Source of the DNA: Dysgonomonas sp. 25
GTDB lineage: Bacteria > Bacteroidota > Bacteroidia > Bacteroidales > Dysgonomonadaceae
NCBI RefSeq assembly: GCF_010501075.1
Contig: NZ_QVMN01000005.1
Span: 71,714 to 135,713, forward strand
DNA length: 64,000 bases
Direction of reading: 5' to 3'
The position numbers and the translations under genes are program-made. How positions within the stretch are numbered: position 1 is the first letter of the stretch; each line of letters opens with the position of its first letter. This document shows, piece by piece, positions 1 to 64,000 of this stretch. The notes under the pieces were generated by a model. The model was given only the letters and a program-made list of their open reading frames with translations. It made no database searches and was not told where the DNA came from.

Positions 1-464
1 GTCATCTCCAAGTGTTGCTCCTGGTCTTTTCCCACTGGCACGCGGTCGGCATTGTGCATCAGTATGTCGGCAGCCATCAGTGTAGGGTAGGTGAGCAGCC
101 CGGCATTGACATTTTCCGGATTCTTACGTGCCTTATCTTTGAACGAAGCCGTTTTCGACAACTCGCCCATATAAGCATGCATATTCAACAGCAGGTAGAG
201 TTCGCACACCTCAGGCACGTCGCTTTGCACATAGATGGTCGATATTTCGGGATCGATTCCGGCAGCCAGATACTCGGTCAGTACATTCTTAACGTTCCCG
301 TGAAGCATTTTCGGATCAGGATGCGTCGTAAGCGAATGATAATCGGCAATGAAGAAGAAGCAATTGTTCTCCTTTTGCATCTTAACGAAATTGCGCAAAG
401 CTCCGTAATAATTTCCCAAGTGAAGGTTTCCTGTCGAGCGGATACCGCTAACTACTGTTTCCAT
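1..464 (-). CDS. trpS: Tryptophanyl-tRNA synthetase, N-terminal part (cut by window edge)
   Basis: Cytoplasmic class I aminoacyl-tRNA synthetase that charges tRNA-Trp. Reading the minus strand from an ATG at 464 gives METVVSGIRSTGNLHLGNYY, which carries the HIGH-type signature (HLGN). It continues with FFFIADYHSLTTHP, the YLAAGIDPE and LLLNMHAYMGEL blocks, and GLLTYPTLMAADILMHNAD followed by VPVGKDQEQHLEM, all characteristic of TrpRS. The KMSKS loop and the anticodon-binding end lie outside the window. A minus-strand TATCTTTG box (508-515) suits a promoter for this gene. The plus-strand open frame over this stretch is only its shadow. Confidence 0.95.
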   Translation of the reverse strand, partial: METVVSGIRSTGNLHLGNYYGALRNFVKMQKENNCFFFIADYHSLTTHPDPKMLHGNVKNVLTEYLAAGIDPEISTIYVQSDVPEVCELYLLLNMHAYMGELSKTASFKDKARKNPENVNAGLLTYPTLMAADILMHNADRVPVGKDQEQHLEM

Positions 465-507
465 ATGTTGTTTTCTTTATTATTCAGTTGTCTAAAAAAT
501 TGAAGAA

Positions 508-515
508 CAAAGATA
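508..515 (-). promoter_or_regulatory. Bacteroidetes -7 promoter box for trpS
   Basis: TATCTTTG on the minus strand fits TAnnTTTG and lies about 45 nt upstream of the trpS start codon. No clear TTTG -33 element is seen at the expected distance. The region 465-688 between trpS and ybeY is AT-rich and otherwise holds only these divergent promoters. Confidence 0.5.
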
Positions 516-650
516 ATGAAAAATACACGAAAGCATGGAAACGGAAGTTTTTAATATATATAACATGCTAAATTGACATTTGCATTGTATATGGAATAAT
601 ATTTAGACTAATTAATGCAATAATCTCGGTATTTCTTACAAAGAATAAAC

Positions 651-658
651 TATCTTTG
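651..658 (+). promoter_or_regulatory. Bacteroidetes -7 promoter box for ybeY
   Basis: TATCTTTG fits TAnnTTTG and lies 30 nt before the ATG at 689. It overlaps a possible TTG start at 656, which is a reason to reject the longer reading of ybeY. Confidence 0.55.
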
Positions 659-688
659 TACTCCGGTACCATTACTCAACTAAATATC

Positions 689-1117
689 ATGGCAATTATC
701 TATCAGGCGGAAGACGTAAAGATGCCGCCATTGAAAAAACGCGAAACAACTAACTGGATAAAATCCGTCGCTGCTTCTTATGGCAAGAAAGTAGGCGACG
801 TAGCTTACATATTCTGTTCCGATGCCAAGATATTGGAAGTAAATAACCAGTATTTGCAGCACGATTATTATACCGATATCATTACGTTCGACTATACGGA
901 AGGCGATACCATTTCGGGCGATATTTTCATCAGCCTCGATACGGTGAAGAGCAATTCCGAACAGTTCAATACGGATTATATCGACGAACTGCATCGCATC
1001 ATCATCCACGGAGTCCTGCACCTGTGCGGTATAAATGACAAATCTGCCGGCGAGCGCAAACAGATGACCGAATGCGAAAATAAGGCGCTGGCGATGTTAG
1101 GCGGTTTAGCTAAATAA
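689..1117 (+). CDS. ybeY: Endoribonuclease YbeY (rRNA maturation factor)
   Basis: Single-strand-specific metal-dependent endoribonuclease of the UPF0054 family, acting in 16S rRNA 3' end maturation and ribosome quality control in the cytoplasm. The 142-residue protein has the family blocks YLQHDYYTDIITFDY and GDIFISLDTV and the metal site HRIIIHGVLHLCGIND. The first two histidines of H-x3-H-x5-H are present, but the third position is Asp (GINDK rather than GYDH). I chose the ATG at 689 because the longer frame would start with TTG inside the promoter. The TPR lipoprotein gene follows 11 nt downstream, so the two may be co-transcribed. Confidence 0.93.
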   Translation: MAIIYQAEDVKMPPLKKRETTNWIKSVAASYGKKVGDVAYIFCSDAKILEVNNQYLQHDYYTDIITFDYTEGDTISGDIFISLDTVKSNSEQFNTDYIDELHRIIIHGVLHLCGINDKSAGERKQMTECENKALAMLGGLAK

Positions 1118-1128
1118 AATAACAATAG

Positions 1129-1995
1129 ATGAAAGTGTTGCGTATTTTTTATATGGCTTTTTCCTTTCTGCTTGCCGTCCTTGTATCGGCATGCAGCACG
1201 ACGGCTTCGTTCAAAGGGCATGCATATAGAGGCGACAATGCCGCGTCTGTTAAAGAGGCAATGCGAGCCTCCTTACGTAATACTTCTCTGTCCGAAGGGT
1301 TCGGGATTCTTGGGGAATGGCAGGAATATATAGAAACGACCGGAACGATTAAACCGGAATATAAACCTTTCATTCAATCGGAGGTTTTCCGCTATCGGGG
1401 AGATTTATATACAGCCGGAGCGGATTATATGCAGGCGTGGGACAATTATAATACGGCAATCTCGTTGGATGCGAATAATATAAATGCCCTCAGCAACAGG
1501 GTAGCCTTATATGCCAACAACCTGAAAGAATATGAATGGGCAAAGGAGGGTTTGAAGGATATTTTGAAAAAAAGGCCGGATTTTGCTGATGCTTATTTTG
1601 CTATGGGGCAGATTCATGACGAACAGAAACAATATAAGGAGGCTATATCTTATTACCATAAGGCAATAGCCCTCGATGGCAAGAATGAGCAATATAAAGC
1701 CAATAAGAGTGGAGCTTATGCCCGTTTATACCAATTCGAAACCGTAAGGGAAGATGCGGAAGAGCTTGTAGGGAAATATCCCGGAGACATAGATGCTTAT
1801 AAGCTCAGGGCTACTTTTTATTATACGGATGGAAAGTATCAGGAAGCTATCGACGATTATACCGAGGCGATAAATGTCTTCAAGCTTCCGGAATATTATG
1901 AGAAGCGCGCCGGAGCATATCGCAAATCAGGAGACGAAGAAAAAGCAGCAGAAGATGAGAAGCTTGCTGTTGCAGAGAGAGATAAGATGAAATGA
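1129..1995 (+). CDS. TPR-repeat lipoprotein
   Basis: Predicted lipoprotein of 288 residues. The signal peptide MKVLRIFYMAFSFLLAVLVSAC ends in a good lipobox (LVSAC). The rest is built of TPR-like helices: YMQAWDNYNTAISLDANNIN, FADAYFAMGQIHDEQKQYKE, AISYYHKAIALDGKNEQY and YQEAIDDYTEAINVFKLPEY. TPR domains act as protein-protein scaffolds, and the partner is unknown. The gene lies 11 nt after ybeY, and its stop overlaps the next start by 4 nt (ATGA at 1992-1995), which suggests translational coupling with the small membrane protein. Confidence 0.85.
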   Translation: MKVLRIFYMAFSFLLAVLVSACSTTASFKGHAYRGDNAASVKEAMRASLRNTSLSEGFGILGEWQEYIETTGTIKPEYKPFIQSEVFRYRGDLYTAGADYMQAWDNYNTAISLDANNINALSNRVALYANNLKEYEWAKEGLKDILKKRPDFADAYFAMGQIHDEQKQYKEAISYYHKAIALDGKNEQYKANKSGAYARLYQFETVREDAEELVGKYPGDIDAYKLRATFYYTDGKYQEAIDDYTEAINVFKLPEYYEKRAGAYRKSGDEEKAAEDEKLAVAERDKMK

Positions 1996-2336
1996 TACAT
2001 TCCTTGTTCGTGGAAGAAAAAGAGATAAAAAAGAAGGTAGATTATGATGTCGTTGCGATTCTGAAAACAGCAGGTATTTTGTTTTTAGTACTTGTGGTAG
2101 AATTTATATGTATCAGTTTTATCACTTCGCGTAGTTCCGAACTTTGGTTTTATGGCTGGCTATTTGCCGTTCCGAGCATTTTATTACTTATGATTATCAT
2201 TTCCTTTTTTGCCCAAAAAGGTACCGGTTATCGTATTTTTTATAGATGGGCAGGTTTTATCTTATTGCTGTTATATCTAATAACTCTGCCGGTTACTTTC
2301 ATCATGCTCGTCATGGCTTCTCCTCCCTATCGTTGA
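1992..2336 (+). CDS. Small membrane protein of unknown function
   Basis: 114-residue protein with no family that I recognise. After a charged start (VEEKEIKKKVDYD) it has three hydrophobic stretches: TAGILFLVLVVEFICISFI, LFAVPSILLLMIIISFF and GFILLLLYLITLPVTFIMLV. A three-span inner-membrane protein is therefore likely. Its start overlaps the stop of the TPR lipoprotein gene (ATGA), so the two probably form one transcription unit and may work together. The gene is not near any mobile element. Confidence 0.7.
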   Translation: MIHSLFVEEKEIKKKVDYDVVAILKTAGILFLVLVVEFICISFITSRSSELWFYGWLFAVPSILLLMIIISFFAQKGTGYRIFYRWAGFILLLLYLITLPVTFIMLVMASPPYR

Positions 2337-2469
2337 TAGGCAGGTTGGTGGCTTTTCAGTGAAATAATAATGGAAAATAGAATAATTGTATCAACTAATA
2401 AAAACGCAAGAGATATATCGAAATATGGACATAAAGGCTAAGGAAAGCATAAATGTTGTAGTTTTTGCT

Positions 2470-2477
2470 TACTTTTG
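2470..2477 (+). promoter_or_regulatory. -7 promoter box before the nfn pair
   Basis: TACTTTTG fits TAnnTTTG, about 60 nt upstream of the start at 2536. The 200-nt gap from 2337 contains no gene that I can support. Confidence 0.4.
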
Positions 2478-2535
2478 TTTTTTTGGTTGTATTATGTTAG
2501 AAAATTTCAGATTGCAGGAGAAATTTATTAAGTAA

Positions 2536-3318
2536 ATGAATAAAATTGTAGACAAAGAGTACTTTTCGGCGAATGTGGTGAAATTCGAAGTAGAAGCGCC
2601 GCTAATAGCCAAAAGCCGTAAGGCCGGGCACTTTGTGATTGTCCGTGTCGGTCAGAAGGGAGAACGTATCCCGTTGACGATTGCGTCATCCAATATCGAA
2701 AAAGGGACGATAACCATCGTTATACAGGCAGTTGGAGCTTCATCGAAGAAGATTTGCGACCTCAACATCGGCGATTACATCGACGATGTTGTCGGCCCGT
2801 TGGGACAAGCCACGCATATCGAAAAATACGGAACTGTTATCTGTGCCGGCGGAGGGGTGGGCGTTGCGCCCATGTTGCCTATCATCGAAGCGATGAAGAA
2901 AGCCGGAAACCGTGTGATTTCCGTATTGGCCGCCCGTACCAAGGATTTGGTCATACTCGAAGAGCAGGTAGCCGAATATTCGGATGAGGTGGTAGTGATG
3001 ACCGACGACGGTTCGTACGGCAAGCAAGGCTTGATAACAAACGGTATAGAAGACGTTATTAACCGCGAGAAGGTAGACCTTTGCGTGACCATAGGGCCTG
3101 CCATTATGATGAAATTCGTATCTATCCTGACGAAGAAATACAATATCCCTACAATGGCATCCCTCAACACCATCATGGTAGACGGAACGGGGATGTGCGG
3201 CGCATGCCGCATAACCGTAGGCGGACAAACAAAATTCGTTTGTGTAGACGGGCCTGAATTCAATGCCCACGAAGTGGACTTCGACGAAATGTTGATGAGA
3301 TTGAAGGCATACAACTAA
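2536..3318 (+). CDS. nfnA: NADH-dependent ferredoxin:NADP+ oxidoreductase small subunit (NfnA/SudB type)
   Basis: 260-residue FAD/NAD-binding protein of the family annotated as sulfide/dihydroorotate dehydrogenase-like. It has an N-terminal FAD-binding beta barrel (FVIVRVGQKGERIPLTIASS), an NAD-binding stretch (VICAGGGVGVAPMLPIIEAM) and a C-terminal cysteine motif (GTGMCGACRITVGG, then FVCVDGPEF) that binds a [2Fe-2S] cluster. With the following glutamate-synthase-like subunit, 18 nt downstream, it forms the NfnAB arrangement. Characterised NfnAB enzymes couple NADH, ferredoxin and NADPH by flavin-based electron bifurcation. Whether this one bifurcates is inferred from gene order and motifs only. 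Confidence 0.85.
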   Translation: MNKIVDKEYFSANVVKFEVEAPLIAKSRKAGHFVIVRVGQKGERIPLTIASSNIEKGTITIVIQAVGASSKKICDLNIGDYIDDVVGPLGQATHIEKYGTVICAGGGVGVAPMLPIIEAMKKAGNRVISVLAARTKDLVILEEQVAEYSDEVVVMTDDGSYGKQGLITNGIEDVINREKVDLCVTIGPAIMMKFVSILTKKYNIPTMASLNTIMVDGTGMCGACRITVGGQTKFVCVDGPEFNAHEVDFDEMLMRLKAYN

Positions 3319-3336
3319 CCAGCTAAAGAAAGAACA

Positions 3337-4815
3337 ATGGAAGAACAAGATAAAATCAAAGAACGCCGCAACGAGGCTTGGCGCGACGAATTGCGCCGCA
3401 GCATGAAGGCGAAAGAGCGTACCGACCGCCCCCGGGTGCATATGCCGGAATTAGACCCCGAATACCGTAGCCACGAGCTGAAAAAAGAGGTGAATCTGGG
3501 ATTGAGCGACGAGCAGGCTGTTTACGAGGCTGCCCGCTGTCTGGATTGCCCTACGCCGACGTGTATGAGCGGTTGCCCGGTGAGCATTAATATTCCGACG
3601 TTTATCAAAAATATCGAGCGAGGCGAATTCCTCGAAGCAGCTAAGGTATTGAAGGAAACAAGCGCATTGCCTGCCGTGTGTGGACGTGTTTGCCCACAGG
3701 AGAAACAGTGCGAAGCGCAATGTATTTATACCTTGAAAATGAAGAAAGAGCCGGTAGCTATCGGCTATCTCGAACGCTTTGCTGCCGACTACGAACGCTT
3801 ATCGGGAAATGTTTCTATCCCCGAATTAGCTCCTGCCAACGGTATCAAAATTGCTGTTGTGGGTTCAGGCCCAGCCGGATTGACTTTTGCAGTGGATATG
3901 GCTAAAAAAGGCTATGATATTACCGTTTTCGAAGCATTGCACGAAATAGGCGGTGTGTTGAAATATGGTATTCCCGAATTCCGTTTGCCAAACGAAATCG
4001 TAGAAACTGAAATCGACGTCCTTCGCAAGATGGGTGTGAAATTCGAAAAAGATTGTATCGTCGGTAAAACCATTTCGCAGGAAGACTTGCACGAAGAAGG
4101 CTTCAAAGGCATCTTTGTTGCCAGCGGAGCAGGATTGCCGAACTTTATGAATATACCGGGCGAAAACCTGATAGGGGTCATGTCCTGCAACGAATTCCTG
4201 ACACGTGTCAACCTGATGGATGCTGCAAGCGACGACAGCGATACGCCTGTTCAGAAAGGGAAGAAAGTAGCCGTTATCGGTGCCGGAAATACCGCTATGG
4301 ATGCTGTGCGTACTGCCCGCCGTCTGGGTGCGGAAAAAGCGATTATCGTTTACCGCCGCTCCGAAGAAGAAATGCCTGCCCGTATCGAAGAAGTGAAACA
4401 TGCCAAAGAAGAAGGTGTCGACTTCCTTACATTGCATAACCCGCTGAAATATGAAGGCGACGAAAACGGACGTGTACAGCGTATGCTCCTCCAGAAGATG
4501 GAATTGGGAGAACCTGATGCTTCGGGGCGTCGCAAGCCGGTGCCTATCGAAGGTGCTACCGAATGGGTAGACGTCGATCAGGTGATTGTCAGTGTGGGCG
4601 TGTCGCCGAATCCGCTTATCCCTTCATCCTTCAACGGGTTGCAGGTAAGCAAATGGGGTACGATTATCGTCAACCAAGATACAATGCAAAGCGATTTGCC
4701 GGAAGTTTACGCCGGGGGAGACATTGTGCGCGGAGGTGCAACGGTTATTCTCGCCATGGGTGACGGACGCCGTGCTGCCGCTGCTATGGACAAGGCATTG
4801 CAAGAGAATAAATAA
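3337..4815 (+). CDS. nfnB: NfnB-type flavoprotein, glutamate synthase small-chain-like
   Basis: 492-residue cytoplasmic flavoprotein. The N-terminal domain has two cysteine clusters for [4Fe-4S] centres (CLDCPTPTCMSGCPVSINIP and CGRVCPQEKQCEAQC). Next come an FAD Rossmann motif (VVGSGPAGLTFAVDMAKKGY) and an NADPH Rossmann motif (VIGAGNTAMDAVRTARRLGA). The C-terminal FAD site is YAGGDIVRGGATVILAMGDG. Automated annotation often names such proteins homotetrameric NADPH-dependent glutamate synthase (GltA). No large glutamate synthase subunit is nearby, whereas the NfnA-like gene directly precedes it, so NfnB is the better reading. The protein has an N-terminal charged extension of about 30 residues. 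A terminator follows at 4837. Confidence 0.87.
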   Translation: MEEQDKIKERRNEAWRDELRRSMKAKERTDRPRVHMPELDPEYRSHELKKEVNLGLSDEQAVYEAARCLDCPTPTCMSGCPVSINIPTFIKNIERGEFLEAAKVLKETSALPAVCGRVCPQEKQCEAQCIYTLKMKKEPVAIGYLERFAADYERLSGNVSIPELAPANGIKIAVVGSGPAGLTFAVDMAKKGYDITVFEALHEIGGVLKYGIPEFRLPNEIVETEIDVLRKMGVKFEKDCIVGKTISQEDLHEEGFKGIFVASGAGLPNFMNIPGENLIGVMSCNEFLTRVNLMDAASDDSDTPVQKGKKVAVIGAGNTAMDAVRTARRLGAEKAIIVYRRSEEEMPARIEEVKHAKEEGVDFLTLHNPLKYEGDENGRVQRMLLQKMELGEPDASGRRKPVPIEGATEWVDVDQVIVSVGVSPNPLIPSSFNGLQVSKWGTIIVNQDTMQSDLPEVYAGGDIVRGGATVILAMGDGRRAAAAMDKALQENK

Positions 4816-4836
4816 TCTACTATATGATTTTAGGAA

Positions 4837-4865
4837 AGAGGTGTCGTTAGCGATGCCTCTTTTTG
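4837..4865 (+). terminator. Rho-independent terminator after nfnB
   Basis: Hairpin with AGAGGTGTCG pairing with CGATGCCTCT (two G-T pairs) around a TTAG loop, followed by a T-run. Confidence 0.8.
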
Positions 4866-4873
4866 TATATTTG
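4866..4873 (+). promoter_or_regulatory. -7 promoter box for the GT-C gene
   Basis: TATATTTG fits TAnnTTTG directly after the nfnB terminator and 42 nt before the ATG at 4915. Confidence 0.45.
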
Positions 4874-4914
4874 CGGTAGACAACGAATCGGATTATCGGA
4901 AAAGGCTGATACCA

Positions 4915-6609
4915 ATGAATAAAAGAATAACCGTAAGTATCTTAAAATACGGGCTGATACTTATCTGCCTTTTGCTGTTTGTGGCAATCGGCGGATTGCT
5001 GATTGTCGGCTATGATACATTCTTTGGCTCACTGATAAATAAGATAGCCCTCCCCGAAAGCAAACATGTCGATTTGAAGCTCTTATTATCTCCCGAACGG
5101 AAATTGGCTGTCTGGGGAATCCTCATTGCTTCATTTGCAGCTTCTGCTATTGCCTTGTATTTCAGGGATAAATTGAGTGACTTTTTAATTCGTTTCGGGC
5201 GTGATGTGAAGCAGGCATTCCGGCATATATTCTCCGACGTCTGCACCGCTAAGGGGTTGGCTATTATGCTGATATCGTTTTCCTTGTCGGTCTATCTCGG
5301 CTTGACGGTTCCCGTCTCGTACGACGAAGCGTATACCTATCTGACCTTTGTCAACAAGCCGTTTTATTACAGTGCTACGTTCTACCCGAGCCCGAATAAT
5401 CATGTCTTGTATTCCCTTCTCGCCAACGCAACAGAAATGCTTCCGTTCTTATCCGAACTGTTTTGTTTGCGTTTGCCTGCTATCCTGCTCTCTCTATTGA
5501 GTTGGATAGTTATCTATTCTTTTATAAAGCGAGATTTCGCCGAATCGTTGTCGGTGTTGGCGACTGGTATTGTTTCCGTCCTGTTCATGTCTGTTTATTA
5601 TAGCTTTATGGCGAGGGGCTACAGCTGCGTAGTCTTGCTATTCGTCGTGTGCTTCTGGGCATCGTATAATATTATAAACAAAGGCAGCCGGACGAAAGAC
5701 TGGATGTTTTTTATGATAAGCAGCATATTGGGCGTTTACACAGTACCCTCGTTCGTCTATCCGTTAATATCGCTCAATGCCCTGATTCTGATATGTAATT
5801 ATCGGAATATCAGGCAGCAAATAGCCTATAATCTGGTGGCAGTTGCGAGTGTAGGTATGCTCTATGCCCCTATAATCCTATTGCAGAAACAAGGATTGGC
5901 CGCCATTACGAATAATCGCTTTGTTGCGCCTATTGACAGGTTCGAGGTAATTGAGAGGCTTCCGTCTTTTATCGCTAATACCATTTTCGAGATATTCGGC
6001 ATACCGTCTCTCATCATTGGTGGAGTTGTTATCGTAGCTTTTGTGATGACATGCATACGGAAAAATAAGCAACTGATACTGACATGGATTGTATTCCTTG
6101 CCTCGCCCGTGTTATTGTTAATATTACATTCGGTAATACCTTTCCCTCGGACTTTTATTTACTACGGCTTTGTGTTGGTCTTTTTAATATGCCTATCGTT
6201 TCGCCCTTATATCGAGAAGCTGAAAACTACTTATCTACTTATTGCTGTCATTATTATACAGGTGGCTGCTGCGATAAATTTTACGAACAAAATAGATGCA
6301 TACGAGGGGTATAATACGGCAGCCAAGCAAGTGAATGAATATGTATTGAAAGGGGAAGGTAAAAAATATTATCTGGCAAATTCTTTGTGTAACATTCATT
6401 TCGAATACGAATACTCGATTCGAGGCTACGATTCTGCAAATGTTAAATATGACAGCTATACTGTTATCAATGCCGACACTATCTCGGGTTATGATTATGT
6501 TATCATTGACAAAGGCAACGATGCAACGATGCATAAAACCCCTCTATACGAGAATGCATATCAGGTTGTTTACTCCGGCGAGGTGGCAGTAACCGAGACC
6601 GTCCGTTAA
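4915..6609 (+). CDS. GT-C-type membrane glycosyltransferase (PMT/ArnT-like, GT39-related)
   Basis: 564-residue polytopic membrane protein with about a dozen hydrophobic segments starting at residue 10. The first large extracytoplasmic loop carries VPVSYDEAYTYLTF (Asp137-Glu138) followed by SPNNHVLYSLL. This is the acidic-pair arrangement of GT-C enzymes, which transfer sugars from polyprenyl-phosphate donors. A soluble C-terminal domain follows the last helix (from about residue 465, ANSLCNIHFEYEYSIRGYDS). The substrate cannot be told from the sequence. The gene appears monocistronic. The base immediately after its TAA stop begins the degenerate CRISPR-like sequence at 6612-6647. Confidence 0.75.
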   Translation: MNKRITVSILKYGLILICLLLFVAIGGLLIVGYDTFFGSLINKIALPESKHVDLKLLLSPERKLAVWGILIASFAASAIALYFRDKLSDFLIRFGRDVKQAFRHIFSDVCTAKGLAIMLISFSLSVYLGLTVPVSYDEAYTYLTFVNKPFYYSATFYPSPNNHVLYSLLANATEMLPFLSELFCLRLPAILLSLLSWIVIYSFIKRDFAESLSVLATGIVSVLFMSVYYSFMARGYSCVVLLFVVCFWASYNIINKGSRTKDWMFFMISSILGVYTVPSFVYPLISLNALILICNYRNIRQQIAYNLVAVASVGMLYAPIILLQKQGLAAITNNRFVAPIDRFEVIERLPSFIANTIFEIFGIPSLIIGGVVIVAFVMTCIRKNKQLILTWIVFLASPVLLLILHSVIPFPRTFIYYGFVLVFLICLSFRPYIEKLKTTYLLIAVIIIQVAAAINFTNKIDAYEGYNTAAKQVNEYVLKGEGKKYYLANSLCNIHFEYEYSIRGYDSANVKYDSYTVINADTISGYDYVIIDKGNDATMHKTPLYENAYQVVYSGEVAVTETVR

Positions 6610-6611
6610 CC

Positions 6612-6647
6612 AGTGTATCCCCTCCGCAAATGAAAGCTAATCACAAC
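6612..6647 (+). repeat. Isolated degenerate CRISPR repeat; candidate tracrRNA anti-repeat
   Basis: A 36-nt stretch 518 nt left of the array aligns without gaps to its repeats at 27 of 36 positions. All nine mismatches fall in the first 18 positions; the last 18 nt (ATGAAAGCTAATCACAAC) match the array, being a hybrid of its two repeat variants. If the array is read leftwards (repeat beginning GTTGTAATTAGC), this sequence, read rightwards, is complementary to the 5' half of the crRNA repeat. That is what a type II tracrRNA anti-repeat looks like. A plain decayed repeat left by deletion is the alternative. No -7 box is visible directly upstream. Confidence 0.65.
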
Positions 6648-6659
6648 TTAATTCTTCTC

Positions 6660-6688
6660 ATATCAATAATTTATTTTATTGATATTTT
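6660..6688 (+). terminator. Perfect AT-rich hairpin downstream of the degenerate repeat
   Basis: ATATCAATAA (6660-6669) pairs perfectly with TTATTGATAT (6676-6685) across a 6-nt loop and is followed by T residues. It could terminate the glycosyltransferase transcript or form the 3' hairpin of a tracrRNA-like transcript starting at the degenerate repeat. Confidence 0.55.
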
Positions 6689-6709
6689 CATTAACTTTAC
6701 AAAAAAAGC

Positions 6710-7045
6710 ATGAAGAAAAATATAATAATATATTTAGTGTTGGCTGTTGCTATTTTTAGTTTTCCATCGTGTGATGTTTGGTTGGGAGTACGGGGTACAG
6801 TTGTTGATTCTGAAACAAGCGAACCCCTAAAAGGTGTAAAAGTTTTTATAAATAATGAGAAAGGATTTACTACCACTGATTCAATTGGAAACTTTTATAT
6901 TTTAAGTGAAAAAAATTATGCTTTTAAAAAGGTAAAGAATGCTTCTTTAGAACTTAGATTTGAGTTAGATGATTATAAACTTTTAGATAGGAATATGTTT
7001 GTAAATAAAAAAGATAGTATTTTTTATCTCGAAAAAATAAAATAA
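6710..7045 (+). CDS. Small AT-rich lipoprotein with carboxypeptidase-regulatory-like fold
   Basis: 111-residue predicted lipoprotein: signal MKKNIIIYLVLAVAIFSFPS followed by Cys21. The body begins VRGTVVDSETSEPLKGVKVF and contains FTTTDSIGNFYI, the pattern of a carboxypeptidase-regulatory-like / CarboxypepD_reg beta-sandwich domain (G-x-V-x-D-x-x-T-x-x-P-L-x-G-x-x-V, then T-D-x-x-G-x-F). The function is unknown. The gene is much richer in A/T than its neighbours. It lies between the degenerate CRISPR repeat and the CRISPR array, which suggests that it arrived later or replaced something there. A possible -7 box (TAACTTTA) lies in the hairpin-to-gene gap. Confidence 0.7.
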   Translation: MKKNIIIYLVLAVAIFSFPSCDVWLGVRGTVVDSETSEPLKGVKVFINNEKGFTTTDSIGNFYILSEKNYAFKKVKNASLELRFELDDYKLLDRNMFVNKKDSIFYLEKIK

Positions 7046-7135
7046 AAGCAGGTAATGAATCTGCTTAACTTCTTCAATATTTATGTATGATATTCAATTA
7101 TAATCTATAATGGTTGTACCTCACACATAGTGTTC

Positions 7136-7151
7136 GGACATCTTGATGTCC
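7136..7151. repeat. Short palindrome 15 nt left of the CRISPR array
   Basis: GGACATC-TT-GATGTCC, a 7-bp inverted repeat with a 2-nt centre, lies just outside the first repeat at 7166. It could be a protein-binding palindrome or a small hairpin. No function can be assigned. Confidence 0.4.
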
Positions 7152-7165
7152 TTCCCATATCCGCT

Positions 7166-7529
7166 GTTGTATATCCTCACAGGATGAAAGCTAATTACAA
7201 CGTCTATTTGAAGTGAATCTATTTGATACGAGTTGTATATCCTCACAGGATGAAAGCTAATTACAACTCGAGCTGTGAGCCTTGTAGCCTGTTGTCGGTT
7301 GTATATCCTCACAGGATGAAAGCTAATTACAACGTCGTTGCGGAGAATGTTCGCGGACTTATTGTTGTATATCCTCACAGGATGCAAGCTAATCACAACG
7401 TCTATTTGAAGTGAATCTATTTGATACGGTTGTATATCCTCACAGGATGCAAGCTAATCACAACTCGCACGAGAATGACGCCGCAGAAGACTAGTTGTAT
7501 ATCCTCACAGAATGAAAGTTGCCCATAAC
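7166..7529 (-). CRISPR. CRISPR array: six 36-nt repeats, five spacers, no cas genes
   Basis: Repeats start at 7166, 7232, 7298, 7364, 7429 and 7494, each 36 nt; spacers are 30, 30, 30, 29 and 29 nt. On the plus strand the repeat begins GTTGTATATCC and ends AATTACAAC. It contains an internal hairpin (ATCCT-CAC-AGGAT), and its ends are complementary (GTTGT/ACAAC). Repeats 1-3 are identical; repeats 4-5 share two changes (positions 22 and 31); repeat 6 is degenerate. Spacers 1 and 4 are the same sequence apart from one terminal base. Minus-strand transcription is inferred from a TAAATTTG box at 7581-7588. A 36-nt repeat with 30-nt spacers suits type II-C or VI-B; with no cas gene in the window the type is open. 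Confidence 0.9.
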
Positions 7530-7580
7530 GGCTCGCTTGCCGTCCGATACGACAAATACCTGTCTCTCGCTGCTAATATA

Positions 7581-7588
7581 CAAATTTA
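7581..7588 (-). promoter_or_regulatory. Possible -7 box of a minus-strand CRISPR transcript
   Basis: TAAATTTG on the minus strand fits TAnnTTTG and lies about 50 nt to the right of the last repeat, pointing into the array. No matching -33 TTTG is seen, and the motif is AT-rich, so chance is possible. Confidence 0.35.
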
Positions 7589-7709
7589 GAATGGAGAATT
7601 ATATAATCTTCCCGAAGGATTTTTATCTATAATCCTGCTTTATTCGGATATAAAGTTTAAATTTACAAGTAATAAAAGTAGTATACAAACACATTAAAAC
7701 ACACACAAA

Positions 7710-8402
7710 ATGAAAGCAATGAATTTATTAAAGGCTTCACTCGCCCTTTTTTCTGCATTTCTTATCGCTTGCGGAGGGAATGATTCTCACCAGAAAGTAG
7801 ATACGCCGAAGGTTTCGGAGCCGCTTGCAGAAACAAAAACAACACAAGAGACACAAGAAACACCGCCGCCTGCTTCTGTTAATGGCGTTGTAAACTATCT
7901 CGGCGCGCAAGCATCTATCACTTTCGACGGAGTAGCCTATAAACTGGCTTGGAGTAATCCGCCACAGATGAAAGGAATGTATTATATTCAGGAGTATATG
8001 CCTGCCGGACAGACGATAGAGCAGTACGAAGATATCTTTATACTCGATCTGTATAGAAATCCGGAAACGACGATAGTAGATGAGGTAAAAAAAAAGGTTA
8101 CCTTTCTCCAAAACCGCAAAAAGACAGACCCTACTACAACTTATAAAGTTTTTCAGAATGAAGAAGTTAACGAATATATGGTAGACATTATCGTAAGTGA
8201 CGGGAATGTTGTCGAATGGAATGTTATCCGCTATACTGCTTACGAAGAGGATGGTCAATTTGCCGGCGTTAAGTCATTCACAATGAGTAAGCGAGGGTAT
8301 AACGGCATGAGTGCTTTTGTAGATAAAATGCACCCAGTTAAATCCAAATTGAAAAAAGAATTTTTGTCACTTCCTTTTCCAGAGGTTAAGCCGCAAAAAT
8401 AA
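7710..8402 (+). CDS. Lipoprotein of unknown function
   Basis: 230-residue predicted lipoprotein: signal MKAMNLLKASLALFSAFLIA followed by the lipobox cysteine of ACGGND. A Thr/Glu/Pro-rich linker (residues about 28-50) leads to a globular domain starting VNGVVNYLGAQASITFDGVA. I do not recognise the family. A methionine three codons in (MNLLKAS) could also be the start. The gene stands alone between the CRISPR array and the carboxyltransferase gene. It is followed by a 259-nt gap without genes. Confidence 0.7.
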   Translation: MKAMNLLKASLALFSAFLIACGGNDSHQKVDTPKVSEPLAETKTTQETQETPPPASVNGVVNYLGAQASITFDGVAYKLAWSNPPQMKGMYYIQEYMPAGQTIEQYEDIFILDLYRNPETTIVDEVKKKVTFLQNRKKTDPTTTYKVFQNEEVNEYMVDIIVSDGNVVEWNVIRYTAYEEDGQFAGVKSFTMSKRGYNGMSAFVDKMHPVKSKLKKEFLSLPFPEVKPQK

Positions 8403-8553
8403 AAGCTGTATTTGGACGGTAAAATTGCTCACTTTTCGTCTGAATGTGCAGTATTTAGGCGAATGAATCATAAAAAAAACGAACTTATTTTTTTTTATGT
8501 CAAAATGCTATTTTTTCCTGTAGGAATATTCTGTTTTTTCGAATTTAAAAGGC

Positions 8554-8561
8554 TAAATTTG
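8554..8561 (+). promoter_or_regulatory. -7 promoter box for the carboxyltransferase gene
   Basis: TAAATTTG fits TAnnTTTG about 100 nt before the ATG at 8662, in the gene-free gap 8403-8661. It implies a leader of about 90 nt, in which I see no clear riboswitch. Confidence 0.4.
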
Positions 8562-8661
8562 TGAGGAAATAGAATAAATTATTGACGAAATTAACCGATT
8601 TGCAAAATGTGAGGGGGCGAAAAACCCTTATTTTTTGAGACTTACAAGATACAATTAAACT

Positions 8662-10446
8662 ATGGGAAAAGAAATTAAATTTAGCCTTGTCTACCGTGAT
8701 ATGTGGCAATCTTCGGGTAAATACCAGCCGCGTGTTGACCAGTTAGTCCGGATTGCACCTGTTATCGTCGATATGGGATGTTTTGCCCGCGTCGAGACAA
8801 ACGGAGGTGCTTTTGAGCAGGTAAACCTAATGTACGGAGAAAATCCGAACGCATCGGTACGCCAATGGACTGATCCTTTTAATAAGGTGGGTATTCAGAC
8901 ACATATGCTCGAACGAGGCTTGAATGCATTGCGTATGTTCCCCGTGCCGAAGGATGTGCGCCAATTGATGTTTAAAGTGAAGAAGGCACAAGGGACAGAT
9001 ATTTCCCGCTCGTTCGACGGATTGAACGATGCCCGCAACCTCGAGTTGTCGGTTAAATACGCCAAAGAGGCCGGTATGATTTCCCAGACAGCCCTTTGTA
9101 TAACACATTCGCCAATCCACACCGTAGATTATTATGTGAACTTTGCAGACAAGTTGGTCGATTTCGGTGCCGACGAATTTTGCTTGAAAGATATGGCGGG
9201 TATCGGCCGTCCGGCTTTCTTAGGTAAGCTGGTAAAAGCCCTGAAAGACCGTCACCCGAATATACCGGTTGAATATCACGGACATACAGGACCGGGATTT
9301 TCGGTAGCTTCTATGCTGGAAGTTGCCCGTGCCGGAGCCGACTACCTCGATGCGGCCATCGAACCGCTGGCGTGGGGTATGGTGCATCCCGATATTATCA
9401 CGTTGCAGGCTATGCTCAAAGACGCAGGCTTCAGCGTGCCGGACATCAACATGAAAGCTTATATGGAAGCCCGTGCGCTGACACAGGAGTTTATAGACGA
9501 CTTCCTGGGCTACTTTATCGACCCGTCCAACAAATTCCTGAACTCGCTGCTTGTCGGTTGCGGATTACCGGGAGGTATGATGGGGTCGATGATGGCCGAC
9601 TTGCGCACCATGCATCCGGCTATCAATATGGCGCTTCGCAATAACGGAAAAGCGGAAGTTTCGCTGGATGAGTTAGTCGTTCAATTGTTCGAAGAAGTAG
9701 AATATATCTGGCCTAAGCTCGGTTATCCACCATTGGTGACGCCGTTCAGCCAGTATACGAAAAATATCGCCTTGATGAATATCTTTGCTATGGCGCAGGG
9801 ACAACCTCGCTTCTCGAATATCGACAAGGACAGCTGGGGTATGATTCTCGGCCGTTCGGGACAATTGCCGGGTAAACTGGATGACGAAATTATCGAACTG
9901 GCTAAATCGAAAGGCTTCGAATTCTATACAGGTAACCCGCAAGACGAATATCCTGATGCCCTCGACCAATACCGTAAGGAAATGGACGAGCTCGGATGGG
10001 AGTATGGCGAAGATGACGAAGAACTCTTCGAATTTGCTATGCACGACCGTCAGTATCGCGACTATAAATCGGGCTTGGCGAAAGAGCGCTTCAATAAAGA
10101 ACTGGAAGCAGCTAAAGAAAAGGCGGGAGCACCTATCATCGTTCAACGCGAAATAGTTGAAGTTCCGCGCTTCGATGCAGAGGCTATCCAGCAGAAATAT
10201 CCTGATGCATTGTCATTGCAGGCTACTGTCAGCGGGCAGTTAATATGGCAGATAGATGTAGCAGACCCTTCTACGGCACCGGTTATCGGTACGAAAGTCG
10301 AAGAAGGTGATGTAATATGTCACATCCAGACATACTACGGCATCGAGGATGTGAAAGCGCTTGCTTCGGGAACAATTGTTCAGACCGAAGTGAAACAAGG
10401 CGAAATGGTTCAGAAGAATCAGGTATTAGCTTATATAAACAAATAA
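8662..10446 (+). CDS. Pyruvate carboxylase subunit B / oxaloacetate decarboxylase alpha-type carboxyltransferase
   Basis: 594-residue cytoplasmic protein. The N-terminal TIM-barrel carboxyltransferase domain has intact family motifs: YRDMWQSSGKYQPR near the start, FCLKDMAGIGRPA with the active-site lysine, and VEYHGHTGPGF with the metal-binding His-x-His. A conserved carboxylase domain (LPGGMMGSMMADL onwards) follows. The C-terminal 70 residues look like a biotinyl/lipoyl barrel, but where AMKM should be the sequence reads TYYGIEDVKAL. There is therefore no biotin-acceptor lysine at that position. No biotin carboxylase or sodium-pump subunit is adjacent. The exact reaction (pyruvate, oxaloacetate or other) is therefore uncertain. 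Confidence 0.82.
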   Translation: MGKEIKFSLVYRDMWQSSGKYQPRVDQLVRIAPVIVDMGCFARVETNGGAFEQVNLMYGENPNASVRQWTDPFNKVGIQTHMLERGLNALRMFPVPKDVRQLMFKVKKAQGTDISRSFDGLNDARNLELSVKYAKEAGMISQTALCITHSPIHTVDYYVNFADKLVDFGADEFCLKDMAGIGRPAFLGKLVKALKDRHPNIPVEYHGHTGPGFSVASMLEVARAGADYLDAAIEPLAWGMVHPDIITLQAMLKDAGFSVPDINMKAYMEARALTQEFIDDFLGYFIDPSNKFLNSLLVGCGLPGGMMGSMMADLRTMHPAINMALRNNGKAEVSLDELVVQLFEEVEYIWPKLGYPPLVTPFSQYTKNIALMNIFAMAQGQPRFSNIDKDSWGMILGRSGQLPGKLDDEIIELAKSKGFEFYTGNPQDEYPDALDQYRKEMDELGWEYGEDDEELFEFAMHDRQYRDYKSGLAKERFNKELEAAKEKAGAPIIVQREIVEVPRFDAEAIQQKYPDALSLQATVSGQLIWQIDVADPSTAPVIGTKVEEGDVICHIQTYYGIEDVKALASGTIVQTEVKQGEMVQKNQVLAYINK

Positions 10447-10468
10447 GATCAGCTATTTATTATATGTG

Positions 10469-10503
10469 AAAGGGAAAGGGGTTTGTATACTCTTTCCCTT
10501 TTT
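10469..10503 (+). terminator. Rho-independent terminator after the carboxyltransferase gene
   Basis: AAAGGGAAAG (10469-10478) pairs perfectly with CTTTCCCTTT (10492-10501) and is followed by T residues. Confidence 0.8.
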
Positions 10504-10547
10504 GCTATGCTTTGGAGTCTTATTGAAGGAAAAGGCGGATAAAATAA

Positions 10548-10578
10548 TTTGTGGATGTTAATTATTCTGTTATCTTTG
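10548..10578 (+). promoter_or_regulatory. Full Bacteroidetes promoter (-33 TTTG, -7 TATCTTTG)
   Basis: TTTG at 10548-10551 and TATCTTTG at 10571-10578 are separated by 19 nt, the textbook spacing for the Bacteroides primary sigma factor. They lie 50 nt before the lipoprotein start at 10629. Confidence 0.75.
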
Positions 10579-10628
10579 CGGCAGATTAACTTATTTTTAA
10601 TTTTATTAATCAACAAACTTTAAAACTT

Positions 10629-11180
10629 ATGAAATTAAACAAACTTTTCTTTATTCTTTTATCAGTAGCCTTGATGGCAGGTTTTTCTTCTTGTAGTGAT
10701 GATGATGATTATTCAGCAAATGATTTAGTAGGTACATGGAAATGTATAGAAAATGCAGAAAGAGTTACAACAAGTAATAGTAAGGCGACAGCATTAGTTA
10801 ATGCTCTACTTATGGTTGATGATAACGATGATGATGATCGTATTACATTTAATGAAGATCTTACCTTTGTAGATGAAGAGTCTTCTACATATCAAAGTGG
10901 AGGAACATATCGCGTAAGTGGGAATAAAATATATTTGAAATATACAGGAGAGTCAGAAGGAGAGCCAGTTAAGATTACTTCTCTTTCTAAAACGAATTTT
11001 AGCATTCTGTTTACTGCAGACTTGAATGAGACTCTTGTTGATTATTTGAATTACAATTTTTCATCAAGAGTAGTTGATGAATTAACGGCTTCATTACAGG
11101 CTGTAGGAGTAGATATTACTACTATTACTGTGAAAAGTGTGAAATACACTTCTACTTACACCAAAGTAACTGCTCAATAA
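10629..11180 (+). CDS. Lipocalin-like lipoprotein, single domain
   Basis: 183-residue predicted lipoprotein. The signal MKLNKLFFILLSVALMAGFS ends in SSC and is followed by an Asp-rich linker (SDDDDY). The single domain starts at LVGTWKCIENAE and contains GTYRVSGNKIYLKYTG, the pattern of lipocalin-like small secreted Bacteroidetes proteins. Its signal peptide is nearly identical to that of the next gene, 93 nt downstream, so the two are a recent or conserved duplication. The ligand or role is unknown. It has its own promoter and terminator. Confidence 0.78.
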   Translation: MKLNKLFFILLSVALMAGFSSCSDDDDYSANDLVGTWKCIENAERVTTSNSKATALVNALLMVDDNDDDDRITFNEDLTFVDEESSTYQSGGTYRVSGNKIYLKYTGESEGEPVKITSLSKTNFSILFTADLNETLVDYLNYNFSSRVVDELTASLQAVGVDITTITVKSVKYTSTYTKVTAQ

Positions 11181-11202
11181 TATTTTTTGCAGAAATATAA
11201 AG

Positions 11203-11232
11203 AAAGCAAACTCCATCGTGGGTTTGCTTTTC
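11203..11232 (+). terminator. Rho-independent terminator between the two lipocalin-like genes
   Basis: AAAGCAAAC (11203-11211) pairs with GTTTGCTTT (11222-11230), followed by T residues. Confidence 0.75.
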
Positions 11233-11273
11233 TTAGCATATTGAATACTATTTAAAAACAAAATCAAACCCTT

Positions 11274-12308
11274 ATGAAATTAAACAAACTTTTCTTTATT
11301 CTTTTGTCCGTAGCCTTGATGGCTGGTTTTGCATCTTGTAGTAGCGACGATGATGATCTTTCACAAGAATCGATTGTTGGAGCTTGGATAGAAACTTCTT
11401 CCGAAGTGGAATACAAAACAAGCAACAGCACAATAACATCGCTTATAAACGATTTCTTCAAAGAAAATGGAGGTGTAGAAGAAGGCGATGAAGAGATTTA
11501 TAAATTTGATGTGAATGGTACTTATATAAAAGCATATGGGGTTGACGACATTTATCCCGGAAGTGGTATTTATACGATTTCAGGAAGCAAACTTACATTA
11601 ACCGACGATGATGGAGATGTAAATATTGTTACAGCTTCTGTTTCCGGTGATAAGTTAACATTTAAAGGCTCTGTAAATATAGATGAAACAGTTCAAACAT
11701 ACTTTGGTTCTACTCTGCTTACATATCTCAGAACTAAGTTAGCAGAAAAAGGACAAACGATAGACCTTTCAACTGTAACGCTGAAAAGTGTTTCGGGAAA
11801 GCGAACTTTTAGAAGAACTAATTGGGAACCTATTACCAAAGCACAATTGATCGTTGGTGCATGGACAGAACAGTATTGGGCATTGGAAGGAACAACTGAT
11901 AATGAAACTGCAACAACTATCCTCAATAGTTACCTGAGCGAATTGAGCTATCAAAGTTTAGACACTTATACATTTTATTCAAATGGTAGAATGAATTCTG
12001 TAGAATATGCAACAGGCCTTGAAAATATGACAGCTACTTATCGCATTTCGGGAGATATGCTGTATGTTTTGCCTACAGGAGAATCTACGGAAAGCCCAGT
12101 GTTGATAGACTATCTCACAAACTATTCGATGAGCCTGTCGGCTACTCAAACACAAGGTGTTTCATGTTTAAGTTATTTGACTTCGCTTGGCCTTGGTTCA
12201 TCTTTTATCTCGCGCGTTGCAGCAGACTTCACGGCAGAGGGATTGGATATTTCGACTGTACAGGTAAATGAGTCAACGGTAACTACTCACTTCTCAAAAG
12301 CAGACTGA
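11274..12308 (+). CDS. Lipocalin-like lipoprotein, two tandem domains
   Basis: 344-residue predicted lipoprotein: signal MKLNKLFFILLSVALMAGFA, lipobox ASC, then SSDDDD. Two domains of about 150 residues follow. The first starts IVGAWIETSSEVEY and the second starts IVGAWTEQYWALEG; each has an internal block of the form Y-x-I-S-G-x-x-L (YTISGSKLTL, YRISGDMLYV). The protein looks like a doubled version of the preceding single-domain lipoprotein. The function is unknown; surface or periplasmic location is inferred from the lipobox. Confidence 0.78.
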   Translation: MKLNKLFFILLSVALMAGFASCSSDDDDLSQESIVGAWIETSSEVEYKTSNSTITSLINDFFKENGGVEEGDEEIYKFDVNGTYIKAYGVDDIYPGSGIYTISGSKLTLTDDDGDVNIVTASVSGDKLTFKGSVNIDETVQTYFGSTLLTYLRTKLAEKGQTIDLSTVTLKSVSGKRTFRRTNWEPITKAQLIVGAWTEQYWALEGTTDNETATTILNSYLSELSYQSLDTYTFYSNGRMNSVEYATGLENMTATYRISGDMLYVLPTGESTESPVLIDYLTNYSMSLSATQTQGVSCLSYLTSLGLGSSFISRVAADFTAEGLDISTVQVNESTVTTHFSKAD

Positions 12309-12345
12309 TAATTTATTTGTCATAATCTGGTAAATATACACGATT

Positions 12346-12373
12346 GGGCTCCTTATTCTGGAGCCCTTTCTTT
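12346..12373 (+). terminator. Rho-independent terminator after the two-domain lipoprotein
   Basis: GGGCTCC (12346-12352) pairs with GGAGCCC (12360-12366), followed by a T-rich run. Confidence 0.8.
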
Positions 12374-12401
12374 ATTCCCTATTTTTTTGTTTCTTTGCAC
12401 T

Positions 12402-13025
12402 ATGCTTTACCTCACCCAACAGATAGGAGAGACCATTTTAGGACTTTGGAAGATTGAAGAATCCAAAGACGCACTGCTTGCCATGTTGCAGCAACGGGCT
12501 TGGTTGGAGAATATTCTCCCTATTAAGGCACAAAACCGTCTGATTGAGAAACTGGCAGTCCGTGTCCTGCTGAAAGAATTGGCCGGTGAAGAAAAAGAAG
12601 TCCTTTACCGTCCGTCGGGATGTCCTTATCTGCCCGATAAATCCTATTATATCAGCGTTTCGCATACCGAAGGATATGCCGCCGTTGCATTGAATAGGCG
12701 GTCGCCGGTGGGGGTAGATGTGGAGTATTTTTCGGATAGGGTGAAGCGTGTGCGCTCGCGGCTGATGAGGGAGGACGAATATGTCGACCCCAAAGACGAA
12801 ATAACCCATCTGCTATTGCATTTCTCGGCAAAGGAGTCCATGTTCAAGTATTTAGGCTACGAAGGAGTAGACTTCTTGAAGCACTTGCAAGTGCAACCTT
12901 TCGATGTATCGGACGAGGGTTTCTTCCGTATGTCGGAAACAAAAACCGAACGTCGGCAGAATCTGGAAGTGTATTACAAAGTTGGGCCGGATTTTGTATT
13001 GACCTGTCTGACCGGCGAAGAGTAG
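12402..13025 (+). CDS. 4'-phosphopantetheinyl transferase superfamily protein
   Basis: 207-residue cytoplasmic enzyme that would move the phosphopantetheine arm from CoA to a carrier protein (holo-ACP formation). Motifs seen are PVGVDVEYFSDRV, with the metal-binding Asp of the (V/I)G(V/I)D block, and HFSAKESMFKYLG, the K-E-x-x-F/Y-K block. Upstream, YYISVSHTEGYAAVAL matches the S-x-S-H motif. The size is like Sfp/AcpT-type enzymes. The upstream frame could begin at TTG 12387, but ATG 12402 gives the natural start MLYLTQQIGE. The gene converges on the AlkD-like gene, which ends at the very next base. Confidence 0.85.
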   Translation: MLYLTQQIGETILGLWKIEESKDALLAMLQQRAWLENILPIKAQNRLIEKLAVRVLLKELAGEEKEVLYRPSGCPYLPDKSYYISVSHTEGYAAVALNRRSPVGVDVEYFSDRVKRVRSRLMREDEYVDPKDEITHLLLHFSAKESMFKYLGYEGVDFLKHLQVQPFDVSDEGFFRMSETKTERRQNLEVYYKVGPDFVLTCLTGEE

Positions 13026-13694
13026 CTATCCGAAGAAGAATTCAAATTCGAATGTAATGTTGTTATATGCTTCCTGTTTCAGCGGGTTTGCACTTCCCTT
13101 AAAATCAACAATCTTCGCTAAAATATTATCTGCCTCCTGCTTCGATTGCCTTCCCGTATGCTTCAATACAAGTAGTGCTGCATTCCGCAAAAATAAATCA
13201 TCCGCATATATGTCGTCCCATACAAACGGAAACCGGTTTACATCCAGCGTTTCTTTTATTCCCTTGCGAAGGATCAATCGTGCCAACAGCCAATACCCTG
13301 TGATGCGGGTTTCGGGCGAGGAACTACCTACCCATTCCATCGCTTTGTTTTCGGCAAAGGGAAGCCGTTGGAAAAGATTGATACAAACCTGTTCGCGTAT
13401 CTCCTGATTCGGTATTTCTGCAAGCCAGCGATCGGCCGTCTCTTCTGTAAATTTTTCGGTCGGGTAGAGGAGTGTCGCAAAGATTTTCAACTCACGGGTT
13501 TCTTCCTGCCAAAGCAATTCGGCAAGTTGGCTGTCGGGTGCATACTCTCCTGCAATGCGCTTGATTTGCTCCTGCATCAGTCCGAAATTGAGTTTGTATG
13601 TTAATCCCTTTTCGCGCATGCTCGACGAAGCTACGCCATTCATCGCAAGGCGACATTCCTTGCGGATTTGTTGTATGGTCTCTTGTAAGGTCAT
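13026..13694 (-). CDS. AlkD-like DNA alkylation repair protein (HEAT-like repeats)
   Basis: 222-residue all-helical protein of the DNA alkylation repair enzyme family. AlkD homologues are HEAT-repeat glycosylases that remove bulky or cationic alkylated bases. Seen here are YKLNFGLMQEQIKRIAGEY, LAELLWQEETRELKIFATLL, FPFVWDDIYADDLFLRNAAL and long amphipathic helices. I cannot confirm the catalytic Asp/Trp/Arg set of AlkD, so enzymatic activity is not assured. Its start overlaps the stop of the Dabb gene upstream by 4 nt (13691-13694), so the two are probably translated together. Confidence 0.75.
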   Translation of the reverse strand: MTLQETIQQIRKECRLAMNGVASSSMREKGLTYKLNFGLMQEQIKRIAGEYAPDSQLAELLWQEETRELKIFATLLYPTEKFTEETADRWLAEIPNQEIREQVCINLFQRLPFAENKAMEWVGSSSPETRITGYWLLARLILRKGIKETLDVNRFPFVWDDIYADDLFLRNAALLVLKHTGRQSKQEADNILAKIVDFKGSANPLKQEAYNNITFEFEFFFG

Positions 13695-13990
13695 ATTTCG
13701 AAATCTACGGCTTTGCGGTCTGTTACGGCTTCGCGGATAAAAGGTAAGGTTGCCTGATGTAGCGGATGATTCTGGTAAGTGTCGAGCGCTTCGCGGGAGG
13801 ATAGTTCGGAATACAGAACGACATCGAAGTTGCCGTTTCCCAGAAAGTCGATTCCTACTTCTATTTTTACTACCCCGTCGATTTTGCCATTTAGGTTCTC
13901 GAGGCTCTTCTTGATAAGCTTGGCGTTTGTAGCCTTATCGTTTCCGTGGGCCGACTCTTTCAGCTTCCACATCACTATATGTTTTACCAT
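13691..13990 (-). CDS. Dabb (stress-responsive A/B barrel) family protein
   Basis: 99-residue single-domain protein. It starts MVKHIVMWKLKESAHGND and carries GVVKIEVGIDFLGNGNFDVV and LDTYQNHPLHQATLPFIRE, the H-P-x-H block typical of Dabb dimeric alpha/beta-barrel proteins. Family members are small, often stress-related, and mostly without a known reaction. It is transcribed with the AlkD-like gene (4-nt overlap). A hairpin at 14020-14046 separates it from GAPDH upstream. Confidence 0.87.
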   Translation of the reverse strand: MVKHIVMWKLKESAHGNDKATNAKLIKKSLENLNGKIDGVVKIEVGIDFLGNGNFDVVLYSELSSREALDTYQNHPLHQATLPFIREAVTDRKAVDFEI

Positions 13991-14019
13991 TGTTCTTTAT
14001 TAATAATAAAAGATAAAAT

Positions 14020-14046
14020 AGGAGCTATCCTTTTGAGACAGCTCCT
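14020..14046 (-). terminator. Terminator after gapA
   Basis: AGGAGCT (14020-14026) and AGCTCCT (14040-14046) form a 7-bp stem. On the minus strand it lies just after the gapA stop and is followed by a T-rich stretch. Confidence 0.7.
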
Positions 14047-14069
14047 TTCTATATTTGGTTGAAGGATGA

Positions 14070-15092
<1,023 letters not shown>

Positions 15093-15194
15093 TTAGAAAA
15101 TTGAGTTAGTTGTTGTTGTCTTAATCTTTATTCGCACTCAAAAGCCGGAGATATGTTGCATAACATATAAATCGAACTCTTTTTTTGAGCCACA

Positions 15195-15202
15195 CAAAGA
15201 TA
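15195..15202 (-). promoter_or_regulatory. -7 promoter box for gapA
   Basis: TATCTTTG on the minus strand fits TAnnTTTG, about 120 nt upstream of the gapA ATG. The gap 15075-15369 holds no gene that I can support. Confidence 0.5.
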
Positions 15203-15369
15203 GCAAAAAATATAATCAACAACTTTATAGCGAGGGTTATTTTATGACAAATTAGCTGATTTTTATATAAATAATCCTCATTTTGCGCATTTTGTAAACT
15301 GTAGTTTACGTTTTGTCGTTTTTTGATGGGAAGGCTATTTTTCTAATTGGTATGCTATCGAATACTTTG

Positions 15370-16389
15370 TTATTTTATCCACCTCTTCTTCCGGTACCAT
15401 TTCACCGATTCTTCCAAGCCTTTTCTTAAATTATAGCGCGGCGAAAAGTTAAAGTCTTCCTTTAGCGGAGCAATGTCGCATTCCCAGTTACGCTGGCTCA
15501 TTATTTTGTACTTATCGCGGTTGAGGGTCGAAGGCTTCCCTGTTGCTTTAGCTAAAAGTTCGGCAGCAACCGATACCCCTTTGAGCAGCCAGAGCGGTAT
15601 TTTTATATTGATTGTACGCTTCTTGCCGAGTACCTCTTTGGCTATTTGCGTATATTCGCTGTCGGTGTGTACGTCGCCATCGGCAACAAAGTATGTCTTG
15701 TCCTTTATCGGGCTTTCTATCGCGTCGAAGATTATGTCTGCCAAGTCCTTCACATAAATAAAGGTGAGGTGTTGCGCACGGAATCCCGCGCCCGCATTCA
15801 GCCCCGATTGAATCGTTTTCAGCATCAGCAGATAATCCTTTTCGCGCGGGCCATATACCCCCGTCGGACGAAAAATAAGGTAAGGAACGTTCTCCTGCGA
15901 ACGGATATACTCCTCCGCCTGCCACTTGCTCTTCCCGTAAGCCGTATCCGGGTGGGGTGTATCGGTTGTGGCAAACGGCGTGTAGCTCTTCTCATCGCCT
16001 TTCCCCATCACGCTGAGGCTGCTCATGAAAATGAATTTCTCGGGGATACAATCCGCTTCGCGAAGCGCCTCGACGAAGTTGACGGTATTCCCGTAGTTTA
16101 TCCTCTCAAAATCTTGTTGGTCGAGACACTTCGTAACGCCTGCATTGTGGATGATGTAGTCAAATTTTCCGTGCTCCTTCGCAAAAACGCTCAATTGCTC
16201 CGTAAGTTTTTCTTTGTCGGCAAAACAGAGGTCTATAAACCGGATTTGCTCATCCTGCAAAAATTCGCGGCTACTGCTTTTGCGTATTCCCGCCCATGTA
16301 TCGTATCCCTTCGCCAGCGCTTTCTCTGTCAGGAAGCTTCCGATAAAGCCGCTGGCACCTGTTATAAGGATTGATTTTGCTTTGCACAT
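15370..16389 (-). CDS. NAD-dependent epimerase/dehydratase (extended SDR)
   Basis: 339-residue extended short-chain dehydrogenase/reductase. The nucleotide-binding glycine motif is ILITGASGFIGSFLTEKAL, and the catalytic Y-x3-K occurs as AYGKSKWQAEEYI. FRPTGVYGPREKDYLLML is the substrate-side block of nucleotide-sugar epimerases and related enzymes. The substrate is not known. I use the ATG at 16389 (MCKAKSILIT) because the 21 extra residues of the longer frame precede the Rossmann motif and look non-coding. They also run over the dispersed repeat at 16424-16467. Confidence 0.85.
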   Translation of the reverse strand: MCKAKSILITGASGFIGSFLTEKALAKGYDTWAGIRKSSSREFLQDEQIRFIDLCFADKEKLTEQLSVFAKEHGKFDYIIHNAGVTKCLDQQDFERINYGNTVNFVEALREADCIPEKFIFMSSLSVMGKGDEKSYTPFATTDTPHPDTAYGKSKWQAEEYIRSQENVPYLIFRPTGVYGPREKDYLLMLKTIQSGLNAGAGFRAQHLTFIYVKDLADIIFDAIESPIKDKTYFVADGDVHTDSEYTQIAKEVLGKKRTINIKIPLWLLKGVSVAAELLAKATGKPSTLNRDKYKIMSQRNWECDIAPLKEDFNFSPRYNLRKGLEESVKWYRKKRWIK

Positions 16390-16423
16390 ATTCTTGTTTT
16401 GCTGTTTTTCGAAGACATGTTTT

Positions 16424-16467
16424 CTCGTAACCCGTAACTCCCCGCAGGGCAAGGTAACGCGTAACTA
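16424..16467. repeat. Dispersed intergenic repeat, family B (CGTAACTTGTAACT type)
   Basis: CTCGTAACCCGTAACTCCCC followed by GGTAACGCGTAACT. Related sequences lie at 24801-24838, 35341-35372 and 53767-53797, always between genes. Confidence 0.6.
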
Positions 16468-16533
16468 TTATATCATACAAAGATAGCCATTAACTTAAAA
16501 AGAAAATAAATTAGCACTTTAATCATATAAATA

Positions 16534-16564
16534 TTTGTTCTTTCAAAAAATATCTCTAAATTTG
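16534..16564 (+). promoter_or_regulatory. Full Bacteroidetes promoter of the L28 operon
   Basis: TTTG (16534-16537) and TAAATTTG (16557-16564) are 19 nt apart, 57 nt before the rpmB start. Confidence 0.75.
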
Positions 16565-16620
16565 CAACCCAATTTGCGGATGAAATAACTAAAAATAAAC
16601 ATATATAAAGCGATATAGCA

Positions 16621-16872
16621 ATGTCCAAGATTTGTGAAATAACAGGAAAAAAGACAATGGTTGGTAACAATGTTTCTCACTCGAACAAGAAAACGAAGAG
16701 AACATTCGATGTTAACCTGTTCAGAAAAAAATTCTACTGGGTAGAAGAAGATTGCTGGATTACGTTACGTATCTCGGCTGCCGGTTTGCGTACGATTAAT
16801 AAAATCGGATTAGATGCCGCCATCAAAAAAGCAGCAGACGCCGGACACCTTTCAATGATAAAAGTATTATAA
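16621..16872 (+). CDS. rpmB: 50S ribosomal protein L28
   Basis: 83-residue ribosomal protein. It begins [20 protein letters not shown] and carries the typical N-x-V-S-H-S-x-x-x-T-K-R block and [19 protein letters not shown] at the C-terminal side. It heads an operon with L33 (20 nt downstream) and the DUF4295 gene. Confidence 0.97.
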
Positions 16873-16892
16873 TTTAAGGAGGACCTTGAGAA

Positions 16893-17081
16893 ATGGCAAA
16901 GAAAGCAAAAGGAAACAGAATTCAGGTGATATTGGAATGCACCGAACACAAAGAAAGTGGTATGCCGGGTACTTCTCGTTACATCACAACGAAAAATAGA
17001 AAAAATACAACTGAGCGTCTCGAGTTGAAAAAATACAACCCGGTACTCAGAAGAATGACAGTTCATAAAGAAATTAAGTAA
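16893..17081 (+). CDS. rpmG: 50S ribosomal protein L33
   Basis: 62-residue ribosomal protein starting [20 protein letters not shown] with the block [14 protein letters not shown] and the closing [17 protein letters not shown]. It has one cysteine only, the zinc-independent form. It is located between rpmB and the DUF4295 gene. Confidence 0.96.
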
Positions 17082-17096
17082 AAAAACATATAAACC

Positions 17097-17258
17097 ATGG
17101 CAAAGAAAACAGTCGCAGGTTATCGTGACCCATCTTCGAAAGACGGTCGTAACTATGCTAAAGTAATCAAAATGGAGAAATCACCTAAGACAGGTGCTTA
17201 CACATTTAAAGAAGAAATGGTTCCTAACGAATCTGTAAAAGAATACTTAGCTAAGTAA
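17097..17258 (+). CDS. DUF4295 family protein
   Basis: 53-residue basic protein, MAKKTVAGYRDPSSKDGRNY, ending VPNESVKEYLAK. DUF4295 proteins are small, confined to Bacteroidota, and regularly follow L28 and L33. A ribosome-associated role is suspected from this neighbourhood but not shown by the sequence. It begins 15 nt after rpmG and ends shortly before the terminator at 17281. Confidence 0.9.
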   Translation: MAKKTVAGYRDPSSKDGRNYAKVIKMEKSPKTGAYTFKEEMVPNESVKEYLAK

Positions 17259-17280
17259 TTCTGTTAAAAATATTTAAAAG

Positions 17281-17312
17281 ACCTCCAGCATTCCCATGTG
17301 TGGAGGTTTTTT
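17281..17312 (+). terminator. Terminator of the L28-L33-DUF4295 operon
   Basis: ACCTCCA (17281-17287) pairs with TGGAGGT (17301-17307), followed by a T-run. Confidence 0.8.
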
Positions 17313-17325
17313 GTTATCCATTTTG

Positions 17326-17333
17326 TAGCTTTG
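17326..17333 (+). promoter_or_regulatory. -7 promoter box for ftsY
   Basis: TAGCTTTG fits TAnnTTTG, directly after the terminator and 90 nt before the ftsY start. Confidence 0.5.
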
Positions 17334-17422
17334 CAGAGAGGCTCTAATTGTCAGTTAAATAGTTTTTTGCTTTGGATCCCGTAACAAATTTTTAATAATT
17401 AAGCACACACTAATTGTAAGAT

Positions 17423-18376
17423 ATGGCACTCTTCGGATTATTCTCAAAACAGAAAAAAGAAACATTAGATAAAGGTTTGGAGAAAACAAAGGAATCGATG
17501 TTTTCCAAACTATCGCGTGCAGTAGCAGGGAAATCGAAAGTCGACGACGATGTACTCGACGAACTGGAAGAAATACTGATAACTTCCGATGTAGGTGTAG
17601 ATACGACGTTGAAAGTTATCGAGCGCATCGAGAAACGTGCTGCCAGAGACAAATATGTCAACTCAGCCGAGTTGAACCGTATCCTGCGCGAAGAGATAAC
17701 CGACCTGTTGACCGAAAACAATACGCATGATACCGAAAACTTCGACCTGCCTGCCGATCGCAAACCCTATGTTATCATGGTGGTTGGCGTAAACGGGGTG
17801 GGGAAGACGACCACCATAGGCAAACTTGCCAACCAGTTCAAAAAAGCAGGCAAAAAAGTATATCTCGGGGCGGCCGATACATTCCGTGCCGCAGCCGTCG
17901 AGCAACTTGTTATCTGGGGCGAGCGCGTAGGCGTGCCCGTTATCAAGCAGTCGATGGGTTCCGATCCCGCTTCGGTGGCTTACGATACACTAAGTTCCGC
18001 CAAGGCGAACGAAGCCGATGTGGTTATCATCGACACAGCAGGACGCTTGCACAATAAAATCGGACTGATGAACGAGTTGACCAAGATAAAAAAAGTAATG
18101 GAAAAAATCGTTCCCGGAGCGCCGGACGAAGTGTTGCTCGTCTTAGATGGCTCGACAGGGCAAAATGCCTTCGAACAGGCTAAGCAATTCACGGCGGCAA
18201 CGGACGTAACGGCATTGGCTGTGACAAAGCTCGACGGGACGGCTAAAGGCGGCGTCGTAATCGGTATATCCGACCAATTCAAGATTCCGGTGAAATATAT
18301 CGGGCTGGGTGAAGGTATAGACGATTTCCAGCTTTTCCGCCGCAAAGAATTTGTCGATAGTTTGTTTGGGGAGTAA
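17423..18376 (+). CDS. ftsY: Signal recognition particle receptor FtsY
   Basis: 317-residue SRP GTPase at the inner membrane, the docking receptor for SRP-ribosome complexes. The helical N domain (residues about 20-95) is followed by the G domain. Its motifs are P-loop [15 protein letters not shown], the insertion-box [12 protein letters not shown]3 DTAGR, G4 [10 protein letters not shown] and the closing [12 protein letters not shown]. There is no long acidic A domain, as is usual outside the enterobacteria. rimO follows 8 nt downstream. Confidence 0.97.
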
Positions 18377-18384
18377 GTACATAA

Positions 18385-19689
18385 ATGAAGAAAAACAGAA
18401 TAGACGTCATTACACTCGGATGCTCCAAAAATCTGGTCGATTCCGAGATGCTGATGAAGCAACTTTTAGCGAACGGCTACACCGTAAAGCACGATCCCGA
18501 AAAGCCGGAGGGTGAAATTGCCGTTATCAATACCTGCGGATTCATCGGCGATGCCAAAGAAGAATCCATCAATATGATTCTCGAATTTGCCGAAGCAAAG
18601 AAAGACCGCAAGCTCAATAAACTTTTTGTAATGGGTTGCCTCACAGAACGCTACATGGAGGAGCTACGCATGGAGATCCCCGAAGTAGATGCTTTCTATG
18701 GCAAATTCAACTGGAAACAACTGATAACCGATTTAGGCAAATCTTATCAGCAGGATTTGGCGCTGGAGCGTAGCATTACGACTCCCGCTCACTATGCCTA
18801 TCTCAAGATATCCGAAGGCTGCAACCGCACGTGCTCCTACTGTTCCATCCCTATTATGACGGGCAAACATCAATCCCGCGCGATAGAGGAAATAGAGGAC
18901 GAAGTGCGGGGCTTAGTCGCTTCGGGCGTAAAAGAATTTCAGTTGATAGCGCAAGATTTATCTTTCTATGGATTAGATAAATACAAAGCGATGAAATTGC
19001 CCGAACTTGTCGAGCGCCTTGCCCGGATAGAAGGAGTAGAATGGCTTCGCCTGCATTATGCCTATCCCGCCAATTTTCCATTTGATTTATTGCGCGTTAT
19101 GCGCGAAAACGATAATGTCTGCAACTACCTCGATATTGCTTTGCAGCATGTCAGCGATAATATGCTGAAAATGATGCGCCGCAACATCACTAAAGCGCAA
19201 ACCCTCGAACTGATACGCCGTATCAGGGAAGAAGTTCCCGGCATTCATTTGCGCACCACACTGATGGTGGGGCATCCGGGTGAAACGGAGCAGGATTTTG
19301 AGGAGCTGATGGATTTCGTCCGCGAAGCGCGTTTCGAGCGTATGGGAGCATTCCCGTATTCGCACGAGGACGGTACGTATGCTTACGAAAACTACGAAGA
19401 CAGCATCGACGACGAAGTAAAGCAAGCGCGTATGGACGAGCTGATGTCCTTGCAGGAACGCATTGCGCTGGAAACAAATGAGGCCAAAATAGGCAAAGTT
19501 TTGCGCGTAATCCTTGATAAAGAGGAAGAAGATTACTATATTGGCAGGTCGGAATTCGATTCTCCCGAGGTCGATCCGGAAGTTTTGATTGAAAAAGCAC
19601 AAAAATTGAAAATAGGAGAGTTCTATCAGGTAGAAGTGACAGGTGCCCAGCCGTTCGATTTATACGGACGGGTTATCTTATCTGAATAA
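18385..19689 (+). CDS. rimO: Ribosomal protein S12 methylthiotransferase RimO
   Basis: 434-residue radical SAM enzyme that adds a methylthio group to an aspartate of ribosomal protein S12. It has an N-terminal MTTase domain with iron-sulfur cysteines (ITLGCSKNLVDSE, NTCGFIGDAKEESI, VMGCLTERY). The radical SAM motif is SEGCNRTCSYCSIPIMTG (C-x3-C-x2-C). A C-terminal TRAM domain follows (about residues 370-434). It lies between ftsY and the HU genes, as in many Bacteroidales. Confidence 0.96.
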   Translation: MKKNRIDVITLGCSKNLVDSEMLMKQLLANGYTVKHDPEKPEGEIAVINTCGFIGDAKEESINMILEFAEAKKDRKLNKLFVMGCLTERYMEELRMEIPEVDAFYGKFNWKQLITDLGKSYQQDLALERSITTPAHYAYLKISEGCNRTCSYCSIPIMTGKHQSRAIEEIEDEVRGLVASGVKEFQLIAQDLSFYGLDKYKAMKLPELVERLARIEGVEWLRLHYAYPANFPFDLLRVMRENDNVCNYLDIALQHVSDNMLKMMRRNITKAQTLELIRRIREEVPGIHLRTTLMVGHPGETEQDFEELMDFVREARFERMGAFPYSHEDGTYAYENYEDSIDDEVKQARMDELMSLQERIALETNEAKIGKVLRVILDKEEEDYYIGRSEFDSPEVDPEVLIEKAQKLKIGEFYQVEVTGAQPFDLYGRVILSE

Positions 19690-19713
19690 CCGGCTCTTTC
19701 AAAAATAAAATAT

Positions 19714-20004
19714 ATGACAAATCAGGAACTTATAGCAGCATTGGCCAAGAGGCTCGATTGGACGCAGCGCCAGACAGCAGACCTGCTCGAAGGGTTCGTC
19801 GGGTTGCTGAATAGCCGCTTAGAAGCCGGCGATACGGTGAACGTTCAAGGGTTCGGCTTGTTCGAAACGAAGAAGAAGAACGAACGCGTATCCGTGAATC
19901 CTACGACAAAGCAGCGCTTTTTGGTGCCCCCTAAAATTACTATATCGTTCCGTCCGGGACAGACTGTGAAAGATAACCTGAAAAAAATAGAAGTCGATGA
20001 GTGA
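19714..20004 (+). CDS. HU family DNA-binding protein
   Basis: 96-residue nucleoid-associated protein. The N-terminal helices (MTNQELIAALAKRLDWTQRQ) and VNVQGFGLFETKKKNERVSV, followed by NPTTKQRF and PPKITISFRPG, match the HU/IHF fold with its DNA-binding arm. Its stop codon lies 8 nt inside the next HU-domain gene (19997-20004), so the two HU-fold proteins are translationally coupled and may form heterodimers. Confidence 0.93.
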   Translation: MTNQELIAALAKRLDWTQRQTADLLEGFVGLLNSRLEAGDTVNVQGFGLFETKKKNERVSVNPTTKQRFLVPPKITISFRPGQTVKDNLKKIEVDE

Positions 20005-21187
20005 ACGATTGAGCTTACAGGATTTGACTGACCTGCTTGCCGAAAAGCAAGGGTTGACGAAGAAAGATGCCGAACTTTTCCTGCGGGAGCTGTTCGATTT
20101 GATAATGCAGACAATCGAGCAAAAAGACTCGGTGAAGATAAAGGAATTCGGTACGTTCAAACTCGTTAAAGTCAACAGCCGCAAGAGCGTGGATGTGAAT
20201 ACGGGCGAGGATATCGAGATTCCTGCCCATTACAAATTGTCGTTTACGCCCGACAAAACACTCAAAGACCTTATAAACGCCCCTTTTGCACACTTCGAAA
20301 GTGTTGTGTTGGAAGATGGTGTTTCGTTCGAAAATATTACCTTTGATGCAGAAAACGAATCGGAGGATCAGGATACGGAAGAAGAAGCTGTTCCTGAGAC
20401 CATTATAACAGAAATCGAAATGAAAGAAGAACAGGAAGAAAATATCGAAAAAGAAATAAACGATGCGGTGGAGCATCCCGAAGAATTATCGGCTGAAATC
20501 GAGCCTGCCGAAGTTGAATTGACAGAGGAAACTGAATCTGTTGCCGATGCGCCGGTTTCTGTCGCCGAAGAAGCGGCAGATGAAACAGAGGAAGACGACG
20601 ACGACGACGACGATGATGACGACGAATATGAGCCCGAATTGGAAGAGAGCAAAACAACGCGGAATGTAATCATTGTCCTTGCCATTCTTTTACTCGTGAT
20701 TCTTGGCTACCTTTTCAAAGACGATATAATGGGAGCCTTCAATGGTGGAAGCGGAAGCGATACAACGCCGGTTACTACCGAACAGGTAGATCAGCCGGAT
20801 GAAGATGCACTTCCGTCCGATTCGCTCATGGTAGAGAATGATAGCATTGCAGAGGAAAGTGTAGAGAATGTTTCTGCTTTGCCGGAGCAAAATACGACTA
20901 CCCCATCCACAGCGACAACCACTCCGGCGAAGGAATACAAGCCTAAAGCGACTATCACCCTCAAGAGTGGCGATACGTTGCGCAAACTGGCTCTGACGCA
21001 TTACGGCGATAAAACCTTCTGGGTGTATATCTATCAGGAGAATATAGATAAGATAAAGAATTTCAATAACATCCCTATCGGTACGAAGTTGGTTATTCCT
21101 GCTCCTGAAAAATATGATATAGATGTGAAAAATGCCCAATCGCTTTCCAAAGCAAAAGCGTTGGAGGATAAATATTTTGCAAAATAA
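19997..21187 (+). CDS. HU-domain / transmembrane / LysM fusion protein
   Basis: 396 residues. Residues about 1-95 form an HU-like DNA-binding domain (VKIKEFGTFKLVKVNSRKSV, then NTGEDIEIPAHYKLSFTPD). A long acidic low-complexity region with ten Asp in a row follows (about 195-215). A single transmembrane helix (NVIIVLAILLLVILGYLF, about 225-243), a Ser/Thr-rich linker and a C-terminal LysM-like domain (ITLKSGDTLRKLALTHYGDK, then IPIGTKLVIPAP) complete it. The order implies cytoplasmic DNA binding linked through the membrane to peptidoglycan. The gene overlaps the small HU gene upstream. Confidence 0.85.
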   Translation: MSERLSLQDLTDLLAEKQGLTKKDAELFLRELFDLIMQTIEQKDSVKIKEFGTFKLVKVNSRKSVDVNTGEDIEIPAHYKLSFTPDKTLKDLINAPFAHFESVVLEDGVSFENITFDAENESEDQDTEEEAVPETIITEIEMKEEQEENIEKEINDAVEHPEELSAEIEPAEVELTEETESVADAPVSVAEEAADETEEDDDDDDDDDDEYEPELEESKTTRNVIIVLAILLLVILGYLFKDDIMGAFNGGSGSDTTPVTTEQVDQPDEDALPSDSLMVENDSIAEESVENVSALPEQNTTTPSTATTTPAKEYKPKATITLKSGDTLRKLALTHYGDKTFWVYIYQENIDKIKNFNNIPIGTKLVIPAPEKYDIDVKNAQSLSKAKALEDKYFAK

Positions 21188-21193
21188 CGACGT

Positions 21194-21418
21194 ATGGCAT
21201 TTAATCTGAATGACTTTCTCTCCAAAAAGCTTGCGCTTGTGGTGGTTGCCTTGCTGATAGCAGCGGCTGTGATTACCTATAAACTATATAAAGAAGGGGT
21301 ATTATTTTCCAGTGCCCCTCCCATAGACAATATCTACCAGAACAATGACGGCTTGATTATCTCGGATACGATAGCCGTAGGAGATACGGCGAATGTTATC
21401 GAACCCGGTAACTTGTAG
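21194..21418 (+). CDS. Small single-span membrane protein
   Basis: 74 residues: a short cytoplasmic start (MAFNLNDFLSKK), one transmembrane helix (LALVVVALLIAAAVITYKLY) and a periplasmic tail of about 35 residues. The gene begins 6 nt after the HU-LysM gene, so it is probably in the same operon. The family is not recognised; a link to the HU-LysM protein is possible from position only. Confidence 0.7.
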   Translation: MAFNLNDFLSKKLALVVVALLIAAAVITYKLYKEGVLFSSAPPIDNIYQNNDGLIISDTIAVGDTANVIEPGNL

Positions 21419-21424
21419 AAGAAA

Positions 21425-22237
21425 TCAGAGATAAGTCACTTTCATAAAGTGTGTCGCCCTTTTGTCTTTGGGCGGAATGTGCATATAATCCCCATATTGT
21501 TTGCTCAGGTAAGTTTCCGGCTCTTTCGGGGCTGAAAACGATCGGCCTTCGAAGGTTACTTTCGACGTCGGGAACATATACGATGCGTTGTGATTGGTCG
21601 TATTCCCTATGCCGTAGCTGTGCAGGATATTATCCGGCTTAGTGATGGCGCATAAGGCGCGAGCCATGTATTTCAGCGCGATGCCGATGGGGTAGAGGAA
21701 TAAAGAAATCGTGTATTCGTAGAAATAGCGGAACGAGTGGAAAGGATGCCCCCGCTTTAGCCGTCTGAAAGCCCGCCCATAAAAGAAATCGACAAAGCTT
21801 TTCAGCCATTTGTAGCTTCTTTCCTCCACAAAGAGGTCGATATATACCCCTTTCTCCGTATACCTTGCCATATTATCCTCTTCCGAATCGATGCGCGAAT
21901 TTCTGTCCCTCACCTTCGAGAAAAGCATGCGGTAACTCTTCTCCTTCGGCGTTTGCAGGTACATATCCGCAGGCAGTTCCTTGGGGAGTATCTTGAGCAA
22001 TTTCTTGTAGTCGCTCCACATCAGTTCTATATCCACATCGTCGTCCCACGGGATAAACCCGCCGTGGCGGATAGCCCCGAGCAGCGTTCCCCCGCTCAAC
22101 CAATACTGTATGCCGTGTTTGTCGCAAATATCGGTGACCTTGATGAGTATGTCGAGCATCTTCATTTGTAGGTTGCGAAGCTCCGAACCTTCGGGGTTGT
22201 ATTCTTTTCGTAATTCTTCGGTCTGTGGATGTATCAT
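21425..22237 (-). CDS. LicD family phosphotransferase
   Basis: 270 residues. LicD-type proteins transfer phosphocholine or other phospho-groups to surface glycans. The signature is clear: QYWLSGGTLLGAIRHGGFIP followed by WDDDVDIELMWSDYKKLLKI, with the nucleotidyltransferase-like aspartates DDDVDIE. The C-terminal part (KVTFEGRSFSAPKEPETYLS) is the usual LicD ending. It is the last gene of a three-gene minus-strand operon with a GT2 enzyme and a flippase, which points to modification of capsule, LPS or O-antigen. Confidence 0.9.
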   Translation of the reverse strand: MIHPQTEELRKEYNPEGSELRNLQMKMLDILIKVTDICDKHGIQYWLSGGTLLGAIRHGGFIPWDDDVDIELMWSDYKKLLKILPKELPADMYLQTPKEKSYRMLFSKVRDRNSRIDSEEDNMARYTEKGVYIDLFVEERSYKWLKSFVDFFYGRAFRRLKRGHPFHSFRYFYEYTISLFLYPIGIALKYMARALCAITKPDNILHSYGIGNTTNHNASYMFPTSKVTFEGRSFSAPKEPETYLSKQYGDYMHIPPKDKRATHFMKVTYL

Positions 22238-22241
22238 AATC

Positions 22242-23222
22242 TTATATTCTGGAAACCAGTATCTTTGTTAATTTGACGAAAGCCTTGAAGCTTAACGCGA
22301 CAGGAAAAGACAATACCTTGCCGTATGCCTTTCGGGCGGTGCAGGCAAATATCCAGCGAAAGCCGGAGACAGCCTTCCACGTATCGGCGTCGTATCTGCC
22401 CGATGCAATCGCATGTTCGGCAAGCTTCTTCATCCAGACGCGCAATTTGGCAAAATAGTCAGCATCCGGGATGGTACAAGCCTCTTTGTTGGTGATGCCA
22501 GCATGGATGTACAATTCTTCGTCGGTAGGCTCTATGCCTATATATCGCAGTTCGCGGCGGTGTATCTCGTTTACGAGGTCTTCCAAAGCCGCTTTCTTCG
22601 ATTGGCTTATGTTCGTCCCGTGATAACGGTATTCCGTCAGTTTGCGGGGGATGTTGTATAGCTTGTATTCTCTCGACAAACGGCACCACAACTCATAATC
22701 CTCAGCAAGCGGGAAGTCCTTGTCATACGGATGCTCCTTCAGTACTTTCTTGCGAATCATAACACTCGACTGGATGAAGGTGTTGGTATAGAGCAATGTG
22801 CATTTTATCTCCTCGTCGCCAACCGAGAGGTTCATCTTTCTCAACACCCTTTCGTCGTCTATCGTGCGTCCCCATGTGCCGCACATGGCATAATCGGGAT
22901 GCTTGTCCAGAAAGTTGACTTGCGCCTCGAGGCGCTTGGGTGCTGCCAAATCGTCGCAGTCGAGAAAAGCGATATATTCGCCCGAAGCTAACTCTATCAG
23001 CCGGTTGCGCGTATATATCAGTCCTTCGTTCTTCGCATTTTTCAGGTAGTAGATGCGGTTGTCGCGATAGCGTGCTGCAATTTCGCGGCTGCTGTCGGTG
23101 GAGCCGTCGTCGACGATAATCAACTCCCAATCGGTAAACGACTGGAAACCGATGCTTTCGATGGCTTGCGCCAGATACTTCTCGCCGTTATAGACGGGCA
23201 TTAATACCGAAACTTTCGTCAT
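22242..23222 (-). CDS. Glycosyltransferase family 2
   Basis: 326-residue GT-A fold enzyme. It has the N-terminal signature VSVLMPVYNGEKYLAQAIES and LIIVDDGSTDSSREIAARY. The metal-binding acidic motif is AFLDCDDLAAPKRLEAQVNF, and the acceptor-side block is AEDYELWCRLS. The sugar donor is unknown. Its start overlaps the flippase stop by 4 nt (23219-23222), and the LicD gene begins 4 nt after it, so the three are tightly coupled. Confidence 0.92.
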   Translation of the reverse strand: MTKVSVLMPVYNGEKYLAQAIESIGFQSFTDWELIIVDDGSTDSSREIAARYRDNRIYYLKNAKNEGLIYTRNRLIELASGEYIAFLDCDDLAAPKRLEAQVNFLDKHPDYAMCGTWGRTIDDERVLRKMNLSVGDEEIKCTLLYTNTFIQSSVMIRKKVLKEHPYDKDFPLAEDYELWCRLSREYKLYNIPRKLTEYRYHGTNISQSKKAALEDLVNEIHRRELRYIGIEPTDEELYIHAGITNKEACTIPDADYFAKLRVWMKKLAEHAIASGRYDADTWKAVSGFRWIFACTARKAYGKVLSFPVALSFKAFVKLTKILVSRI

Positions 23223-24685
23223 GCTTCCTTCTCCTTTCCCCGTTTAGTAAACCGTTTGGCAAAATCGATAGCTTCCTGCAGAATAACTGCCCCGGATAGC
23301 TTTATTATCAGTAAATATAAGATTCCTCCTGCAAGGAGTTGCAATATCCCCGCAAGATAAATATGTATATCCGGCAACAAGTAAGGGATGAGTGCGGTCG
23401 GGGCGAAAGCTATAAACGCTATTCCGAGGAAAGGGATAATATCGACAAATAACTCTTTTGCTGTGTAGCCGATTTTTCGTCCGACAACGATTAACTCGAT
23501 GGAGTAGAAAAGCATATTTACGGCGGATAGTCCCCATATCAGCCCTTCTACGCCCCAATGCACCGACAGGAGGATGGAGGCAAGGATGCCGAAATTCTGG
23601 CATGCCGCCAATGTGAGTATCATTTGGGATTTGCCCAATGCCTGCAATAAAGGGCTTGTCATCGTGTGCAGCGGATATAAGACCGCTCCGGCTGCAAGTA
23701 TCTGCAAGAGGGGAATCACACCCACCCATTTGTCGGATAAAGCAAAGATGATGATGGGCTCGGCTAACAAGATAAGTATCATCGTCACGGGAAAACTAAT
23801 AAAGCCGGTGATACGCATTATCTTACGGAAAGCCCTTTTGCGGCGCTCGTGGTCTTCGTTTACCTGCGAGAGCATCGGCAGGGCGACATTCTTTATTCCG
23901 TCGCTGATGACAACTTGCGGTATATCGTTGAATTTCTTTGCCTGCGAATAATAGCCGGCTTGCGAGAATCCGAACAATTTACTGATAATGGTGGGGTAAA
24001 TATTTCCGCAAATCTGATTCAGGATATTGGTTGCCATTAGCTTGGCACTGTACGAATACATCCCCCGCAGGTCGGATAGCCTGAATTGCGGAATCGGTTT
24101 CCACCGAACGAATACCCATAAGAGGACGTTGCGGACAAAGCTAAGCACTACTATCTGCGATGCAATAGCCCATACTTTCAGCCCGAAACAGGCCAAAATG
24201 ATGGCAACAATACCGGATATAATACCGGCGATAAGGGTAATCCTCGTGTTGGTCTTGAAGTTGAGTGTGCGTACCAGATTGATATTCTGTATGATGCCGA
24301 ATGCATTGAAAACGAATGCGAGAAACACAAACCGCGATAGATTGGTCAGTACAGGCTTCTCGTAAAACCACCCTAACAATGGCGCGCTAAAGAAGAAGAT
24401 AAGGTAAATCAGGAGGCTTACGGAGATATTGAAGTAGAAAACAGACGACTGCTCGGACGGGATTGCCTCTTTCCGGCGTATCAGGACGGACGAAAACCCG
24501 CTCTCCTGCATGATGCTCGCAATGGCCGAGAAAATGGATAATACGGCAACCGTACCCATTTCGTCGGGTTCGACCAATCGTGCCATGACAAACATAATCA
24601 GCAATTGGATGAACTGCTGCCCGCCTTTGTCTATCAGGCTCCAGAAGAAAGCTATGCCTGTCTTATGTTTTAGATTGTCTGTCAT
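23219..24685 (-). CDS. Lipopolysaccharide/oligosaccharide flippase (Wzx/MATE-like)
   Basis: 488-residue polytopic inner-membrane protein with about 12-14 hydrophobic segments. It starts IAFFWSLIDKGGQQFIQLLI and has MARLVEPDEMGTVAVLSIFS, the usual N-terminal block of Wzx-type polysaccharide exporters. GYYSQAKKFNDIPQVVISDG is another typical stretch. It would move lipid-linked glycan units across the inner membrane. It is the first gene of the operon with GT2 and LicD. Confidence 0.9.
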   Translation of the reverse strand: MTDNLKHKTGIAFFWSLIDKGGQQFIQLLIMFVMARLVEPDEMGTVAVLSIFSAIASIMQESGFSSVLIRRKEAIPSEQSSVFYFNISVSLLIYLIFFFSAPLLGWFYEKPVLTNLSRFVFLAFVFNAFGIIQNINLVRTLNFKTNTRITLIAGIISGIVAIILACFGLKVWAIASQIVVLSFVRNVLLWVFVRWKPIPQFRLSDLRGMYSYSAKLMATNILNQICGNIYPTIISKLFGFSQAGYYSQAKKFNDIPQVVISDGIKNVALPMLSQVNEDHERRKRAFRKIMRITGFISFPVTMILILLAEPIIIFALSDKWVGVIPLLQILAAGAVLYPLHTMTSPLLQALGKSQMILTLAACQNFGILASILLSVHWGVEGLIWGLSAVNMLFYSIELIVVGRKIGYTAKELFVDIIPFLGIAFIAFAPTALIPYLLPDIHIYLAGILQLLAGGILYLLIIKLSGAVILQEAIDFAKRFTKRGKEKEA

Positions 24686-24800
24686 TCAGGATATAAAGGT
24701 ACAATTTTTATTTTGACTCTTGCATTATTCATTCTCATACCTATTCTTAGGAGGCTTTACTGCGCGGAATAGGGTAAGCACAAGACAATAAAACAACCCT

Positions 24801-24838
24801 CGTAACTTGTAACTGTGCGAAGCACGAAGTAACTTGTA
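24801..24838. repeat. Dispersed intergenic repeat, family B
   Basis: CGTAACTTGTAACTGTGCGA followed by AAGTAACTTGTAAT, in the gene-free gap 24686-24946. It is related to 16424-16467, 35341-35372 and 53767-53797. Confidence 0.6.
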
Positions 24839-24913
24839 ATATAATTAACATCAATTATAGATGAGGATAACAACAATTCATAACTCATAATTCTTCATTC
24901 ATTATTAATATAT

Positions 24914-24921
24914 TATCTTTG
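24914..24921 (+). promoter_or_regulatory. -7 promoter box for the MFS gene
   Basis: TATCTTTG fits TAnnTTTG, 25 nt before the ATG at 24947. Confidence 0.55.
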
Positions 24922-24946
24922 CAGCCCTCAAAATCCCGAAAGTGGT

Positions 24947-26182
24947 ATGAATAACTGGAAAAAGACATTTGCGATTATCTGGACAGGGCAGCTGTTTTCT
25001 ACGCTCAGTAGTTCGGTTGCCGGCTATGCCGTTGTCTTCTGGCTCAGTCTCAAGACCGAGTCGGCAGAGGTATTGGCCTATGCGATGATAGCGACACTTC
25101 TTCCGCAAATTGTTCTGGGACTATTCACAGGGGTGTTTGTCGACCGTTGGAACCGGAAACAGGTGATGATTGCCGCCGATACCTTTATCGCCCTTATTAC
25201 GGGGATGCTGTGTCTGATGTTTTACTTCGACATGGTAGCAATATGGCAGATATATATCCTGCTTGCTTTGCGGTCGGTGGGGAGCGCTTTCCATGTTCCC
25301 GCTATGCAGGCGAGTATCCCGCTGCTCGCCCCCGAGTCGCAGCTGATGCGCGTGGCAGGTGTCAACCAGATGATACAGGCTATCAGTAATATTGCGGGGC
25401 CTGCGCTGGCGGCTTTGCTTATCAGCCTCTTGGAGATGACCTATGTGCTGATGTTCGACATTCTGGGAGCGGTTATCGCATGTGTTTCCCTTTTGTTCGT
25501 GACCATTCCGAATCCGGAGAGGAAGACCGAAGAACGCCATGTCTTCAGGGAGATGAAAGAAGGATTGAAGGCTATTTTCGGGCAACGGGGACTGGGCTGG
25601 CTGCTTACGTTCGATATCATCGTGCTGTTCTTTATCATCCCTGTATCGGCGCTTTTCCCGCTGATGACGATTAAATACTTCCTTGGCGAGGCTTTCCACA
25701 TGAGCGTAGTCGAAATAGCTTGGGGTGTGGGTACCCTGCTCGGAGGGGTAATTATCGGAACTTCGGCGATGAACCGCTTCGATAAAATCATCCTTATCAT
25801 TATTACCAACTCGATTATCGGGCTGACTTTCCTTTTCTCGGGAGTATTGCCTCAATCGGGTCTTATGTGGTTTGCCATTTTCACGGGGATTGGCGGGCTT
25901 GCGGGTTCCATCTGGAACAGCTCGTTTGTGGTTATCCTGCAAACGAAGATAGACAATTCCGTCCTCGGGCGCGCTTTCTCTACCTACGACAGCCTTATCC
26001 TGCTGCCTTCTATACCCGGATTGCTGGCGACGGGCTATATTGCCGATGTGATAGGGCTTTCCGATGCTTTTGTTATTGCGGGAGGGGCTATTTGCCTGTG
26101 CAGCATCTTGTTGCTGCTTATTCCTTCGGTGAGGGAGCTGGGTAAGAGTACAAAAGGCGTTGGCAGTAAGGATATCTTCTGA
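24947..26182 (+). CDS. Major facilitator superfamily transporter
   Basis: 411-residue inner-membrane protein with about 12 transmembrane segments. The start FAIIWTGQLFSTLSSSVAGY, the loop motif GVFVDRWNRKQVMIAADTFI (the D-R-x-x-R/K loop 2-3 signature) and the long central loop are typical of the MFS group close to enterobactin and macrolide exporters. The substrate is not predictable. The DUF4884-like lipoprotein gene follows 36 nt downstream. Confidence 0.9.
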   Translation: MNNWKKTFAIIWTGQLFSTLSSSVAGYAVVFWLSLKTESAEVLAYAMIATLLPQIVLGLFTGVFVDRWNRKQVMIAADTFIALITGMLCLMFYFDMVAIWQIYILLALRSVGSAFHVPAMQASIPLLAPESQLMRVAGVNQMIQAISNIAGPALAALLISLLEMTYVLMFDILGAVIACVSLLFVTIPNPERKTEERHVFREMKEGLKAIFGQRGLGWLLTFDIIVLFFIIPVSALFPLMTIKYFLGEAFHMSVVEIAWGVGTLLGGVIIGTSAMNRFDKIILIIITNSIIGLTFLFSGVLPQSGLMWFAIFTGIGGLAGSIWNSSFVVILQTKIDNSVLGRAFSTYDSLILLPSIPGLLATGYIADVIGLSDAFVIAGGAICLCSILLLLIPSVRELGKSTKGVGSKDIF

Positions 26183-26218
26183 TTTTTTTATTACCTTTCC
26201 TTTCTAAATAGTACTATT

Positions 26219-26509
26219 ATGAGAAAACTATTCTATTTATTCCCTGTTTTACTCTGTCTTTGTGCGTTTTATTCCTGTTTTGGATTAAGTGGAGGAACAT
26301 ATTATGGGCAAGCATTGAGAGAGGAGCGGCCGGGAGATAATCCGTCTTATAGAGTGGAATATTTGTTCGAACACGATGGTTGCAAGGTTTATCGTTTCTA
26401 TGATAGGGGCAATTATGTCTATTTCACTAATTGCAAAGGGAATATAACCGCTATCGCTAATGATTCTACACAAACGCGCATCCAGACAGTAACTAATGTA
26501 GAAGATTGA
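26219..26509 (+). CDS. Small lipoprotein, DUF4884-like
   Basis: 96 residues: signal MRKLFYLFPVLLCLCAFYSC with possible lipobox cysteines. The short domain VEYLFEHDGCKVYRFYDRGN continues YVYFTNCKGN. I recognise this block as that of DUF4884, a small Bacteroidetes family of unknown function. The gene may be co-transcribed with the MFS gene upstream. A hairpin at 26512-26537 follows. Confidence 0.75.
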   Translation: MRKLFYLFPVLLCLCAFYSCFGLSGGTYYGQALREERPGDNPSYRVEYLFEHDGCKVYRFYDRGNYVYFTNCKGNITAIANDSTQTRIQTVTNVED

Positions 26510-26511
26510 AA

Positions 26512-26537
26512 AAGCGGACAACAACCGTTATCCGCTT
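26512..26537. terminator. Hairpin between convergent genes
   Basis: AAGCGGA (26512-26518) pairs with TCCGCTT (26531-26537). It separates the DUF4884-like gene (plus) from the envelope operon (minus). Confidence 0.65.
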
Positions 26538-26560
26538 AGTATATAAAGCATTGCGAGAAA

Positions 26561-26956
26561 TTACTTCTTCTTACCGCCTTCTATCTTTTTCTTCGGCGAG
26601 AACATCGACCGCAGTTTGCCGACAATAACCCCTACAACAATCGGTTGCACAAACTCCTTGATGTAAGGATAGGTTATCTGCAATCCGTTCATTACGGTTT
26701 GTTTGATAGTCGACGATGGAGGCGTTTCAGCGTCGGCGTCTTGCGTAGTCTGCGATTTGGGCTTCTGGGTAACAAACCCGAAGCGTTTGGTTATATCATG
26801 CAAAAGGGCGCTTCCGATAATGGCTCCCAGATTCTCATATATATACGAGAACCGCGAAGTCATCTCTTTCTCCTGAACCGCACATTCCTCCTTTAGTTCG
26901 GCTTTCTCGATACGTAGTTTCTCGAGTGGAGATAATTTTTTGTCAGAAGTCTTCAT
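26561..26956 (-). CDS. Coiled-coil-containing protein of unknown function
   Basis: 131 residues. The N-terminal half is a highly charged helix (SPLEKLRIEKAELKEECAVQ), the middle is ENLGAIIGSALLHDI, and the C-terminal part (VMNGLQITYPYIKEFVQPIV) ends with the basic tail KKKIEGGKKK. It is the third gene of an operon with a phage-holin-like protein (14-nt overlap) and a YtxH-like protein. This neighbourhood suggests an inner-membrane or cell-envelope stress role. No further function can be claimed. Confidence 0.65.
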   Translation of the reverse strand: MKTSDKKLSPLEKLRIEKAELKEECAVQEKEMTSRFSYIYENLGAIIGSALLHDITKRFGFVTQKPKSQTTQDADAETPPSSTIKQTVMNGLQITYPYIKEFVQPIVVGVIVGKLRSMFSPKKKIEGGKKK

Positions 26957-27326
26957 TCGCCTCTATTTTGCGTAATATAACAATCACCTTATTCATAATA
27001 AAGGCTCTTAGCCGGCGGTGGAAAATCATTATCAGGATTAGGACAACCATGATGAAGCCGAACAGGATGCCAAAGCCTCCTGCGAACGAGCCGAGCATTT
27101 CGCCAAGGAAAAATGCTGCGCCAAACAGCCCGAAAAACAAAAGCCCCACGGCCAGCACCAGTACGATGGTGGCATAAGCGATGAGCGAAAAGATAAACGA
27201 TATCTTCTCGTATGCTTCGAGCTTGAAATAGCGGAACTTCTTATCGGCATAAGCCATCACTTCCACTTTCAACGACTCGAAGAGCTCGCCCAGGTCTTTG
27301 TCTTTCAGATTGTTATTGTTTTGCAT
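26943..27326 (-). CDS. Phage-holin-superfamily III (YqjE-like) membrane protein
   Basis: 127 residues. An N-terminal amphipathic part (DLGELFESLKVEVMAYADKK) leads into two long hydrophobic segments (FSLIAYATIVLVLAVGLLFF and GFGILFGFIMVVLILIMIFH). This is the Phage_holin_3_6/YqjE pattern. Such proteins in Bacteroidota are chromosomal envelope proteins and not phage lysis genes. The gene overlaps both neighbours by 14 nt. Confidence 0.8.
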   Translation of the reverse strand: MQNNNNLKDKDLGELFESLKVEVMAYADKKFRYFKLEAYEKISFIFSLIAYATIVLVLAVGLLFFGLFGAAFFLGEMLGSFAGGFGILFGFIMVVLILIMIFHRRLRAFIMNKVIVILRKIEANEDF

Positions 27327-27549
27327 TCATTTTTTCTGTTACACCTTCTACAACTTCTTCTACTACTTCTTTCAACTCTTCTTTTCTTTCCTCGGCTATG
27401 CCTTGCACGCTGTCTTTGATTTTGTATGCATAATCAACGATATCCTGCAACAATTCGTTGCGTTTGTCATATGCTGCAATGTAGCCTACAGCAGCTCCGA
27501 TGGCTGCGCCTACGGCCAAGAATACTAAGTTTGAACTTGCCTTACTCAT
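27313..27549 (-). CDS. YtxH-domain protein
   Basis: 78 residues. One N-terminal transmembrane helix with small residues (LVFLAVGAAIGAAVGYIAAY) is followed by a charged helix (IKDSVQGIAEERKEELKEVV). This is the layout of YtxH/general stress proteins. It is the first gene of the three-gene envelope operon. The stretch 27550-27700 upstream has nothing else that I can support. Confidence 0.8.
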   Translation of the reverse strand: MSKASSNLVFLAVGAAIGAAVGYIAAYDKRNELLQDIVDYAYKIKDSVQGIAEERKEELKEVVEEVVEGVTEKMNAKQ

Positions 27550-27700
27550 AATCGTATTTTTTAGTGTTAGTAATCTGTTTTGGGTATGCTAAGCACTATA
27601 TCGTTCGATACAGTCTTTATAACAACCACATAAATGTAATTGTTTTCGACCATACGAGCAAAAAAATGAAATCTTTTTTAACAAATAAAGCCGGCAGGCA

Positions 27701-28975
27701 TTACAATGTTTTCAATTTCAGATTGCGCCACAATACTTTGATACCTCCGCCATCGTGTATCTGCAAGGCGATGCGTCCCTGACCTTTGCCGATGATTTCG
27801 TCTTTCAGGTCGACCATCTGTTCGCCGTTGAGCCATGTGGTTACCTGATCGCCTTTCACGAGGATGCGCATTGTATTCCATTCCCTTTCTTTGAGGAACT
27901 TCTCTTTTTCTTTCGGAATTTCTATCAGCCATCCGCGACCATACGATTCGTAGATGCCGCCTGTGCCTTTGCCTTTAGGCGCTACCTCTACCTGCCAGCC
28001 GTTCACCTTTACGCCTTCCTCGATGAATGAGCGGATGAACACGCCCGAATTGCCGTCGGCTTCCTGCTTAAATTCCACGGTCAGGTCGAAATCGTCGTAA
28101 TACTCGCGCGTAGCCAGATAGCCATATCCTTTGTCGGGGCCGCTTTCGCAAATCAATAATCCGTCTTTTACATACCATTTCTCTGTTCCGTACACTTCCC
28201 ATCCGTGTAAGTCGTTGCTGTTGAATAGGTTTACTTCCTGCTCTTTGCGTGGCAATTCTTTTATTTTGATGTTGCGGAACGAAGCCGGATAGCCATGATC
28301 CTGCAAACAGATTACCCCTTTGTGTGCCAATCCGTATTCAGGGGCATTCTCCCATTTGCCGCTGTTTTTGCGTTTGAACCAATCGTCGGTCCATGCCTCA
28401 AATTCGAGTATCTTCACCCCATTCAGCCAATGCTCGACATGCCCGTTGTCGAAAACGATTTTCGAGTTGTTCCATTCGCCCTGAGGGTTCACTTTCATCA
28501 CACTCTTGTCGGGAATGTACATCGCATAATCGGCTCCCATATCCTGCCAATCGTGCAGTTTTTCGGGGAAGTTGGGCGTATCTATCAACTGATATTCAGG
28601 CCCTGTGATATATGGAACGGCAAATTGCGGACGTTCGACCACATGATACAACATGCCGCTGTTGCCACCCTTCGATAGCTTCCAGTTCCACGACAATTCG
28701 AAGTTTTCGAACTGGCGGTCGGTCACGATGTAGCCGCTGGCATCGTTGCCGTCGCCTTTGGCCTGTATGCATCCGTCGACTACGTGCCACGGCTGCGTGA
28801 GCGTTGCGCCATTATAGTCGCGCCATCCGTCGAGAGTTTTTCCGTCGAAGAGGAGTTGCCATCCTTCGGCTTTCTCCGTTTCAGTCAAGACGTTTTGTTG
28901 TGCGCTTTCGCACGAAGAAAATAAAGTTGCCGCTGCCAATAATGATGCGAGCATACCTTTTCCAACTGTTTTCAT
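27701..28975 (-). CDS. Lipoprotein with two DUF1080 (3-keto-disaccharide hydrolase) domains
   Basis: 424 residues. Signal MKTVGKGMLASLLAAATLFS followed by the lipobox SSC. The first domain (about 35-230) starts GWQLLFDGKTLDGWRDY and contains GYIVTDRQFENFELSWNWK and GGNSGMLYHV. The second (about 245-424) repeats the same elements (NLFNSNDLHGWEVYG, YLATREYYDDFDLTVEFK, GNSGVFIRSF). DUF1080 is a lectin-like beta-sandwich family; characterised members act on 3-keto-glycosides. Periplasmic or surface sugar processing is the likely role. Confidence 0.88.
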   Translation of the reverse strand: MKTVGKGMLASLLAAATLFSSCESAQQNVLTETEKAEGWQLLFDGKTLDGWRDYNGATLTQPWHVVDGCIQAKGDGNDASGYIVTDRQFENFELSWNWKLSKGGNSGMLYHVVERPQFAVPYITGPEYQLIDTPNFPEKLHDWQDMGADYAMYIPDKSVMKVNPQGEWNNSKIVFDNGHVEHWLNGVKILEFEAWTDDWFKRKNSGKWENAPEYGLAHKGVICLQDHGYPASFRNIKIKELPRKEQEVNLFNSNDLHGWEVYGTEKWYVKDGLLICESGPDKGYGYLATREYYDDFDLTVEFKQEADGNSGVFIRSFIEEGVKVNGWQVEVAPKGKGTGGIYESYGRGWLIEIPKEKEKFLKEREWNTMRILVKGDQVTTWLNGEQMVDLKDEIIGKGQGRIALQIHDGGGIKVLWRNLKLKTL

Positions 28976-29095
28976 GTTATTCGATTCTTTTGGTTTATAG
29001 ATTGCTTAGATTTACTTTCTGGTAATTGATTTTCTGACAGATAAAGATAGTAAAAATCAATAAGTTCGGGCGATCTTTTACCAAATTCTTACAAC

Positions 29096-29159
29096 TGTCA
29101 AGTTCTGTTAAAAACCTTACTTTGTTGATAATCAATCGAAATTTAGTTAAAACTTGACA
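29096..29159. repeat. Inverted repeat in the gap before the EF-G paralogue
   Basis: TGTCAAGTT (29096-29104) and AACTTGACA (29151-29159) are inverted copies 46 nt apart, in the gene-free region 28976-29594. A regulatory use is possible but unproven. Confidence 0.35.
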
Positions 29160-29210
29160 CTCTTGACAGATTTGACGCGATACAGTGTTTTTTTGTCTTG
29201 TCATTTTTTG

Positions 29211-29299
29211 TCATGCCGAGCAAAGCGAAGCATCTCGCCCCCGACTATGAACAGCGCAAGGCGCAACGAGCTCCCTCACTGCGTTTCGGGATGACAAAG
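29211..29299. repeat. Dispersed intergenic element, family D (ends in TCGGGATGACAAAG)
   Basis: Begins TGTCATGCCGAGCAAAGCG and ends TTTCGGGATGACAAAG; the ends are partly complementary, so the unit can fold. A related end occurs at 56921-56962. Confidence 0.5.
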
Positions 29300-29301
29300 T
29301 T

Positions 29302-29321
29302 GTTGACTGCTCACTGTTGAC
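29302..29321 (-). repeat. Dispersed intergenic repeat, family A
   Basis: The minus strand reads GTCAACAGTGAGCAGTCAAC, identical over 20 nt to 33929-33948. A looser copy is at 56813-56842. Confidence 0.65.
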
Positions 29322-29496
29322 CATATCACTTCTCCCTGTATAGATAAATTAGTAGATAACTGTTGATTGATTATGTTATTTGTATTCAATTCCCCCAAAA
29401 ATAGATATAGCAAAAAAGAATATCCGAAAAACATATTTTAAAACATAAAAAATATTTTTGCAGGTAAATTGTCTTTTATTTCCGTAAAAGATTTTT

Positions 29497-29504
29497 TATA
29501 TTTG
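29497..29504 (+). promoter_or_regulatory. -7 promoter box for the EF-G paralogue
   Basis: TATATTTG fits TAnnTTTG. A leader of about 85 nt follows before the ATG at 29595. Confidence 0.45.
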
Positions 29505-29594
29505 AGAATCATGGACTTTAGAGGCAGCCCGTGATGTTGACCAGACGAGATAAGAAACCCATATATCTTTAAATTCTTAAAAAATCTAAGTATC

Positions 29595-31754
29595 ATGAAA
29601 ACGTATCAAAACAGCGAAATCAGGAACATTGCTATTGTCGGTAGTTCCGGATCTGGGAAAACCACTCTTGCTGAAGCTATGCTTTACGAGAGTGGAGTTA
29701 TAAAACGCCGCGGACGTGTAGAAGACGGAAATACGGTTTCGGACTATTTCCCGGTGGAAAAGGAGTACGGATACTCGGTCTTTTCGAGCATTATCTCGGT
29801 AGAGTGGAAAGACCGCAAACTGAATCTTATCGATTGCCCGGGAAGCGACGACTTTGCAGGTAATATAGTGACTGCCCTCAACGTGACCGATACGGCGCTG
29901 ATGGTGTTGAATGCCCAATACGGGCTCGAAGTAGGCACAGTCAACCAGTTGAGGATTATCAACCGCCTCGAAAAGCCGGTTATATTCATCGTCAATCAAC
30001 TCGATCATCCTAAGGCTAATTTCGACAATGTGGTATCGCAACTGCAATCGAAGTACGGAAGTAAAGCTGTTTTGGTACAATATCCCGTTAATGTGGGCGA
30101 AGGATTTAATGCCGTAGTAGACGTATTAATGAATAAAATGTTCCGTTGGAAAGCCGAAGGAGGAACGCCCGAGGTGTTAGATATCCCTGATGATCAGAAA
30201 GAAAAAGCAGCCGAATTGCATCAGAAACTGGTGGAAGCTGCAGCCGAAAACGAAGAATCGCTGATGGAAAAATTCTTCGAACAAGGCACTCTCACACAAG
30301 ACGAAATGCGTATGGGAATCCGTTGGGGATTGGTGCATCACGATATATACCCTGTTTTTTGCGTCAGCGCCGGAAAGGATATGTGCGTGCGCCGTACGAT
30401 GGAGTTCCTTGGCAATGTGGTGCCCTATGTGCGCGACATGCCTGCGCCTAAAAATACCGAAGGTAAAGAGGTGAAACCCGAAGCCGATGGCCCTACCAGC
30501 CTGTTCTTCTTCAAAACGTCGATGGAGCCGCACGTAGGCGAAGTTTCCTACTTCAAGGTGATGAGCGGAAAGGTACGTGTAGGCGACGACTTGCTGAATG
30601 CCGATCGCGGATCAAAAGAGCGTATCGGGCAGCTTTTCTGTGTGGCCGGACAGCAACGCACGCCGGTGGAAGAACTCGTAGCGGGCGACATCGGTGCAAC
30701 CGTCAAGCTGAAAGATGTGCGCACAGGGAATACCCTCAACGGGAAAGGCACGGATAACCGTTTCGACTTTATCCGTTATCCCGAACCGAAATTCCGTCGC
30801 GCCATAAAGGCAGTGAACGAGAAAGACAGCGAAAAGCTGAGCGAAATCCTGCAACGCATGCACGAGGAAGATCCTACGTGGCAGATAGAGAACTCGAAAG
30901 AATTGAAGCAAATTATCGTCTCGGGGCAAGGAGAATTCCACCTGAAAACACTTAGGTGGCGCATCGAGAATAATGACAAGATACAAATAGAATACATCGA
31001 ACCGAAAATACCGTATCGCGAAACGATTACCCGTGCTTCCCGTGCCGACTACCGCCACAAGAAACAATCGGGTGGGGCAGGACAATTCGGCGAGGTGCAC
31101 ATGATTGTAGAGCCTTATATGGAGGGGATGGAAATGCCTTCTTCGTACCGCTTCGATGGGCAGGAGTATAAGGTGCAGGCACGTGATGTGCAGACGTTCG
31201 ACCTCGAATGGGGCGGCAAGCTCGTCTTTGTGAACAGTATCGTGGGCGGTTCTATCGATGCCCGCTTTATGCCGGCTATTATCAAAGGAATCATGTCGCG
31301 CCTCGAGCAAGGCCCTCTGACCGGTTCGTATGCCCGCGACGTGCGCGTAGTGGTGTACGATGGCAAGATGCACCCGGTAGATTCGAACGAAATTTCGTTT
31401 ATGCTGGCAGGGCGTAACGCATTCAGCCAAGCCTTCAAGAATGCAGGGCCGAAAATCCTCGAACCTATCTATGATGTTACGGTTTACGTGCCGAGCGACA
31501 AGATGGGTGACGTGATGAGCGATCTGCAAAACCGTCGCGGAATGATTCTCGGTATGGAGAGCGACCGCGATATCGATGTGCTGAAAGCCAAAGTGCCGCT
31601 AAAAGAAATGTCGAGCTACTCCATCAGTCTCAGTTCTATGACGGGCGGAAGGGCATCGTTCTCGATGAAATTCGCCGGCTACGAATTGGTGCCTTCGGAT
31701 GTACAGGACAAACTATTGAAAGAATATGCTGCCAGCCAGTCCGAAGAGGATTGA
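29595..31754 (+). CDS. Elongation factor G paralogue (EF-G2 type, altered G motifs)
   Basis: 719-residue translational GTPase-fold protein with the full EF-G domain order (G domain, then domains II-V ending near YELVPSDVQDKLLKEYAASQ). The P-loop is GSSGSGKTTL (residues 16-25). The G3 motif reads DCPGSDDF (80-87) instead of DTPGHVDF, so the catalytic His is Ser84. Switch I lacks the R-G-I-T-I block (EKEYGYSVFSS), and G4 is NQLD. A Bacteroides EF-G paralogue that works without GTP hydrolysis is known; this gene has the features expected for that type. It stands alone and is not in a str operon, which also argues against it being the housekeeping fusA. Confidence 0.88.
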   Translation: MKTYQNSEIRNIAIVGSSGSGKTTLAEAMLYESGVIKRRGRVEDGNTVSDYFPVEKEYGYSVFSSIISVEWKDRKLNLIDCPGSDDFAGNIVTALNVTDTALMVLNAQYGLEVGTVNQLRIINRLEKPVIFIVNQLDHPKANFDNVVSQLQSKYGSKAVLVQYPVNVGEGFNAVVDVLMNKMFRWKAEGGTPEVLDIPDDQKEKAAELHQKLVEAAAENEESLMEKFFEQGTLTQDEMRMGIRWGLVHHDIYPVFCVSAGKDMCVRRTMEFLGNVVPYVRDMPAPKNTEGKEVKPEADGPTSLFFFKTSMEPHVGEVSYFKVMSGKVRVGDDLLNADRGSKERIGQLFCVAGQQRTPVEELVAGDIGATVKLKDVRTGNTLNGKGTDNRFDFIRYPEPKFRRAIKAVNEKDSEKLSEILQRMHEEDPTWQIENSKELKQIIVSGQGEFHLKTLRWRIENNDKIQIEYIEPKIPYRETITRASRADYRHKKQSGGAGQFGEVHMIVEPYMEGMEMPSSYRFDGQEYKVQARDVQTFDLEWGGKLVFVNSIVGGSIDARFMPAIIKGIMSRLEQGPLTGSYARDVRVVVYDGKMHPVDSNEISFMLAGRNAFSQAFKNAGPKILEPIYDVTVYVPSDKMGDVMSDLQNRRGMILGMESDRDIDVLKAKVPLKEMSSYSISLSSMTGGRASFSMKFAGYELVPSDVQDKLLKEYAASQSEED

Positions 31755-31847
31755 TTGCAGCATAGTATGGAAGTTTTTTTTTGTTAATGATGAAAAAAAT
31801 ATTATTTTTGCCTTGGTTAAAAAAAAGTTTTTTTCATAAATAAATAC

Positions 31848-31940
31848 TTTGGGTCATTCAATTTGAACTTTTTAAATTAAAATTTGGGTCTCACAATTAA
31901 AATTTTAGTTTTAAGTTTTTTAGAAAATTGAATTTGGGTC
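31848..31940 (+). repeat. Three TTTGGGTC motifs in AT-rich DNA
   Basis: TTTGGGTC occurs at 31848-31855, 31883-31890 and 31933-31940, each followed by an (A/T)-rich run with AATT blocks. It looks like a degenerate direct repeat of 35-50 nt in the gap after the EF-G paralogue gene. Confidence 0.5.
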
Positions 31941-31971
31941 TTTTAATTGAAGTTTTTTAATTAATACTGAA

Positions 31972-32006
31972 GAGGACACCTTGCGATAAGGCGTCCTCTT
32001 TTTTTA
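31972..32006. terminator. Terminator between EF-G paralogue and DUF4328 gene
   Basis: GAGGACACCTT pairs with AAGGCGTCCTC (one mismatch), ending at 31998 and followed by a run of T. It serves the plus-strand gene and may act in both directions. Confidence 0.8.
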
Positions 32007-32042
32007 TTTATCTGGTTGGGTTGTTGCTTTCTTGTTGATATC

Positions 32043-32702
32043 TTACAGCTTTTTCTTCCCTATTTCTCTGAAAAAATGCTCTGCTACTGTGTATTCGCGG
32101 ATAAGCCCCACGGTGATGACGGCTCCCCAGATGAGCAATGCCGAGAGCAATAATATAAAGACCGAGCTGGTTATCGTTTCGGGCAGAAAGAAATTGAAAA
32201 GTACCGCTTCCAGTGCTGCGATAGAGCAAAGCAGCCAGTATGCCCACCAGCGTTTGAGCCGGCCCGTATCTAACCGGATATGCCTTGTAGACGAGTTGCG
32301 CGAGAAAAGGATGTTCGTCTCCTCAAAAAGCTCCCGCCATATACGGTAAGGGATAAACCAGTTGGCAAAAGGAATGAACCAGCACCACACCGCCCATGTG
32401 TGCGTGTACACCAGGTCGGGATTGTAATCGTGCAGATTGCGGTAGAGCGGCCAGAACCACCGGATGAATGTGACAGCCGAAATAAGGAACACCGTGCAGA
32501 CGCCTGCTATCGAAAATAACCGGAAGTAAACCAGAAAGATTTCCCAATTCCCATTCCAGTCGGCATCGGGAGCATTATAATCGATAAAGCCCAGCAAGCC
32601 CAATACCTCCGAAAGAAGCAGTGCTGATGCGAAAAATGCTACTATCCATATCATCGTAATCGCCGTTCTTGCCTTTTTCGAAGTTGGATATAGTGTATTC
32701 AT
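32043..32702 (-). CDS. DUF4328 family membrane protein
   Basis: 219 residues with about five to six transmembrane segments: TMIWIVAFFASALLLSEVLG, IFLVYFRLFSIAGVCTVFLI, TWAVWCWFIPFANWFIPYRI, and RWWAYWLLCSIAALEAVLFN. The central W-x-W-F-I-P-x-x-N-W-F-x-P block is the hallmark of DUF4328. The function is unknown. The gene is divergent from the BAT operon. Confidence 0.82.
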   Translation of the reverse strand: MNTLYPTSKKARTAITMIWIVAFFASALLLSEVLGLLGFIDYNAPDADWNGNWEIFLVYFRLFSIAGVCTVFLISAVTFIRWFWPLYRNLHDYNPDLVYTHTWAVWCWFIPFANWFIPYRIWRELFEETNILFSRNSSTRHIRLDTGRLKRWWAYWLLCSIAALEAVLFNFFLPETITSSVFILLLSALLIWGAVITVGLIREYTVAEHFFREIGKKKL

Positions 32703-32823
32703 AATAACTTACGTTTGTTTGTTTCGGATTAAAAGATTAACAACTATTTATCGTATCTTGCAGCAAATATAAGAACTTAATTTTTTTTAACGCCTATTTA
32801 TAGCAATTACGATTTAACATTTT

Positions 32824-32831
32824 TATTTTTG
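32824..32831 (+). promoter_or_regulatory. -7 promoter box for the BAT operon
   Basis: TATTTTTG fits TAnnTTTG, about 100 nt before moxR at 32931. The fit is modest because the DNA is AT-rich. Confidence 0.35.
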
Positions 32832-32930
32832 TCTACCACTTTAGACTGTCGAAGTCTCTGTGTGTATGAAAATACTGAATAAAATAAAACAATATAAATA
32901 ACAAACTTTTAGTAGACTAATAAAAAAATT

Positions 32931-33923
32931 ATGAGTCAAGTAGATATTCGTGAATTAACTGAGAAAATTCAGAACAAAAGCACCTTTGTAGAGGCGCTTA
33001 CGATGGGAATGGACAAAATAATCGTAGGGCAAAAGCACCTCGTAGAATCGTTACTCATCGGTTTGCTTGCCGACGGGCATATCCTCCTCGAAGGGGTTCC
33101 CGGATTGGCAAAAACATTGGCTATTAAAACATTGGCTTCGCTTATCGATGCCGATTACAGCCGCATACAATTTACGCCCGACCTCTTGCCTGCCGACGTC
33201 ATCGGTACGATGATTTACAGCCAGAAGAATGAAGAATTTCAGGTAAAACACGGTCCTATCTTCGCCAACTTCGTATTGGCGGACGAAATCAACCGTGCTC
33301 CGGCAAAGGTACAGAGTGCCCTGCTCGAAGCCATGCAGGAACGTCAGGTGACCATCGGCGAAAAGACTTACAAGCTGCCGGCACCATTCCTCGTGATGGC
33401 AACGCAGAACCCGGTGGAGCAGGAAGGTACATACCCGCTGCCCGAAGCACAGGTCGACCGTTTCATGCTGAAAGTCGTTATCAACTACCCACGCAAGGAC
33501 GAGGAACAGCAAATCCTCCGCGACAACCTGAAAGGGGCTTATCCGAAACTCGATCCGGTGATGAAAGCCGAAGAGATTATCGCTGCCCGCGATGTGGTGC
33601 GCGAAGTATATTTGGACGAAAAAATAGAGAAATACATTGTCGACATCGTATTTGCATCCCGTTTCCCGGAAGAAAACGGACTGGCTAACCTGCAAGGCAT
33701 GATTGGATTCGGGGCATCGCCTCGTGCCACTATCAGCTTGGCATTGGCATCGCGTGCTTACGCCTTTATCAAACGTCGCGGATATGTTATACCGGAAGAT
33801 GTGCGTGCTGTTTGCCACGATGTTATGCGCCACCGTATCGGCTTGACTTACGAAGCGGAAGCTACGAATACGACTTCGGACGAAATCATCAGCGAAATAC
33901 TTAATAAAGTAGAAGTACCGTAA
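32931..33923 (+). CDS. MoxR-type AAA+ ATPase
   Basis: 330-residue cytoplasmic AAA+ ATPase. Walker A is GVPGLAKTLAIKTLA. Walker B and its surroundings are VLADEINRAPAKVQSALLEA, sensor 1 is VMATQNPVEQEGTYPLPEAQ, and the sensor 2 region is GASPRATISLALASRAYAFI. MoxR proteins act as chaperones for VWA-domain partners, and here the DUF58 and BatA/BatB genes follow in the same direction. The stop codon is followed at once by a repeat-flanked insertion (33929-34416). Confidence 0.94.
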   Translation: MSQVDIRELTEKIQNKSTFVEALTMGMDKIIVGQKHLVESLLIGLLADGHILLEGVPGLAKTLAIKTLASLIDADYSRIQFTPDLLPADVIGTMIYSQKNEEFQVKHGPIFANFVLADEINRAPAKVQSALLEAMQERQVTIGEKTYKLPAPFLVMATQNPVEQEGTYPLPEAQVDRFMLKVVINYPRKDEEQQILRDNLKGAYPKLDPVMKAEEIIAARDVVREVYLDEKIEKYIVDIVFASRFPEENGLANLQGMIGFGASPRATISLALASRAYAFIKRRGYVIPEDVRAVCHDVMRHRIGLTYEAEATNTTSDEIISEILNKVEVP

Positions 33924-33928
33924 ATACA

Positions 33929-33948
33929 GTCAACAGTGAGCAGTCAAC
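33929..33948 (+). repeat. Dispersed repeat family A, left flank of the inserted module
   Basis: GTCAACAGTGAGCAGTCAAC, directly after the moxR stop. It faces an inverted relative at 34389-34416 on the other side of the broken gene. Confidence 0.7.
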
Positions 33949-34004
33949 AGTCAACAACTGCAATGCTCACAATCAAGATTGTAAGAGGATTAATTGGCGA
34001 TAAG

Positions 34005-34400
34005 ATGATAACAAAAAGTAAAGTTTACGAAAAAGCATATTCCTTTTCTATCAGAATAATCAATGCTTATAAATATTTGAGAGAAAAATAGGAATTCGTC
34101 TTATCGAAGCAATTATTACGAAGCGGAACCTCAATAGGTGCTAACATTGCCGAAGCAAACGGTGCGATATCCGAACCTGATTTTACAGCGCGTCTAAGCA
34201 TTGCTTATAAAGAAGTTCTGGAAACGAAGTACTGGCTTTCATTGTTGAAAGATACCGGATATATAGAAGAGGATATCTATGTTAGTATATACAACGATGC
34301 TGATGAGTTGGCAAAAATGCTTTATGCGATTATTAAGAAAGTAAGAATAGATAAAACGAATGTCGATGGAAAACAGGAAACAAAAAATGTTGACTGTTGA
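34005..34400 (+). pseudogene. Four-helix-bundle protein (TIGR02436 / 23S rRNA intervening-sequence family), broken by one stop
   Basis: An ATG at 34005 opens a 132-codon frame with a single in-frame TAG at codon 29 (34089-34091). On both sides the protein is clear: MITKSKVYEKAYSFSIRIIN before the stop and LSKQLLRSGTSIGANIAEAN, FTARLSIAYKEVLETKYWLS and IYNDADELAKMLYAIIKKV after it. The S-x-Q-L-x-R-x-G-T-S-I-G-A-N-I-A-E block is the family signature. Because no frameshift is present, a sequencing error or stop readthrough is possible. The frame lies between inverted repeats inside the BAT operon. Confidence 0.85.
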
Positions 34401-34416
34401 CTGTTGACTGATGACT
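34389..34416 (-). repeat. Dispersed repeat family A, right flank of the inserted module
   Basis: Repeats of GTTGACT run into GATGACTG. On the minus strand this is CAGTCAACAGTCAAC-like and mirrors the repeat at 33929-33960. It ends 7 nt before the GTG start of the DUF58 gene. Confidence 0.65.
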
Positions 34417-34423
34417 GAACGAA

Positions 34424-35293
34424 GTGGAGACATCTGAATTATTAAAAAAAGTCCGTCATATTGAAATCAAAGCGCGGGGACTGTCGAGCAATATCTTTGC
34501 CGGGCAATACCATTCGGCTTTCAAGGGGCGCGGTATGTCCTTTGCCGAAGTACGCAGCTATCAATTTGGCGACGATATACGCGACATCGACTGGAACGTG
34601 ACAGCGCGCTACAATGCACCGTTCGTCAAGGTGTTCGAAGAAGAACGCGAACTGACCGTGATGCTGCTTGTCGATATGTCGGGCAGTCAGGACACCGGTA
34701 CACACGTGAACATGAAGCGTGATATGGTGACCGAGATGGCGGCAACCATTGCCTTTTCGGCTATCCAGAATAACGATAAAATCGGTGTCATTTTCTTCTC
34801 GGACAAGATAGAGAAATTCATCCCTCCCAAGAAAGGGAAAAAGCATATCCTCTACATCATCCGCGAACTGATTAGTTTTCAGCCCGAAAGTGACAAAACC
34901 GACATCAGTATGGCATTGAAGTACCTGACAAACGTCATCAAAAAGCGTTGCACAACCTTTATGATTTCGGACTTTGTAGACAAAAACGACTACAAAAACG
35001 CACTGACCATCGCCAACCGCAAGCACGACGTAGTAGCTCTGCAAGTCTACGATTCGCTGGAAGTGATGCTGCCGAAAGTGGGGCTGATGAAGATACGCGA
35101 TGCCGAAACAGGCCACGAGCAATGGATAGACACCTCCTCGAAGAAACTGCGCGATGCATACCATCGCTATTGGGACGAACGGCAGGTGCGCATGAAGGAT
35201 ACCTTCAACCGCAGCCGTGTCGACAGCGTTTCGGTGCGTACCGATGAGGACTATGTAAAAGCATTGATGACTATCTTTAAGATGCGCAGCTGA
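34424..35293 (+). CDS. DUF58 domain protein of the BAT operon
   Basis: 289 residues. The family signature is SAFKGRGMSFAEVRSYQFGD followed by DIRDIDWNVTARYN. A VWA-like metal-site segment (VMLLVDMSGSQDTG, D-x-S-x-S type) lies in the middle. It probably works with the MoxR ATPase. The start is GTG at 34424 (M-ETSELLKKV); no in-frame ATG exists close by. The insertion next to it may have replaced an original ATG or changed its leader. Confidence 0.9.
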   Translation: METSELLKKVRHIEIKARGLSSNIFAGQYHSAFKGRGMSFAEVRSYQFGDDIRDIDWNVTARYNAPFVKVFEEERELTVMLLVDMSGSQDTGTHVNMKRDMVTEMAATIAFSAIQNNDKIGVIFFSDKIEKFIPPKKGKKHILYIIRELISFQPESDKTDISMALKYLTNVIKKRCTTFMISDFVDKNDYKNALTIANRKHDVVALQVYDSLEVMLPKVGLMKIRDAETGHEQWIDTSSKKLRDAYHRYWDERQVRMKDTFNRSRVDSVSVRTDEDYVKALMTIFKMRS

Positions 35294-35340
35294 TAATTAA
35301 TGCGTTAATGAGATAATATGCTAATGTGCTAATTGAAAAT

Positions 35341-35372
35341 ACTTGTAACTCGTAACTCGTTTACTTGTAACT
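35341..35372. repeat. Dispersed intergenic repeat, family B, inside the BAT operon
   Basis: ACTTGTAACTCGTAACTCGT followed by TTACTTGTAACT. It is preceded at about 35296-35335 by AATGCGTTAATGAGATAAT-like sequence, which resembles stretches at 57000-57030 and 57150-57175. Confidence 0.6.
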
Positions 35373-35379
35373 GAATAAT

Positions 35380-36462
35380 ATGGTAAAACTTAAACAACTT
35401 ATACTCTTTACGCTGCTTTTCGCCGCCGGCCTATCGCTGTACGGGCAGAAAGCATCGGTGAGGGCGACTATCGAACCGGCAGATATACTTATCGGCGAAC
35501 AAGCTGTCATAAGCGTCTATGTTACTGCGCCGAAGGATATGAACGTCTTCTTCCCCGTCTTTAACGATTCCATCGTGAAAGGCGTCGAAGTATTAGGCAT
35601 GATTCAGCCCGATACTACCATGACCGAAGTGATGACCATCCGCCAACAATACGTCATTACCTCCTTCGATTCCACCCTGTATCACATACCGGGGCTGCCC
35701 GTGCTGGCCGACAACGACACCCTCTACACCAACACACTGGGCTTGAAGGTGACAGCGCCCGACCTGAACGACAGTACACTCGTCTATCTCGAAGTGATAA
35801 AGAATGGACAAGCCGCCAATATCGACTTCAACAAGCTGGGAGTAAACGACATCAAAGACATACAGGCCGTCAAATGGTCGTTTTTGGATATGGTTGTGGA
35901 CTTCGTAATCACCTTCTATCCATACGTGCTGCTGTTTATCGGGCTGGTTATCGTAGCCGGATTGGTTATCTTCTTCCTCTATCGCAAGAAGAAGAAAGGC
36001 TATTACTTCAAAGCCGAAGTAATAAAACCGCCGCACGTTATTGCCCTGAATGAACTCGATAAGCTGAAAAACAGTAAGATATGGCAGAAAGGACAGACCA
36101 AGGAATACTATACCCGCCTGACCGACATCCTGCGTAACTATATCGACGGACGTTTCGGTATCGACGCACCCGAAATGACTTCGGACGAGATAATCGAAGC
36201 CGTACACCGCGTGACCGATACAGCCTCGTCGACTGTCAATCTGGAGCAGATACTACGCCTTGCCGACCTTGTCAAGTTTGCCCGGTATACCCCGCTCACC
36301 GACGAGGACGACCTGAGCATGATGAACGCCTACCTCTTTGTTAACCAGACGAAAATAGAAGAAGTGGTAACAACTAAAGAAGGTGAAATCTATCAGCCCG
36401 TTCAGGCAAGTGAAGAAGTGAATACTAACAATGACGCTAACAGCAAAAAAGAAATACAATAA
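35380..36462 (+). CDS. BAT operon membrane-anchored protein of unknown function
   Basis: 360 residues: signal peptide MVKLKQLILFTLLFAAGLSL cleaved near YGQ. A periplasmic beta-rich domain follows (about 25-165; ATIEPADILIGEQAVISVYV). One transmembrane helix (YVLLFIGLVIVAGLVIFFLY, about 185-205) leads to a basic stop (RKKKKG) and a helical cytoplasmic domain (LTDILRNYIDGRFGIDAPEM). It resembles BatD in layout, only shorter. It lies between DUF58 and BatA, with the BatA start immediately after its stop. Confidence 0.75.
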   Translation: MVKLKQLILFTLLFAAGLSLYGQKASVRATIEPADILIGEQAVISVYVTAPKDMNVFFPVFNDSIVKGVEVLGMIQPDTTMTEVMTIRQQYVITSFDSTLYHIPGLPVLADNDTLYTNTLGLKVTAPDLNDSTLVYLEVIKNGQAANIDFNKLGVNDIKDIQAVKWSFLDMVVDFVITFYPYVLLFIGLVIVAGLVIFFLYRKKKKGYYFKAEVIKPPHVIALNELDKLKNSKIWQKGQTKEYYTRLTDILRNYIDGRFGIDAPEMTSDEIIEAVHRVTDTASSTVNLEQILRLADLVKFARYTPLTDEDDLSMMNAYLFVNQTKIEEVVTTKEGEIYQPVQASEEVNTNNDANSKKEIQ

Positions 36463-37440
36463 ATGGAATACGCTAATCCGCATTATTTATATTTTCTACT
36501 CTTACTCATCCCCCTCATCGGGTGGTACATATATAAATTGAGGAGAATGCAGGCAAGCTTCAAAATGTCGTCGGCAGAACCGTTTCGCGGCATATCGCCG
36601 GGCATACGCACCTACCTGCGCCATTTCCCTTTTGTCCTGAGGCTTGCAGCTATAACATTGCTTATTATCGTACTGGCGCGCCCACAGAGTGTAGACTCTT
36701 CCGAAATCTCCAAGACCGAAGGTATCGATATCATGCTGGCGCTCGACGTATCGGGTTCCATGCTCGGGCAGGACTTCAAACCTACCCGTCTGGAAGCTGC
36801 CAAAAAAGTAGCTGCCGAGTTTATCAACAGCCGCCCCAACGACAAGATAGGATTGGTCGTTTTTGCTGGCGAAAGCTTTACGCAATGCCCGCTGACCACC
36901 GACCACCGTATACTGCTCAACCTGTTGAACGAAGTTCAGTTCGGGCTGATAGAAGACGGTACAGCCATCGGGATGGGATTGGCAAACTGCGTCAACCGGC
37001 TGAAAGACAGCGATTCCAAGTCGCGTGTTGTTATCCTGCTGACGGATGGCGAAAACAACGCCGGACAGATAGCCCCCCAGACGGCAGCCGAAACGGCCGA
37101 ATCGTACGGCATACGCGTGCATACGATTGCTGTCGGTTCCAAAGGGCGGATACCATTCCGCAACCCTTACACGGGAAGAACCGACTATCAGGAATTTTCG
37201 ATGGATACAAAAATTCTCGAAAAAATAGCCGAAATGACAGGCGGCGAGTTCTTCGAAGCGACGAACAATGCTAAGCTGAAAGAAGTTTACGACGAGATAG
37301 ATAAAATGGAAAAATACAATATCAGCACCAATACCGTGACGCGGCGCAAGGAATTATATTTCCCCTTTGCACTGGCTGCGCTTTGTGTAGTGGCGTTCGA
37401 ATTGTTTTTGAGGCGGACGATGTTCCGTACCATTCCATAA
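36463..37440 (+). CDS. batA: BatA, von Willebrand factor A domain membrane protein
   Basis: 325 residues. Transmembrane helices lie near both ends (YLYFLLLLIPLIGWYIYKL and ELYFPFALAALCVVAFELFL). The VWA domain between them has an intact MIDAS motif (LALDVSGSMLGQDF, D-x-S-x-S, plus VILLTDGENNAG). BAT proteins were named for Bacteroides aerotolerance; their exact role in the envelope is still unclear. The start is directly joined to the preceding gene's stop. Confidence 0.93.
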   Translation: MEYANPHYLYFLLLLIPLIGWYIYKLRRMQASFKMSSAEPFRGISPGIRTYLRHFPFVLRLAAITLLIIVLARPQSVDSSEISKTEGIDIMLALDVSGSMLGQDFKPTRLEAAKKVAAEFINSRPNDKIGLVVFAGESFTQCPLTTDHRILLNLLNEVQFGLIEDGTAIGMGLANCVNRLKDSDSKSRVVILLTDGENNAGQIAPQTAAETAESYGIRVHTIAVGSKGRIPFRNPYTGRTDYQEFSMDTKILEKIAEMTGGEFFEATNNAKLKEVYDEIDKMEKYNISTNTVTRRKELYFPFALAALCVVAFELFLRRTMFRTIP

Positions 37441-37442
37441 GG

Positions 37443-37475
37443 TCACCTCTCCCCAGCCCTCTCCTTCAGAGAGGG
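37443..37475. repeat. Dispersed GC-rich intergenic repeat, family C
   Basis: CACCTCTCCCCAGCCCTCTC followed by CAGAGAGGGGG. The element lies between batA and batB; a relative is at 56763-56805 and a palindromic neighbour at 37527-37558. Confidence 0.6.
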
Positions 37476-37526
37476 GGTATGAAAGAGAAGGCTATATTAT
37501 TGATAATAAAAATACAAACCTCTTGC

Positions 37527-37558
37527 TCCTCCCCCTTGTGGGGGAGGTCGGGAGGGGG
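37527..37558. repeat. GC-rich palindrome between batA and batB
   Basis: CTCCTCCCCCTTGTGGGGGA followed by GGTCGGGAGGGGG. The inverted CTCCCCC/GGGGGAG arms can form a strong hairpin and might reduce readthrough from batA into batB. Confidence 0.55.
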
Positions 37559-37578
37559 TAGTTAACTAATAAAAAACT

Positions 37579-38601
37579 ATGTTTAGATTCGCAAACCCTG
37601 AATATTTATACCTGTTTCTGGCAGCGCCCGTATTCATCATCGGCTTCATCCTGTTGAATATAGCCAAGAAACGCAACGTGCTGAAACTGGGCGACCTGAA
37701 ATTGGTGAAACTGATGATGCCCGCATTGTCGCTTAAACGGTCGTACCTCAAATTCTGGTTGACGCTCGCGGCACTCGGATTCGGCGTCATTGTGCTTGCC
37801 CGTCCGCAATTCGGGACGAAACCCGAAAAGATAGAACGCAAAGGAATCGAACTGGCCATCGCCATCGACGTATCCAACTCGATGATGGCAAACGATGTAG
37901 CTCCGAACCGGCTGGAAAAGGCAAAACAGATATTGACACGCATCATCAACGAAAGACGAGACGATAAAGTCGCGATTGTGGTCTTTGCCGGAGACGCCTA
38001 CGTACAGATGCCGATGACTGCCGACAACATGTCCGCCAAGCTCTTCCTCGAAACGATAGACCCTTCGCTCGTACCTGTGCAGGGAACGGCGATAGGGACT
38101 GCCATAGATATGTGTATGCGTTGCTTCTCGAGCGACGAAACATCCGATAAAGCCATCGTCCTCATTACCGACGGCGAAGGGCACGAAGGCAGCGCGGAAG
38201 ATGCCGCCAAGCGTGCTGCCGATAAAGGGATACACGTCAATGTGGTAGGTATCGGTTCCACGCAGGGCTCGTTTATTCCTCTGGGGCGAAAACTGAACAA
38301 TGTGAAGCACGACAGTCAGGGAAACCCTGTGGTGACGAAGCTCAACGAAGATATGTGCCGTAAGATAGCCGAGGCAGGACGCGGGCTTTATACGCACGCC
38401 GACAACTCCAATAGCGCGCTGAAAGACCTTCAGAACGAATTGGAAAAATTAGAAAAAGGAGAAGTAGAAGGCATGGTATTCTCCGATTACGACGAAAAGT
38501 TCGAATGGTTTGCATGGGCTATGCTCCTGCTTATTCTGATTGAAGTATGCGTATTCGATAAGAAAAACAAACTATTCAAAAATGTCAGACTTTTTAAATA
38601 G
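37579..38601 (+). CDS. batB: BatB, von Willebrand factor A domain membrane protein
   Basis: 340 residues with N-terminal transmembrane helices (YLFLAAPVFIIGFILLNIAK and FWLTLAALGFGVIVLA), a VWA domain with MIDAS (IAIDVSNSMMANDV and IVLITDGEGHEGSA) and a C-terminal helix (WFAWAMLLLILIEVCVF). It is paralogous to BatA. The 138-nt gap before it is unusually long for this operon and is filled by GC-rich repeats. Confidence 0.93.
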   Translation: MFRFANPEYLYLFLAAPVFIIGFILLNIAKKRNVLKLGDLKLVKLMMPALSLKRSYLKFWLTLAALGFGVIVLARPQFGTKPEKIERKGIELAIAIDVSNSMMANDVAPNRLEKAKQILTRIINERRDDKVAIVVFAGDAYVQMPMTADNMSAKLFLETIDPSLVPVQGTAIGTAIDMCMRCFSSDETSDKAIVLITDGEGHEGSAEDAAKRAADKGIHVNVVGIGSTQGSFIPLGRKLNNVKHDSQGNPVVTKLNEDMCRKIAEAGRGLYTHADNSNSALKDLQNELEKLEKGEVEGMVFSDYDEKFEWFAWAMLLLILIEVCVFDKKNKLFKNVRLFK

Positions 38602-38620
38602 AAAGCACTAAAACAGGATT

Positions 38621-39493
38621 ATGAAAAGATTCATTATCATACTTATATGTTCCGTCGTATGTGTTTCAGCCGTACAAGCTCAGCGCAAAGTCCGCAAAGA
38701 AACGCATAAGGGCGACAATAACTATGGCGGCCAGCAATACGGAAAAGCCGAAGAACGCTACAAGAAAGCCATAGAATTGTATAACGAGGCCGAAACTAAA
38801 GACCGCAAAAAAGAGGTGAAAGAAGAAGATAAGAACAAAGAAGCCTTCTTCAATCTGGCGAATACCTATTACCGTCAGAATCGCTGGGACGAGGCAATCA
38901 AGGCCTATCAGGACTACAACATCATCGAAGCCGACGAAGCCAGGCAAAGCCGCTCGTGGAGCAATATAGGCAATAGCTATCTGCACAAAGCCATCGAGCC
39001 GAAACAGGAAGATCCGTCTAAAGCGTCGAGCCAGAAACAACCCGACAAGCTTCCGCGCATGGAGGATCTGAACAAGTCGATGGATGCTTACAAAAATGCC
39101 CTTCGCCGCAATCCGTTGGATGACGAAGCACGCTATAATCTGGCTGTGGTACAGAAAATGATACAAGACCAGAAAGACAACGAAGGCGATGGCGGCGGAC
39201 AGGATAACCAGCAGAAGGATCAACAAAAAGATCAAGAAGAACAACAAAAAGATCAGCAGGATAAAAACGAGAATGATCAGAACGACAACCAAGAAAATCA
39301 GGATAAACAGGATCAGAATCAGGATCCGCAGGATCAGCGCAACGAAAACCAGATGTCGCGCGAAAGTATCGAACAGATTCTGAAAGCCTTGGAGCAGGAA
39401 GAAAAAGAAACTCAAGCCCGCGTTCAGCAGCAGAAAGCGAATGAACAAAAGCGTAAGAACAGCCAGAACAGACAACAAGATAAGGACTGGTAA
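38621..39493 (+). CDS. batC: BatC, TPR protein with a Gln/Asp/Asn-rich tail
   Basis: 290 residues: signal peptide MKRFIIILICSVVCVSAVQA, then TPR-like helices (YGKAEERYKKAIELYNEAET, AFFNLANTYYRQNRWDEAIK, NALRRNPLDDEARYNLAVVQ). The last 100 residues are a charged low-complexity tail of repeated K-D-Q-Q, D-N-Q-E-N-Q and D-Q-N-Q-D units. It is probably a periplasmic scaffold for BatA/BatB. The next gene starts 4 nt after its stop. Confidence 0.88.
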   Translation: MKRFIIILICSVVCVSAVQAQRKVRKETHKGDNNYGGQQYGKAEERYKKAIELYNEAETKDRKKEVKEEDKNKEAFFNLANTYYRQNRWDEAIKAYQDYNIIEADEARQSRSWSNIGNSYLHKAIEPKQEDPSKASSQKQPDKLPRMEDLNKSMDAYKNALRRNPLDDEARYNLAVVQKMIQDQKDNEGDGGGQDNQQKDQQKDQEEQQKDQQDKNENDQNDNQENQDKQDQNQDPQDQRNENQMSRESIEQILKALEQEEKETQARVQQQKANEQKRKNSQNRQQDKDW

Positions 39494-39497
39494 TGCG

Positions 39498-40400
39498 ATG
39501 AAACATTTACAAAACACATTGAAACACACATTGTTGATTCTCGCTTTGATGGCAATAGTTATCGGGGCGAAAGGGCAGGGCGTGACGCTGAAAGTAGACG
39601 CGCCCGACAAAGTAGAGGTAGGCGAAATATTCTATGTCAGATATGTTGCAAAAACAAGCGAGAACATCGACCTGAAAATAGAAGTGCCCGAGGATTTTGG
39701 GAAATTAGAGGTCAGGTATGGCCCTTCTATCGCTAATTCGACGAGCATGATAACCAAGGAGGGGAAGACTACGACCGAAAAAGCGGTCACTTATTCCTAC
39801 TCCGTAGTAGCCAATAAGGGAGGGAAATATACGCTCCCGATTGGGAAAGTCACAGTAGGCGGAAAGGTCTACAAATCGGATAAAAAGACGATTGAGGCCG
39901 AAGGCGGCGACGACGAGCAGGTGATGAAAAGCCCTGCCAAAACACAGAAAAAAGATACTCCGGCCAAATCGGAAAAAGTAGACGCCTTTGTGCGGACAAT
40001 CGTTTCGAAGGACAAAGCCGCTACCACCGATACGCTGACGTTAACCTACCGCCTATATACCACCGCCCCGTCCGTAAATGCCGTGACGGATGTCAATTAC
40101 CCTTATCTGAAGGGCGATTTTTACTCGCGCAACATCACGCCGAAGCAGATTGATGTCAAAACAGAGACATATAAAGGCAAAAAATACCATGTTTTTGATA
40201 TTTATAAGTTAATTTTGCAACCACGTACCGAGGGGACGAAAAAAATAGCAGAAGGATCGATAGTAGTCGGCTTTCAGATTCCGACAGGGGAGAAAGTACG
40301 CGATCCGTTCTGGGGTGAGTATGATGCTTATAAAACCGAGAACCATACGCTCAAGCTCGAAGGGGTGACCATCGAGGTGATGAATCTGGTAGGCATATAG
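39498..40400 (+). CDS. BatD-like protein, N-terminal half only
   Basis: 300 residues: signal MKHLQNTLKHTLLILALMAI ending near AKGQG, followed by two oxygen-tolerance (BatD) Ig-like domains. Blocks such as FYVRYVAKTSENIDLKIEVP, VTYSYSVVANKGGKYTLPIG and GKVTVGGKVYKSDKKTIEAE have exact counterparts in the 616-residue BatD at 53809. The remaining Ig-like domain, the transmembrane helix and the cytoplasmic tail are absent. The end (IEVMNLVGI) looks natural rather than frameshifted. I use the ATG at 39498, because a longer frame would overlap batC. Confidence 0.85.
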   Translation: MKHLQNTLKHTLLILALMAIVIGAKGQGVTLKVDAPDKVEVGEIFYVRYVAKTSENIDLKIEVPEDFGKLEVRYGPSIANSTSMITKEGKTTTEKAVTYSYSVVANKGGKYTLPIGKVTVGGKVYKSDKKTIEAEGGDDEQVMKSPAKTQKKDTPAKSEKVDAFVRTIVSKDKAATTDTLTLTYRLYTTAPSVNAVTDVNYPYLKGDFYSRNITPKQIDVKTETYKGKKYHVFDIYKLILQPRTEGTKKIAEGSIVVGFQIPTGEKVRDPFWGEYDAYKTENHTLKLEGVTIEVMNLVGI

Positions 40401-40425
40401 AATGAAATAAACGAAAGGCAGTTAA

Positions 40426-41037
40426 ATGGCTGAAAAGAAAAAAAAGAATATCCGGCGCCTGTTGCCCATATTGTTGAATGCATTGATAATAATCGGCGTA
40501 TTCCTGATATTGGTTTTTATTACACTTTTTGCGTTGGACAGATATACCCGCCACAACGAATCGGTGGCAGTGCCTGCTTTGCAGGGCTTTCAGGTGGAAG
40601 ATGCCGCCCGGGTATTGAAGACAAAAGAACTATCTTACGAAGTAATAGACTCCGTTTATTACACCAATGCCCTTCCCGGGGCGATTATCGATCAGGTGCC
40701 GAAGGATGGTTCGCACGTGAAAAAAGGGCGTACGATTTACCTGACGATAAAAGCCAAAGGCAAGGAAATGGTTACTATCCCGTCGCTCAAGGACTATTCG
40801 CGCCGTCAGGCCGAAGCGCAATTGCAGGCGTTGGGCTTCGACAAGATAACCATCACCGAAGTGCCTTCGCGCTTCAAAGGGTTGGTCGTGAGATTAGAAT
40901 ATCAAGGGAAAGAACTGGAGCCGGGCAAACGTTTGCCCAAAGGTACTCCTATCCGTATGGTGATTGGTGCAGGAGGCGCTCTGTACGATGCTGATGAAGC
41001 GCCCGAAGCAGAAGTAGACCAAACCTTTTTCGAATAG
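40426..41037 (+). CDS. PASTA-domain membrane protein
   Basis: 203 residues. A basic cytoplasmic start (MAEKKKKNIRRLL) and one transmembrane helix (NALIIIGVFLILVFITLFAL) are followed by PASTA-type repeats (VAVPALQGFQVEDAARVLKT, MVTIPSLKDYSRRQAEAQLQ). PASTA domains bind peptidoglycan or muropeptides in other bacteria. There is no kinase or transpeptidase domain. The rluD start follows its stop with no gap. Confidence 0.87.
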   Translation: MAEKKKKNIRRLLPILLNALIIIGVFLILVFITLFALDRYTRHNESVAVPALQGFQVEDAARVLKTKELSYEVIDSVYYTNALPGAIIDQVPKDGSHVKKGRTIYLTIKAKGKEMVTIPSLKDYSRRQAEAQLQALGFDKITITEVPSRFKGLVVRLEYQGKELEPGKRLPKGTPIRMVIGAGGALYDADEAPEAEVDQTFFE

Positions 41038-42120
41038 ATGACAGAAGATATTTTTGAAGAAATAGACGACGATATAGTCGGTGAAGAAATAGAGCAGGGC
41101 GATAGTGAGGGCGGGGAACTGCACGAGCATTATCGTTTTGTCGCAGATAAGGGGCAAAGCCTCATCCGTGTGGATAAGTACCTCACGATGCATATCGTGG
41201 GCATCTCGCGGAACCGCATACAACAAGCTGCCGATGCGGGAAACATCTTTGTGAACGACACCCCCGTAAAATCCAATTACAAGGTGAAGCCCAACGATGT
41301 GGTGACGGTGATGATGGAACGCCCGCGCCGCGAGCTGGAAATTATCCCCGAAGATATTCCGTTGGATATAATATACGAAGACGACGACCTGATGGTTATC
41401 AATAAACAGCCGGGGTTGGTTGTCCATCCGGGCTTCGGCAACTGGCAGGGTACGCTGGTCAATGCCATTGCTTTCCGCCTGAAAGATACGCCGGGCTACG
41501 ATCCCAAAGATCCGCGATTCGGGTTGGTACACCGCATCGACAAAGACACATCGGGACTGCTTGTCATTGCCAAGAACGAATTGACGAAGGCACATTTAGC
41601 CTCCCAATTTTTCCATAAAACATCCAAACGCGAATACATAGCTCTCGTTTGGGGGCAGGTAGCCGAAGATAGTGGCCGCATAGAAGGGAATATCGGGCGC
41701 AGCCTGAAAGATCGCCTGCAAATGGTTGTCTTCCCCGAAGGCGATTATGGCAAAGCTGCCGTCACCAACTACGAGGTTGTGGAGCGGCTGGGCTATGTCA
41801 CACTGGTTCGCTGTCGTTTGGAGACGGGACGTACGCACCAGATACGCGTACACATGAAATATATAGGGCATACCCTTTTCAACGATGCCCGTTATGGCGG
41901 GAACGAGATACTGAAAGGTACACGTTTTACGAAATACAAACAGTTTGTACAGAACTGTTTCGCTATATGTCCCCGTCAGGCACTACACGCGCGCACATTG
42001 GGTTTTGTGCATCCGCGCACAGGCGAGGAAATGCTTTTCGAATCGCCTCTGGCAGAGGATATGGTGCAGCTCGTTGATAAATGGAGGGGCTATATTGCCA
42101 GCCGCGATACGAACAGTTAA
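41038..42120 (+). CDS. rluD: RluA-family 23S rRNA pseudouridine synthase (RluD-like)
   Basis: 360 residues. It has an N-terminal S4 RNA-binding domain (RVDKYLTMHIVGISRNRIQQ) and the catalytic block GLVHRIDKDTSGLLVIAKNE with the active-site Asp. Typical later blocks are RLETGRTHQIRVHMKYIGHT and RQALHARTLGFVHPRTGEEM. The enzyme isomerises uridines in 23S rRNA helix 69 in RluD proteins; the exact target here is inferred. The acidic N-terminal extension of about 40 residues is common in Bacteroidetes. Confidence 0.93.
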   Translation: MTEDIFEEIDDDIVGEEIEQGDSEGGELHEHYRFVADKGQSLIRVDKYLTMHIVGISRNRIQQAADAGNIFVNDTPVKSNYKVKPNDVVTVMMERPRRELEIIPEDIPLDIIYEDDDLMVINKQPGLVVHPGFGNWQGTLVNAIAFRLKDTPGYDPKDPRFGLVHRIDKDTSGLLVIAKNELTKAHLASQFFHKTSKREYIALVWGQVAEDSGRIEGNIGRSLKDRLQMVVFPEGDYGKAAVTNYEVVERLGYVTLVRCRLETGRTHQIRVHMKYIGHTLFNDARYGGNEILKGTRFTKYKQFVQNCFAICPRQALHARTLGFVHPRTGEEMLFESPLAEDMVQLVDKWRGYIASRDTNS

Positions 42121-42216
42121 CATTTGCTTAACTTGCAATATTAATTTTTATAGTTAACTTAGTAAAGCAATAGCTGGCTTAATTTGAATATGGAATGAAA
42201 TTATAATAAGATATAC

Positions 42217-43383
42217 ATGAGTGATAAGAATGCTTATTTTGATGACATCAGGCCTCTTTACGACAGTGAGGTGCGCGAGGCCATACAGACATTGTTAGCT
42301 GACCCCGGCTTTCAGCATGCGGTGGGTTATATCCTGCCGGATGTAGACTGGGAACAATTTTCGGCAGTGATGTCGGGCTATAAAACACGTTCCGAATTTC
42401 AACACGAAATGGTGTTTCAGACGGTGACACTCTTGGCAAGCCGTGTTACGGCAGGCCTCCGTGGCGATAACTGGGAGAATATAGACAAGGATAAATCACA
42501 TGTATTCCTTTCTAACCATCGCGATATTGTGCTGGATGCTTCTTTCCTGAATATCCTTCTTTCGGGCAACGGCTTCGATACGACCGAGATTGCCATCGGC
42601 GACAACCTTCTCATTCATCCGTGGATAGATACGCTTGTGAGGCTCAACAAGAGCTTTATCGTACGCCGTGGAGTTTCGGTGCGGCAGATGCTGATGGTGT
42701 CGAAACATCTGTCCGAATATGTGCACTATGCCATTACGCAGAAGCACGAATCCATCTGGATGGCACAACGCGAAGGGCGCGCCAAAGATGGCAACGACCG
42801 TACGCAAGACAGCCTTTTGAAGATGCTTGCCCTTGCGCCGGAGGATAAATCGTTCATCGAAAGCCTGAAAGAGTTGAACCTCATACCGTTGGCTATATCG
42901 TACGAATTTGATCCGTGCGACTACCTCAAAGCAAGAGAGTTCCAATTGAAGCGCGACAATCCGGATCATAAAAAAATTCCGTGGGATGACCTGATAAGCA
43001 TGGAGACGGGAATGCTCGGGCAGAAGGGACATGTCGTTTTCCGTTTCGGGACATGTATAAATCCCGAATTGGACAAGATTGCCGCAGCCGAGCCGGACAA
43101 GCGTCTGCAGGTGGATATGGTTACGTCATGCATCGATAATCAAATCTACCGCAATTATGAGATATATCCGTGCAATTACATTGCTTACGACTTAGTGGAG
43201 GCGGGCAACCGTTTTGCTGATAAATATACGAAAGAGCAGCAAACTGCTTTCGAACAATACGTTACGGGGCAGATAGCAAAGATAACCGATGTGCCTGACA
43301 AGGATGAGGCGTACTTGCGTACGAAGATATACGAAATGTATTGCAATCCGCTGAAAAACCATCTGGAGGCAACAGGGAAATAG
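42217..43383 (+). CDS. PlsC-like acyltransferase (glycerophosphate acyltransferase family)
   Basis: 388 residues. The acyltransferase site H-x4-D appears as VFLSNHRDIVLDASFLN; block II is KSFIVRRGVSVRQM and block III WMAQREGRAKDGND (E-G-x-x/R-x-x type). The protein is larger than typical PlsC (about 240 residues) and has extra N- and C-terminal segments. The substrate could be lysophosphatidate or a lipid A/ornithine-lipid precursor; this cannot be decided. It is probably membrane-associated. Confidence 0.82.
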   Translation: MSDKNAYFDDIRPLYDSEVREAIQTLLADPGFQHAVGYILPDVDWEQFSAVMSGYKTRSEFQHEMVFQTVTLLASRVTAGLRGDNWENIDKDKSHVFLSNHRDIVLDASFLNILLSGNGFDTTEIAIGDNLLIHPWIDTLVRLNKSFIVRRGVSVRQMLMVSKHLSEYVHYAITQKHESIWMAQREGRAKDGNDRTQDSLLKMLALAPEDKSFIESLKELNLIPLAISYEFDPCDYLKAREFQLKRDNPDHKKIPWDDLISMETGMLGQKGHVVFRFGTCINPELDKIAAAEPDKRLQVDMVTSCIDNQIYRNYEIYPCNYIAYDLVEAGNRFADKYTKEQQTAFEQYVTGQIAKITDVPDKDEAYLRTKIYEMYCNPLKNHLEATGK

Positions 43384-43406
43384 ATAATGTACAGATGATA
43401 TATAAG

Positions 43407-43446
43407 AATGAGGCTGAACCATTGCGGGGTAGCCTCATTTCTATTT
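43407..43446. terminator. Terminator between acyltransferase and tag genes
   Basis: AATGAGGCT (43407-43415) pairs with AGCCTCATT (43431-43439), followed by a T-rich run. It lies between convergent genes. Confidence 0.75.
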
Positions 43447-43454
43447 TGTTGTAG

Positions 43455-44033
43455 CTATATTTTCTTCTCTCGGCACAAACAGCCTTCCAAGTGGTCATTC
43501 ACAAACCCTGCGGCCTGCAAATGGGCATAGCAAATGGTAGAGCCGAAGAATTTGAATCCTCGTTTTTTCATATCCTTGCTCATGGCATCCGATTCGGGCG
43601 ATGTGGCAGGAATCTCGCTTAGCGATTTAAAGTTGTTTACGATTGGTTGCTGTCCGGGGAAGAATGATAGCGTATACTGGTAGAAGCTGCCGAATTCCTT
43701 CTGAATTGCTATAAAGCATCGGGCATTGGTGATGGTGGATGCGATTTTCAGCCGGTTTCTGACAATTCCTTCAAACTGCATCAGCCGGTCGATATCCTCC
43801 GGCGTCATTGCGGCCACTTTCTCAATATCGAAGTTGCAGAAAGCTTCTCTGTATCCTTCGCGCTTGCGAAGAATCGTAATCCATGCTAATCCGGCCTGAG
43901 CGCTTTCGAGCACCAGAAATTCGAATAATGTTTTATCATCGGTGACCAATCGTCCCCATTCTTCGTCGTGATACTTCACATACAAATCGTCCGTTCCGGC
44001 CCAACCACAGCGTTTGTTTATAATGCTTTCCAT
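43455..44033 (-). CDS. tag: DNA-3-methyladenine glycosylase I
   Basis: 192-residue base-excision repair enzyme. Tag signatures are CGWAGTDDLYVKYHDEEWGR near the start and FEFLVLESAQAGLAWITILR. The zinc ligands of the Tag zinc-snap (N-terminal Cys and C-terminal His/Cys) appear as CGWAG and CYAHLQAAGFVNDHLEGC. I use the ATG at 44033 (MESIINKRCGWAG), since the 18 extra residues in the longer frame do not belong to the family. Confidence 0.93.
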   Translation of the reverse strand: MESIINKRCGWAGTDDLYVKYHDEEWGRLVTDDKTLFEFLVLESAQAGLAWITILRKREGYREAFCNFDIEKVAAMTPEDIDRLMQFEGIVRNRLKIASTITNARCFIAIQKEFGSFYQYTLSFFPGQQPIVNNFKSLSEIPATSPESDAMSKDMKKRGFKFFGSTICYAHLQAAGFVNDHLEGCLCREKKI

Positions 44034-44076
44034 ACTGATCTGGTATTTATTGTTTTTTTGGAAGTGATGAATACAC

Positions 44077-44112
44077 AAAGAGGCCATCTAAGCATTTTTA
44101 GACAGCCTCTTT
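44077..44112. terminator. Hairpin between the Lrp-type gene and tag
   Basis: AAAGAGGC (44077-44084) pairs with GCCTCTTT (44105-44112) with an inner TCTAA/TTAGA stem. It lies just after the Lrp-type gene stop on the minus strand. Confidence 0.7.
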
Positions 44113-44139
44113 GTTTTATACATTTAGTCTGCGGGGAGC

Positions 44140-44604
44140 TTACTCTCCTTTGACAATCGGTATCTGGCGTTTCACACCTTGGCTGAGCGAAATCATCGTT
44201 TCGGTAGCCACTACACCCGGTATATCCTGAATCTTGTTGTTCAGCAAATCCATGAGGTGTTCGTTGTCGCGGGCATATAGTTTTACCAGAATGGTATAAG
44301 GCCCTGTTGTAAAGTGAGACTCTACAATTTCAGGAATCTTGTCCAGTTCGGGTATCACTTCTTTATACATCGAGCCTCTTTCGAGTTTTATCCCGATATA
44401 AGTGCAAGTGTTATAGCCCAATACCTTAGGGTTGATGAAATATCCCGAGCCCACAATTACGTTCATCTCTATCATCCGTTGCACGCGCTGATGGATAGCT
44501 GCGCGCGATACGCCACACTCAAGCGCTACGTCTTTGAAAGGGATGCGTGCGTTCTGTGAGATTATCTCAAGAATTTTCTTGTCAAGTTTATCAATTTTCT
44601 GCAT
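44140..44604 (-). CDS. Lrp/AsnC family transcriptional regulator
   Basis: 154 residues. The N-terminal helix-turn-helix is IDKLDKKILEIISQNARIPF followed by VALECGVSRAAIHQRVQRM. The C-terminal RAM (ligand-sensing) domain is VESHFTTGPYTILVKLYARD. Such proteins are dimeric or octameric regulators that respond to amino acids. The target genes cannot be named from the sequence; it stands alone between hairpins or gaps. Confidence 0.93.
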   Translation of the reverse strand: MQKIDKLDKKILEIISQNARIPFKDVALECGVSRAAIHQRVQRMIEMNVIVGSGYFINPKVLGYNTCTYIGIKLERGSMYKEVIPELDKIPEIVESHFTTGPYTILVKLYARDNEHLMDLLNNKIQDIPGVVATETMISLSQGVKRQIPIVKGE

Positions 44605-44724
44605 AACTTACAGTTTTTCTGTTATTATGAATCAAATATAATATTTTATTTGAAAAAAACCTCTATATGGCTCCGAAAAATAAATATTATATATCAAAAT
44701 AACAGATGTAAGGGTATTATTCCT

Positions 44725-45744
44725 TTAGTTTATTTTCAATAACTCTATTTCGAATATCAATGTCGAGTTGCCCGGTATACGTGCATTTCCGTGAGAGCCG
44801 TATGCCAATTCCGAAGGAATATACAATTCCCATTTAGAACCTTCTGGCATCAATTGCAAAGCTTCCGTCCAACCTTTGATTACCTGCGTAACGCCGAATG
44901 TAGCCGGATTGTCGGCATTTTCGGCACTGTCGAATACGCTTCCGTCGAGGAGTGTACCTTTATACAACACGCTCACCCGGTCGGTCGATTTCGGTTTTGC
45001 GCCGTTTCCTTGTGTCAGCACTTTATATTGCAATCCGCTCGGGAGTGTCACAACGCCGCTTTTTTTAGCATTCTCGGCAAGGAAAACTTTTTCTTCTTCC
45101 GCACGTTTCACCGCCTGAGCTTGTCTTTCGGCTTCTTCTGCTTCTCTTTTCGCAGCTTGTGCTTTTTGAAGCTTATCCATTTTAGAGTTCATATAAATAG
45201 GAGCATTCGGCATAGCAGGTTTTGCATGTGTCATACCTGTTGCCACACCCGATGCAATCAGCTCTCTGCTGAGTTTGCCTTCGGGAGTACCCTCGAATAG
45301 CTGATCTTCCAGACGTGGCAGCATTTGATCTGCAATCTGCTTACCTATGGCTACCCCTTGAACATATGGTTCTTTTGCTTTGTTGTCATCCAGTCCTTCA
45401 TGTAATCCGCGAATAAATTCGGCAACATTTTTGCGTCCGGCAATCTGTGCAGAATCCACCGCAGCTTCCATTTGTTTCTGTAGCTTAGCTTTAGCGGCCT
45501 CATCCTTTTCGTTTGCGATTTTGTACAAGTATGGACTTTTTACCGCATTCGTATCGGCTACGATGCCTGCTCTTTTCAGGTAGTCACCCAATCCCGATTC
45601 GTAGAGGTTGACCCCATAAGCGTAAGACAATGAATCGCTTTCTGTAGCCAGTGAAGGGCGTGTAGAAACCGCGTTTTCGCACGATGTGAATAGTGCTCCG
45701 GCCGAAATAAGTACGCCAAGTGAAAAAATACAAAGTTTCTTCAT
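44725..45744 (-). CDS. FKBP-type peptidyl-prolyl isomerase lipoprotein
   Basis: 339 residues: signal MKKLCIFSLGVLISAGALFT followed by the lipobox SCEN. An N-terminal FKBP dimerisation-like region (SLSYAYGVNLYESGLG, helical and charged up to about residue 225) precedes a C-terminal FKBP domain (PSGLQYKVLTQGNGAKPKST, TLLDGSVFDSAENADNPATF, VIKGWTEALQLMPEGSKWEL). This is the Mip/FkpA layout. It is probably a periplasmic folding helper. The ATG at 45744 is preferred over one three codons upstream. The second FKBP gene lies just upstream in the same direction. Confidence 0.9.
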   Translation of the reverse strand: MKKLCIFSLGVLISAGALFTSCENAVSTRPSLATESDSLSYAYGVNLYESGLGDYLKRAGIVADTNAVKSPYLYKIANEKDEAAKAKLQKQMEAAVDSAQIAGRKNVAEFIRGLHEGLDDNKAKEPYVQGVAIGKQIADQMLPRLEDQLFEGTPEGKLSRELIASGVATGMTHAKPAMPNAPIYMNSKMDKLQKAQAAKREAEEAERQAQAVKRAEEEKVFLAENAKKSGVVTLPSGLQYKVLTQGNGAKPKSTDRVSVLYKGTLLDGSVFDSAENADNPATFGVTQVIKGWTEALQLMPEGSKWELYIPSELAYGSHGNARIPGNSTLIFEIELLKIN

Positions 45745-45785
45745 TTTTCTCAATGTTTTTTACGTTGTTATATTAAATTGTTTAG

Positions 45786-46370
45786 TTACACAATCTCTAT
45801 TAATTCTACTTCGAAAATGAGCGTCGAATTAGGTTCGATGGAATTGCCTGCACCCTGTGTGCCGTATGCCAGTTCCGAAGGGATGAATAGTTTCCATTTA
45901 GAGCCGACAGGCATCAGCTGTAGGGCTTCTGTCCATCCTTTGATAACCTGCGTAACGCCGAATTGGGCAGGTGTTCCGCGTTGGATAGAGCTGTCGAATA
46001 CGTGTCCGTCTATCAATGTACCTTCGTAATGCACTTTTACCGTATCGGTAGCAGCAGGGATTTTACCTTCTCCTTTTTGCAGAATCAGGTATTGCAATCC
46101 GCTTGGCAGTGTCACAACTCCGGGTTTGTTCTTGTTGATTTCGAGGAATTCTTCTCCGGCAAGCTTATTGATTTTCAACCGTTCGTCTTGCAACTGCCCG
46201 AAGAAATCGTTCAGTACCTGTTGTGCTTCGTCGTATTCTAATTCGGGCTTTTGACCTTCCAATACCGCCGAAATAGCATCTGTAAACGATTTGACGTCTA
46301 ACTTATTAATACCCGATGCTTTGAAGTTGTTACCAATGCTTAGTCCTAATGCATAACTGATTTTATCCAT
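45786..46370 (-). CDS. FKBP-type peptidyl-prolyl isomerase (no signal peptide)
   Basis: 194 residues. It has the same two-part layout as the neighbouring lipoprotein, with a short dimerisation region (MDKISYALGLSIGNNFKASG) and the FKBP domain (PSGLQYLILQKGEGKIPAAT, TLIDGHVFDSSIQRGTPAQF, SELAYGTQGAGNSIEPNSTL). No signal sequence is seen from the ATG at 46370, so it may be cytoplasmic. The longer frame (to 46439) overlaps the promoter and is rejected. The two FKBP genes are a tandem paralogue pair. Confidence 0.9.
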   Translation of the reverse strand: MDKISYALGLSIGNNFKASGINKLDVKSFTDAISAVLEGQKPELEYDEAQQVLNDFFGQLQDERLKINKLAGEEFLEINKNKPGVVTLPSGLQYLILQKGEGKIPAATDTVKVHYEGTLIDGHVFDSSIQRGTPAQFGVTQVIKGWTEALQLMPVGSKWKLFIPSELAYGTQGAGNSIEPNSTLIFEVELIEIV

Positions 46371-46409
46371 AGTTGCTTTTTCTTGTTTTTTGATTGTTTT
46401 CGAATTGCA

Positions 46410-46417
46410 CAAAAGTA
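46410..46417 (-). promoter_or_regulatory. -7 promoter box for the FKBP pair
   Basis: TACTTTTG on the minus strand fits TAnnTTTG, about 40 nt before the start at 46370. Confidence 0.4.
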
Positions 46418-46460
46418 ATTCTTTTCGCTTGAATAACACTGTTTTTAGCCTCGAAAAAAC

Positions 46461-46468
46461 TATATTTG
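46461..46468 (+). promoter_or_regulatory. -7 promoter box for the sirtuin gene
   Basis: TATATTTG fits TAnnTTTG, 30 nt before the ATG at 46499. It overlaps the start of a longer frame, which supports the shorter reading. Confidence 0.5.
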
Positions 46469-46498
46469 TATCATACGTACCATTTAAAAAGTGTAAAA

Positions 46499-47191
46499 AT
46501 GAAACATGTTGTCGTACTTACCGGTGCCGGCATGAGTGCCGAAAGCGGAATTGCCACTTTCCGGGATTCGGGAGGATTGTGGGAGCAGTATAAGATAGAA
46601 GATGTTGCGACGCCCGAAGGGTTTGCCCGTAATCCGCAATTAGTGCTCGATTTTTACAATCAGCGGCGAAAGGACGCTTTCGTTGCCCGCCCCAACGAGG
46701 GGCATATAGGGCTTGCACAGATGGAGGCGGAGTATAAAATGAGCATCATCACGCAGAATGTGGATGACTTGCACGAACGTGCCGGAAGCAGCCGCGTATT
46801 GCATTTGCATGGCGAACTGGCAAAGGTGCGCTCGACCGCTAATCCGGGCTTAATTTACGAGTTGACGCCCGATAAGGCGGAAATCCATCTGGGAGATAAG
46901 GCCGAGGACGGTTCGCAGTTGCGTCCGCATATTGTCTGGTTCGGCGAGGCTGTGCCGATGATAGAGGAAGCGATGAACATAGTGCAGACGGCCGACATTC
47001 TGGTGGTGATAGGCACTTCGCTGAATGTTTATCCGGCGGCGGGATTGCTGCAATATGCTCCTACGCGTACGCCTGTGTACCTGATAGACCCGAATGAGGT
47101 GAGGACTTCGCAGTCTTACGTGCATTTTATTCGCAAGGGGGCGTCGGAAGGGGTGCGCGAGCTAAGGCGGTTGCTGCGGAATGCGTTGTGA
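46499..47191 (+). CDS. Sir2 family NAD-dependent protein deacylase, cysteine-free
   Basis: 230 residues. NAD-binding motifs are VLTGAGMSAESGIATFRDSG and ITQNVDDLHERAGSS, the catalytic His is in LHLHGELAKVR (His104), and GTSLNVYPAAGLL follows. The Tyr53-x-x-Arg56 pair (DFYNQRRKD) is the signature of class III sirtuins that remove succinyl or malonyl groups. The protein contains no cysteine at all, so the usual Cys4 zinc ribbon is missing. The start at 46499 is chosen because the frame upstream covers the promoter. Confidence 0.9.
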   Translation: MKHVVVLTGAGMSAESGIATFRDSGGLWEQYKIEDVATPEGFARNPQLVLDFYNQRRKDAFVARPNEGHIGLAQMEAEYKMSIITQNVDDLHERAGSSRVLHLHGELAKVRSTANPGLIYELTPDKAEIHLGDKAEDGSQLRPHIVWFGEAVPMIEEAMNIVQTADILVVIGTSLNVYPAAGLLQYAPTRTPVYLIDPNEVRTSQSYVHFIRKGASEGVRELRRLLRNAL

Positions 47192-47306
47192 GGGAGATGG
47201 TGCAATAGGCTGACTTTGTCATATGGAGTAAAACGAACTATTCCCCTCTCCGCTAAATTGTCGGCCTTTTTGCAGATTCATTTTGGCTATTTAGGCAAAA
47301 CGACTT

Positions 47307-47314
47307 ACCTTTGT
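47307..47314 (+). promoter_or_regulatory. -7 promoter box for the Imm11-like gene
   Basis: TACCTTTG fits TAnnTTTG, 40 nt before the ATG at 47355. Confidence 0.5.
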
Positions 47315-47354
47315 CCGAGTTGAAGACGAACAATGCTTTTTTTAGGAATAACTT

Positions 47355-47933
47355 ATGGAAACAAATTTATTGTATTATATTATACAACCGGAAGACAGTA
47401 ATTTTTATCCGCGGTTGAGGGCCGAAAAGAATGAAGATTATGAGTACGAAAATGCCTTTATCGAGAAAGCCGGAACAATCGAATATTCATTGGACAAACC
47501 CGCACCCAATCAGCCGATAATGGTTGATTATCACGCATCGCCTTATTCCGTATTTTCGGATAAAGTGGCCGATGTGCTGAAAGCGATGAAGATAGCAGGT
47601 ACGCAGCTGATTCCTGCCAAAGTCGTCTGGGAAGACGGCACAGAATTTGCGCATTACAGGCTTCTGAATGTTTATAACATCCTGTCCGTTTTGGATATGG
47701 ATAAGTCGCATTACAGGTGGCACAGAGCCTCCAAAGTGGCCAATCCTCTCTTGGATATCGTGCTGAAGGAAGATTGCCTTTCTGCCATACCACTCGAAAA
47801 GCGGCTTATTTTCCGTCTTGCCGAAAACTCTACATTCGAACTCTATCACCAATCGGTAGTCGATGCCATCCGCGCAACGAAGCCCGACGGAATAGAATTT
47901 ATCAAGGTAGAGGACTGGGACTACAGGCCATAA
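47355..47933 (+). CDS. Imm11/DUF1629-like protein (possible orphan immunity protein)
   Basis: 192 residues without signal peptide or membrane segment. The central part (YSVFSDKVADVLKAMKIAGT) and the C-terminal part (HRASKVANPLLDIVLKEDCL, LEKRLIFRLAENSTFELYHQ) resemble the DUF1629/Imm11 family of immunity proteins of polymorphic toxins. My family call is from memory of the pattern and is moderate. No toxin, Rhs or T6SS gene is next to it. It has its own promoter and terminator. Confidence 0.6.
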   Translation: METNLLYYIIQPEDSNFYPRLRAEKNEDYEYENAFIEKAGTIEYSLDKPAPNQPIMVDYHASPYSVFSDKVADVLKAMKIAGTQLIPAKVVWEDGTEFAHYRLLNVYNILSVLDMDKSHYRWHRASKVANPLLDIVLKEDCLSAIPLEKRLIFRLAENSTFELYHQSVVDAIRATKPDGIEFIKVEDWDYRP

Positions 47934-47936
47934 AAA

Positions 47937-47970
47937 AAAATCTCCGGCCCGCCGGCAAGAGATTTTAATT
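47937..47970 (+). terminator. Terminator after the Imm11-like gene
   Basis: AAAATCTC (47937-47944) pairs with GAGATTTT (47959-47966) around a GC-rich core (CGGCCCGCCGGC). Confidence 0.75.
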
Positions 47971-48023
47971 GTTTGCGCTAATTTGTTCAAACTTAAACTA
48001 ATTAACATGAGTTATGAAAAAAG

Positions 48024-48143
48024 CTATTTGCCATTGCAAACAGTATCGTCGTCATCTAACACCTCGGCGTGTCTGCAAGAGAAAAACAGCGCTGCTGCAT
48101 AGATGATATATCCTATTATTGCTATTATATATTTTGCTTCCAT
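48024..48143 (-). CDS. Possible 39-residue membrane peptide
   Basis: MEAKYIIAIIGYIIYAAALF followed by FSC and an acidic tail (EVLDDDDT). One hydrophobic helix or lipoprotein-type signal is visible, and a purine-rich stretch (AAGAAGAAGAAAA) precedes the ATG at 48143. There is no family match that I know. It could be a real small protein or a chance frame. Confidence 0.35.
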   Translation of the reverse strand: MEAKYIIAIIGYIIYAAALFFSCRHAEVLDDDDTVCNGK

Positions 48144-48383
48144 TTTTCTTCTTCTTTGTGTTCTTGTTACACATTGTATATCAAAGTTACGTAATTCTCT
48201 GTGAAACAACAAGAAAAGTAGGTCTTATTTAGGATTAATTGACGTGCTTTAGGATATATGTGTATATTTTACACAAAAGAATCTTTCTATACTGAATTTA
48301 TGTTTATAAATCGGAAAGAAAAAAAATGCTTATATTTATAAACGATATTTACATACACACACCGAATTTATACTTAATACATC

Positions 48384-49541
48384 ATGAAAAGCCCGTTGCT
48401 GATAGCTTTATTAATGCTGCTGCCACTCCTCGTCCCGGCGCAAAGCGAAGGTATGCCCTATACGGTAGAAGGTAAGAAGAAAGACGATGGCTATTTTTAC
48501 CTCTATGCAAAGAGGAAGAAAAGCAAAACTATCGAGCTCGATAAATTAGGCTTACCTGCGAGAAAAGTAAGTAGCAATCTTCTGCAACAGCCCCTTCCCG
48601 AACGCATGGAATTGGAAGAGAATATGTGGGCACCGCCGATACAATACGATCTGATTGGTTATTATAGTCAGGATAGTGTGATATATGCGCTGGTCGCTTT
48701 TGCCGGGGAGATTGCATTGTATGAGTTCCAAGTCGGGAAAAACAACGTAAAAGATAAAAAGACTTATTTTGTCGACCACCATCATTTGATTTCCCAAGCG
48801 AATGGGGCAGGGGTAGCGTATAGTAGCAAGATGGAAAGAATAGACGACACCTTGTATCTATATATCAATGGCGGGCAGCTGTATGGCGGAAAGGTAGATG
48901 CCCTATACACATTCGGTCTGTTGCCGGAAGACGAAAAACAGCTATATAAAGTCATAATCGGCGAACCTCGCCGACGGATATGGATGTATCATGTAGCAGA
49001 AAAGGATAGAAACTACTACAAGCAAGAAAAAGGAGAGCTGGCATGGTATGAACAGAAAATAGAAGACGAAAAACGGAAGAAAAAAAAGAAGTCGTTGGAA
49101 GAAAGCCTGTCGCGGAAAAAGGAATGGGTGTCTGTTGTCGAAGAACATTTAGCTCAGCCATACTATTATCTGGAAGTGAGCAATGACAAAGAAGAACGGG
49201 AAGTCGAAAAACGACGGTGGCTGCATAATCGTCTCACACCTTACAATCCTTTTGATGGGTGCGACTTTAGTCTTTCCGTCGATAATCCGTTCGATTTCGA
49301 TAGCATCCGTCCCTATCTGAAAGAAGTATTAGCCTATGCCGAAAGTATCTATGACGCCGAACCGATAACTTATTTTCTGCTTGGCAACCGCTCGGAAATC
49401 GGATTCTTCTACAAACACAATGGCGAACTGAAACTGCTGAAATACCATCTGGGGCAGCAGGAATGGCATCTGCTCGATTACACGCAGGAAGTCTCCCAAC
49501 CCCGTCAATTGTGGTTCAAAGCGAGTGATAAGAAAAAATAA
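48384..49541 (+). CDS. Exported protein of unknown function
   Basis: 385 residues: signal peptide MKSPLLIALLMLLPLLVPAQ, then a soluble protein with a lysine/glutamate-rich helix in the middle (about 215-255; EDEKRKKKKKSLEESLSRKK). The N-terminal part is beta-rich (EGMPYTVEGKKKDDGYFYLY). I do not recognise a family. It is followed 7 nt later by a short lipoprotein frame and then by PBP1A, so an envelope-related role is possible. Confidence 0.7.
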   Translation: MKSPLLIALLMLLPLLVPAQSEGMPYTVEGKKKDDGYFYLYAKRKKSKTIELDKLGLPARKVSSNLLQQPLPERMELEENMWAPPIQYDLIGYYSQDSVIYALVAFAGEIALYEFQVGKNNVKDKKTYFVDHHHLISQANGAGVAYSSKMERIDDTLYLYINGGQLYGGKVDALYTFGLLPEDEKQLYKVIIGEPRRRIWMYHVAEKDRNYYKQEKGELAWYEQKIEDEKRKKKKKSLEESLSRKKEWVSVVEEHLAQPYYYLEVSNDKEEREVEKRRWLHNRLTPYNPFDGCDFSLSVDNPFDFDSIRPYLKEVLAYAESIYDAEPITYFLLGNRSEIGFFYKHNGELKLLKYHLGQQEWHLLDYTQEVSQPRQLWFKASDKKK

Positions 49542-49548
49542 ATGCCGA

Positions 49549-49728
49549 ATGAAAACGATAATATATATACTCCTTTTTGCAGTGATTGCCTTGCAGGCAT
49601 CCTGCTCGGGGAAAGAAGAACCCGAAATGCATACCAAGCTGCACTATATCATCACAGGCGACGAAAAGGACGATGCCTTTCTCTCCCTCTTATTAAGGTA
49701 TTTAAAGTTTTTTATTATAGAACATTAA
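49549..49728 (+). CDS. Short lipoprotein, possibly truncated
   Basis: 59 residues: signal MKTIIYILLFAVIALQA and the lipobox ASC, then a hydrophilic stretch (SGKEEPEMHTKLHYIITGDE). It ends with an unusual hydrophobic tail (LSLLLRYLKFFIIEH), as if the original coding sequence had been cut and the frame ran into intergenic DNA. The start is 7 nt after the preceding gene. Confidence 0.5.
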   Translation: MKTIIYILLFAVIALQASCSGKEEPEMHTKLHYIITGDEKDDAFLSLLLRYLKFFIIEH

Positions 49729-49739
49729 AACGTTTTATT

Positions 49740-49747
49740 TAAATTTG
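49740..49747 (+). promoter_or_regulatory. -7 promoter box for PBP1A
   Basis: TAAATTTG fits TAnnTTTG, 53 nt before the ATG at 49800. Confidence 0.5.
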
Positions 49748-49799
49748 CAGATTATACAATAATCCATGCCTGAGAATTATCTCGCCACAAAGCTATAAT

Positions 49800-52187
49800 A
49801 TGACAAAGAATACGGAAGAAAAGAAAAATAAGTCGAAGAAGAAGAAAAAGAAGAAAATCAATGTGAAAAAGGTTGTCCGCGTCATGTGGATGACGTTTCT
49901 GGGAGGGATAGTCGCGCTTATCCTCATCTTTGTGCTTATCGCCAATGGCATTATAGGATACATGCCCGACCTGAAAGACATGGAAAACCCTATCGACAAA
50001 TACGCTTCGCAGGTCTATTCCGCCGATGGCGAGTTGCTGGGAACTTTTTCGCAGGCCAAGAACAACCGTATATATTCCGATTATAGCGATTTGCCCCAAC
50101 ATATAGTAGATGCCTTGGTATCCACCGAAGATGTGCGCTATTACAGTCACTCCGGCGTCGATGGCTATGCTTTGGGACGTGTTCTGGGAAAAACTATCCT
50201 GACCGGCAAATCCAGCGGAGGGGGTAGTACCATCTCGCAACAGTTGGCAAAACTGCTCTACACCAAAGAAAGGGCTTCTAATATTATCGAAAGGGGATTG
50301 CAAAAACCTATCGAATGGGTGATTGCCGTCCGCCTCGAACGCAGTTATACCAAAGAAGAAATTATCAACTTCTATTTCAATCAGTTCGACTTCCTCAACA
50401 ATGCCGTAGGCATCAAGTCGGCAGCGCAAGTCTATTTCGGGAAAGAACCGAAAGACCTGACGATAGAAGAAGCCGCTACGCTGGTCGGTATGTGCCAGAA
50501 TCCGGCGATGCATAACCCCGCAAGTAAAAATCCGAAACGTGTGGAGGCTGCCCTTACACGTCGCAATGTGGTCATGTTTCAGATGTTCAACAATGGCAAA
50601 CTCACCCGTCAGGAATACGATTCGTTGAAACAGATTCCGATGAAGCTGAATTTCAGGCGCGTCGACCATAAAGACGGATTAGCACCTTACTTCCGCGAAT
50701 ACCTGCGCACCACGATGCAGGCTTCCAAACCCGACAAATCGCGCTATGGCGACTGGCAGGCAGAGCAATACGTGCGCGATTCGGCACGCTGGGAGGGCGA
50801 CCCGCTATATGGCTGGTGCAACAAAAACGTAAAACCCGACGGAACGAAATACAACCTGACAACAGACGGGCTGAAGATATATACCACTATCGATTCGCGC
50901 ATGCAACGCTATGCCGAGGAATCGCTCGTAGAGCATATGAGCAAGACGGTGCAGCCGCAATTCGATAAGGAGAAGAAAGGACGCGACTACGCTCCGTTTG
51001 CCTACCGTGCCCGCAAAGATGTGGACAAAATCCTTGCGCGTGCCATGAAGCAGACCGACCGCTACCGCAACATGAAAAAAGCCGGTCACTCCGAAAAGGA
51101 AATAGAAAAAGCCTTCAAAGAGCCGGTGGAAATGAAAGTCTTTTCATACGCCGGACAAATAGATACTACCATGACGCCGATGGACTCGATACGCTACCAT
51201 ATGAAGTTTATGCGTTCGGGCTTTATGGCGATGGATACCTACACGGGGCACGTCAAGTCCTATGTGGGCGGAATAGATTTCTCTTACTTCCAATACGATA
51301 TGGTCAACCGCGGACGCCGTCAGGTGGGTTCCACTATCAAGCCGTTCCTCTACTCCCTGTCGATGGAAGAAGGGGCTACCCCTTGCGACGAAATGCTGTA
51401 TCAGCAGCAAACCATCATCACCGAAACAGGCGAACCATGGACGCCGCGAGGCATTAAAGAAGCTAAAGTTGGCGAGATGGTTTCTATCAAATGGGGCTTG
51501 CAAAACTCCGACAATATGGTCACCGTCTACCTGATGGGGCGCACCTCGCCTTATTCCTTTGCGCGCCTGCTGCGCTCGTTCGGAATCACAGGACATATCG
51601 ACCCCGTTCCGTCTATGGCATTGGGAGCGACCGACGTGACGGTTGCCGAAATGGCTGCCGCATACACCGCTTTTGCCAATAAAGGAATCCGCTCGAAACC
51701 GCTATACGTCACCCGCGTCGAAAATTCGCACGGGAATGTTATCACCGATTTCACGCCCGAAACACATGAAGTATTCAGCGAAAAAACATACGTCAAAATG
51801 CTCGATATGCTTCGCGCCGTAGTGGACGGAGGTACAGGCTACCGCATGCGCCGCTTAGGTGTGGAAGGGCCGATGGGCGGTAAAACGGGTACGACCAACT
51901 ACAATGCCGACGGATGGTTTATGGCCTTCTCGCCGCGCTTGTCTACTGCTTGCTGGGTAGGTGGCGAAGACATCAATATCCATTTCGACCGCATGGCCGA
52001 AGGGCAGGGAGCAGCTATGGCGCTGCCTATTACGGGCAACTTCTTCAAGAAAGTATATGCCGATAAACAGACAGGCTACAGTCCCGAAGATGAGTTCGAG
52101 AAAGTAGAAGGATTCAACAACCCTTGCGCCGAGAAGAATGCCGAAGAGCCGACTTCGACGGTCACTATCGACAACATGTTCAACTAA
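49800..52187 (+). CDS. Penicillin-binding protein 1A, bifunctional transglycosylase/transpeptidase
   Basis: 795-residue class A PBP that polymerises and cross-links peptidoglycan. A Lys-rich cytoplasmic start leads to one transmembrane helix (GGIVALILIFVLIANGII). The GT51 transglycosylase domain contains STEDVRYYSHSGVDGYALGR and GGGSTISQQLAKLLY. The transpeptidase domain has the active-site S-x-x-K in RQVGSTIKPFLYS, S-D-N in WGLQNSDNMVTV and K-T-G in GGKTGTTNYNADGWF. Length and order are standard. The following gene starts 18 nt later. Confidence 0.96.
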   Translation: MTKNTEEKKNKSKKKKKKKINVKKVVRVMWMTFLGGIVALILIFVLIANGIIGYMPDLKDMENPIDKYASQVYSADGELLGTFSQAKNNRIYSDYSDLPQHIVDALVSTEDVRYYSHSGVDGYALGRVLGKTILTGKSSGGGSTISQQLAKLLYTKERASNIIERGLQKPIEWVIAVRLERSYTKEEIINFYFNQFDFLNNAVGIKSAAQVYFGKEPKDLTIEEAATLVGMCQNPAMHNPASKNPKRVEAALTRRNVVMFQMFNNGKLTRQEYDSLKQIPMKLNFRRVDHKDGLAPYFREYLRTTMQASKPDKSRYGDWQAEQYVRDSARWEGDPLYGWCNKNVKPDGTKYNLTTDGLKIYTTIDSRMQRYAEESLVEHMSKTVQPQFDKEKKGRDYAPFAYRARKDVDKILARAMKQTDRYRNMKKAGHSEKEIEKAFKEPVEMKVFSYAGQIDTTMTPMDSIRYHMKFMRSGFMAMDTYTGHVKSYVGGIDFSYFQYDMVNRGRRQVGSTIKPFLYSLSMEEGATPCDEMLYQQQTIITETGEPWTPRGIKEAKVGEMVSIKWGLQNSDNMVTVYLMGRTSPYSFARLLRSFGITGHIDPVPSMALGATDVTVAEMAAAYTAFANKGIRSKPLYVTRVENSHGNVITDFTPETHEVFSEKTYVKMLDMLRAVVDGGTGYRMRRLGVEGPMGGKTGTTNYNADGWFMAFSPRLSTACWVGGEDINIHFDRMAEGQGAAMALPITGNFFKKVYADKQTGYSPEDEFEKVEGFNNPCAEKNAEEPTSTVTIDNMFN

Positions 52188-52205
52188 TATTCAGGGGTGG
52201 GCAGT

Positions 52206-52967
52206 ATGAAAAAATATTCTGTTATAGCTTTCTTACTTGCTTTCACTTGGGGATTACTCCCTCTCTCGGCACAAGAAGGAGAGCCGGAGTTGAAATCTTT
52301 CGTCCTCAGCGATACTACTTTTCTGTACAGGGAACATTCCACTGCGTGCGGTTGGCATCGCATCTATATAGAGCACAACCGAAAGAATGACAATTACGAG
52401 GCGTTGGAGGAATATAGCATATCCGGATACCGGAAGGACGGATATGACAGGCAGATAGAAGACATAAAAGAAGGATACCCTAATCGCCTGAAAAAGTTCG
52501 CTTTGGGAGACTTGCCACGCGATTGGCTACCTTTGCGTCTGTTCGAAGGCAAATATTATATTTATGCCCCTTCGGAATGGACATACGCAGACCATAGGGT
52601 TATTACTGATGTTGCATTTGTAGAGCAGATGATGGACGGACCATGGCCTTCAGCTCTTAAAAGCTTCAAAAAAACGGGTGACCGCTATGATATCGAATAC
52701 TATACTTATGCTGATGGGGTTCGCTCGTTGGCCATCCACATGATTGACACGGTCAACAAAATAGCCGTGTGGGAATATAAAAACAATGAAGGGGAGCCTG
52801 TGGGCTACGAATTGCGTGTTGCTTCCTCCAATGTCCGCCTTTTTCCTCTGGTTGTGAACGACTGGGGGTGCCGTGCACTATTCGAAGTTGTCTTCGACAG
52901 GCCGGATTGTAAAGCTATTCTGGCAGGAACTCAAAAACCGGTTTTTATTTGCAAAAACAAGGAATAA
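52206..52967 (+). CDS. Exported protein of unknown function
   Basis: 253 residues: signal peptide MKKYSVIAFLLAFTWGLLPL cleaved near SAQ. The soluble part has SVL-type beta and aromatic-rich blocks (REHSTACGWHRIYIEHNRKN, LFEGKYYIYAPSEWTYADHR). The family is not recognised. The ATG at 52206 is preferred over a GTG three codons upstream. It may be co-transcribed with PBP1A. Confidence 0.65.
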   Translation: MKKYSVIAFLLAFTWGLLPLSAQEGEPELKSFVLSDTTFLYREHSTACGWHRIYIEHNRKNDNYEALEEYSISGYRKDGYDRQIEDIKEGYPNRLKKFALGDLPRDWLPLRLFEGKYYIYAPSEWTYADHRVITDVAFVEQMMDGPWPSALKSFKKTGDRYDIEYYTYADGVRSLAIHMIDTVNKIAVWEYKNNEGEPVGYELRVASSNVRLFPLVVNDWGCRALFEVVFDRPDCKAILAGTQKPVFICKNKE

Positions 52968-53009
52968 CCTATAAACTTTAATATAAAAAACCTCAAAAAC
53001 CTCTTAATC

Positions 53010-53696
53010 ATGAAAAAAGCTATTTTAATCCTCCTTTTTTTTACAACTATGATTGCATGCATAAATGCCCAGTTCAATAAAGAAATCAACTTGCAGAAAT
53101 ATGCGCAGGCGAATGCCGGACTTCCAGCCCCGGAGAAAAAGGAAAAACGGGTCGTTTTCATCGGCAATTCCATCACCGAAGCATGGGTATCCAACAGCCC
53201 CGATTTTTTTGCGAAGAACAATTACGTAGGACGCGGTATCAGCGGACAGACTACGCTGCAGATGCTTTTGCGCTTCCGCCAGGATGTTATCAAACTGCAA
53301 CCGAAAGCCGTCGTTATCTGCGCGGGCACAAACGATATAGCCGAAAACACCGGCACGTACGATCCCGAATTTACATTCGGAAACATCGTCTCGATGGTCG
53401 AACTGGCCAAGGCTAATAAAATAAAAGTGATTATAGCCTCGGTGCACCCTGCGGGCGCTATGCCTTGGCATCCGCATGTGACAGACGTTCCGGCAAAGAT
53501 ACACGCCTTGAATTATGTGCTGAAAGATTATGCCAAAACGAATAAAATCCCTTATATCGACTATCATGCCGCTATGGAAGACGGCAGCGGAGCAATGCGC
53601 AAAGAGCTTAGCGCAGACGGCGTACACCCCAACAAGGAAGGCTATGCCATCATGGAAAGCCTTGCCAAACCGATTGTCGACAAGGTCGTTAAATAA
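53010..53696 (+). CDS. SGNH/GDSL hydrolase, secreted
   Basis: 228 residues: signal peptide MKKAILILLFFTTMIACINA. SGNH blocks are present: block I VVFIGNSITEAWV with the catalytic Ser, block II GRGISGQTTLQ with Gly, block III VICAGTNDIAE with Asn, and block V SADGVHPNKEGY with Asp and His. Block I reads GNS instead of GDS, as in several acetylhydrolase-type members. It likely removes acetyl or acyl groups from a carbohydrate or lipid in the periplasm. Confidence 0.92.
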   Translation: MKKAILILLFFTTMIACINAQFNKEINLQKYAQANAGLPAPEKKEKRVVFIGNSITEAWVSNSPDFFAKNNYVGRGISGQTTLQMLLRFRQDVIKLQPKAVVICAGTNDIAENTGTYDPEFTFGNIVSMVELAKANKIKVIIASVHPAGAMPWHPHVTDVPAKIHALNYVLKDYAKTNKIPYIDYHAAMEDGSGAMRKELSADGVHPNKEGYAIMESLAKPIVDKVVK

Positions 53697-53766
53697 TATT
53701 CACAAACCGCAGAGGTGGATTACACACTAATTTAACTATTTTTGTCGTTCAATTCATGTAACATAC

Positions 53767-53797
53767 GTGTAACTCGTAACGAATAACTTGTAACTAT
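53767..53797. repeat. Dispersed intergenic repeat, family B, upstream of batD
   Basis: GTGTAACTCGTAACGAATAA followed by CTTGTAACT, 12 nt before the BatD start. Confidence 0.6.
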
Positions 53798-53808
53798 TAA
53801 TTAGACAT

Positions 53809-55659
53809 ATGAAAAAGTATCTGATAGCATTCTTACTATCATTTGTTGGCGTAGTAAACTTTTATGCACAAGAGGTTACCTATTCCATCAGTGCGCCCAA
53901 TTCGACCGTGGAAGGGGCACAGATACAGCTGCGCTATGTTTTGCGTGTGACAGGTGACGCAGGAAAGGTAGACCTTCCTGTGCTCGACGAGAACGAACTC
54001 GATGGCTTTGTCGTCCTCTATGGGCCGGCTTACAGTGTGTCGCAAAGTATGAGAACGATAAACGGGCAGACCACATCCGAAGGCAACTGGACGTTTACCT
54101 ATACCCTCACGGCTAACAAGCAGGGGACATTTACTTTCCCGCCAACAACAATCAAGGTCAACGGTAAGACGTATACGTCCAACACTTCCACTATCAAGGT
54201 GTTGCCTCCTGACAAGGATGCCCAGACGACCAACGGCAAGCCTACGCAGGAAACGACATCTACTTCCACTTCCAAAAATATCAGCCCGAATGATGCCTTT
54301 ATCAGGGCTATTTTCTCCAAGAAAAAAGGAATGGAGCAGGAAGCCTATGTTGTTACGTTCCGCCTCTATTCGGTATTGAGTATCCGCCAGCTCGATAAGA
54401 TTCAATTCCCTGAATTCGAAGGATTCATGGTCGAAGATTTAGATATCCCCGAATCATTGCAGGGGCGTCTGGAAAATTATAACGGCAAAAATTATGTGAC
54501 CTACAACCTGCGTAAGATGCTGATATTCCCGCAGCGTTCGGGCAAAATGACGATACCTTCGGGCTCGATAGATATTGTCTTTTATGTGAAGTCGGGGCAA
54601 ATCATTATGGACCCTTTCTGGGGGCCGCAGGAAGGGATGACCGACGTGAAGCGTACACTCAAGACCAAGCCCGAAACGATGGATATATCTCCTTATCCGG
54701 CGGACGGAAAACCGCTCGGCTTCTCGGGTGCGGTGGGGTCATTCGATTTCGAACCGACTATATCCAAGACCGATGTGGTGGCAAACGACGGTATCACCAT
54801 TACCCTGAAAATAAAAGGTACGGGGAATATGAAGCTCATCAAGAACCCGGAAATTCAATTCCCGACCGAATTTGAGACATACGATGCCAAAGTGACAAAC
54901 GACCTCAAGGTAACCGAAAACGGATTGTCGGGGACACGTACTATCGAGTACCTGTTCATCCCGCGCTATCCGGGCAAATACACCATTCCGCCGATAAACT
55001 TCACCTATTACGACACCAAGGCGAAGGAATATAAAACACTCTCGTCGGAAGAATATACCATCAACGTAGCCAAAGACCCGAATGCATCTGCAACCAACTC
55101 GGGAACAAGCTACAGCAGCCAGCGCGAAGTGCAGATAGACCAGGATATCCGCTATCTGAAAACGGATGATTATGATTTCAGAGATACCGAAGACTTCCTT
55201 TTCGGTTCGGCGAAGTATATCCTCCTGTACTACCTTGCGCCGTTGCTGATATTTGTGGCGCTCGCCATCTACTACCGCAAGCGGATAAAAGCGAATGCCG
55301 ACGTGGTGCGCATGCGGACGAAGAAAGCGAATAAGGTGGCTTCGAAACGTCTCAAACTGGCGAAGAAATACCTTGCCGCCCACAACAAAGACAGCTTCTA
55401 CGAAGAAGTATTGCGCGCTGTATGGGGCTACCTGAGCGATAAGCTGGTTATTCCGGTAGCCGACCTCAACCGCGAGAATATCGAAACCGAACTGACCGGC
55501 TACGGCGTAGACGAATCGCTGATAAAGCAATTTATCTCGATACTCGATACCTGCGAATTTGCCCGCTATGCTCCGAGCGAATCGGACGAGGCAATGGATC
55601 GCACCTATGCCGAAACGGTAGATGCAATAGGTAAAATGGAAAATGTGATTAAAAAGTAA
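53809..55659 (+). CDS. batD: BatD, oxygen tolerance protein (full length)
   Basis: 616 residues: signal peptide MKKYLIAFLLSFVGVVNFYA, then Ig-like beta domains (YSISAPNSTVEGAQIQLRYV; FTYTLTANKQGTFTFPPTTI; ITLKIKGTGNMKLIKNPEIQ). A transmembrane helix (YILLYYLAPLLIFVALAIYY, about 470-490) leads to a cytoplasmic helical domain (VASKRLKLAKKYLAAHNKDS). This is the full BatD architecture. It lies with batE, 13 kb from batA-batC, while a half-length paralogue remains in the main operon. batE begins 6 nt after its stop. Confidence 0.92.
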   Translation: MKKYLIAFLLSFVGVVNFYAQEVTYSISAPNSTVEGAQIQLRYVLRVTGDAGKVDLPVLDENELDGFVVLYGPAYSVSQSMRTINGQTTSEGNWTFTYTLTANKQGTFTFPPTTIKVNGKTYTSNTSTIKVLPPDKDAQTTNGKPTQETTSTSTSKNISPNDAFIRAIFSKKKGMEQEAYVVTFRLYSVLSIRQLDKIQFPEFEGFMVEDLDIPESLQGRLENYNGKNYVTYNLRKMLIFPQRSGKMTIPSGSIDIVFYVKSGQIIMDPFWGPQEGMTDVKRTLKTKPETMDISPYPADGKPLGFSGAVGSFDFEPTISKTDVVANDGITITLKIKGTGNMKLIKNPEIQFPTEFETYDAKVTNDLKVTENGLSGTRTIEYLFIPRYPGKYTIPPINFTYYDTKAKEYKTLSSEEYTINVAKDPNASATNSGTSYSSQREVQIDQDIRYLKTDDYDFRDTEDFLFGSAKYILLYYLAPLLIFVALAIYYRKRIKANADVVRMRTKKANKVASKRLKLAKKYLAAHNKDSFYEEVLRAVWGYLSDKLVIPVADLNRENIETELTGYGVDESLIKQFISILDTCEFARYAPSESDEAMDRTYAETVDAIGKMENVIKK

Positions 55660-55665
55660 CCGATT

Positions 55666-56484
55666 ATGAAACGGATTATATTATCCCTGTTTATCATTCT
55701 TTGCACCGGTGCAGTATACGCTCAGGAGGTACAGCCTGCCGACTCGCTGGCGCAAGCCGCCCCTGTTGTAACGGAATATGCGAGCGAATTGCAGCGTAAG
55801 TTTATCGAAGCATACAACGCAGGCGAATACCCCAAAGCTATCGCCTTACTCGAAAAAGAGAAAGAAGAGCAGCTTGCCAAAGGCATGGAGTCTGCCGACC
55901 TGTACTATAATCTGGGCAATGCCTATTTCCGCGACAACGAAGTAGCCAAAGCCATCCTCTATTACGAGCGTGCCCTGCTGCTCAAGCCGGGCGATAAGGA
56001 CATACAGCACAACATATTGTATGCCAATACACGGATAGAGGACAAAATAGCCAAGGCAGGGACGTTTTTCCTTAGCGAATGGATGAAAAGCTTGCAGGAA
56101 ACAAACAGTTCGGACGGCTGGGCTGTTTTTGCCGGAGTATGTTTTATACTGCTCGTCGGCGTATTGTTCCTGTTCTTTTTCAGCCGTAAGATAGCCTTCA
56201 AACAGCTCTCTTTTTATCTTGGCATCCTGCTTGTGGTGCTGGTCATCGTAGGCAATGTGTTTGCCTACCGCCAGAAAGTCGATATACAGCAACGCGACTA
56301 TGCCATTGTTATGTCGCCTACGGCCACCGTACGCAGTTCGCCCGATAAGAATAGCAATCAGGTATTTACCCTCCATTCGGGTACGAAAGTGAAAATTACG
56401 AAAGACGACCGCGACTGGTGCGAAATAGAAATTATCAGCGGCAATGTCGGTTGGATAGAGAAGTCGCGTATAGAAGTTATTTGA
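55666..56484 (+). CDS. batE: BatE, TPR/SH3 membrane protein
   Basis: 272 residues: signal peptide MKRIILSLFIILCTGAVYA, TPR-like helices (GEYPKAIALLEKEKEEQLAK and DLYYNLGNAYFRDNEVAKAI), and two transmembrane helices (AVFAGVCFILLVGVLFLFFF and LSFYLGILLVVLVIVGNVFA). The C-terminal bacterial SH3-like domain (MSPTATVRSSPDKNSNQVFT) ends DDRDWCEIEIISGNVGWIEK. This is the BatE layout. It is co-transcribed with batD. Confidence 0.92.
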   Translation: MKRIILSLFIILCTGAVYAQEVQPADSLAQAAPVVTEYASELQRKFIEAYNAGEYPKAIALLEKEKEEQLAKGMESADLYYNLGNAYFRDNEVAKAILYYERALLLKPGDKDIQHNILYANTRIEDKIAKAGTFFLSEWMKSLQETNSSDGWAVFAGVCFILLVGVLFLFFFSRKIAFKQLSFYLGILLVVLVIVGNVFAYRQKVDIQQRDYAIVMSPTATVRSSPDKNSNQVFTLHSGTKVKITKDDRDWCEIEIISGNVGWIEKSRIEVI

Positions 56485-56681
56485 ACCAAAAGATAAATAT
56501 ATATCGAATCCGGCAACTATTTGTCGGATTTATTTTTTTGTTTTTTGCCGATATGGAAGAATATGTGTATATTTGTGTTGTAGTATAATTGATTGCAATG
56601 TTGATGAGTAAGGTGAAATTCTGCATGTTTTTTTTAATCAACTTCTTTTTTATCAATGAGATAATTGGTGGAAAATTAATG

Positions 56682-56702
56682 CACACACACACACACACAC
56701 AC
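56682..56702. repeat. (CA)n microsatellite
   Basis: An uninterrupted CA dinucleotide tract of 21 nt (about ten units) lies in the gap after batE. Such tracts slip in bacteria. No open reading frame known to be real crosses it, so a regulatory or neutral role is more likely than coding phase variation. Confidence 0.8.
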
Positions 56703-56762
56703 GAAATATAGTCAATATTTCGGAATAATCCAAGGTTTCAGGGTAGTTTTTTTTAAAAAGAG

Positions 56763-56962
56763 TCACCTCCCCCCAGCCCCCTCCAACAGAGGGGGAGCGA
56801 GGGGCTGTCTTTCAGTTAACAGTGAGCAGTTATCAGTCAACAATAGAACCCATGTAGGGGCGCACCTGTGTGTGCGCCCGCGAATCCATATATACGAGGC
56901 AATATTTATTGCCCCCTACAAAGCTATAACGAGATCCCTCGTAGTCACTCGGGATGACAAAG
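56763..56962. repeat. Pile-up of dispersed intergenic repeats (families C, A and D)
   Basis: 56763-56805 is GC-rich family C (CACCTCCCCCCAGCCCCCTC, then CAGAGGGGGAGC). 56813-56842 is family A (AGTTAACAGTGAGCAGTTAT). 56921-56962 is family D, ending CTCGGGATGACAAAG. The three are placed head to tail with a few other short blocks between them. Confidence 0.6.
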
Positions 56963-57039
56963 CTAACAGCTATCAGCTAATGGCTTACAAAAATAATGAG
57001 CTAATTAGCCAATGTGCCAATATGCAGATAAAAATCATT

Positions 57040-57135
57040 ACACTGAGAACCATTGAGAATGCATTGAGGACCACTGAGAATAAACTCAGTGTCTCTCAGT
57101 GTGTCTCAGTGTCTCCTTTGTGTAACTCAGTGTTA
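57040..57135. repeat. Local ACTGAGA/TCTCAGT inverted repeats
   Basis: Several copies of ACTGAGA or ATTGAGA (left) face TCTCAGT copies (right), ending TGTAACTCAGTGTTAT. They can fold into a long imperfect stem just upstream of the LRR gene. Confidence 0.55.
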
Positions 57136-57183
57136 TAAAATTTTCGAATATGCTAATTTACTAATTTTCAAATTGATATTATT

Positions 57184-58545
57184 ATGAACAAAACTTTGAC
57201 ACAGGCTATTATCATATTAGCCTTACTTACAGCAATCAACCTGCATGGACAGGTGACTATCGGTAGCGACCAAGCTCCGAACAAAGGGGCTTTGCTCGAC
57301 TTGAAAGAACATGCACCCGATGCTAATAACGCAACAGCAACACGAGGGCTTGGACTACCAAAAGTAGAACTTTCAGATTTAAGCAAACTAATAATAGGCA
57401 CCGCCCCTGAAATAACGGGGGCAGACGCATTGAGTCATGCAGGACTGATAGTCTACAACACAAAAGCTTCGATGTGTTTTTCCGAAGGAATGTATGTCTG
57501 GAATGGCACGCAATGGGATCAATTGGCTGGAGTGGGAATTGGCAGCTACCAATCGGATGTAGAAGCGCTGAAAACGCTCTATAATGCTAATCCGGGCAAT
57601 ACTTTAGGGTGGAATCTAGCTCTCGATCCAAGTACTTTTGCCGGAGTGATATGGGCTACTGTGTGTGGCGAAACCAGAGTGATAAAACTGGATGTAAACA
57701 GTAAAAATTTAACTTCTTCAGCGGGAATCGAAAAGTTGTATATGCTGACCGAGTTGAACTGTTGGTTTAATTCGCTGACGACGCTGGATGTTTCGGGGGC
57801 TAAATCTTTAACACATTTGTATTGTGGTGAAAATCAGCTGACCAGTTTGGACGTTTCCAAGAATACAGCACTGACACATCTGTATACCGGCTTTAATAAA
57901 TTAACATCTTTAGATGTCTCCAAAAATCCAGCATTGGTGCTTATGGAATGCTACGCTAATCAGCTAACATCTTTAGATGTCTCCAAAAATACGGCATTAG
58001 TAACCTTATTTTGCCATCGCAATAAGCTGGCATCATTGGATGTCTCGGGTGCTACGGCATTGGAAACACTGTATTGTCTTGAGAATAAACTTATGACATT
58101 GGATGTCTCCAATAATATGGCGTTGACATCCATCACATGCGGTGATAACCTATTAACTACTTTAGATGTTTCCAATAATACACTCTTAAACTATTTGGAG
58201 CTCTATAATAATTCACTCACCACATTGAATATTTCCAACAATACAGCACTAACAAGTTTGAATTGCTCAGATAATAAATTCACTACTTTGAATATTTTCA
58301 ACAACACAGCATTGATGAGTCTAAATTGCAATAATAACAAGCTCACCGCTTTGGATATTTCCAACAATGCGGCATTGATAGCTGTGTGGTGCTCCGGCAA
58401 TTGGCTTACACAAACGGAAATAGATAAATTCAAGCTTCACCCGAACTATTGTACTTCCTCTTTTATGCGAAACAATCTCTTACCTCAGTATATCTACGGA
58501 ACAACAACCGTAAATGCTTCTATAACAGCGCCTACCTGCCCGTAA
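57184..58545 (+). CDS. Secreted leucine-rich-repeat protein
   Basis: 453 residues: signal peptide MNKTLTQAIIILALLTAINL cleaved near HGQ. The N-terminal head (VTIGSDQAPNKGALLDLKEH) resembles Bacteroidetes surface proteins. From about residue 180 to 405 at least ten 21-residue repeats follow, of the type L-x-x-L-x-C-x-x-N-x-L-T-x-L-D-V-S-x-N-x-A. These are internalin-like LRRs. A C-terminal cap (YCTSSFMRNNLLPQYIYGTT) follows. There is no sorting domain that I can name. A role in adhesion or binding is inferred from LRR proteins in general. Confidence 0.82.
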   Translation: MNKTLTQAIIILALLTAINLHGQVTIGSDQAPNKGALLDLKEHAPDANNATATRGLGLPKVELSDLSKLIIGTAPEITGADALSHAGLIVYNTKASMCFSEGMYVWNGTQWDQLAGVGIGSYQSDVEALKTLYNANPGNTLGWNLALDPSTFAGVIWATVCGETRVIKLDVNSKNLTSSAGIEKLYMLTELNCWFNSLTTLDVSGAKSLTHLYCGENQLTSLDVSKNTALTHLYTGFNKLTSLDVSKNPALVLMECYANQLTSLDVSKNTALVTLFCHRNKLASLDVSGATALETLYCLENKLMTLDVSNNMALTSITCGDNLLTTLDVSNNTLLNYLELYNNSLTTLNISNNTALTSLNCSDNKFTTLNIFNNTALMSLNCNNNKLTALDISNNAALIAVWCSGNWLTQTEIDKFKLHPNYCTSSFMRNNLLPQYIYGTTTVNASITAPTCP

Positions 58546-58576
58546 CGAAATAAAAGATATTTTTATCTATTCCATA

Positions 58577-58608
58577 AGAGGCGAGCCCAGCAGGTTCGCC
58601 TCTCTGCT
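58577..58608 (+). terminator. Hairpin after the LRR gene
   Basis: AGAGGCGA (58577-58584) pairs with TCGCCTCT (58596-58603). The gap 58609-58852 after it has no gene that I can support. Confidence 0.65.
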
Positions 58609-58852
58609 TATAAAAAAGACACCTTATATCAAACAAAAAGCCCTTGTAAACGTTTAACCGAAAGAGAAAAGCGTCTCTCTCCCGAAAGGTATATTTCGTT
58701 ATTTTGTTAATGAGTTTAGGATTTTTTTAGAAAAAAGATTTGCGTATTTCATTGTTATTATTAAAAGTATTACATAACTTTAAAAGCACAATCAGTTATG
58801 CGTGATATCGAGATATTACGATTAAGTCTAACCCATAATACCATTAAACATT

Positions 58853-59110
58853 ATGACAAAAGTGATAACATTTCAGGAGTTGCGCAGAATAAAAGATACT
58901 CTGCCCGACGGAAGCGTTCACCGTATCGCCGAGGAATTACAGATTCCAGTAGAGACCGTATGGAATTACTTCGGTGGATACAGTTACAAAGAAGGTCAAA
59001 GTTGTGGTGTGCACATCGAACCCGGTCCTAATGGCGGATACGTATCGCTCGACGATACCACTATCCTCGAAATGGCACTGGACATAATCGACGCCAGTAG
59101 CGCCAACTGA
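58853..59110 (+). CDS. Small conserved putative DNA-binding protein
   Basis: 85 residues: MTKVITFQELRRIKDTLPDG followed by VHRIAEELQIPVETVWNYFG, which looks like a helix-turn-helix (AEELQIPVETVWNYF). A glycine-rich centre (GGYSYKEGQSCGVHIEPGPN) and the ending DTTILEMALDIIDASSAN follow. This is a short family that I have seen in Bacteroidales and call DNA-binding from the HTH-like segment only. The universal stress protein pair follows 60 nt downstream in the same direction, so it may influence it. Confidence 0.65.
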   Translation: MTKVITFQELRRIKDTLPDGSVHRIAEELQIPVETVWNYFGGYSYKEGQSCGVHIEPGPNGGYVSLDDTTILEMALDIIDASSAN

Positions 59111-59170
59111 AAAAGAAACTGAAATTGTCGGAGCAGAAAAGGCTATACAAACATAATTCGATTATAAAAT

Positions 59171-60292
59171 ATGGAAGCAGAAAAACTGGTTACACTCGCG
59201 ATACATACGCCGCAAAAAGCTAAGATACTCGAAGCCGTTCTCGAAAAAGAACACATCACCGTGTACACATCCCCCGTAGGGAATGATGAGCTGACGGAAA
59301 TGAAAGGTATCCGCATCCGTATCCGCGAAGCCGACCTTCCGCGCGCATTGAGCGTTGTCGAAAGCCGTCACCTGTTCAGCTACGACGAAGAAGAAACTTA
59401 TCGTGTGGACGATGGACGTCCGCGCATCCTTATCCCCGTCGATTTCTCCGACTATTCTATCAAAGCCTGCCGCATAGCCTTCAATATGGCGCGCGACCTG
59501 AATGCCAAAGTCAAAATACTGCACGTCTATTTCAACCCCTATTACCCTACGGCTTTGCCCATCGCAGATGCCTTTGCCTATCAGGGTAAGGAAGAAAAAG
59601 AGTTCCAGAATATAATCAATAAGGTAAAAAACGACATTCAGAAACTGTGCAATATCATTGACGAAAAGATAGCATCAGGCGAATTTCCTTCGGTCAACTA
59701 CTCCTACGTCCTGCGCGAAGGGCTGCCCGAAGAAGAAATAGTCGGCTTTGCCAAAGAATACAAGCCCGCTGTCATCATCATGGGCACGCGCGGCAAAGAC
59801 CAGAAAGATGCCGACCTGATAGGAAGCGTTACGGCCGAAGTGATAGAAATGACAAAGATTCCTATCGTCACCGTTCCACAAGATGCACATTTTACCGATT
59901 TGAAAGAAATAAAGCACGTATCTTTCCTTACCAATTTCAGCGAACGCGACTTGATGTCGTTCAGCCAATTGACCACTCTGCTCGCTCCGTACGATGTGCC
60001 TTATACCATTGTGCACATCAACGAGAAAAAGAGCGGAACATGGACAGAAATCAAACTGGAAGGAATCAAGGCCTACTTCAGCAAACAATATCCGACACTC
60101 AAAATCGACTATCAGTTGATCAACACCAATGATATGCTGAAAAGCCTCGACGAATACGTGCAGGAAGACCATGTGGACATGCTTGCCCTGACTACCAGCA
60201 AACGAAACGTATTTGCCCGTATGTTCAGCCCGAGCATTCCGCGCAAAATGCTCTTCCACTCCGACACCCCGATGTTTGTATTGAGGGGGTAA
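59171..60292 (+). CDS. Tandem universal stress protein with N-terminal accessory domain (copy 1)
   Basis: 373 residues. Residues about 1-65 form a small alpha/beta domain (LVTLAIHTPQKAKILEAVLE) similar to DUF2007-type signal-transducing domains. The first UspA domain (about 77-235; ILIPVDFSDYSIKACRIAFN) has the ATP-binding pattern G-x2-G-x9-G-S (GTRGKDQKDADLIGSV). The second (about 240-373; VSFLTNFSERDLMSFSQLTT) lacks that motif. The architecture suggests a nucleotide-sensing cytoplasmic stress protein. A paralogue follows 136 nt downstream. Confidence 0.87.
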   Translation: MEAEKLVTLAIHTPQKAKILEAVLEKEHITVYTSPVGNDELTEMKGIRIRIREADLPRALSVVESRHLFSYDEEETYRVDDGRPRILIPVDFSDYSIKACRIAFNMARDLNAKVKILHVYFNPYYPTALPIADAFAYQGKEEKEFQNIINKVKNDIQKLCNIIDEKIASGEFPSVNYSYVLREGLPEEEIVGFAKEYKPAVIIMGTRGKDQKDADLIGSVTAEVIEMTKIPIVTVPQDAHFTDLKEIKHVSFLTNFSERDLMSFSQLTTLLAPYDVPYTIVHINEKKSGTWTEIKLEGIKAYFSKQYPTLKIDYQLINTNDMLKSLDEYVQEDHVDMLALTTSKRNVFARMFSPSIPRKMLFHSDTPMFVLRG

Positions 60293-60428
60293 CTTTACGA
60301 GAACAAAAGAATGGATTAAAGGCGGATTTTACAGGTGTAGGATTCGCTTTTTTCTATAAAAAAAGCTAAATAGTAATAACACTTACTATTTGTCTTTGTA
60401 TCTTTGATAAGAAAATAAAAAGACTGTT

Positions 60429-61577
60429 ATGGAAGAGGAAAAATTAGTAACATTAGCGGTTCATACCAACAAGAAAGCCCAGATTTTGAAAGACTTTCTT
60501 GAAGAAAAAGGAATCGAAGTACACATCGACAGCATCAACGGGAAAAGCCTTACGGACGTGACGCCGGGCGTACGCGTGCGTGTCATGGAGCAGGATTTGG
60601 CACATGCATTGGCATTGGTCGAGAGCGTGCACCTTTTCAGCTACAACAAAGAAGAAACCTACCGCGTGGATGACGGAAAACCCCGCATCCTTGTGCCGGT
60701 CGACTTCTCCGACTATTCGCTCAATGCCTGCCGTGTAGCCTTCAATATAGCCAAACTACGCGATGCCAAAGTCAAGATATTTAATGCCTACTACAACCCC
60801 TATTACCCGGTCGATCTGCCTTTTGCCGATATACTCTACGGGAGCGATGAGGAAGAAAAGAAAGAGGCAACCAACATTATCGACAAAGTAAAATCCAAAA
60901 TGCAGGAGCTGGTTTCGGAAATCGGCAAGCGCGTCGAGAGCGGCGACTTTCCCTCGGTCAACTATTCCTACTCCTTCCGCGAAGGCGTAGCCGAAGAAGA
61001 GATAGCCGAATATGCCCGGCAATATAAACCCCGCCTGATTGTGATGGGGACGAAAGGTGCCGACGACCAATCGGATAACATGCTCGGTAGCGTTACGGCC
61101 GAAGTGATAGAAATGACCAATGTAGCTACGCTGGCCATCCCTAAGGATTCGCTGCTGAGAGATCCGTTGGCTATCAGGCATATCGCTTTTTCCACCAACT
61201 TCAGTCAGCGCGACCTTATCACGTTCGATACCCTGTACCAGTTTGCTAAACCCTATGGCAAAGACCTTAGGATTACGCTGTTGCACGTGAATATCCTCGA
61301 CAAGAAAGGCGCTAAGTGGAGCGAAGAAAATGTGCAGAAAATTCTGACCTATATCAAGGAGCATTACCCCGAACTGAATATCGGATATAAACAGATAGAC
61401 ACCGATAACGAGAATATGTATTCCGAAATCGGACAATTCATCACGGACGAACATGTCGAAGTGGTGACGGTCAACACCCGCCGACGCAATGCATTTACCC
61501 GCCTGTTCGTGCCGAGTGTTTCGCGCAAGATACTTGCCCGTTCCAAAGCGGCATTGCTCGTCTTGAGAGAAAATTAG
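60429..61577 (+). CDS. Tandem universal stress protein with N-terminal accessory domain (copy 2)
   Basis: 382 residues with the same layout as the upstream gene: accessory domain (LVTLAVHTNKKAQILKDFLE), first UspA domain (ILVPVDFSDYSLNACRVAFN) with nucleotide motif GTKGADDQSDNMLGSV, and a second degenerate UspA domain (IAFSTNFSQRDLITFDTLYQ). The pair is a tandem duplication that has clearly diverged over its whole length. A good terminator follows. Confidence 0.87.
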   Translation: MEEEKLVTLAVHTNKKAQILKDFLEEKGIEVHIDSINGKSLTDVTPGVRVRVMEQDLAHALALVESVHLFSYNKEETYRVDDGKPRILVPVDFSDYSLNACRVAFNIAKLRDAKVKIFNAYYNPYYPVDLPFADILYGSDEEEKKEATNIIDKVKSKMQELVSEIGKRVESGDFPSVNYSYSFREGVAEEEIAEYARQYKPRLIVMGTKGADDQSDNMLGSVTAEVIEMTNVATLAIPKDSLLRDPLAIRHIAFSTNFSQRDLITFDTLYQFAKPYGKDLRITLLHVNILDKKGAKWSEENVQKILTYIKEHYPELNIGYKQIDTDNENMYSEIGQFITDEHVEVVTVNTRRRNAFTRLFVPSVSRKILARSKAALLVLREN

Positions 61578-61600
61578 TTATATGTAGCGCAAATTAAGAG

Positions 61601-61639
61601 GCAAATCCTTTCGTCAGATGGAATGGATTTGCTTTTTTT
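61601..61639 (+). terminator. Rho-independent terminator after the second universal stress protein
   Basis: GCAAATCC (61601-61608) pairs perfectly with GGATTTGC (61625-61632), followed by seven T. Confidence 0.85.
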
Positions 61640-61677
61640 GTATATGTAAAATAAATAAGTATTTAAATGATAAATAG

Positions 61678-63735
61678 ATGAAAAAAATCGTATTGGGAGC
61701 AACATTTGCTCTTGCAGCATTGTTTACAGCATGCGACGGAGAAAAGAAAGGACAACCGGAAACGAATCAAAATTTTACGTACGAAGTGGAAGAATTTGCA
61801 GATATACAAGTCCTGCGGTACAAGGTACCCGGATTTGAAGACCTCACATTGCAGGAGAAAACATTGATATACTACCTCTCGCAGGCAGCACTCGAAGGGC
61901 GCGATATACTCTACGACCAGAACAACAGATACAATCTGGCTATCAGGCGCACGCTCGAGGCTATCTACGAAAACTATCAGGGCGACAAGGAAAGCGCCGA
62001 CTACAAAGAGTTTGTCGTTTACCTCAAACGCGTCTGGTTCTCCAACGGTATTCACCACCATTACGGCGAGGAAAAATTCCTGCCCGGCTTTTCGAAAGAC
62101 TTTTTCAAAGAGCAGGTAAAAGCCCTTCCGGCCGATAAAGTGCCTGCCAAAGAGGGACAAACCGTAGACCAGTTCATCGCCATGATGGAACCTGTCATGT
62201 TCGACCCGAATGTGATGGCAAAGAAAGTAGACAAATCGGCGAAAGACAAAATACTGGCATCCGCCAACAACTACTACGGCGAAGGCGTGACGCAGAGCGA
62301 AGTAGAGGCATTCTACGAAGCCATGAAAAAACCGGACGATGCGACGCCTGTTTCTTACGGCCTGAACAGCCGACTGGTAAAAGAAAACGGCAAGCTGCAG
62401 GAAAAAGTATGGAAAGAAAACGGCCTTTATTCGCCCGCCATCAAACGGATTGTTTACTGGCTCGAAAAATCGCTTCCGGCAGTGCACAACTATGATAAGT
62501 CTCAGGAAGAAACCATCTCCAAGCTTATCTTCTACTACAAGACAGGCGACCTGAAAATGTTCGACGATTACGCCATTGCTTGGGTAAGCGATAATGCCCG
62601 TGTGGATTTCGTAAACGGATTCACCGAAACATACGGCGATGCCTTGGGCATCAAAGCCAGCTGGGAGTCTATCGTGAACTTCCGCAACGAAGAAGCGACC
62701 AAACGCACCCAGACGATAAGCAGCAATGCCCAGTGGTTCGAAGACCATTCGCCGGTGGACAACCGCTTCAAGAAGGAAGAAGTGAAAGGTGTGACAGCCA
62801 AAGTGATTACCGTTACCCAGTTGGGTGGCGATTGCTATCCCGCTACGCCGATAGGCATCAACTTGCCCAATGCCGATTGGATTCGCGCGGATTATGGCTC
62901 TAAATCGGTTACTATCGAAAATATAATGGAGGCATACGACCAAGCTTCGCTACATACAGGATTCAACGACGAATTTGTGTGGAGCGAAAACGAAATCAAT
63001 CTTATCAAAGAATATGGCTTCATGACGGACGTATTGCATACCGACCTACACGAATGCCTCGGACACGGTTCGGGTAAGCTCATGCCGGGAACAGACCCGA
63101 ATGCTTTGGGCGAATACAGTTCCGAGATAGAGGAAACCCGCGCCGACCTTTTCGGGTTGTACTATTGTGCCGATCCTAAAATTGTAGAATTGGGCTTGTT
63201 GCCGAACGCTGATGCTTACAAGTCAGAGTATTATCGCTTTATGATGAACGGGCTGTTGACGCAGCTTGTCCGCATCGAACCGGGTAAGAATATCGAAGAG
63301 GCACATATGGTCAACCGCCAACTGATAGCCAAGTGGGTATTGGAACACGGCAAAGCCGACAATGTAGTCGAATATAAAGTTCGCGATGGCAAAACGTATG
63401 TGGTGGTGAACGACTACGAAAAACTGCGCGACTTATTCGGACAATTATTAGCCGAAATACAACGCATCAAGTCGGAAGGCGACTTTGCCGCCGGAAAAGC
63501 ATTGGTGGAGAAATATGGCATCAAGGTAGACCCGAAACTTCATCAGGAAGTATTGGAACGCTACAAAAAGCTGAATATGAAACCATACAGAGGCTTTGTG
63601 AATCCTGTCTTTACAGCCGAAACGGACGATAAAGGTAAAATCACGGATGTCAAGGTTTCGTACGACGAAAGCTATATCGATCAGATGCTTCGCTACTCGA
63701 AAGAGTATTCGACTTTGCCGACATACAACGATTGA
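61678..63735 (+). CDS. Dipeptidyl-peptidase III (M49) lipoprotein
   Basis: 685 residues: signal MKKIVLGATFALAALFTA followed by lipobox Cys19. The zinc site is HECLGH (in DLHECLGHGSGKL), matching the H-E-x-x-G-H motif unique to M49. The third ligand Glu lies in EEIEETRADLFGLYY. It removes dipeptides from peptide N-termini. A lipoprotein form of DPP III is typical of Bacteroidetes, whereas eukaryotic enzymes are cytosolic. The gene is monocistronic between two terminators. Confidence 0.94.
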   Translation: MKKIVLGATFALAALFTACDGEKKGQPETNQNFTYEVEEFADIQVLRYKVPGFEDLTLQEKTLIYYLSQAALEGRDILYDQNNRYNLAIRRTLEAIYENYQGDKESADYKEFVVYLKRVWFSNGIHHHYGEEKFLPGFSKDFFKEQVKALPADKVPAKEGQTVDQFIAMMEPVMFDPNVMAKKVDKSAKDKILASANNYYGEGVTQSEVEAFYEAMKKPDDATPVSYGLNSRLVKENGKLQEKVWKENGLYSPAIKRIVYWLEKSLPAVHNYDKSQEETISKLIFYYKTGDLKMFDDYAIAWVSDNARVDFVNGFTETYGDALGIKASWESIVNFRNEEATKRTQTISSNAQWFEDHSPVDNRFKKEEVKGVTAKVITVTQLGGDCYPATPIGINLPNADWIRADYGSKSVTIENIMEAYDQASLHTGFNDEFVWSENEINLIKEYGFMTDVLHTDLHECLGHGSGKLMPGTDPNALGEYSSEIEETRADLFGLYYCADPKIVELGLLPNADAYKSEYYRFMMNGLLTQLVRIEPGKNIEEAHMVNRQLIAKWVLEHGKADNVVEYKVRDGKTYVVVNDYEKLRDLFGQLLAEIQRIKSEGDFAAGKALVEKYGIKVDPKLHQEVLERYKKLNMKPYRGFVNPVFTAETDDKGKITDVKVSYDESYIDQMLRYSKEYSTLPTYND

Positions 63736-63756
63736 TTTCTTGTTGAAACAGATACC

Positions 63757-63792
63757 AAACGGAGTTCTCTCACAGGGAGCTCCGTTTCTTTT
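63757..63792. terminator. Terminator after the DPP III gene, between convergent genes
   Basis: AAACGGAG (63757-63764) pairs with CTCCGTTT (63780-63787), followed by T residues. Confidence 0.75.
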
Positions 63793-64000
63793 TTACTGAA
63801 AAGTTATTTTATCCAGGAACTTGCTCTTGAAATCGAGCCGTTTGGTAAAGCTAAGCTGCACAAGCCCCGAAGAAAGATTCAGCTTGTCCTCTTTCGTCTT
63901 TATCAGGCTGGAATTGTAAAAGACGCCCGACACGCTCACCGTCCAGTCGTCGCCGTAATAGCCGGCCGCTATGCGTGGCAGGACGGAAGGATAGACATTT
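63793..64000 (-). CDS. Probable outer-membrane beta-barrel protein, C-terminal part (cut by window edge)
   Basis: Reading the minus strand gives NVYPSVLPRIAAGYYGDDWT, then VSVSGVFYNSSLIKTKEDKL and a last strand FTKRLDFKSKFLDKITFQ before the TAA (63793-63795). The alternating hydrophobic/aromatic pattern and this arrangement resemble the DUF4421 family of beta-barrel proteins. The start and most of the gene lie outside the window. Confidence 0.6.
   Translation of the reverse strand, partial: NVYPSVLPRIAAGYYGDDWTVSVSGVFYNSSLIKTKEDKLNLSSGLVQLSFTKRLDFKSKFLDKITFQ

Follow-up and report, generated by a model that had tools for sequence, protein, structure and literature searches.

A solitary repeat-like sequence beside an orphan CRISPR array in Dysgonomonas sp. 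25 raises the question of whether it encodes a tracrRNA, is a relic of a CRISPR repeat or serves some other function. Both lie in the window that we analysed, a stretch of 64,000 nt (G000:C54:71714-135713) from a 3.74-Mb assembly of 58 contigs that is 98.9% complete. The orphan array (7166..7529, plus strand) consists of six 36-nt repeats and five 29-30-nt spacers, four of which are distinct, and no match to Cas9 or Cas1 was found near it. The element (6612..6647, plus strand; AGTGTATCCCCTCCGCAAATGAAAGCTAATCACAAC) is 36 nt long, has the orientation of the array repeats and starts 2 bp beyond the stop codon that ends the gene at 4915-6609. An initial annotation read it as a tracrRNA; we consider it reasonably likely to be a degenerate II-C repeat in an ectopic position, next to an orphan array of II-C type.

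Searches of the whole genome revealed one Cas9 (by a RuvC_III match) and one Cas1, both on contig C32, where NCBIfam assigns the proteins as Cas9 and type II Cas1. This agrees with the earlier suggestion of a II-C-like locus that lacks cas genes or uses a Cas9 encoded elsewhere, since there is no local cas9 or cas1 and C32 carries both Cas9 and a fitting tracrRNA. In the C32 locus (L002, C32:168000-187500), cas9 (L002 7959-12395) is accompanied by cas1 (L002 12734-13669), a reading frame in the usual place of cas2, and an array of 12 spacers whose repeat is 47 nt long (GTTGTATATCCTCTGCTAAGTTACAAATTTTGAAAGCTAATTACAAC) and is truncated in its last copy. On the minus strand upstream of cas9 sits a canonical tracrRNA, which reads CGAAAGCTAATCACAAT, then the nexus AAGGATTATTCCGTTGTGAAAAC, then a hairpin and a T run. 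In its best segment, the C32 Cas9 is 76% identical to the Cas9 of a Bacteroidales MAG. The C32 array repeats carry TAATTACAAC, which has one mismatch to their own tracrRNA, and TAATCACAAC, which pairs perfectly with that tracrRNA, is found in the element and in two repeats of the window array.

The repeat of the window array (GTTGTATATCCTCACAGGATGAAAGCTAATTACAAC) has the first 13 nt of the 47-nt C32 repeat and also its last 17; allowing one 11-nt gap, the two align at 32/36. This retention of both II-C repeat ends supports, at the level of sequence, the assignment of the array to type II-C. Its first 21 nt occur nowhere else in the genome with up to 3 mismatches, and a pattern search of genome_contigs, in which the own genome and very near ones may be absent, returned 0 stretches with 36-nt relatives. 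Like the II-C arrays of C32 and, in the accessible text of PMC8092290, of Flavobacterium columnare, it has both repeat ends, spacers of about 30 nt, a degenerate or truncated terminal repeat and a tag complementary to the tracrRNA; unlike a usual II-C array, it has no cas9 or cas1 nearby, and 36-nt and 47-nt repeats occur in one genome. The same text gives 36 bp for the II-C repeats of F. columnare and, on average, 11 bp more for the other species compared. Spacers 1 and 4 of the window array are identical, and its first three repeats are of one variant and the next two of the other; the repeated spacer and the blocks of variants suggest a duplication within the array.

The initial annotation had assumed leftward transcription of the array. 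According to the parts of the literature available, transcription of II-C arrays runs toward the leader (PMC8092290), and the oldest, extra repeat is often mutated in the part that pairs with tracrRNA (PMC12080349). The terminal repeat of the window array (7494..7529, plus strand) is degenerate in this pairing half and the right-hand repeat of the C32 array is truncated, both of which fit the latter account, so leftward transcription of the window array, from the minus strand, is plausible. Use of an orphan array in trans requires a Cas9 and a compatible tracrRNA, both of which are present in the genome; the C32 Cas9 and tracrRNA probably serve the window array in this way, with crRNAs from a leftward transcript relying on the single tracrRNA and Cas9 of C32. 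A comparison of the array with phage records returned 11 records, the strongest with E = 2. Seed scans of IMG/VR with the four window spacers and three of the 12 C32 spacers gave one match, between spacer TCGCACGAGAATGACGCCGCAGAAGACTA and IMGVR_UViG_2834167860_000008 (22 contiguous nt, 24/29 overall), which we discounted: the neighbouring ORFs give the impression of a phage from another phylum, and by a rough estimate one such match in several scans is unsurprising.

The element aligns to the array repeats without gaps over all 36 nt, as first described. Each real repeat variant matches it at 26/36 positions, divided into 9/18 in the first half and 17/18 in the second; the figure of 27/36 given earlier, and the placing of all nine mismatches in the first 18 nt, apply solely to a hybrid of the two variants, which matches the second half at 18/18. 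A score of 26/36 is the highest outside the array on either strand of the 64-kb window, where no other place exceeds 22/36. Against the 47-nt C32 repeat, the element scores higher than against the local repeats (29/36 with one 11-nt gap). Repeat likeness is present in both of its parts, with the 17/18 match to local repeats in the second and a 13/19 match to the C32 repeat in the first 19 nt; in the window, 19 plus-strand positions (0.03%) score as high, 12 of them outside the element and the six array repeats, and 15 positions do so on the minus strand. The intact crRNA tag within it (GTTGTGATTAGCTTTCA; 6631..6647, minus strand) matches at 16/16 and is complementary to the anti-repeat of the C32 tracrRNA. 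No Rfam family reached its gathering score in the window.

The headline claim of the initial annotation, that the element is a tracrRNA, does not survive comparison with real II-C tracrRNAs. What the element shares with them is a plus strand complementary to the crRNA repeat tag and a hairpin on the 3' side. It would indeed pair with minus-strand repeats, and co-folding of the plus-strand element with the first 22 nt of the repeat (minus strand) predicted a duplex of -19.9 kcal/mol; however, this pairing is not specific, because every plus-strand copy of the repeat would form it. The nexus occurs once in the genome at up to 3 mismatches, on C32, and is absent at that threshold from the sequence after the element (TTAATTCTTCTCATATC). 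Across the genus, the same search gave 10 matches in 9 of 25 genomes, and an anti-repeat precedes the nexus in nine of the 10, three of them (G017, G015 and G009) shortened and fused to a repeat. Polarity had been said to fit, yet all eight loci examined that carry tracrRNA and array on a single contig (G000, G018, G024, G017, G015, Niastella, Phocaeicola and Prevotella) have an anti-repeat that runs opposite to the array repeats, and the window element does not. This count left out G021, where the two are on different contigs, and G022, G009 and G007, where an array on the tracrRNA contig was not established. Against a tracrRNA stand the missing nexus, the opposite polarity and the repeat-like 5' half of the element; the hairpin is AT-rich with a poor T run and makes no canonical terminator, and a canonical tracrRNA already exists on C32. 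We therefore hold it very improbable that the element is a tracrRNA, or a decayed one, read from the plus strand. A half-spared repeat with a hairpin is insufficient for a tracrRNA call, which nexus and polarity decide.

The initial annotation had also taken the identity of the spared half to fit an anti-repeat; a comparison is offered by the orphan array of G065, a genome from another family of the order. In this variable array of 18 repeats, the last 17 columns are conserved at 95% on average, and the two preceding 15-column blocks at 72% and 82% ungapped or at 84% and 77% after realignment. Repeats are spaced 74-79 nt apart, so the search pattern dropped none of them. The spared half of the element is thus, judged from the aligned repeats, the half that variable array repeats of the II-C family keep anyway. 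A 19th repeat stands alone in G065, its start 754 nt from that of the final repeat in the array, with its tag intact; it was found by this tag, so the intactness is selected. The locus (L079:3784-5843) has highly variable 47-nt repeats together with the isolated one, and no ORF of more than 600 aa was present in the 9 kb examined.

Other II-C tracrRNA loci of the genus take unusual forms. On the minus strand of L090 (~9080, G017), L091 (~8721, G015) and L092 (~6107, G009), a II-C tracrRNA is fused to a repeat end in the order spacer-repeat-hairpin-antirepeat-nexus-terminator, which makes one predicted RNA resembling a natural sgRNA. No Cas9 match was found in G017 and G015 (each 99% complete) or in G009 (55% complete), and the fused units are perhaps products of cas-operon deletions. 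Those of G017 and G015 are identical at 83/85 sites, with downstream blocks at 87/100, 89/100 and then 100/100. An overlapping repeat pair like these units was predicted in strain SLCC2428, as described in the available part of PMC6199352. At L066 (G024:C81), a tracrRNA-like nexus and hairpin stand without an anti-repeat.

The perfect 10-bp hairpin reported after the element is real (6660..6685; A/T-rich, 6-nt loop) and is the sole perfect stem of at least 10 bp with a loop of 3-8 nt in the 64-kb window. A perfect stem of this kind arose in 20 of 5000 mononucleotide shuffles of 6648-6709, and the region 6625-6700 folds with z = -3.62 (1 of 200 shuffles folds equally well). T residues do follow the stem, as had been noted, but the run is short and poor, the stem has one G-C pair, and it is absent from the results of a terminator scan that demands 3 or more such pairs; the hairpin may be a weak terminator or a structure near the start of the next gene. 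That gene (6710..7045, plus strand; 26% GC) lies between the element and the array just downstream of the hairpin, and is small, with a CarboxypepD_reg-like domain and, by eye, a lipoprotein-like start. This arrangement allows the spared half to be explained as DNA kept for its neighbours, as the 3' end of one gene or the promoter of the next, with any repeat origin incidental. The element does start 2 bp after the upstream stop and the hairpin does sit immediately before the 6710 gene, but such a role leaves an exact 17-nt repeat half unexplained, and a scan limited to sigma-70-type promoter sites listed no plus-strand promoter or terminator here. We regard this explanation as improbable.

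An origin in a type VI-B (Cas13b) system is suggested by the 36-nt repeats, the 30-nt spacers and the GTTG...CAAC ends, all of which fit VI-B arrays. However, there were 0 Cas13b matches in the own genome, which removes this alternative for practical purposes and makes it the least probable that we weighed; 14 of 198 genomes of the order were positive, one of them in the same genus, and the repeat on that Cas13b contig (GTTGTAGAAGCTCTCACTTTGGAGGGTATGACAAC) differs. One Cas9, one Cas1 and one nexus, all on C32, together with a tag that pairs with the C32 tracrRNA, support a repeat origin within type II-C. The element would then be a solitary relic of the II-C repeat family that lies next to an orphan array with 36-nt repeats of II-C type: one half would have decayed, and the crRNA-tag half would be kept because it is the part that this family conserves in its repeats. 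The initial annotation had named a decayed repeat as the rival explanation, and it is the better fit, with the caveat that the element lies 518 bp from the array on the side of its intact repeats, not past the degenerate terminal repeat. It is also out of register: the start-to-start distance of 554 nt is no whole number of 65-66-nt periods, so a longer array that ended in register with the element does not by itself account for it. Further points count against a relic. In the flanks tested, no further decayed repeat is prominent on the plus strand (shuffle fractions 0.20-0.71), and the adjoining perfect hairpin is unusual and unexplained. A second decayed repeat proposed at 7113 (GTTGTA---CCTCACA) was rejected, as 44% of shuffles of the 6655-7160 flank reach its score. 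Reverse-strand repeat-like alignments at 6746-6774 and 7623-7652 are weak and gapped (shuffle fractions 0.056 and 0.034).

Related genomes offer homologues of the upstream gene but no syntenic locus among them, which also weighs against a relic. The homologues occur in 12 of 61 genomes, the own genome included, and the four loci that we fetched have none of 10 other neighbour genes tested in common. The downstream lipoprotein was found in one of 25 genomes, its own. A Blast search of 6600-7560 within the order gave matches in 29 of 198 genomes; to judge from their place in the query, these were mostly short and AT-rich, and they led to the G065 array. In one of 26 stretches, from Phocaeicola, oadA adjoins a II-C array; several of the stretches come from the same locus, and a shared site is thus only a suggestion.

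Read from the minus strand, the element presents a spacer-like sequence followed by GTTGTGATTAGCTTTCA, and an RNA from it would end in GUUGUGAUUAGCUUUC. We considered that it might encode a crRNA-like RNA of the scaRNA or CreR type, which would use its tag and the C32 tracrRNA to guide Cas9 to a partly matching promoter and repress it. The geometry is that of scaRNA and CreA/CreR ectopic repeats as the accessible portions of PMC6199352, PMC9458426 and PMC12737573 describe them; CreA of CreTA (PMC9458426) and scaRNA (PMC6199352) are likewise single degenerate repeats outside an array that keep the part interacting with the effector. A 16/16 tag outside the array is itself in favour, and a 20-nt tag is predicted to form a duplex of -23.8 kcal/mol with the C32 tracrRNA, with 16 bp free of mismatches. 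For the commoner array variant, folding of its first 22 nt gave -17.4 kcal/mol, with stretch lengths that differ slightly from those of the 20-nt tag; a T in TAATTACAAC of this variant creates a mismatch to the tracrRNA. Targets are where this reading falters. The longest seeds for the element's guide in six nearby or cas regions are 5-6 nt, which shuffles equal. Genome-wide, its first 17 nt recur at three other places with up to 2 mismatches, the best of them a 13-nt seed inside an ORF (by a rough estimate, 0.1-0.2 such matches are expected by chance), so that neither these regions nor this match place a seed near a promoter. Seed complementarity in Francisella scaRNA spans 9-15 bp, according to the available part of PMC13431127. 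Unlike CreA and scaRNA as those sources present them, the element is only a candidate and has no target complementarity in the regions scanned. On balance, a minus-strand crRNA-like RNA seems to us unlikely, though it draws some support from other ectopic tags.

We tested four ectopic tags, namely the window element, two on C32 and one in Niastella soli, and two of the four have strong adjacent target matches. The first is an ectopic half-repeat at L002:12403, within the interval between cas9 and cas1 (L002:12396-12733, G000:C32) and just past the cas9 stop. From the exact tag junction, 13 nt of its guide-like neighbour match L002:12613-12625, which lies upstream of cas1 by about 109 nt. A match of 13 nt arose in one of 2000 Markov shuffles, and the 61 guides taken from arrays (12 C32 spacers, 4 window spacers and 45 sequences after Niastella repeats) all stay at 7 or below. 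Part of the putative target recurs at the start of cas1 (ATATGAAGTTATGATC), and a functionless inverted duplication is an alternative explanation of the C32 repeat and its match. The second is at L067:2779 (region 2768-2953) in Niastella soli, between tracrRNA and cas9 and beside a strong predicted hairpin. It has an 11-nt match that ends at 2953, 58 nt upstream of cas9, which 0 of 2000 shuffles and 0 of 512 other local 30-mers equal; the 57 guides taken from arrays all stay at 8 or below. On their 3' sides, the C32 and Niastella putative targets are flanked by TAAAAGATT and TGAAGCACA. On these matches, the C32 half-repeat is a candidate II-C crRNA-like autoregulator, and the Niastella soli case is a candidate independent parallel to it. 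The fourth tag, at C32:213201, matches no more than 10 nt in the stretches scanned, which counts against a crRNA-like role. It belongs to an ectopic mini-array (L010:996-1070) of 47-nt-type repeats about 30 kb from the main C32 array, composed of a 3' half repeat, a 29-nt spacer and a 5' half repeat.

To see how widespread such tags are, we scanned chosen non-coding stretches round the cas genes of nine II-C loci (the own locus, G018, G024, G021, G022, Niastella, a Bacteroidales MAG, Phocaeicola and Prevotella). Tags of at least 14/16 with no tracrRNA nexus after them were present in three (C32, Niastella and the MAG). The MAG tag (L068:35, in L068:1-60 upstream of cas9) matches at 14/16, has no nexus beside it and lies at a cut contig end; its seed in the scanned stretches is only 5 nt, which counts against a general rule of cas-gene targets. 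G018, G024, G022, Niastella and Prevotella also have weaker tags (11-12/16), some of which consist of tracrRNA nexus sequence. One of those in G018 has an 18-nt "seed" that comes from a local tandem repeat and was discounted.

SpyCas9, for which autorepression has been described, is a type II-A enzyme. The accessible text of PMC13131331 reports CreR for types I-B, I-E and V-A and autorepression for SpyCas9. The C32 and Niastella repeats are like CreR in being partly complementary to sequence upstream of cas genes; they differ in belonging to type II-C where CreR belongs to types I or V, and the window element has no such complementarity in the regions scanned. For type II, the consulted part of PMC6199352 mentions predicted scaRNA:tracrRNA pairs in IIA/IIC systems, and that of PMC13431127 a Neisseria II-C scaRNA that acts posttranscriptionally on efeUOB and for which a computational search gave no Cas9-type guided target. 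Among titles and the openings of abstracts, a set with few subscription papers, we found no report of CreR-like autorepression in type II-C. The wider proposal that the window element is one of several ectopic II-C half-repeats encoding minus-strand crRNA-like repressors, with the C32 and Niastella copies as II-C counterparts of CreR and tracr-L, is in our estimate less likely still than a crRNA-like role for the window element by itself; under it, the window copy would act on a target outside those found so far.

For the window element itself, a solitary relic of a II-C repeat remains the account that we prefer. The stray repeats within II-C cas loci, with a guide-like match just upstream of cas1 or cas9, may matter more than the element that led to them. 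The ectopic repeats of C32 and Niastella make RNA-guided self-regulation of II-C systems directly testable.
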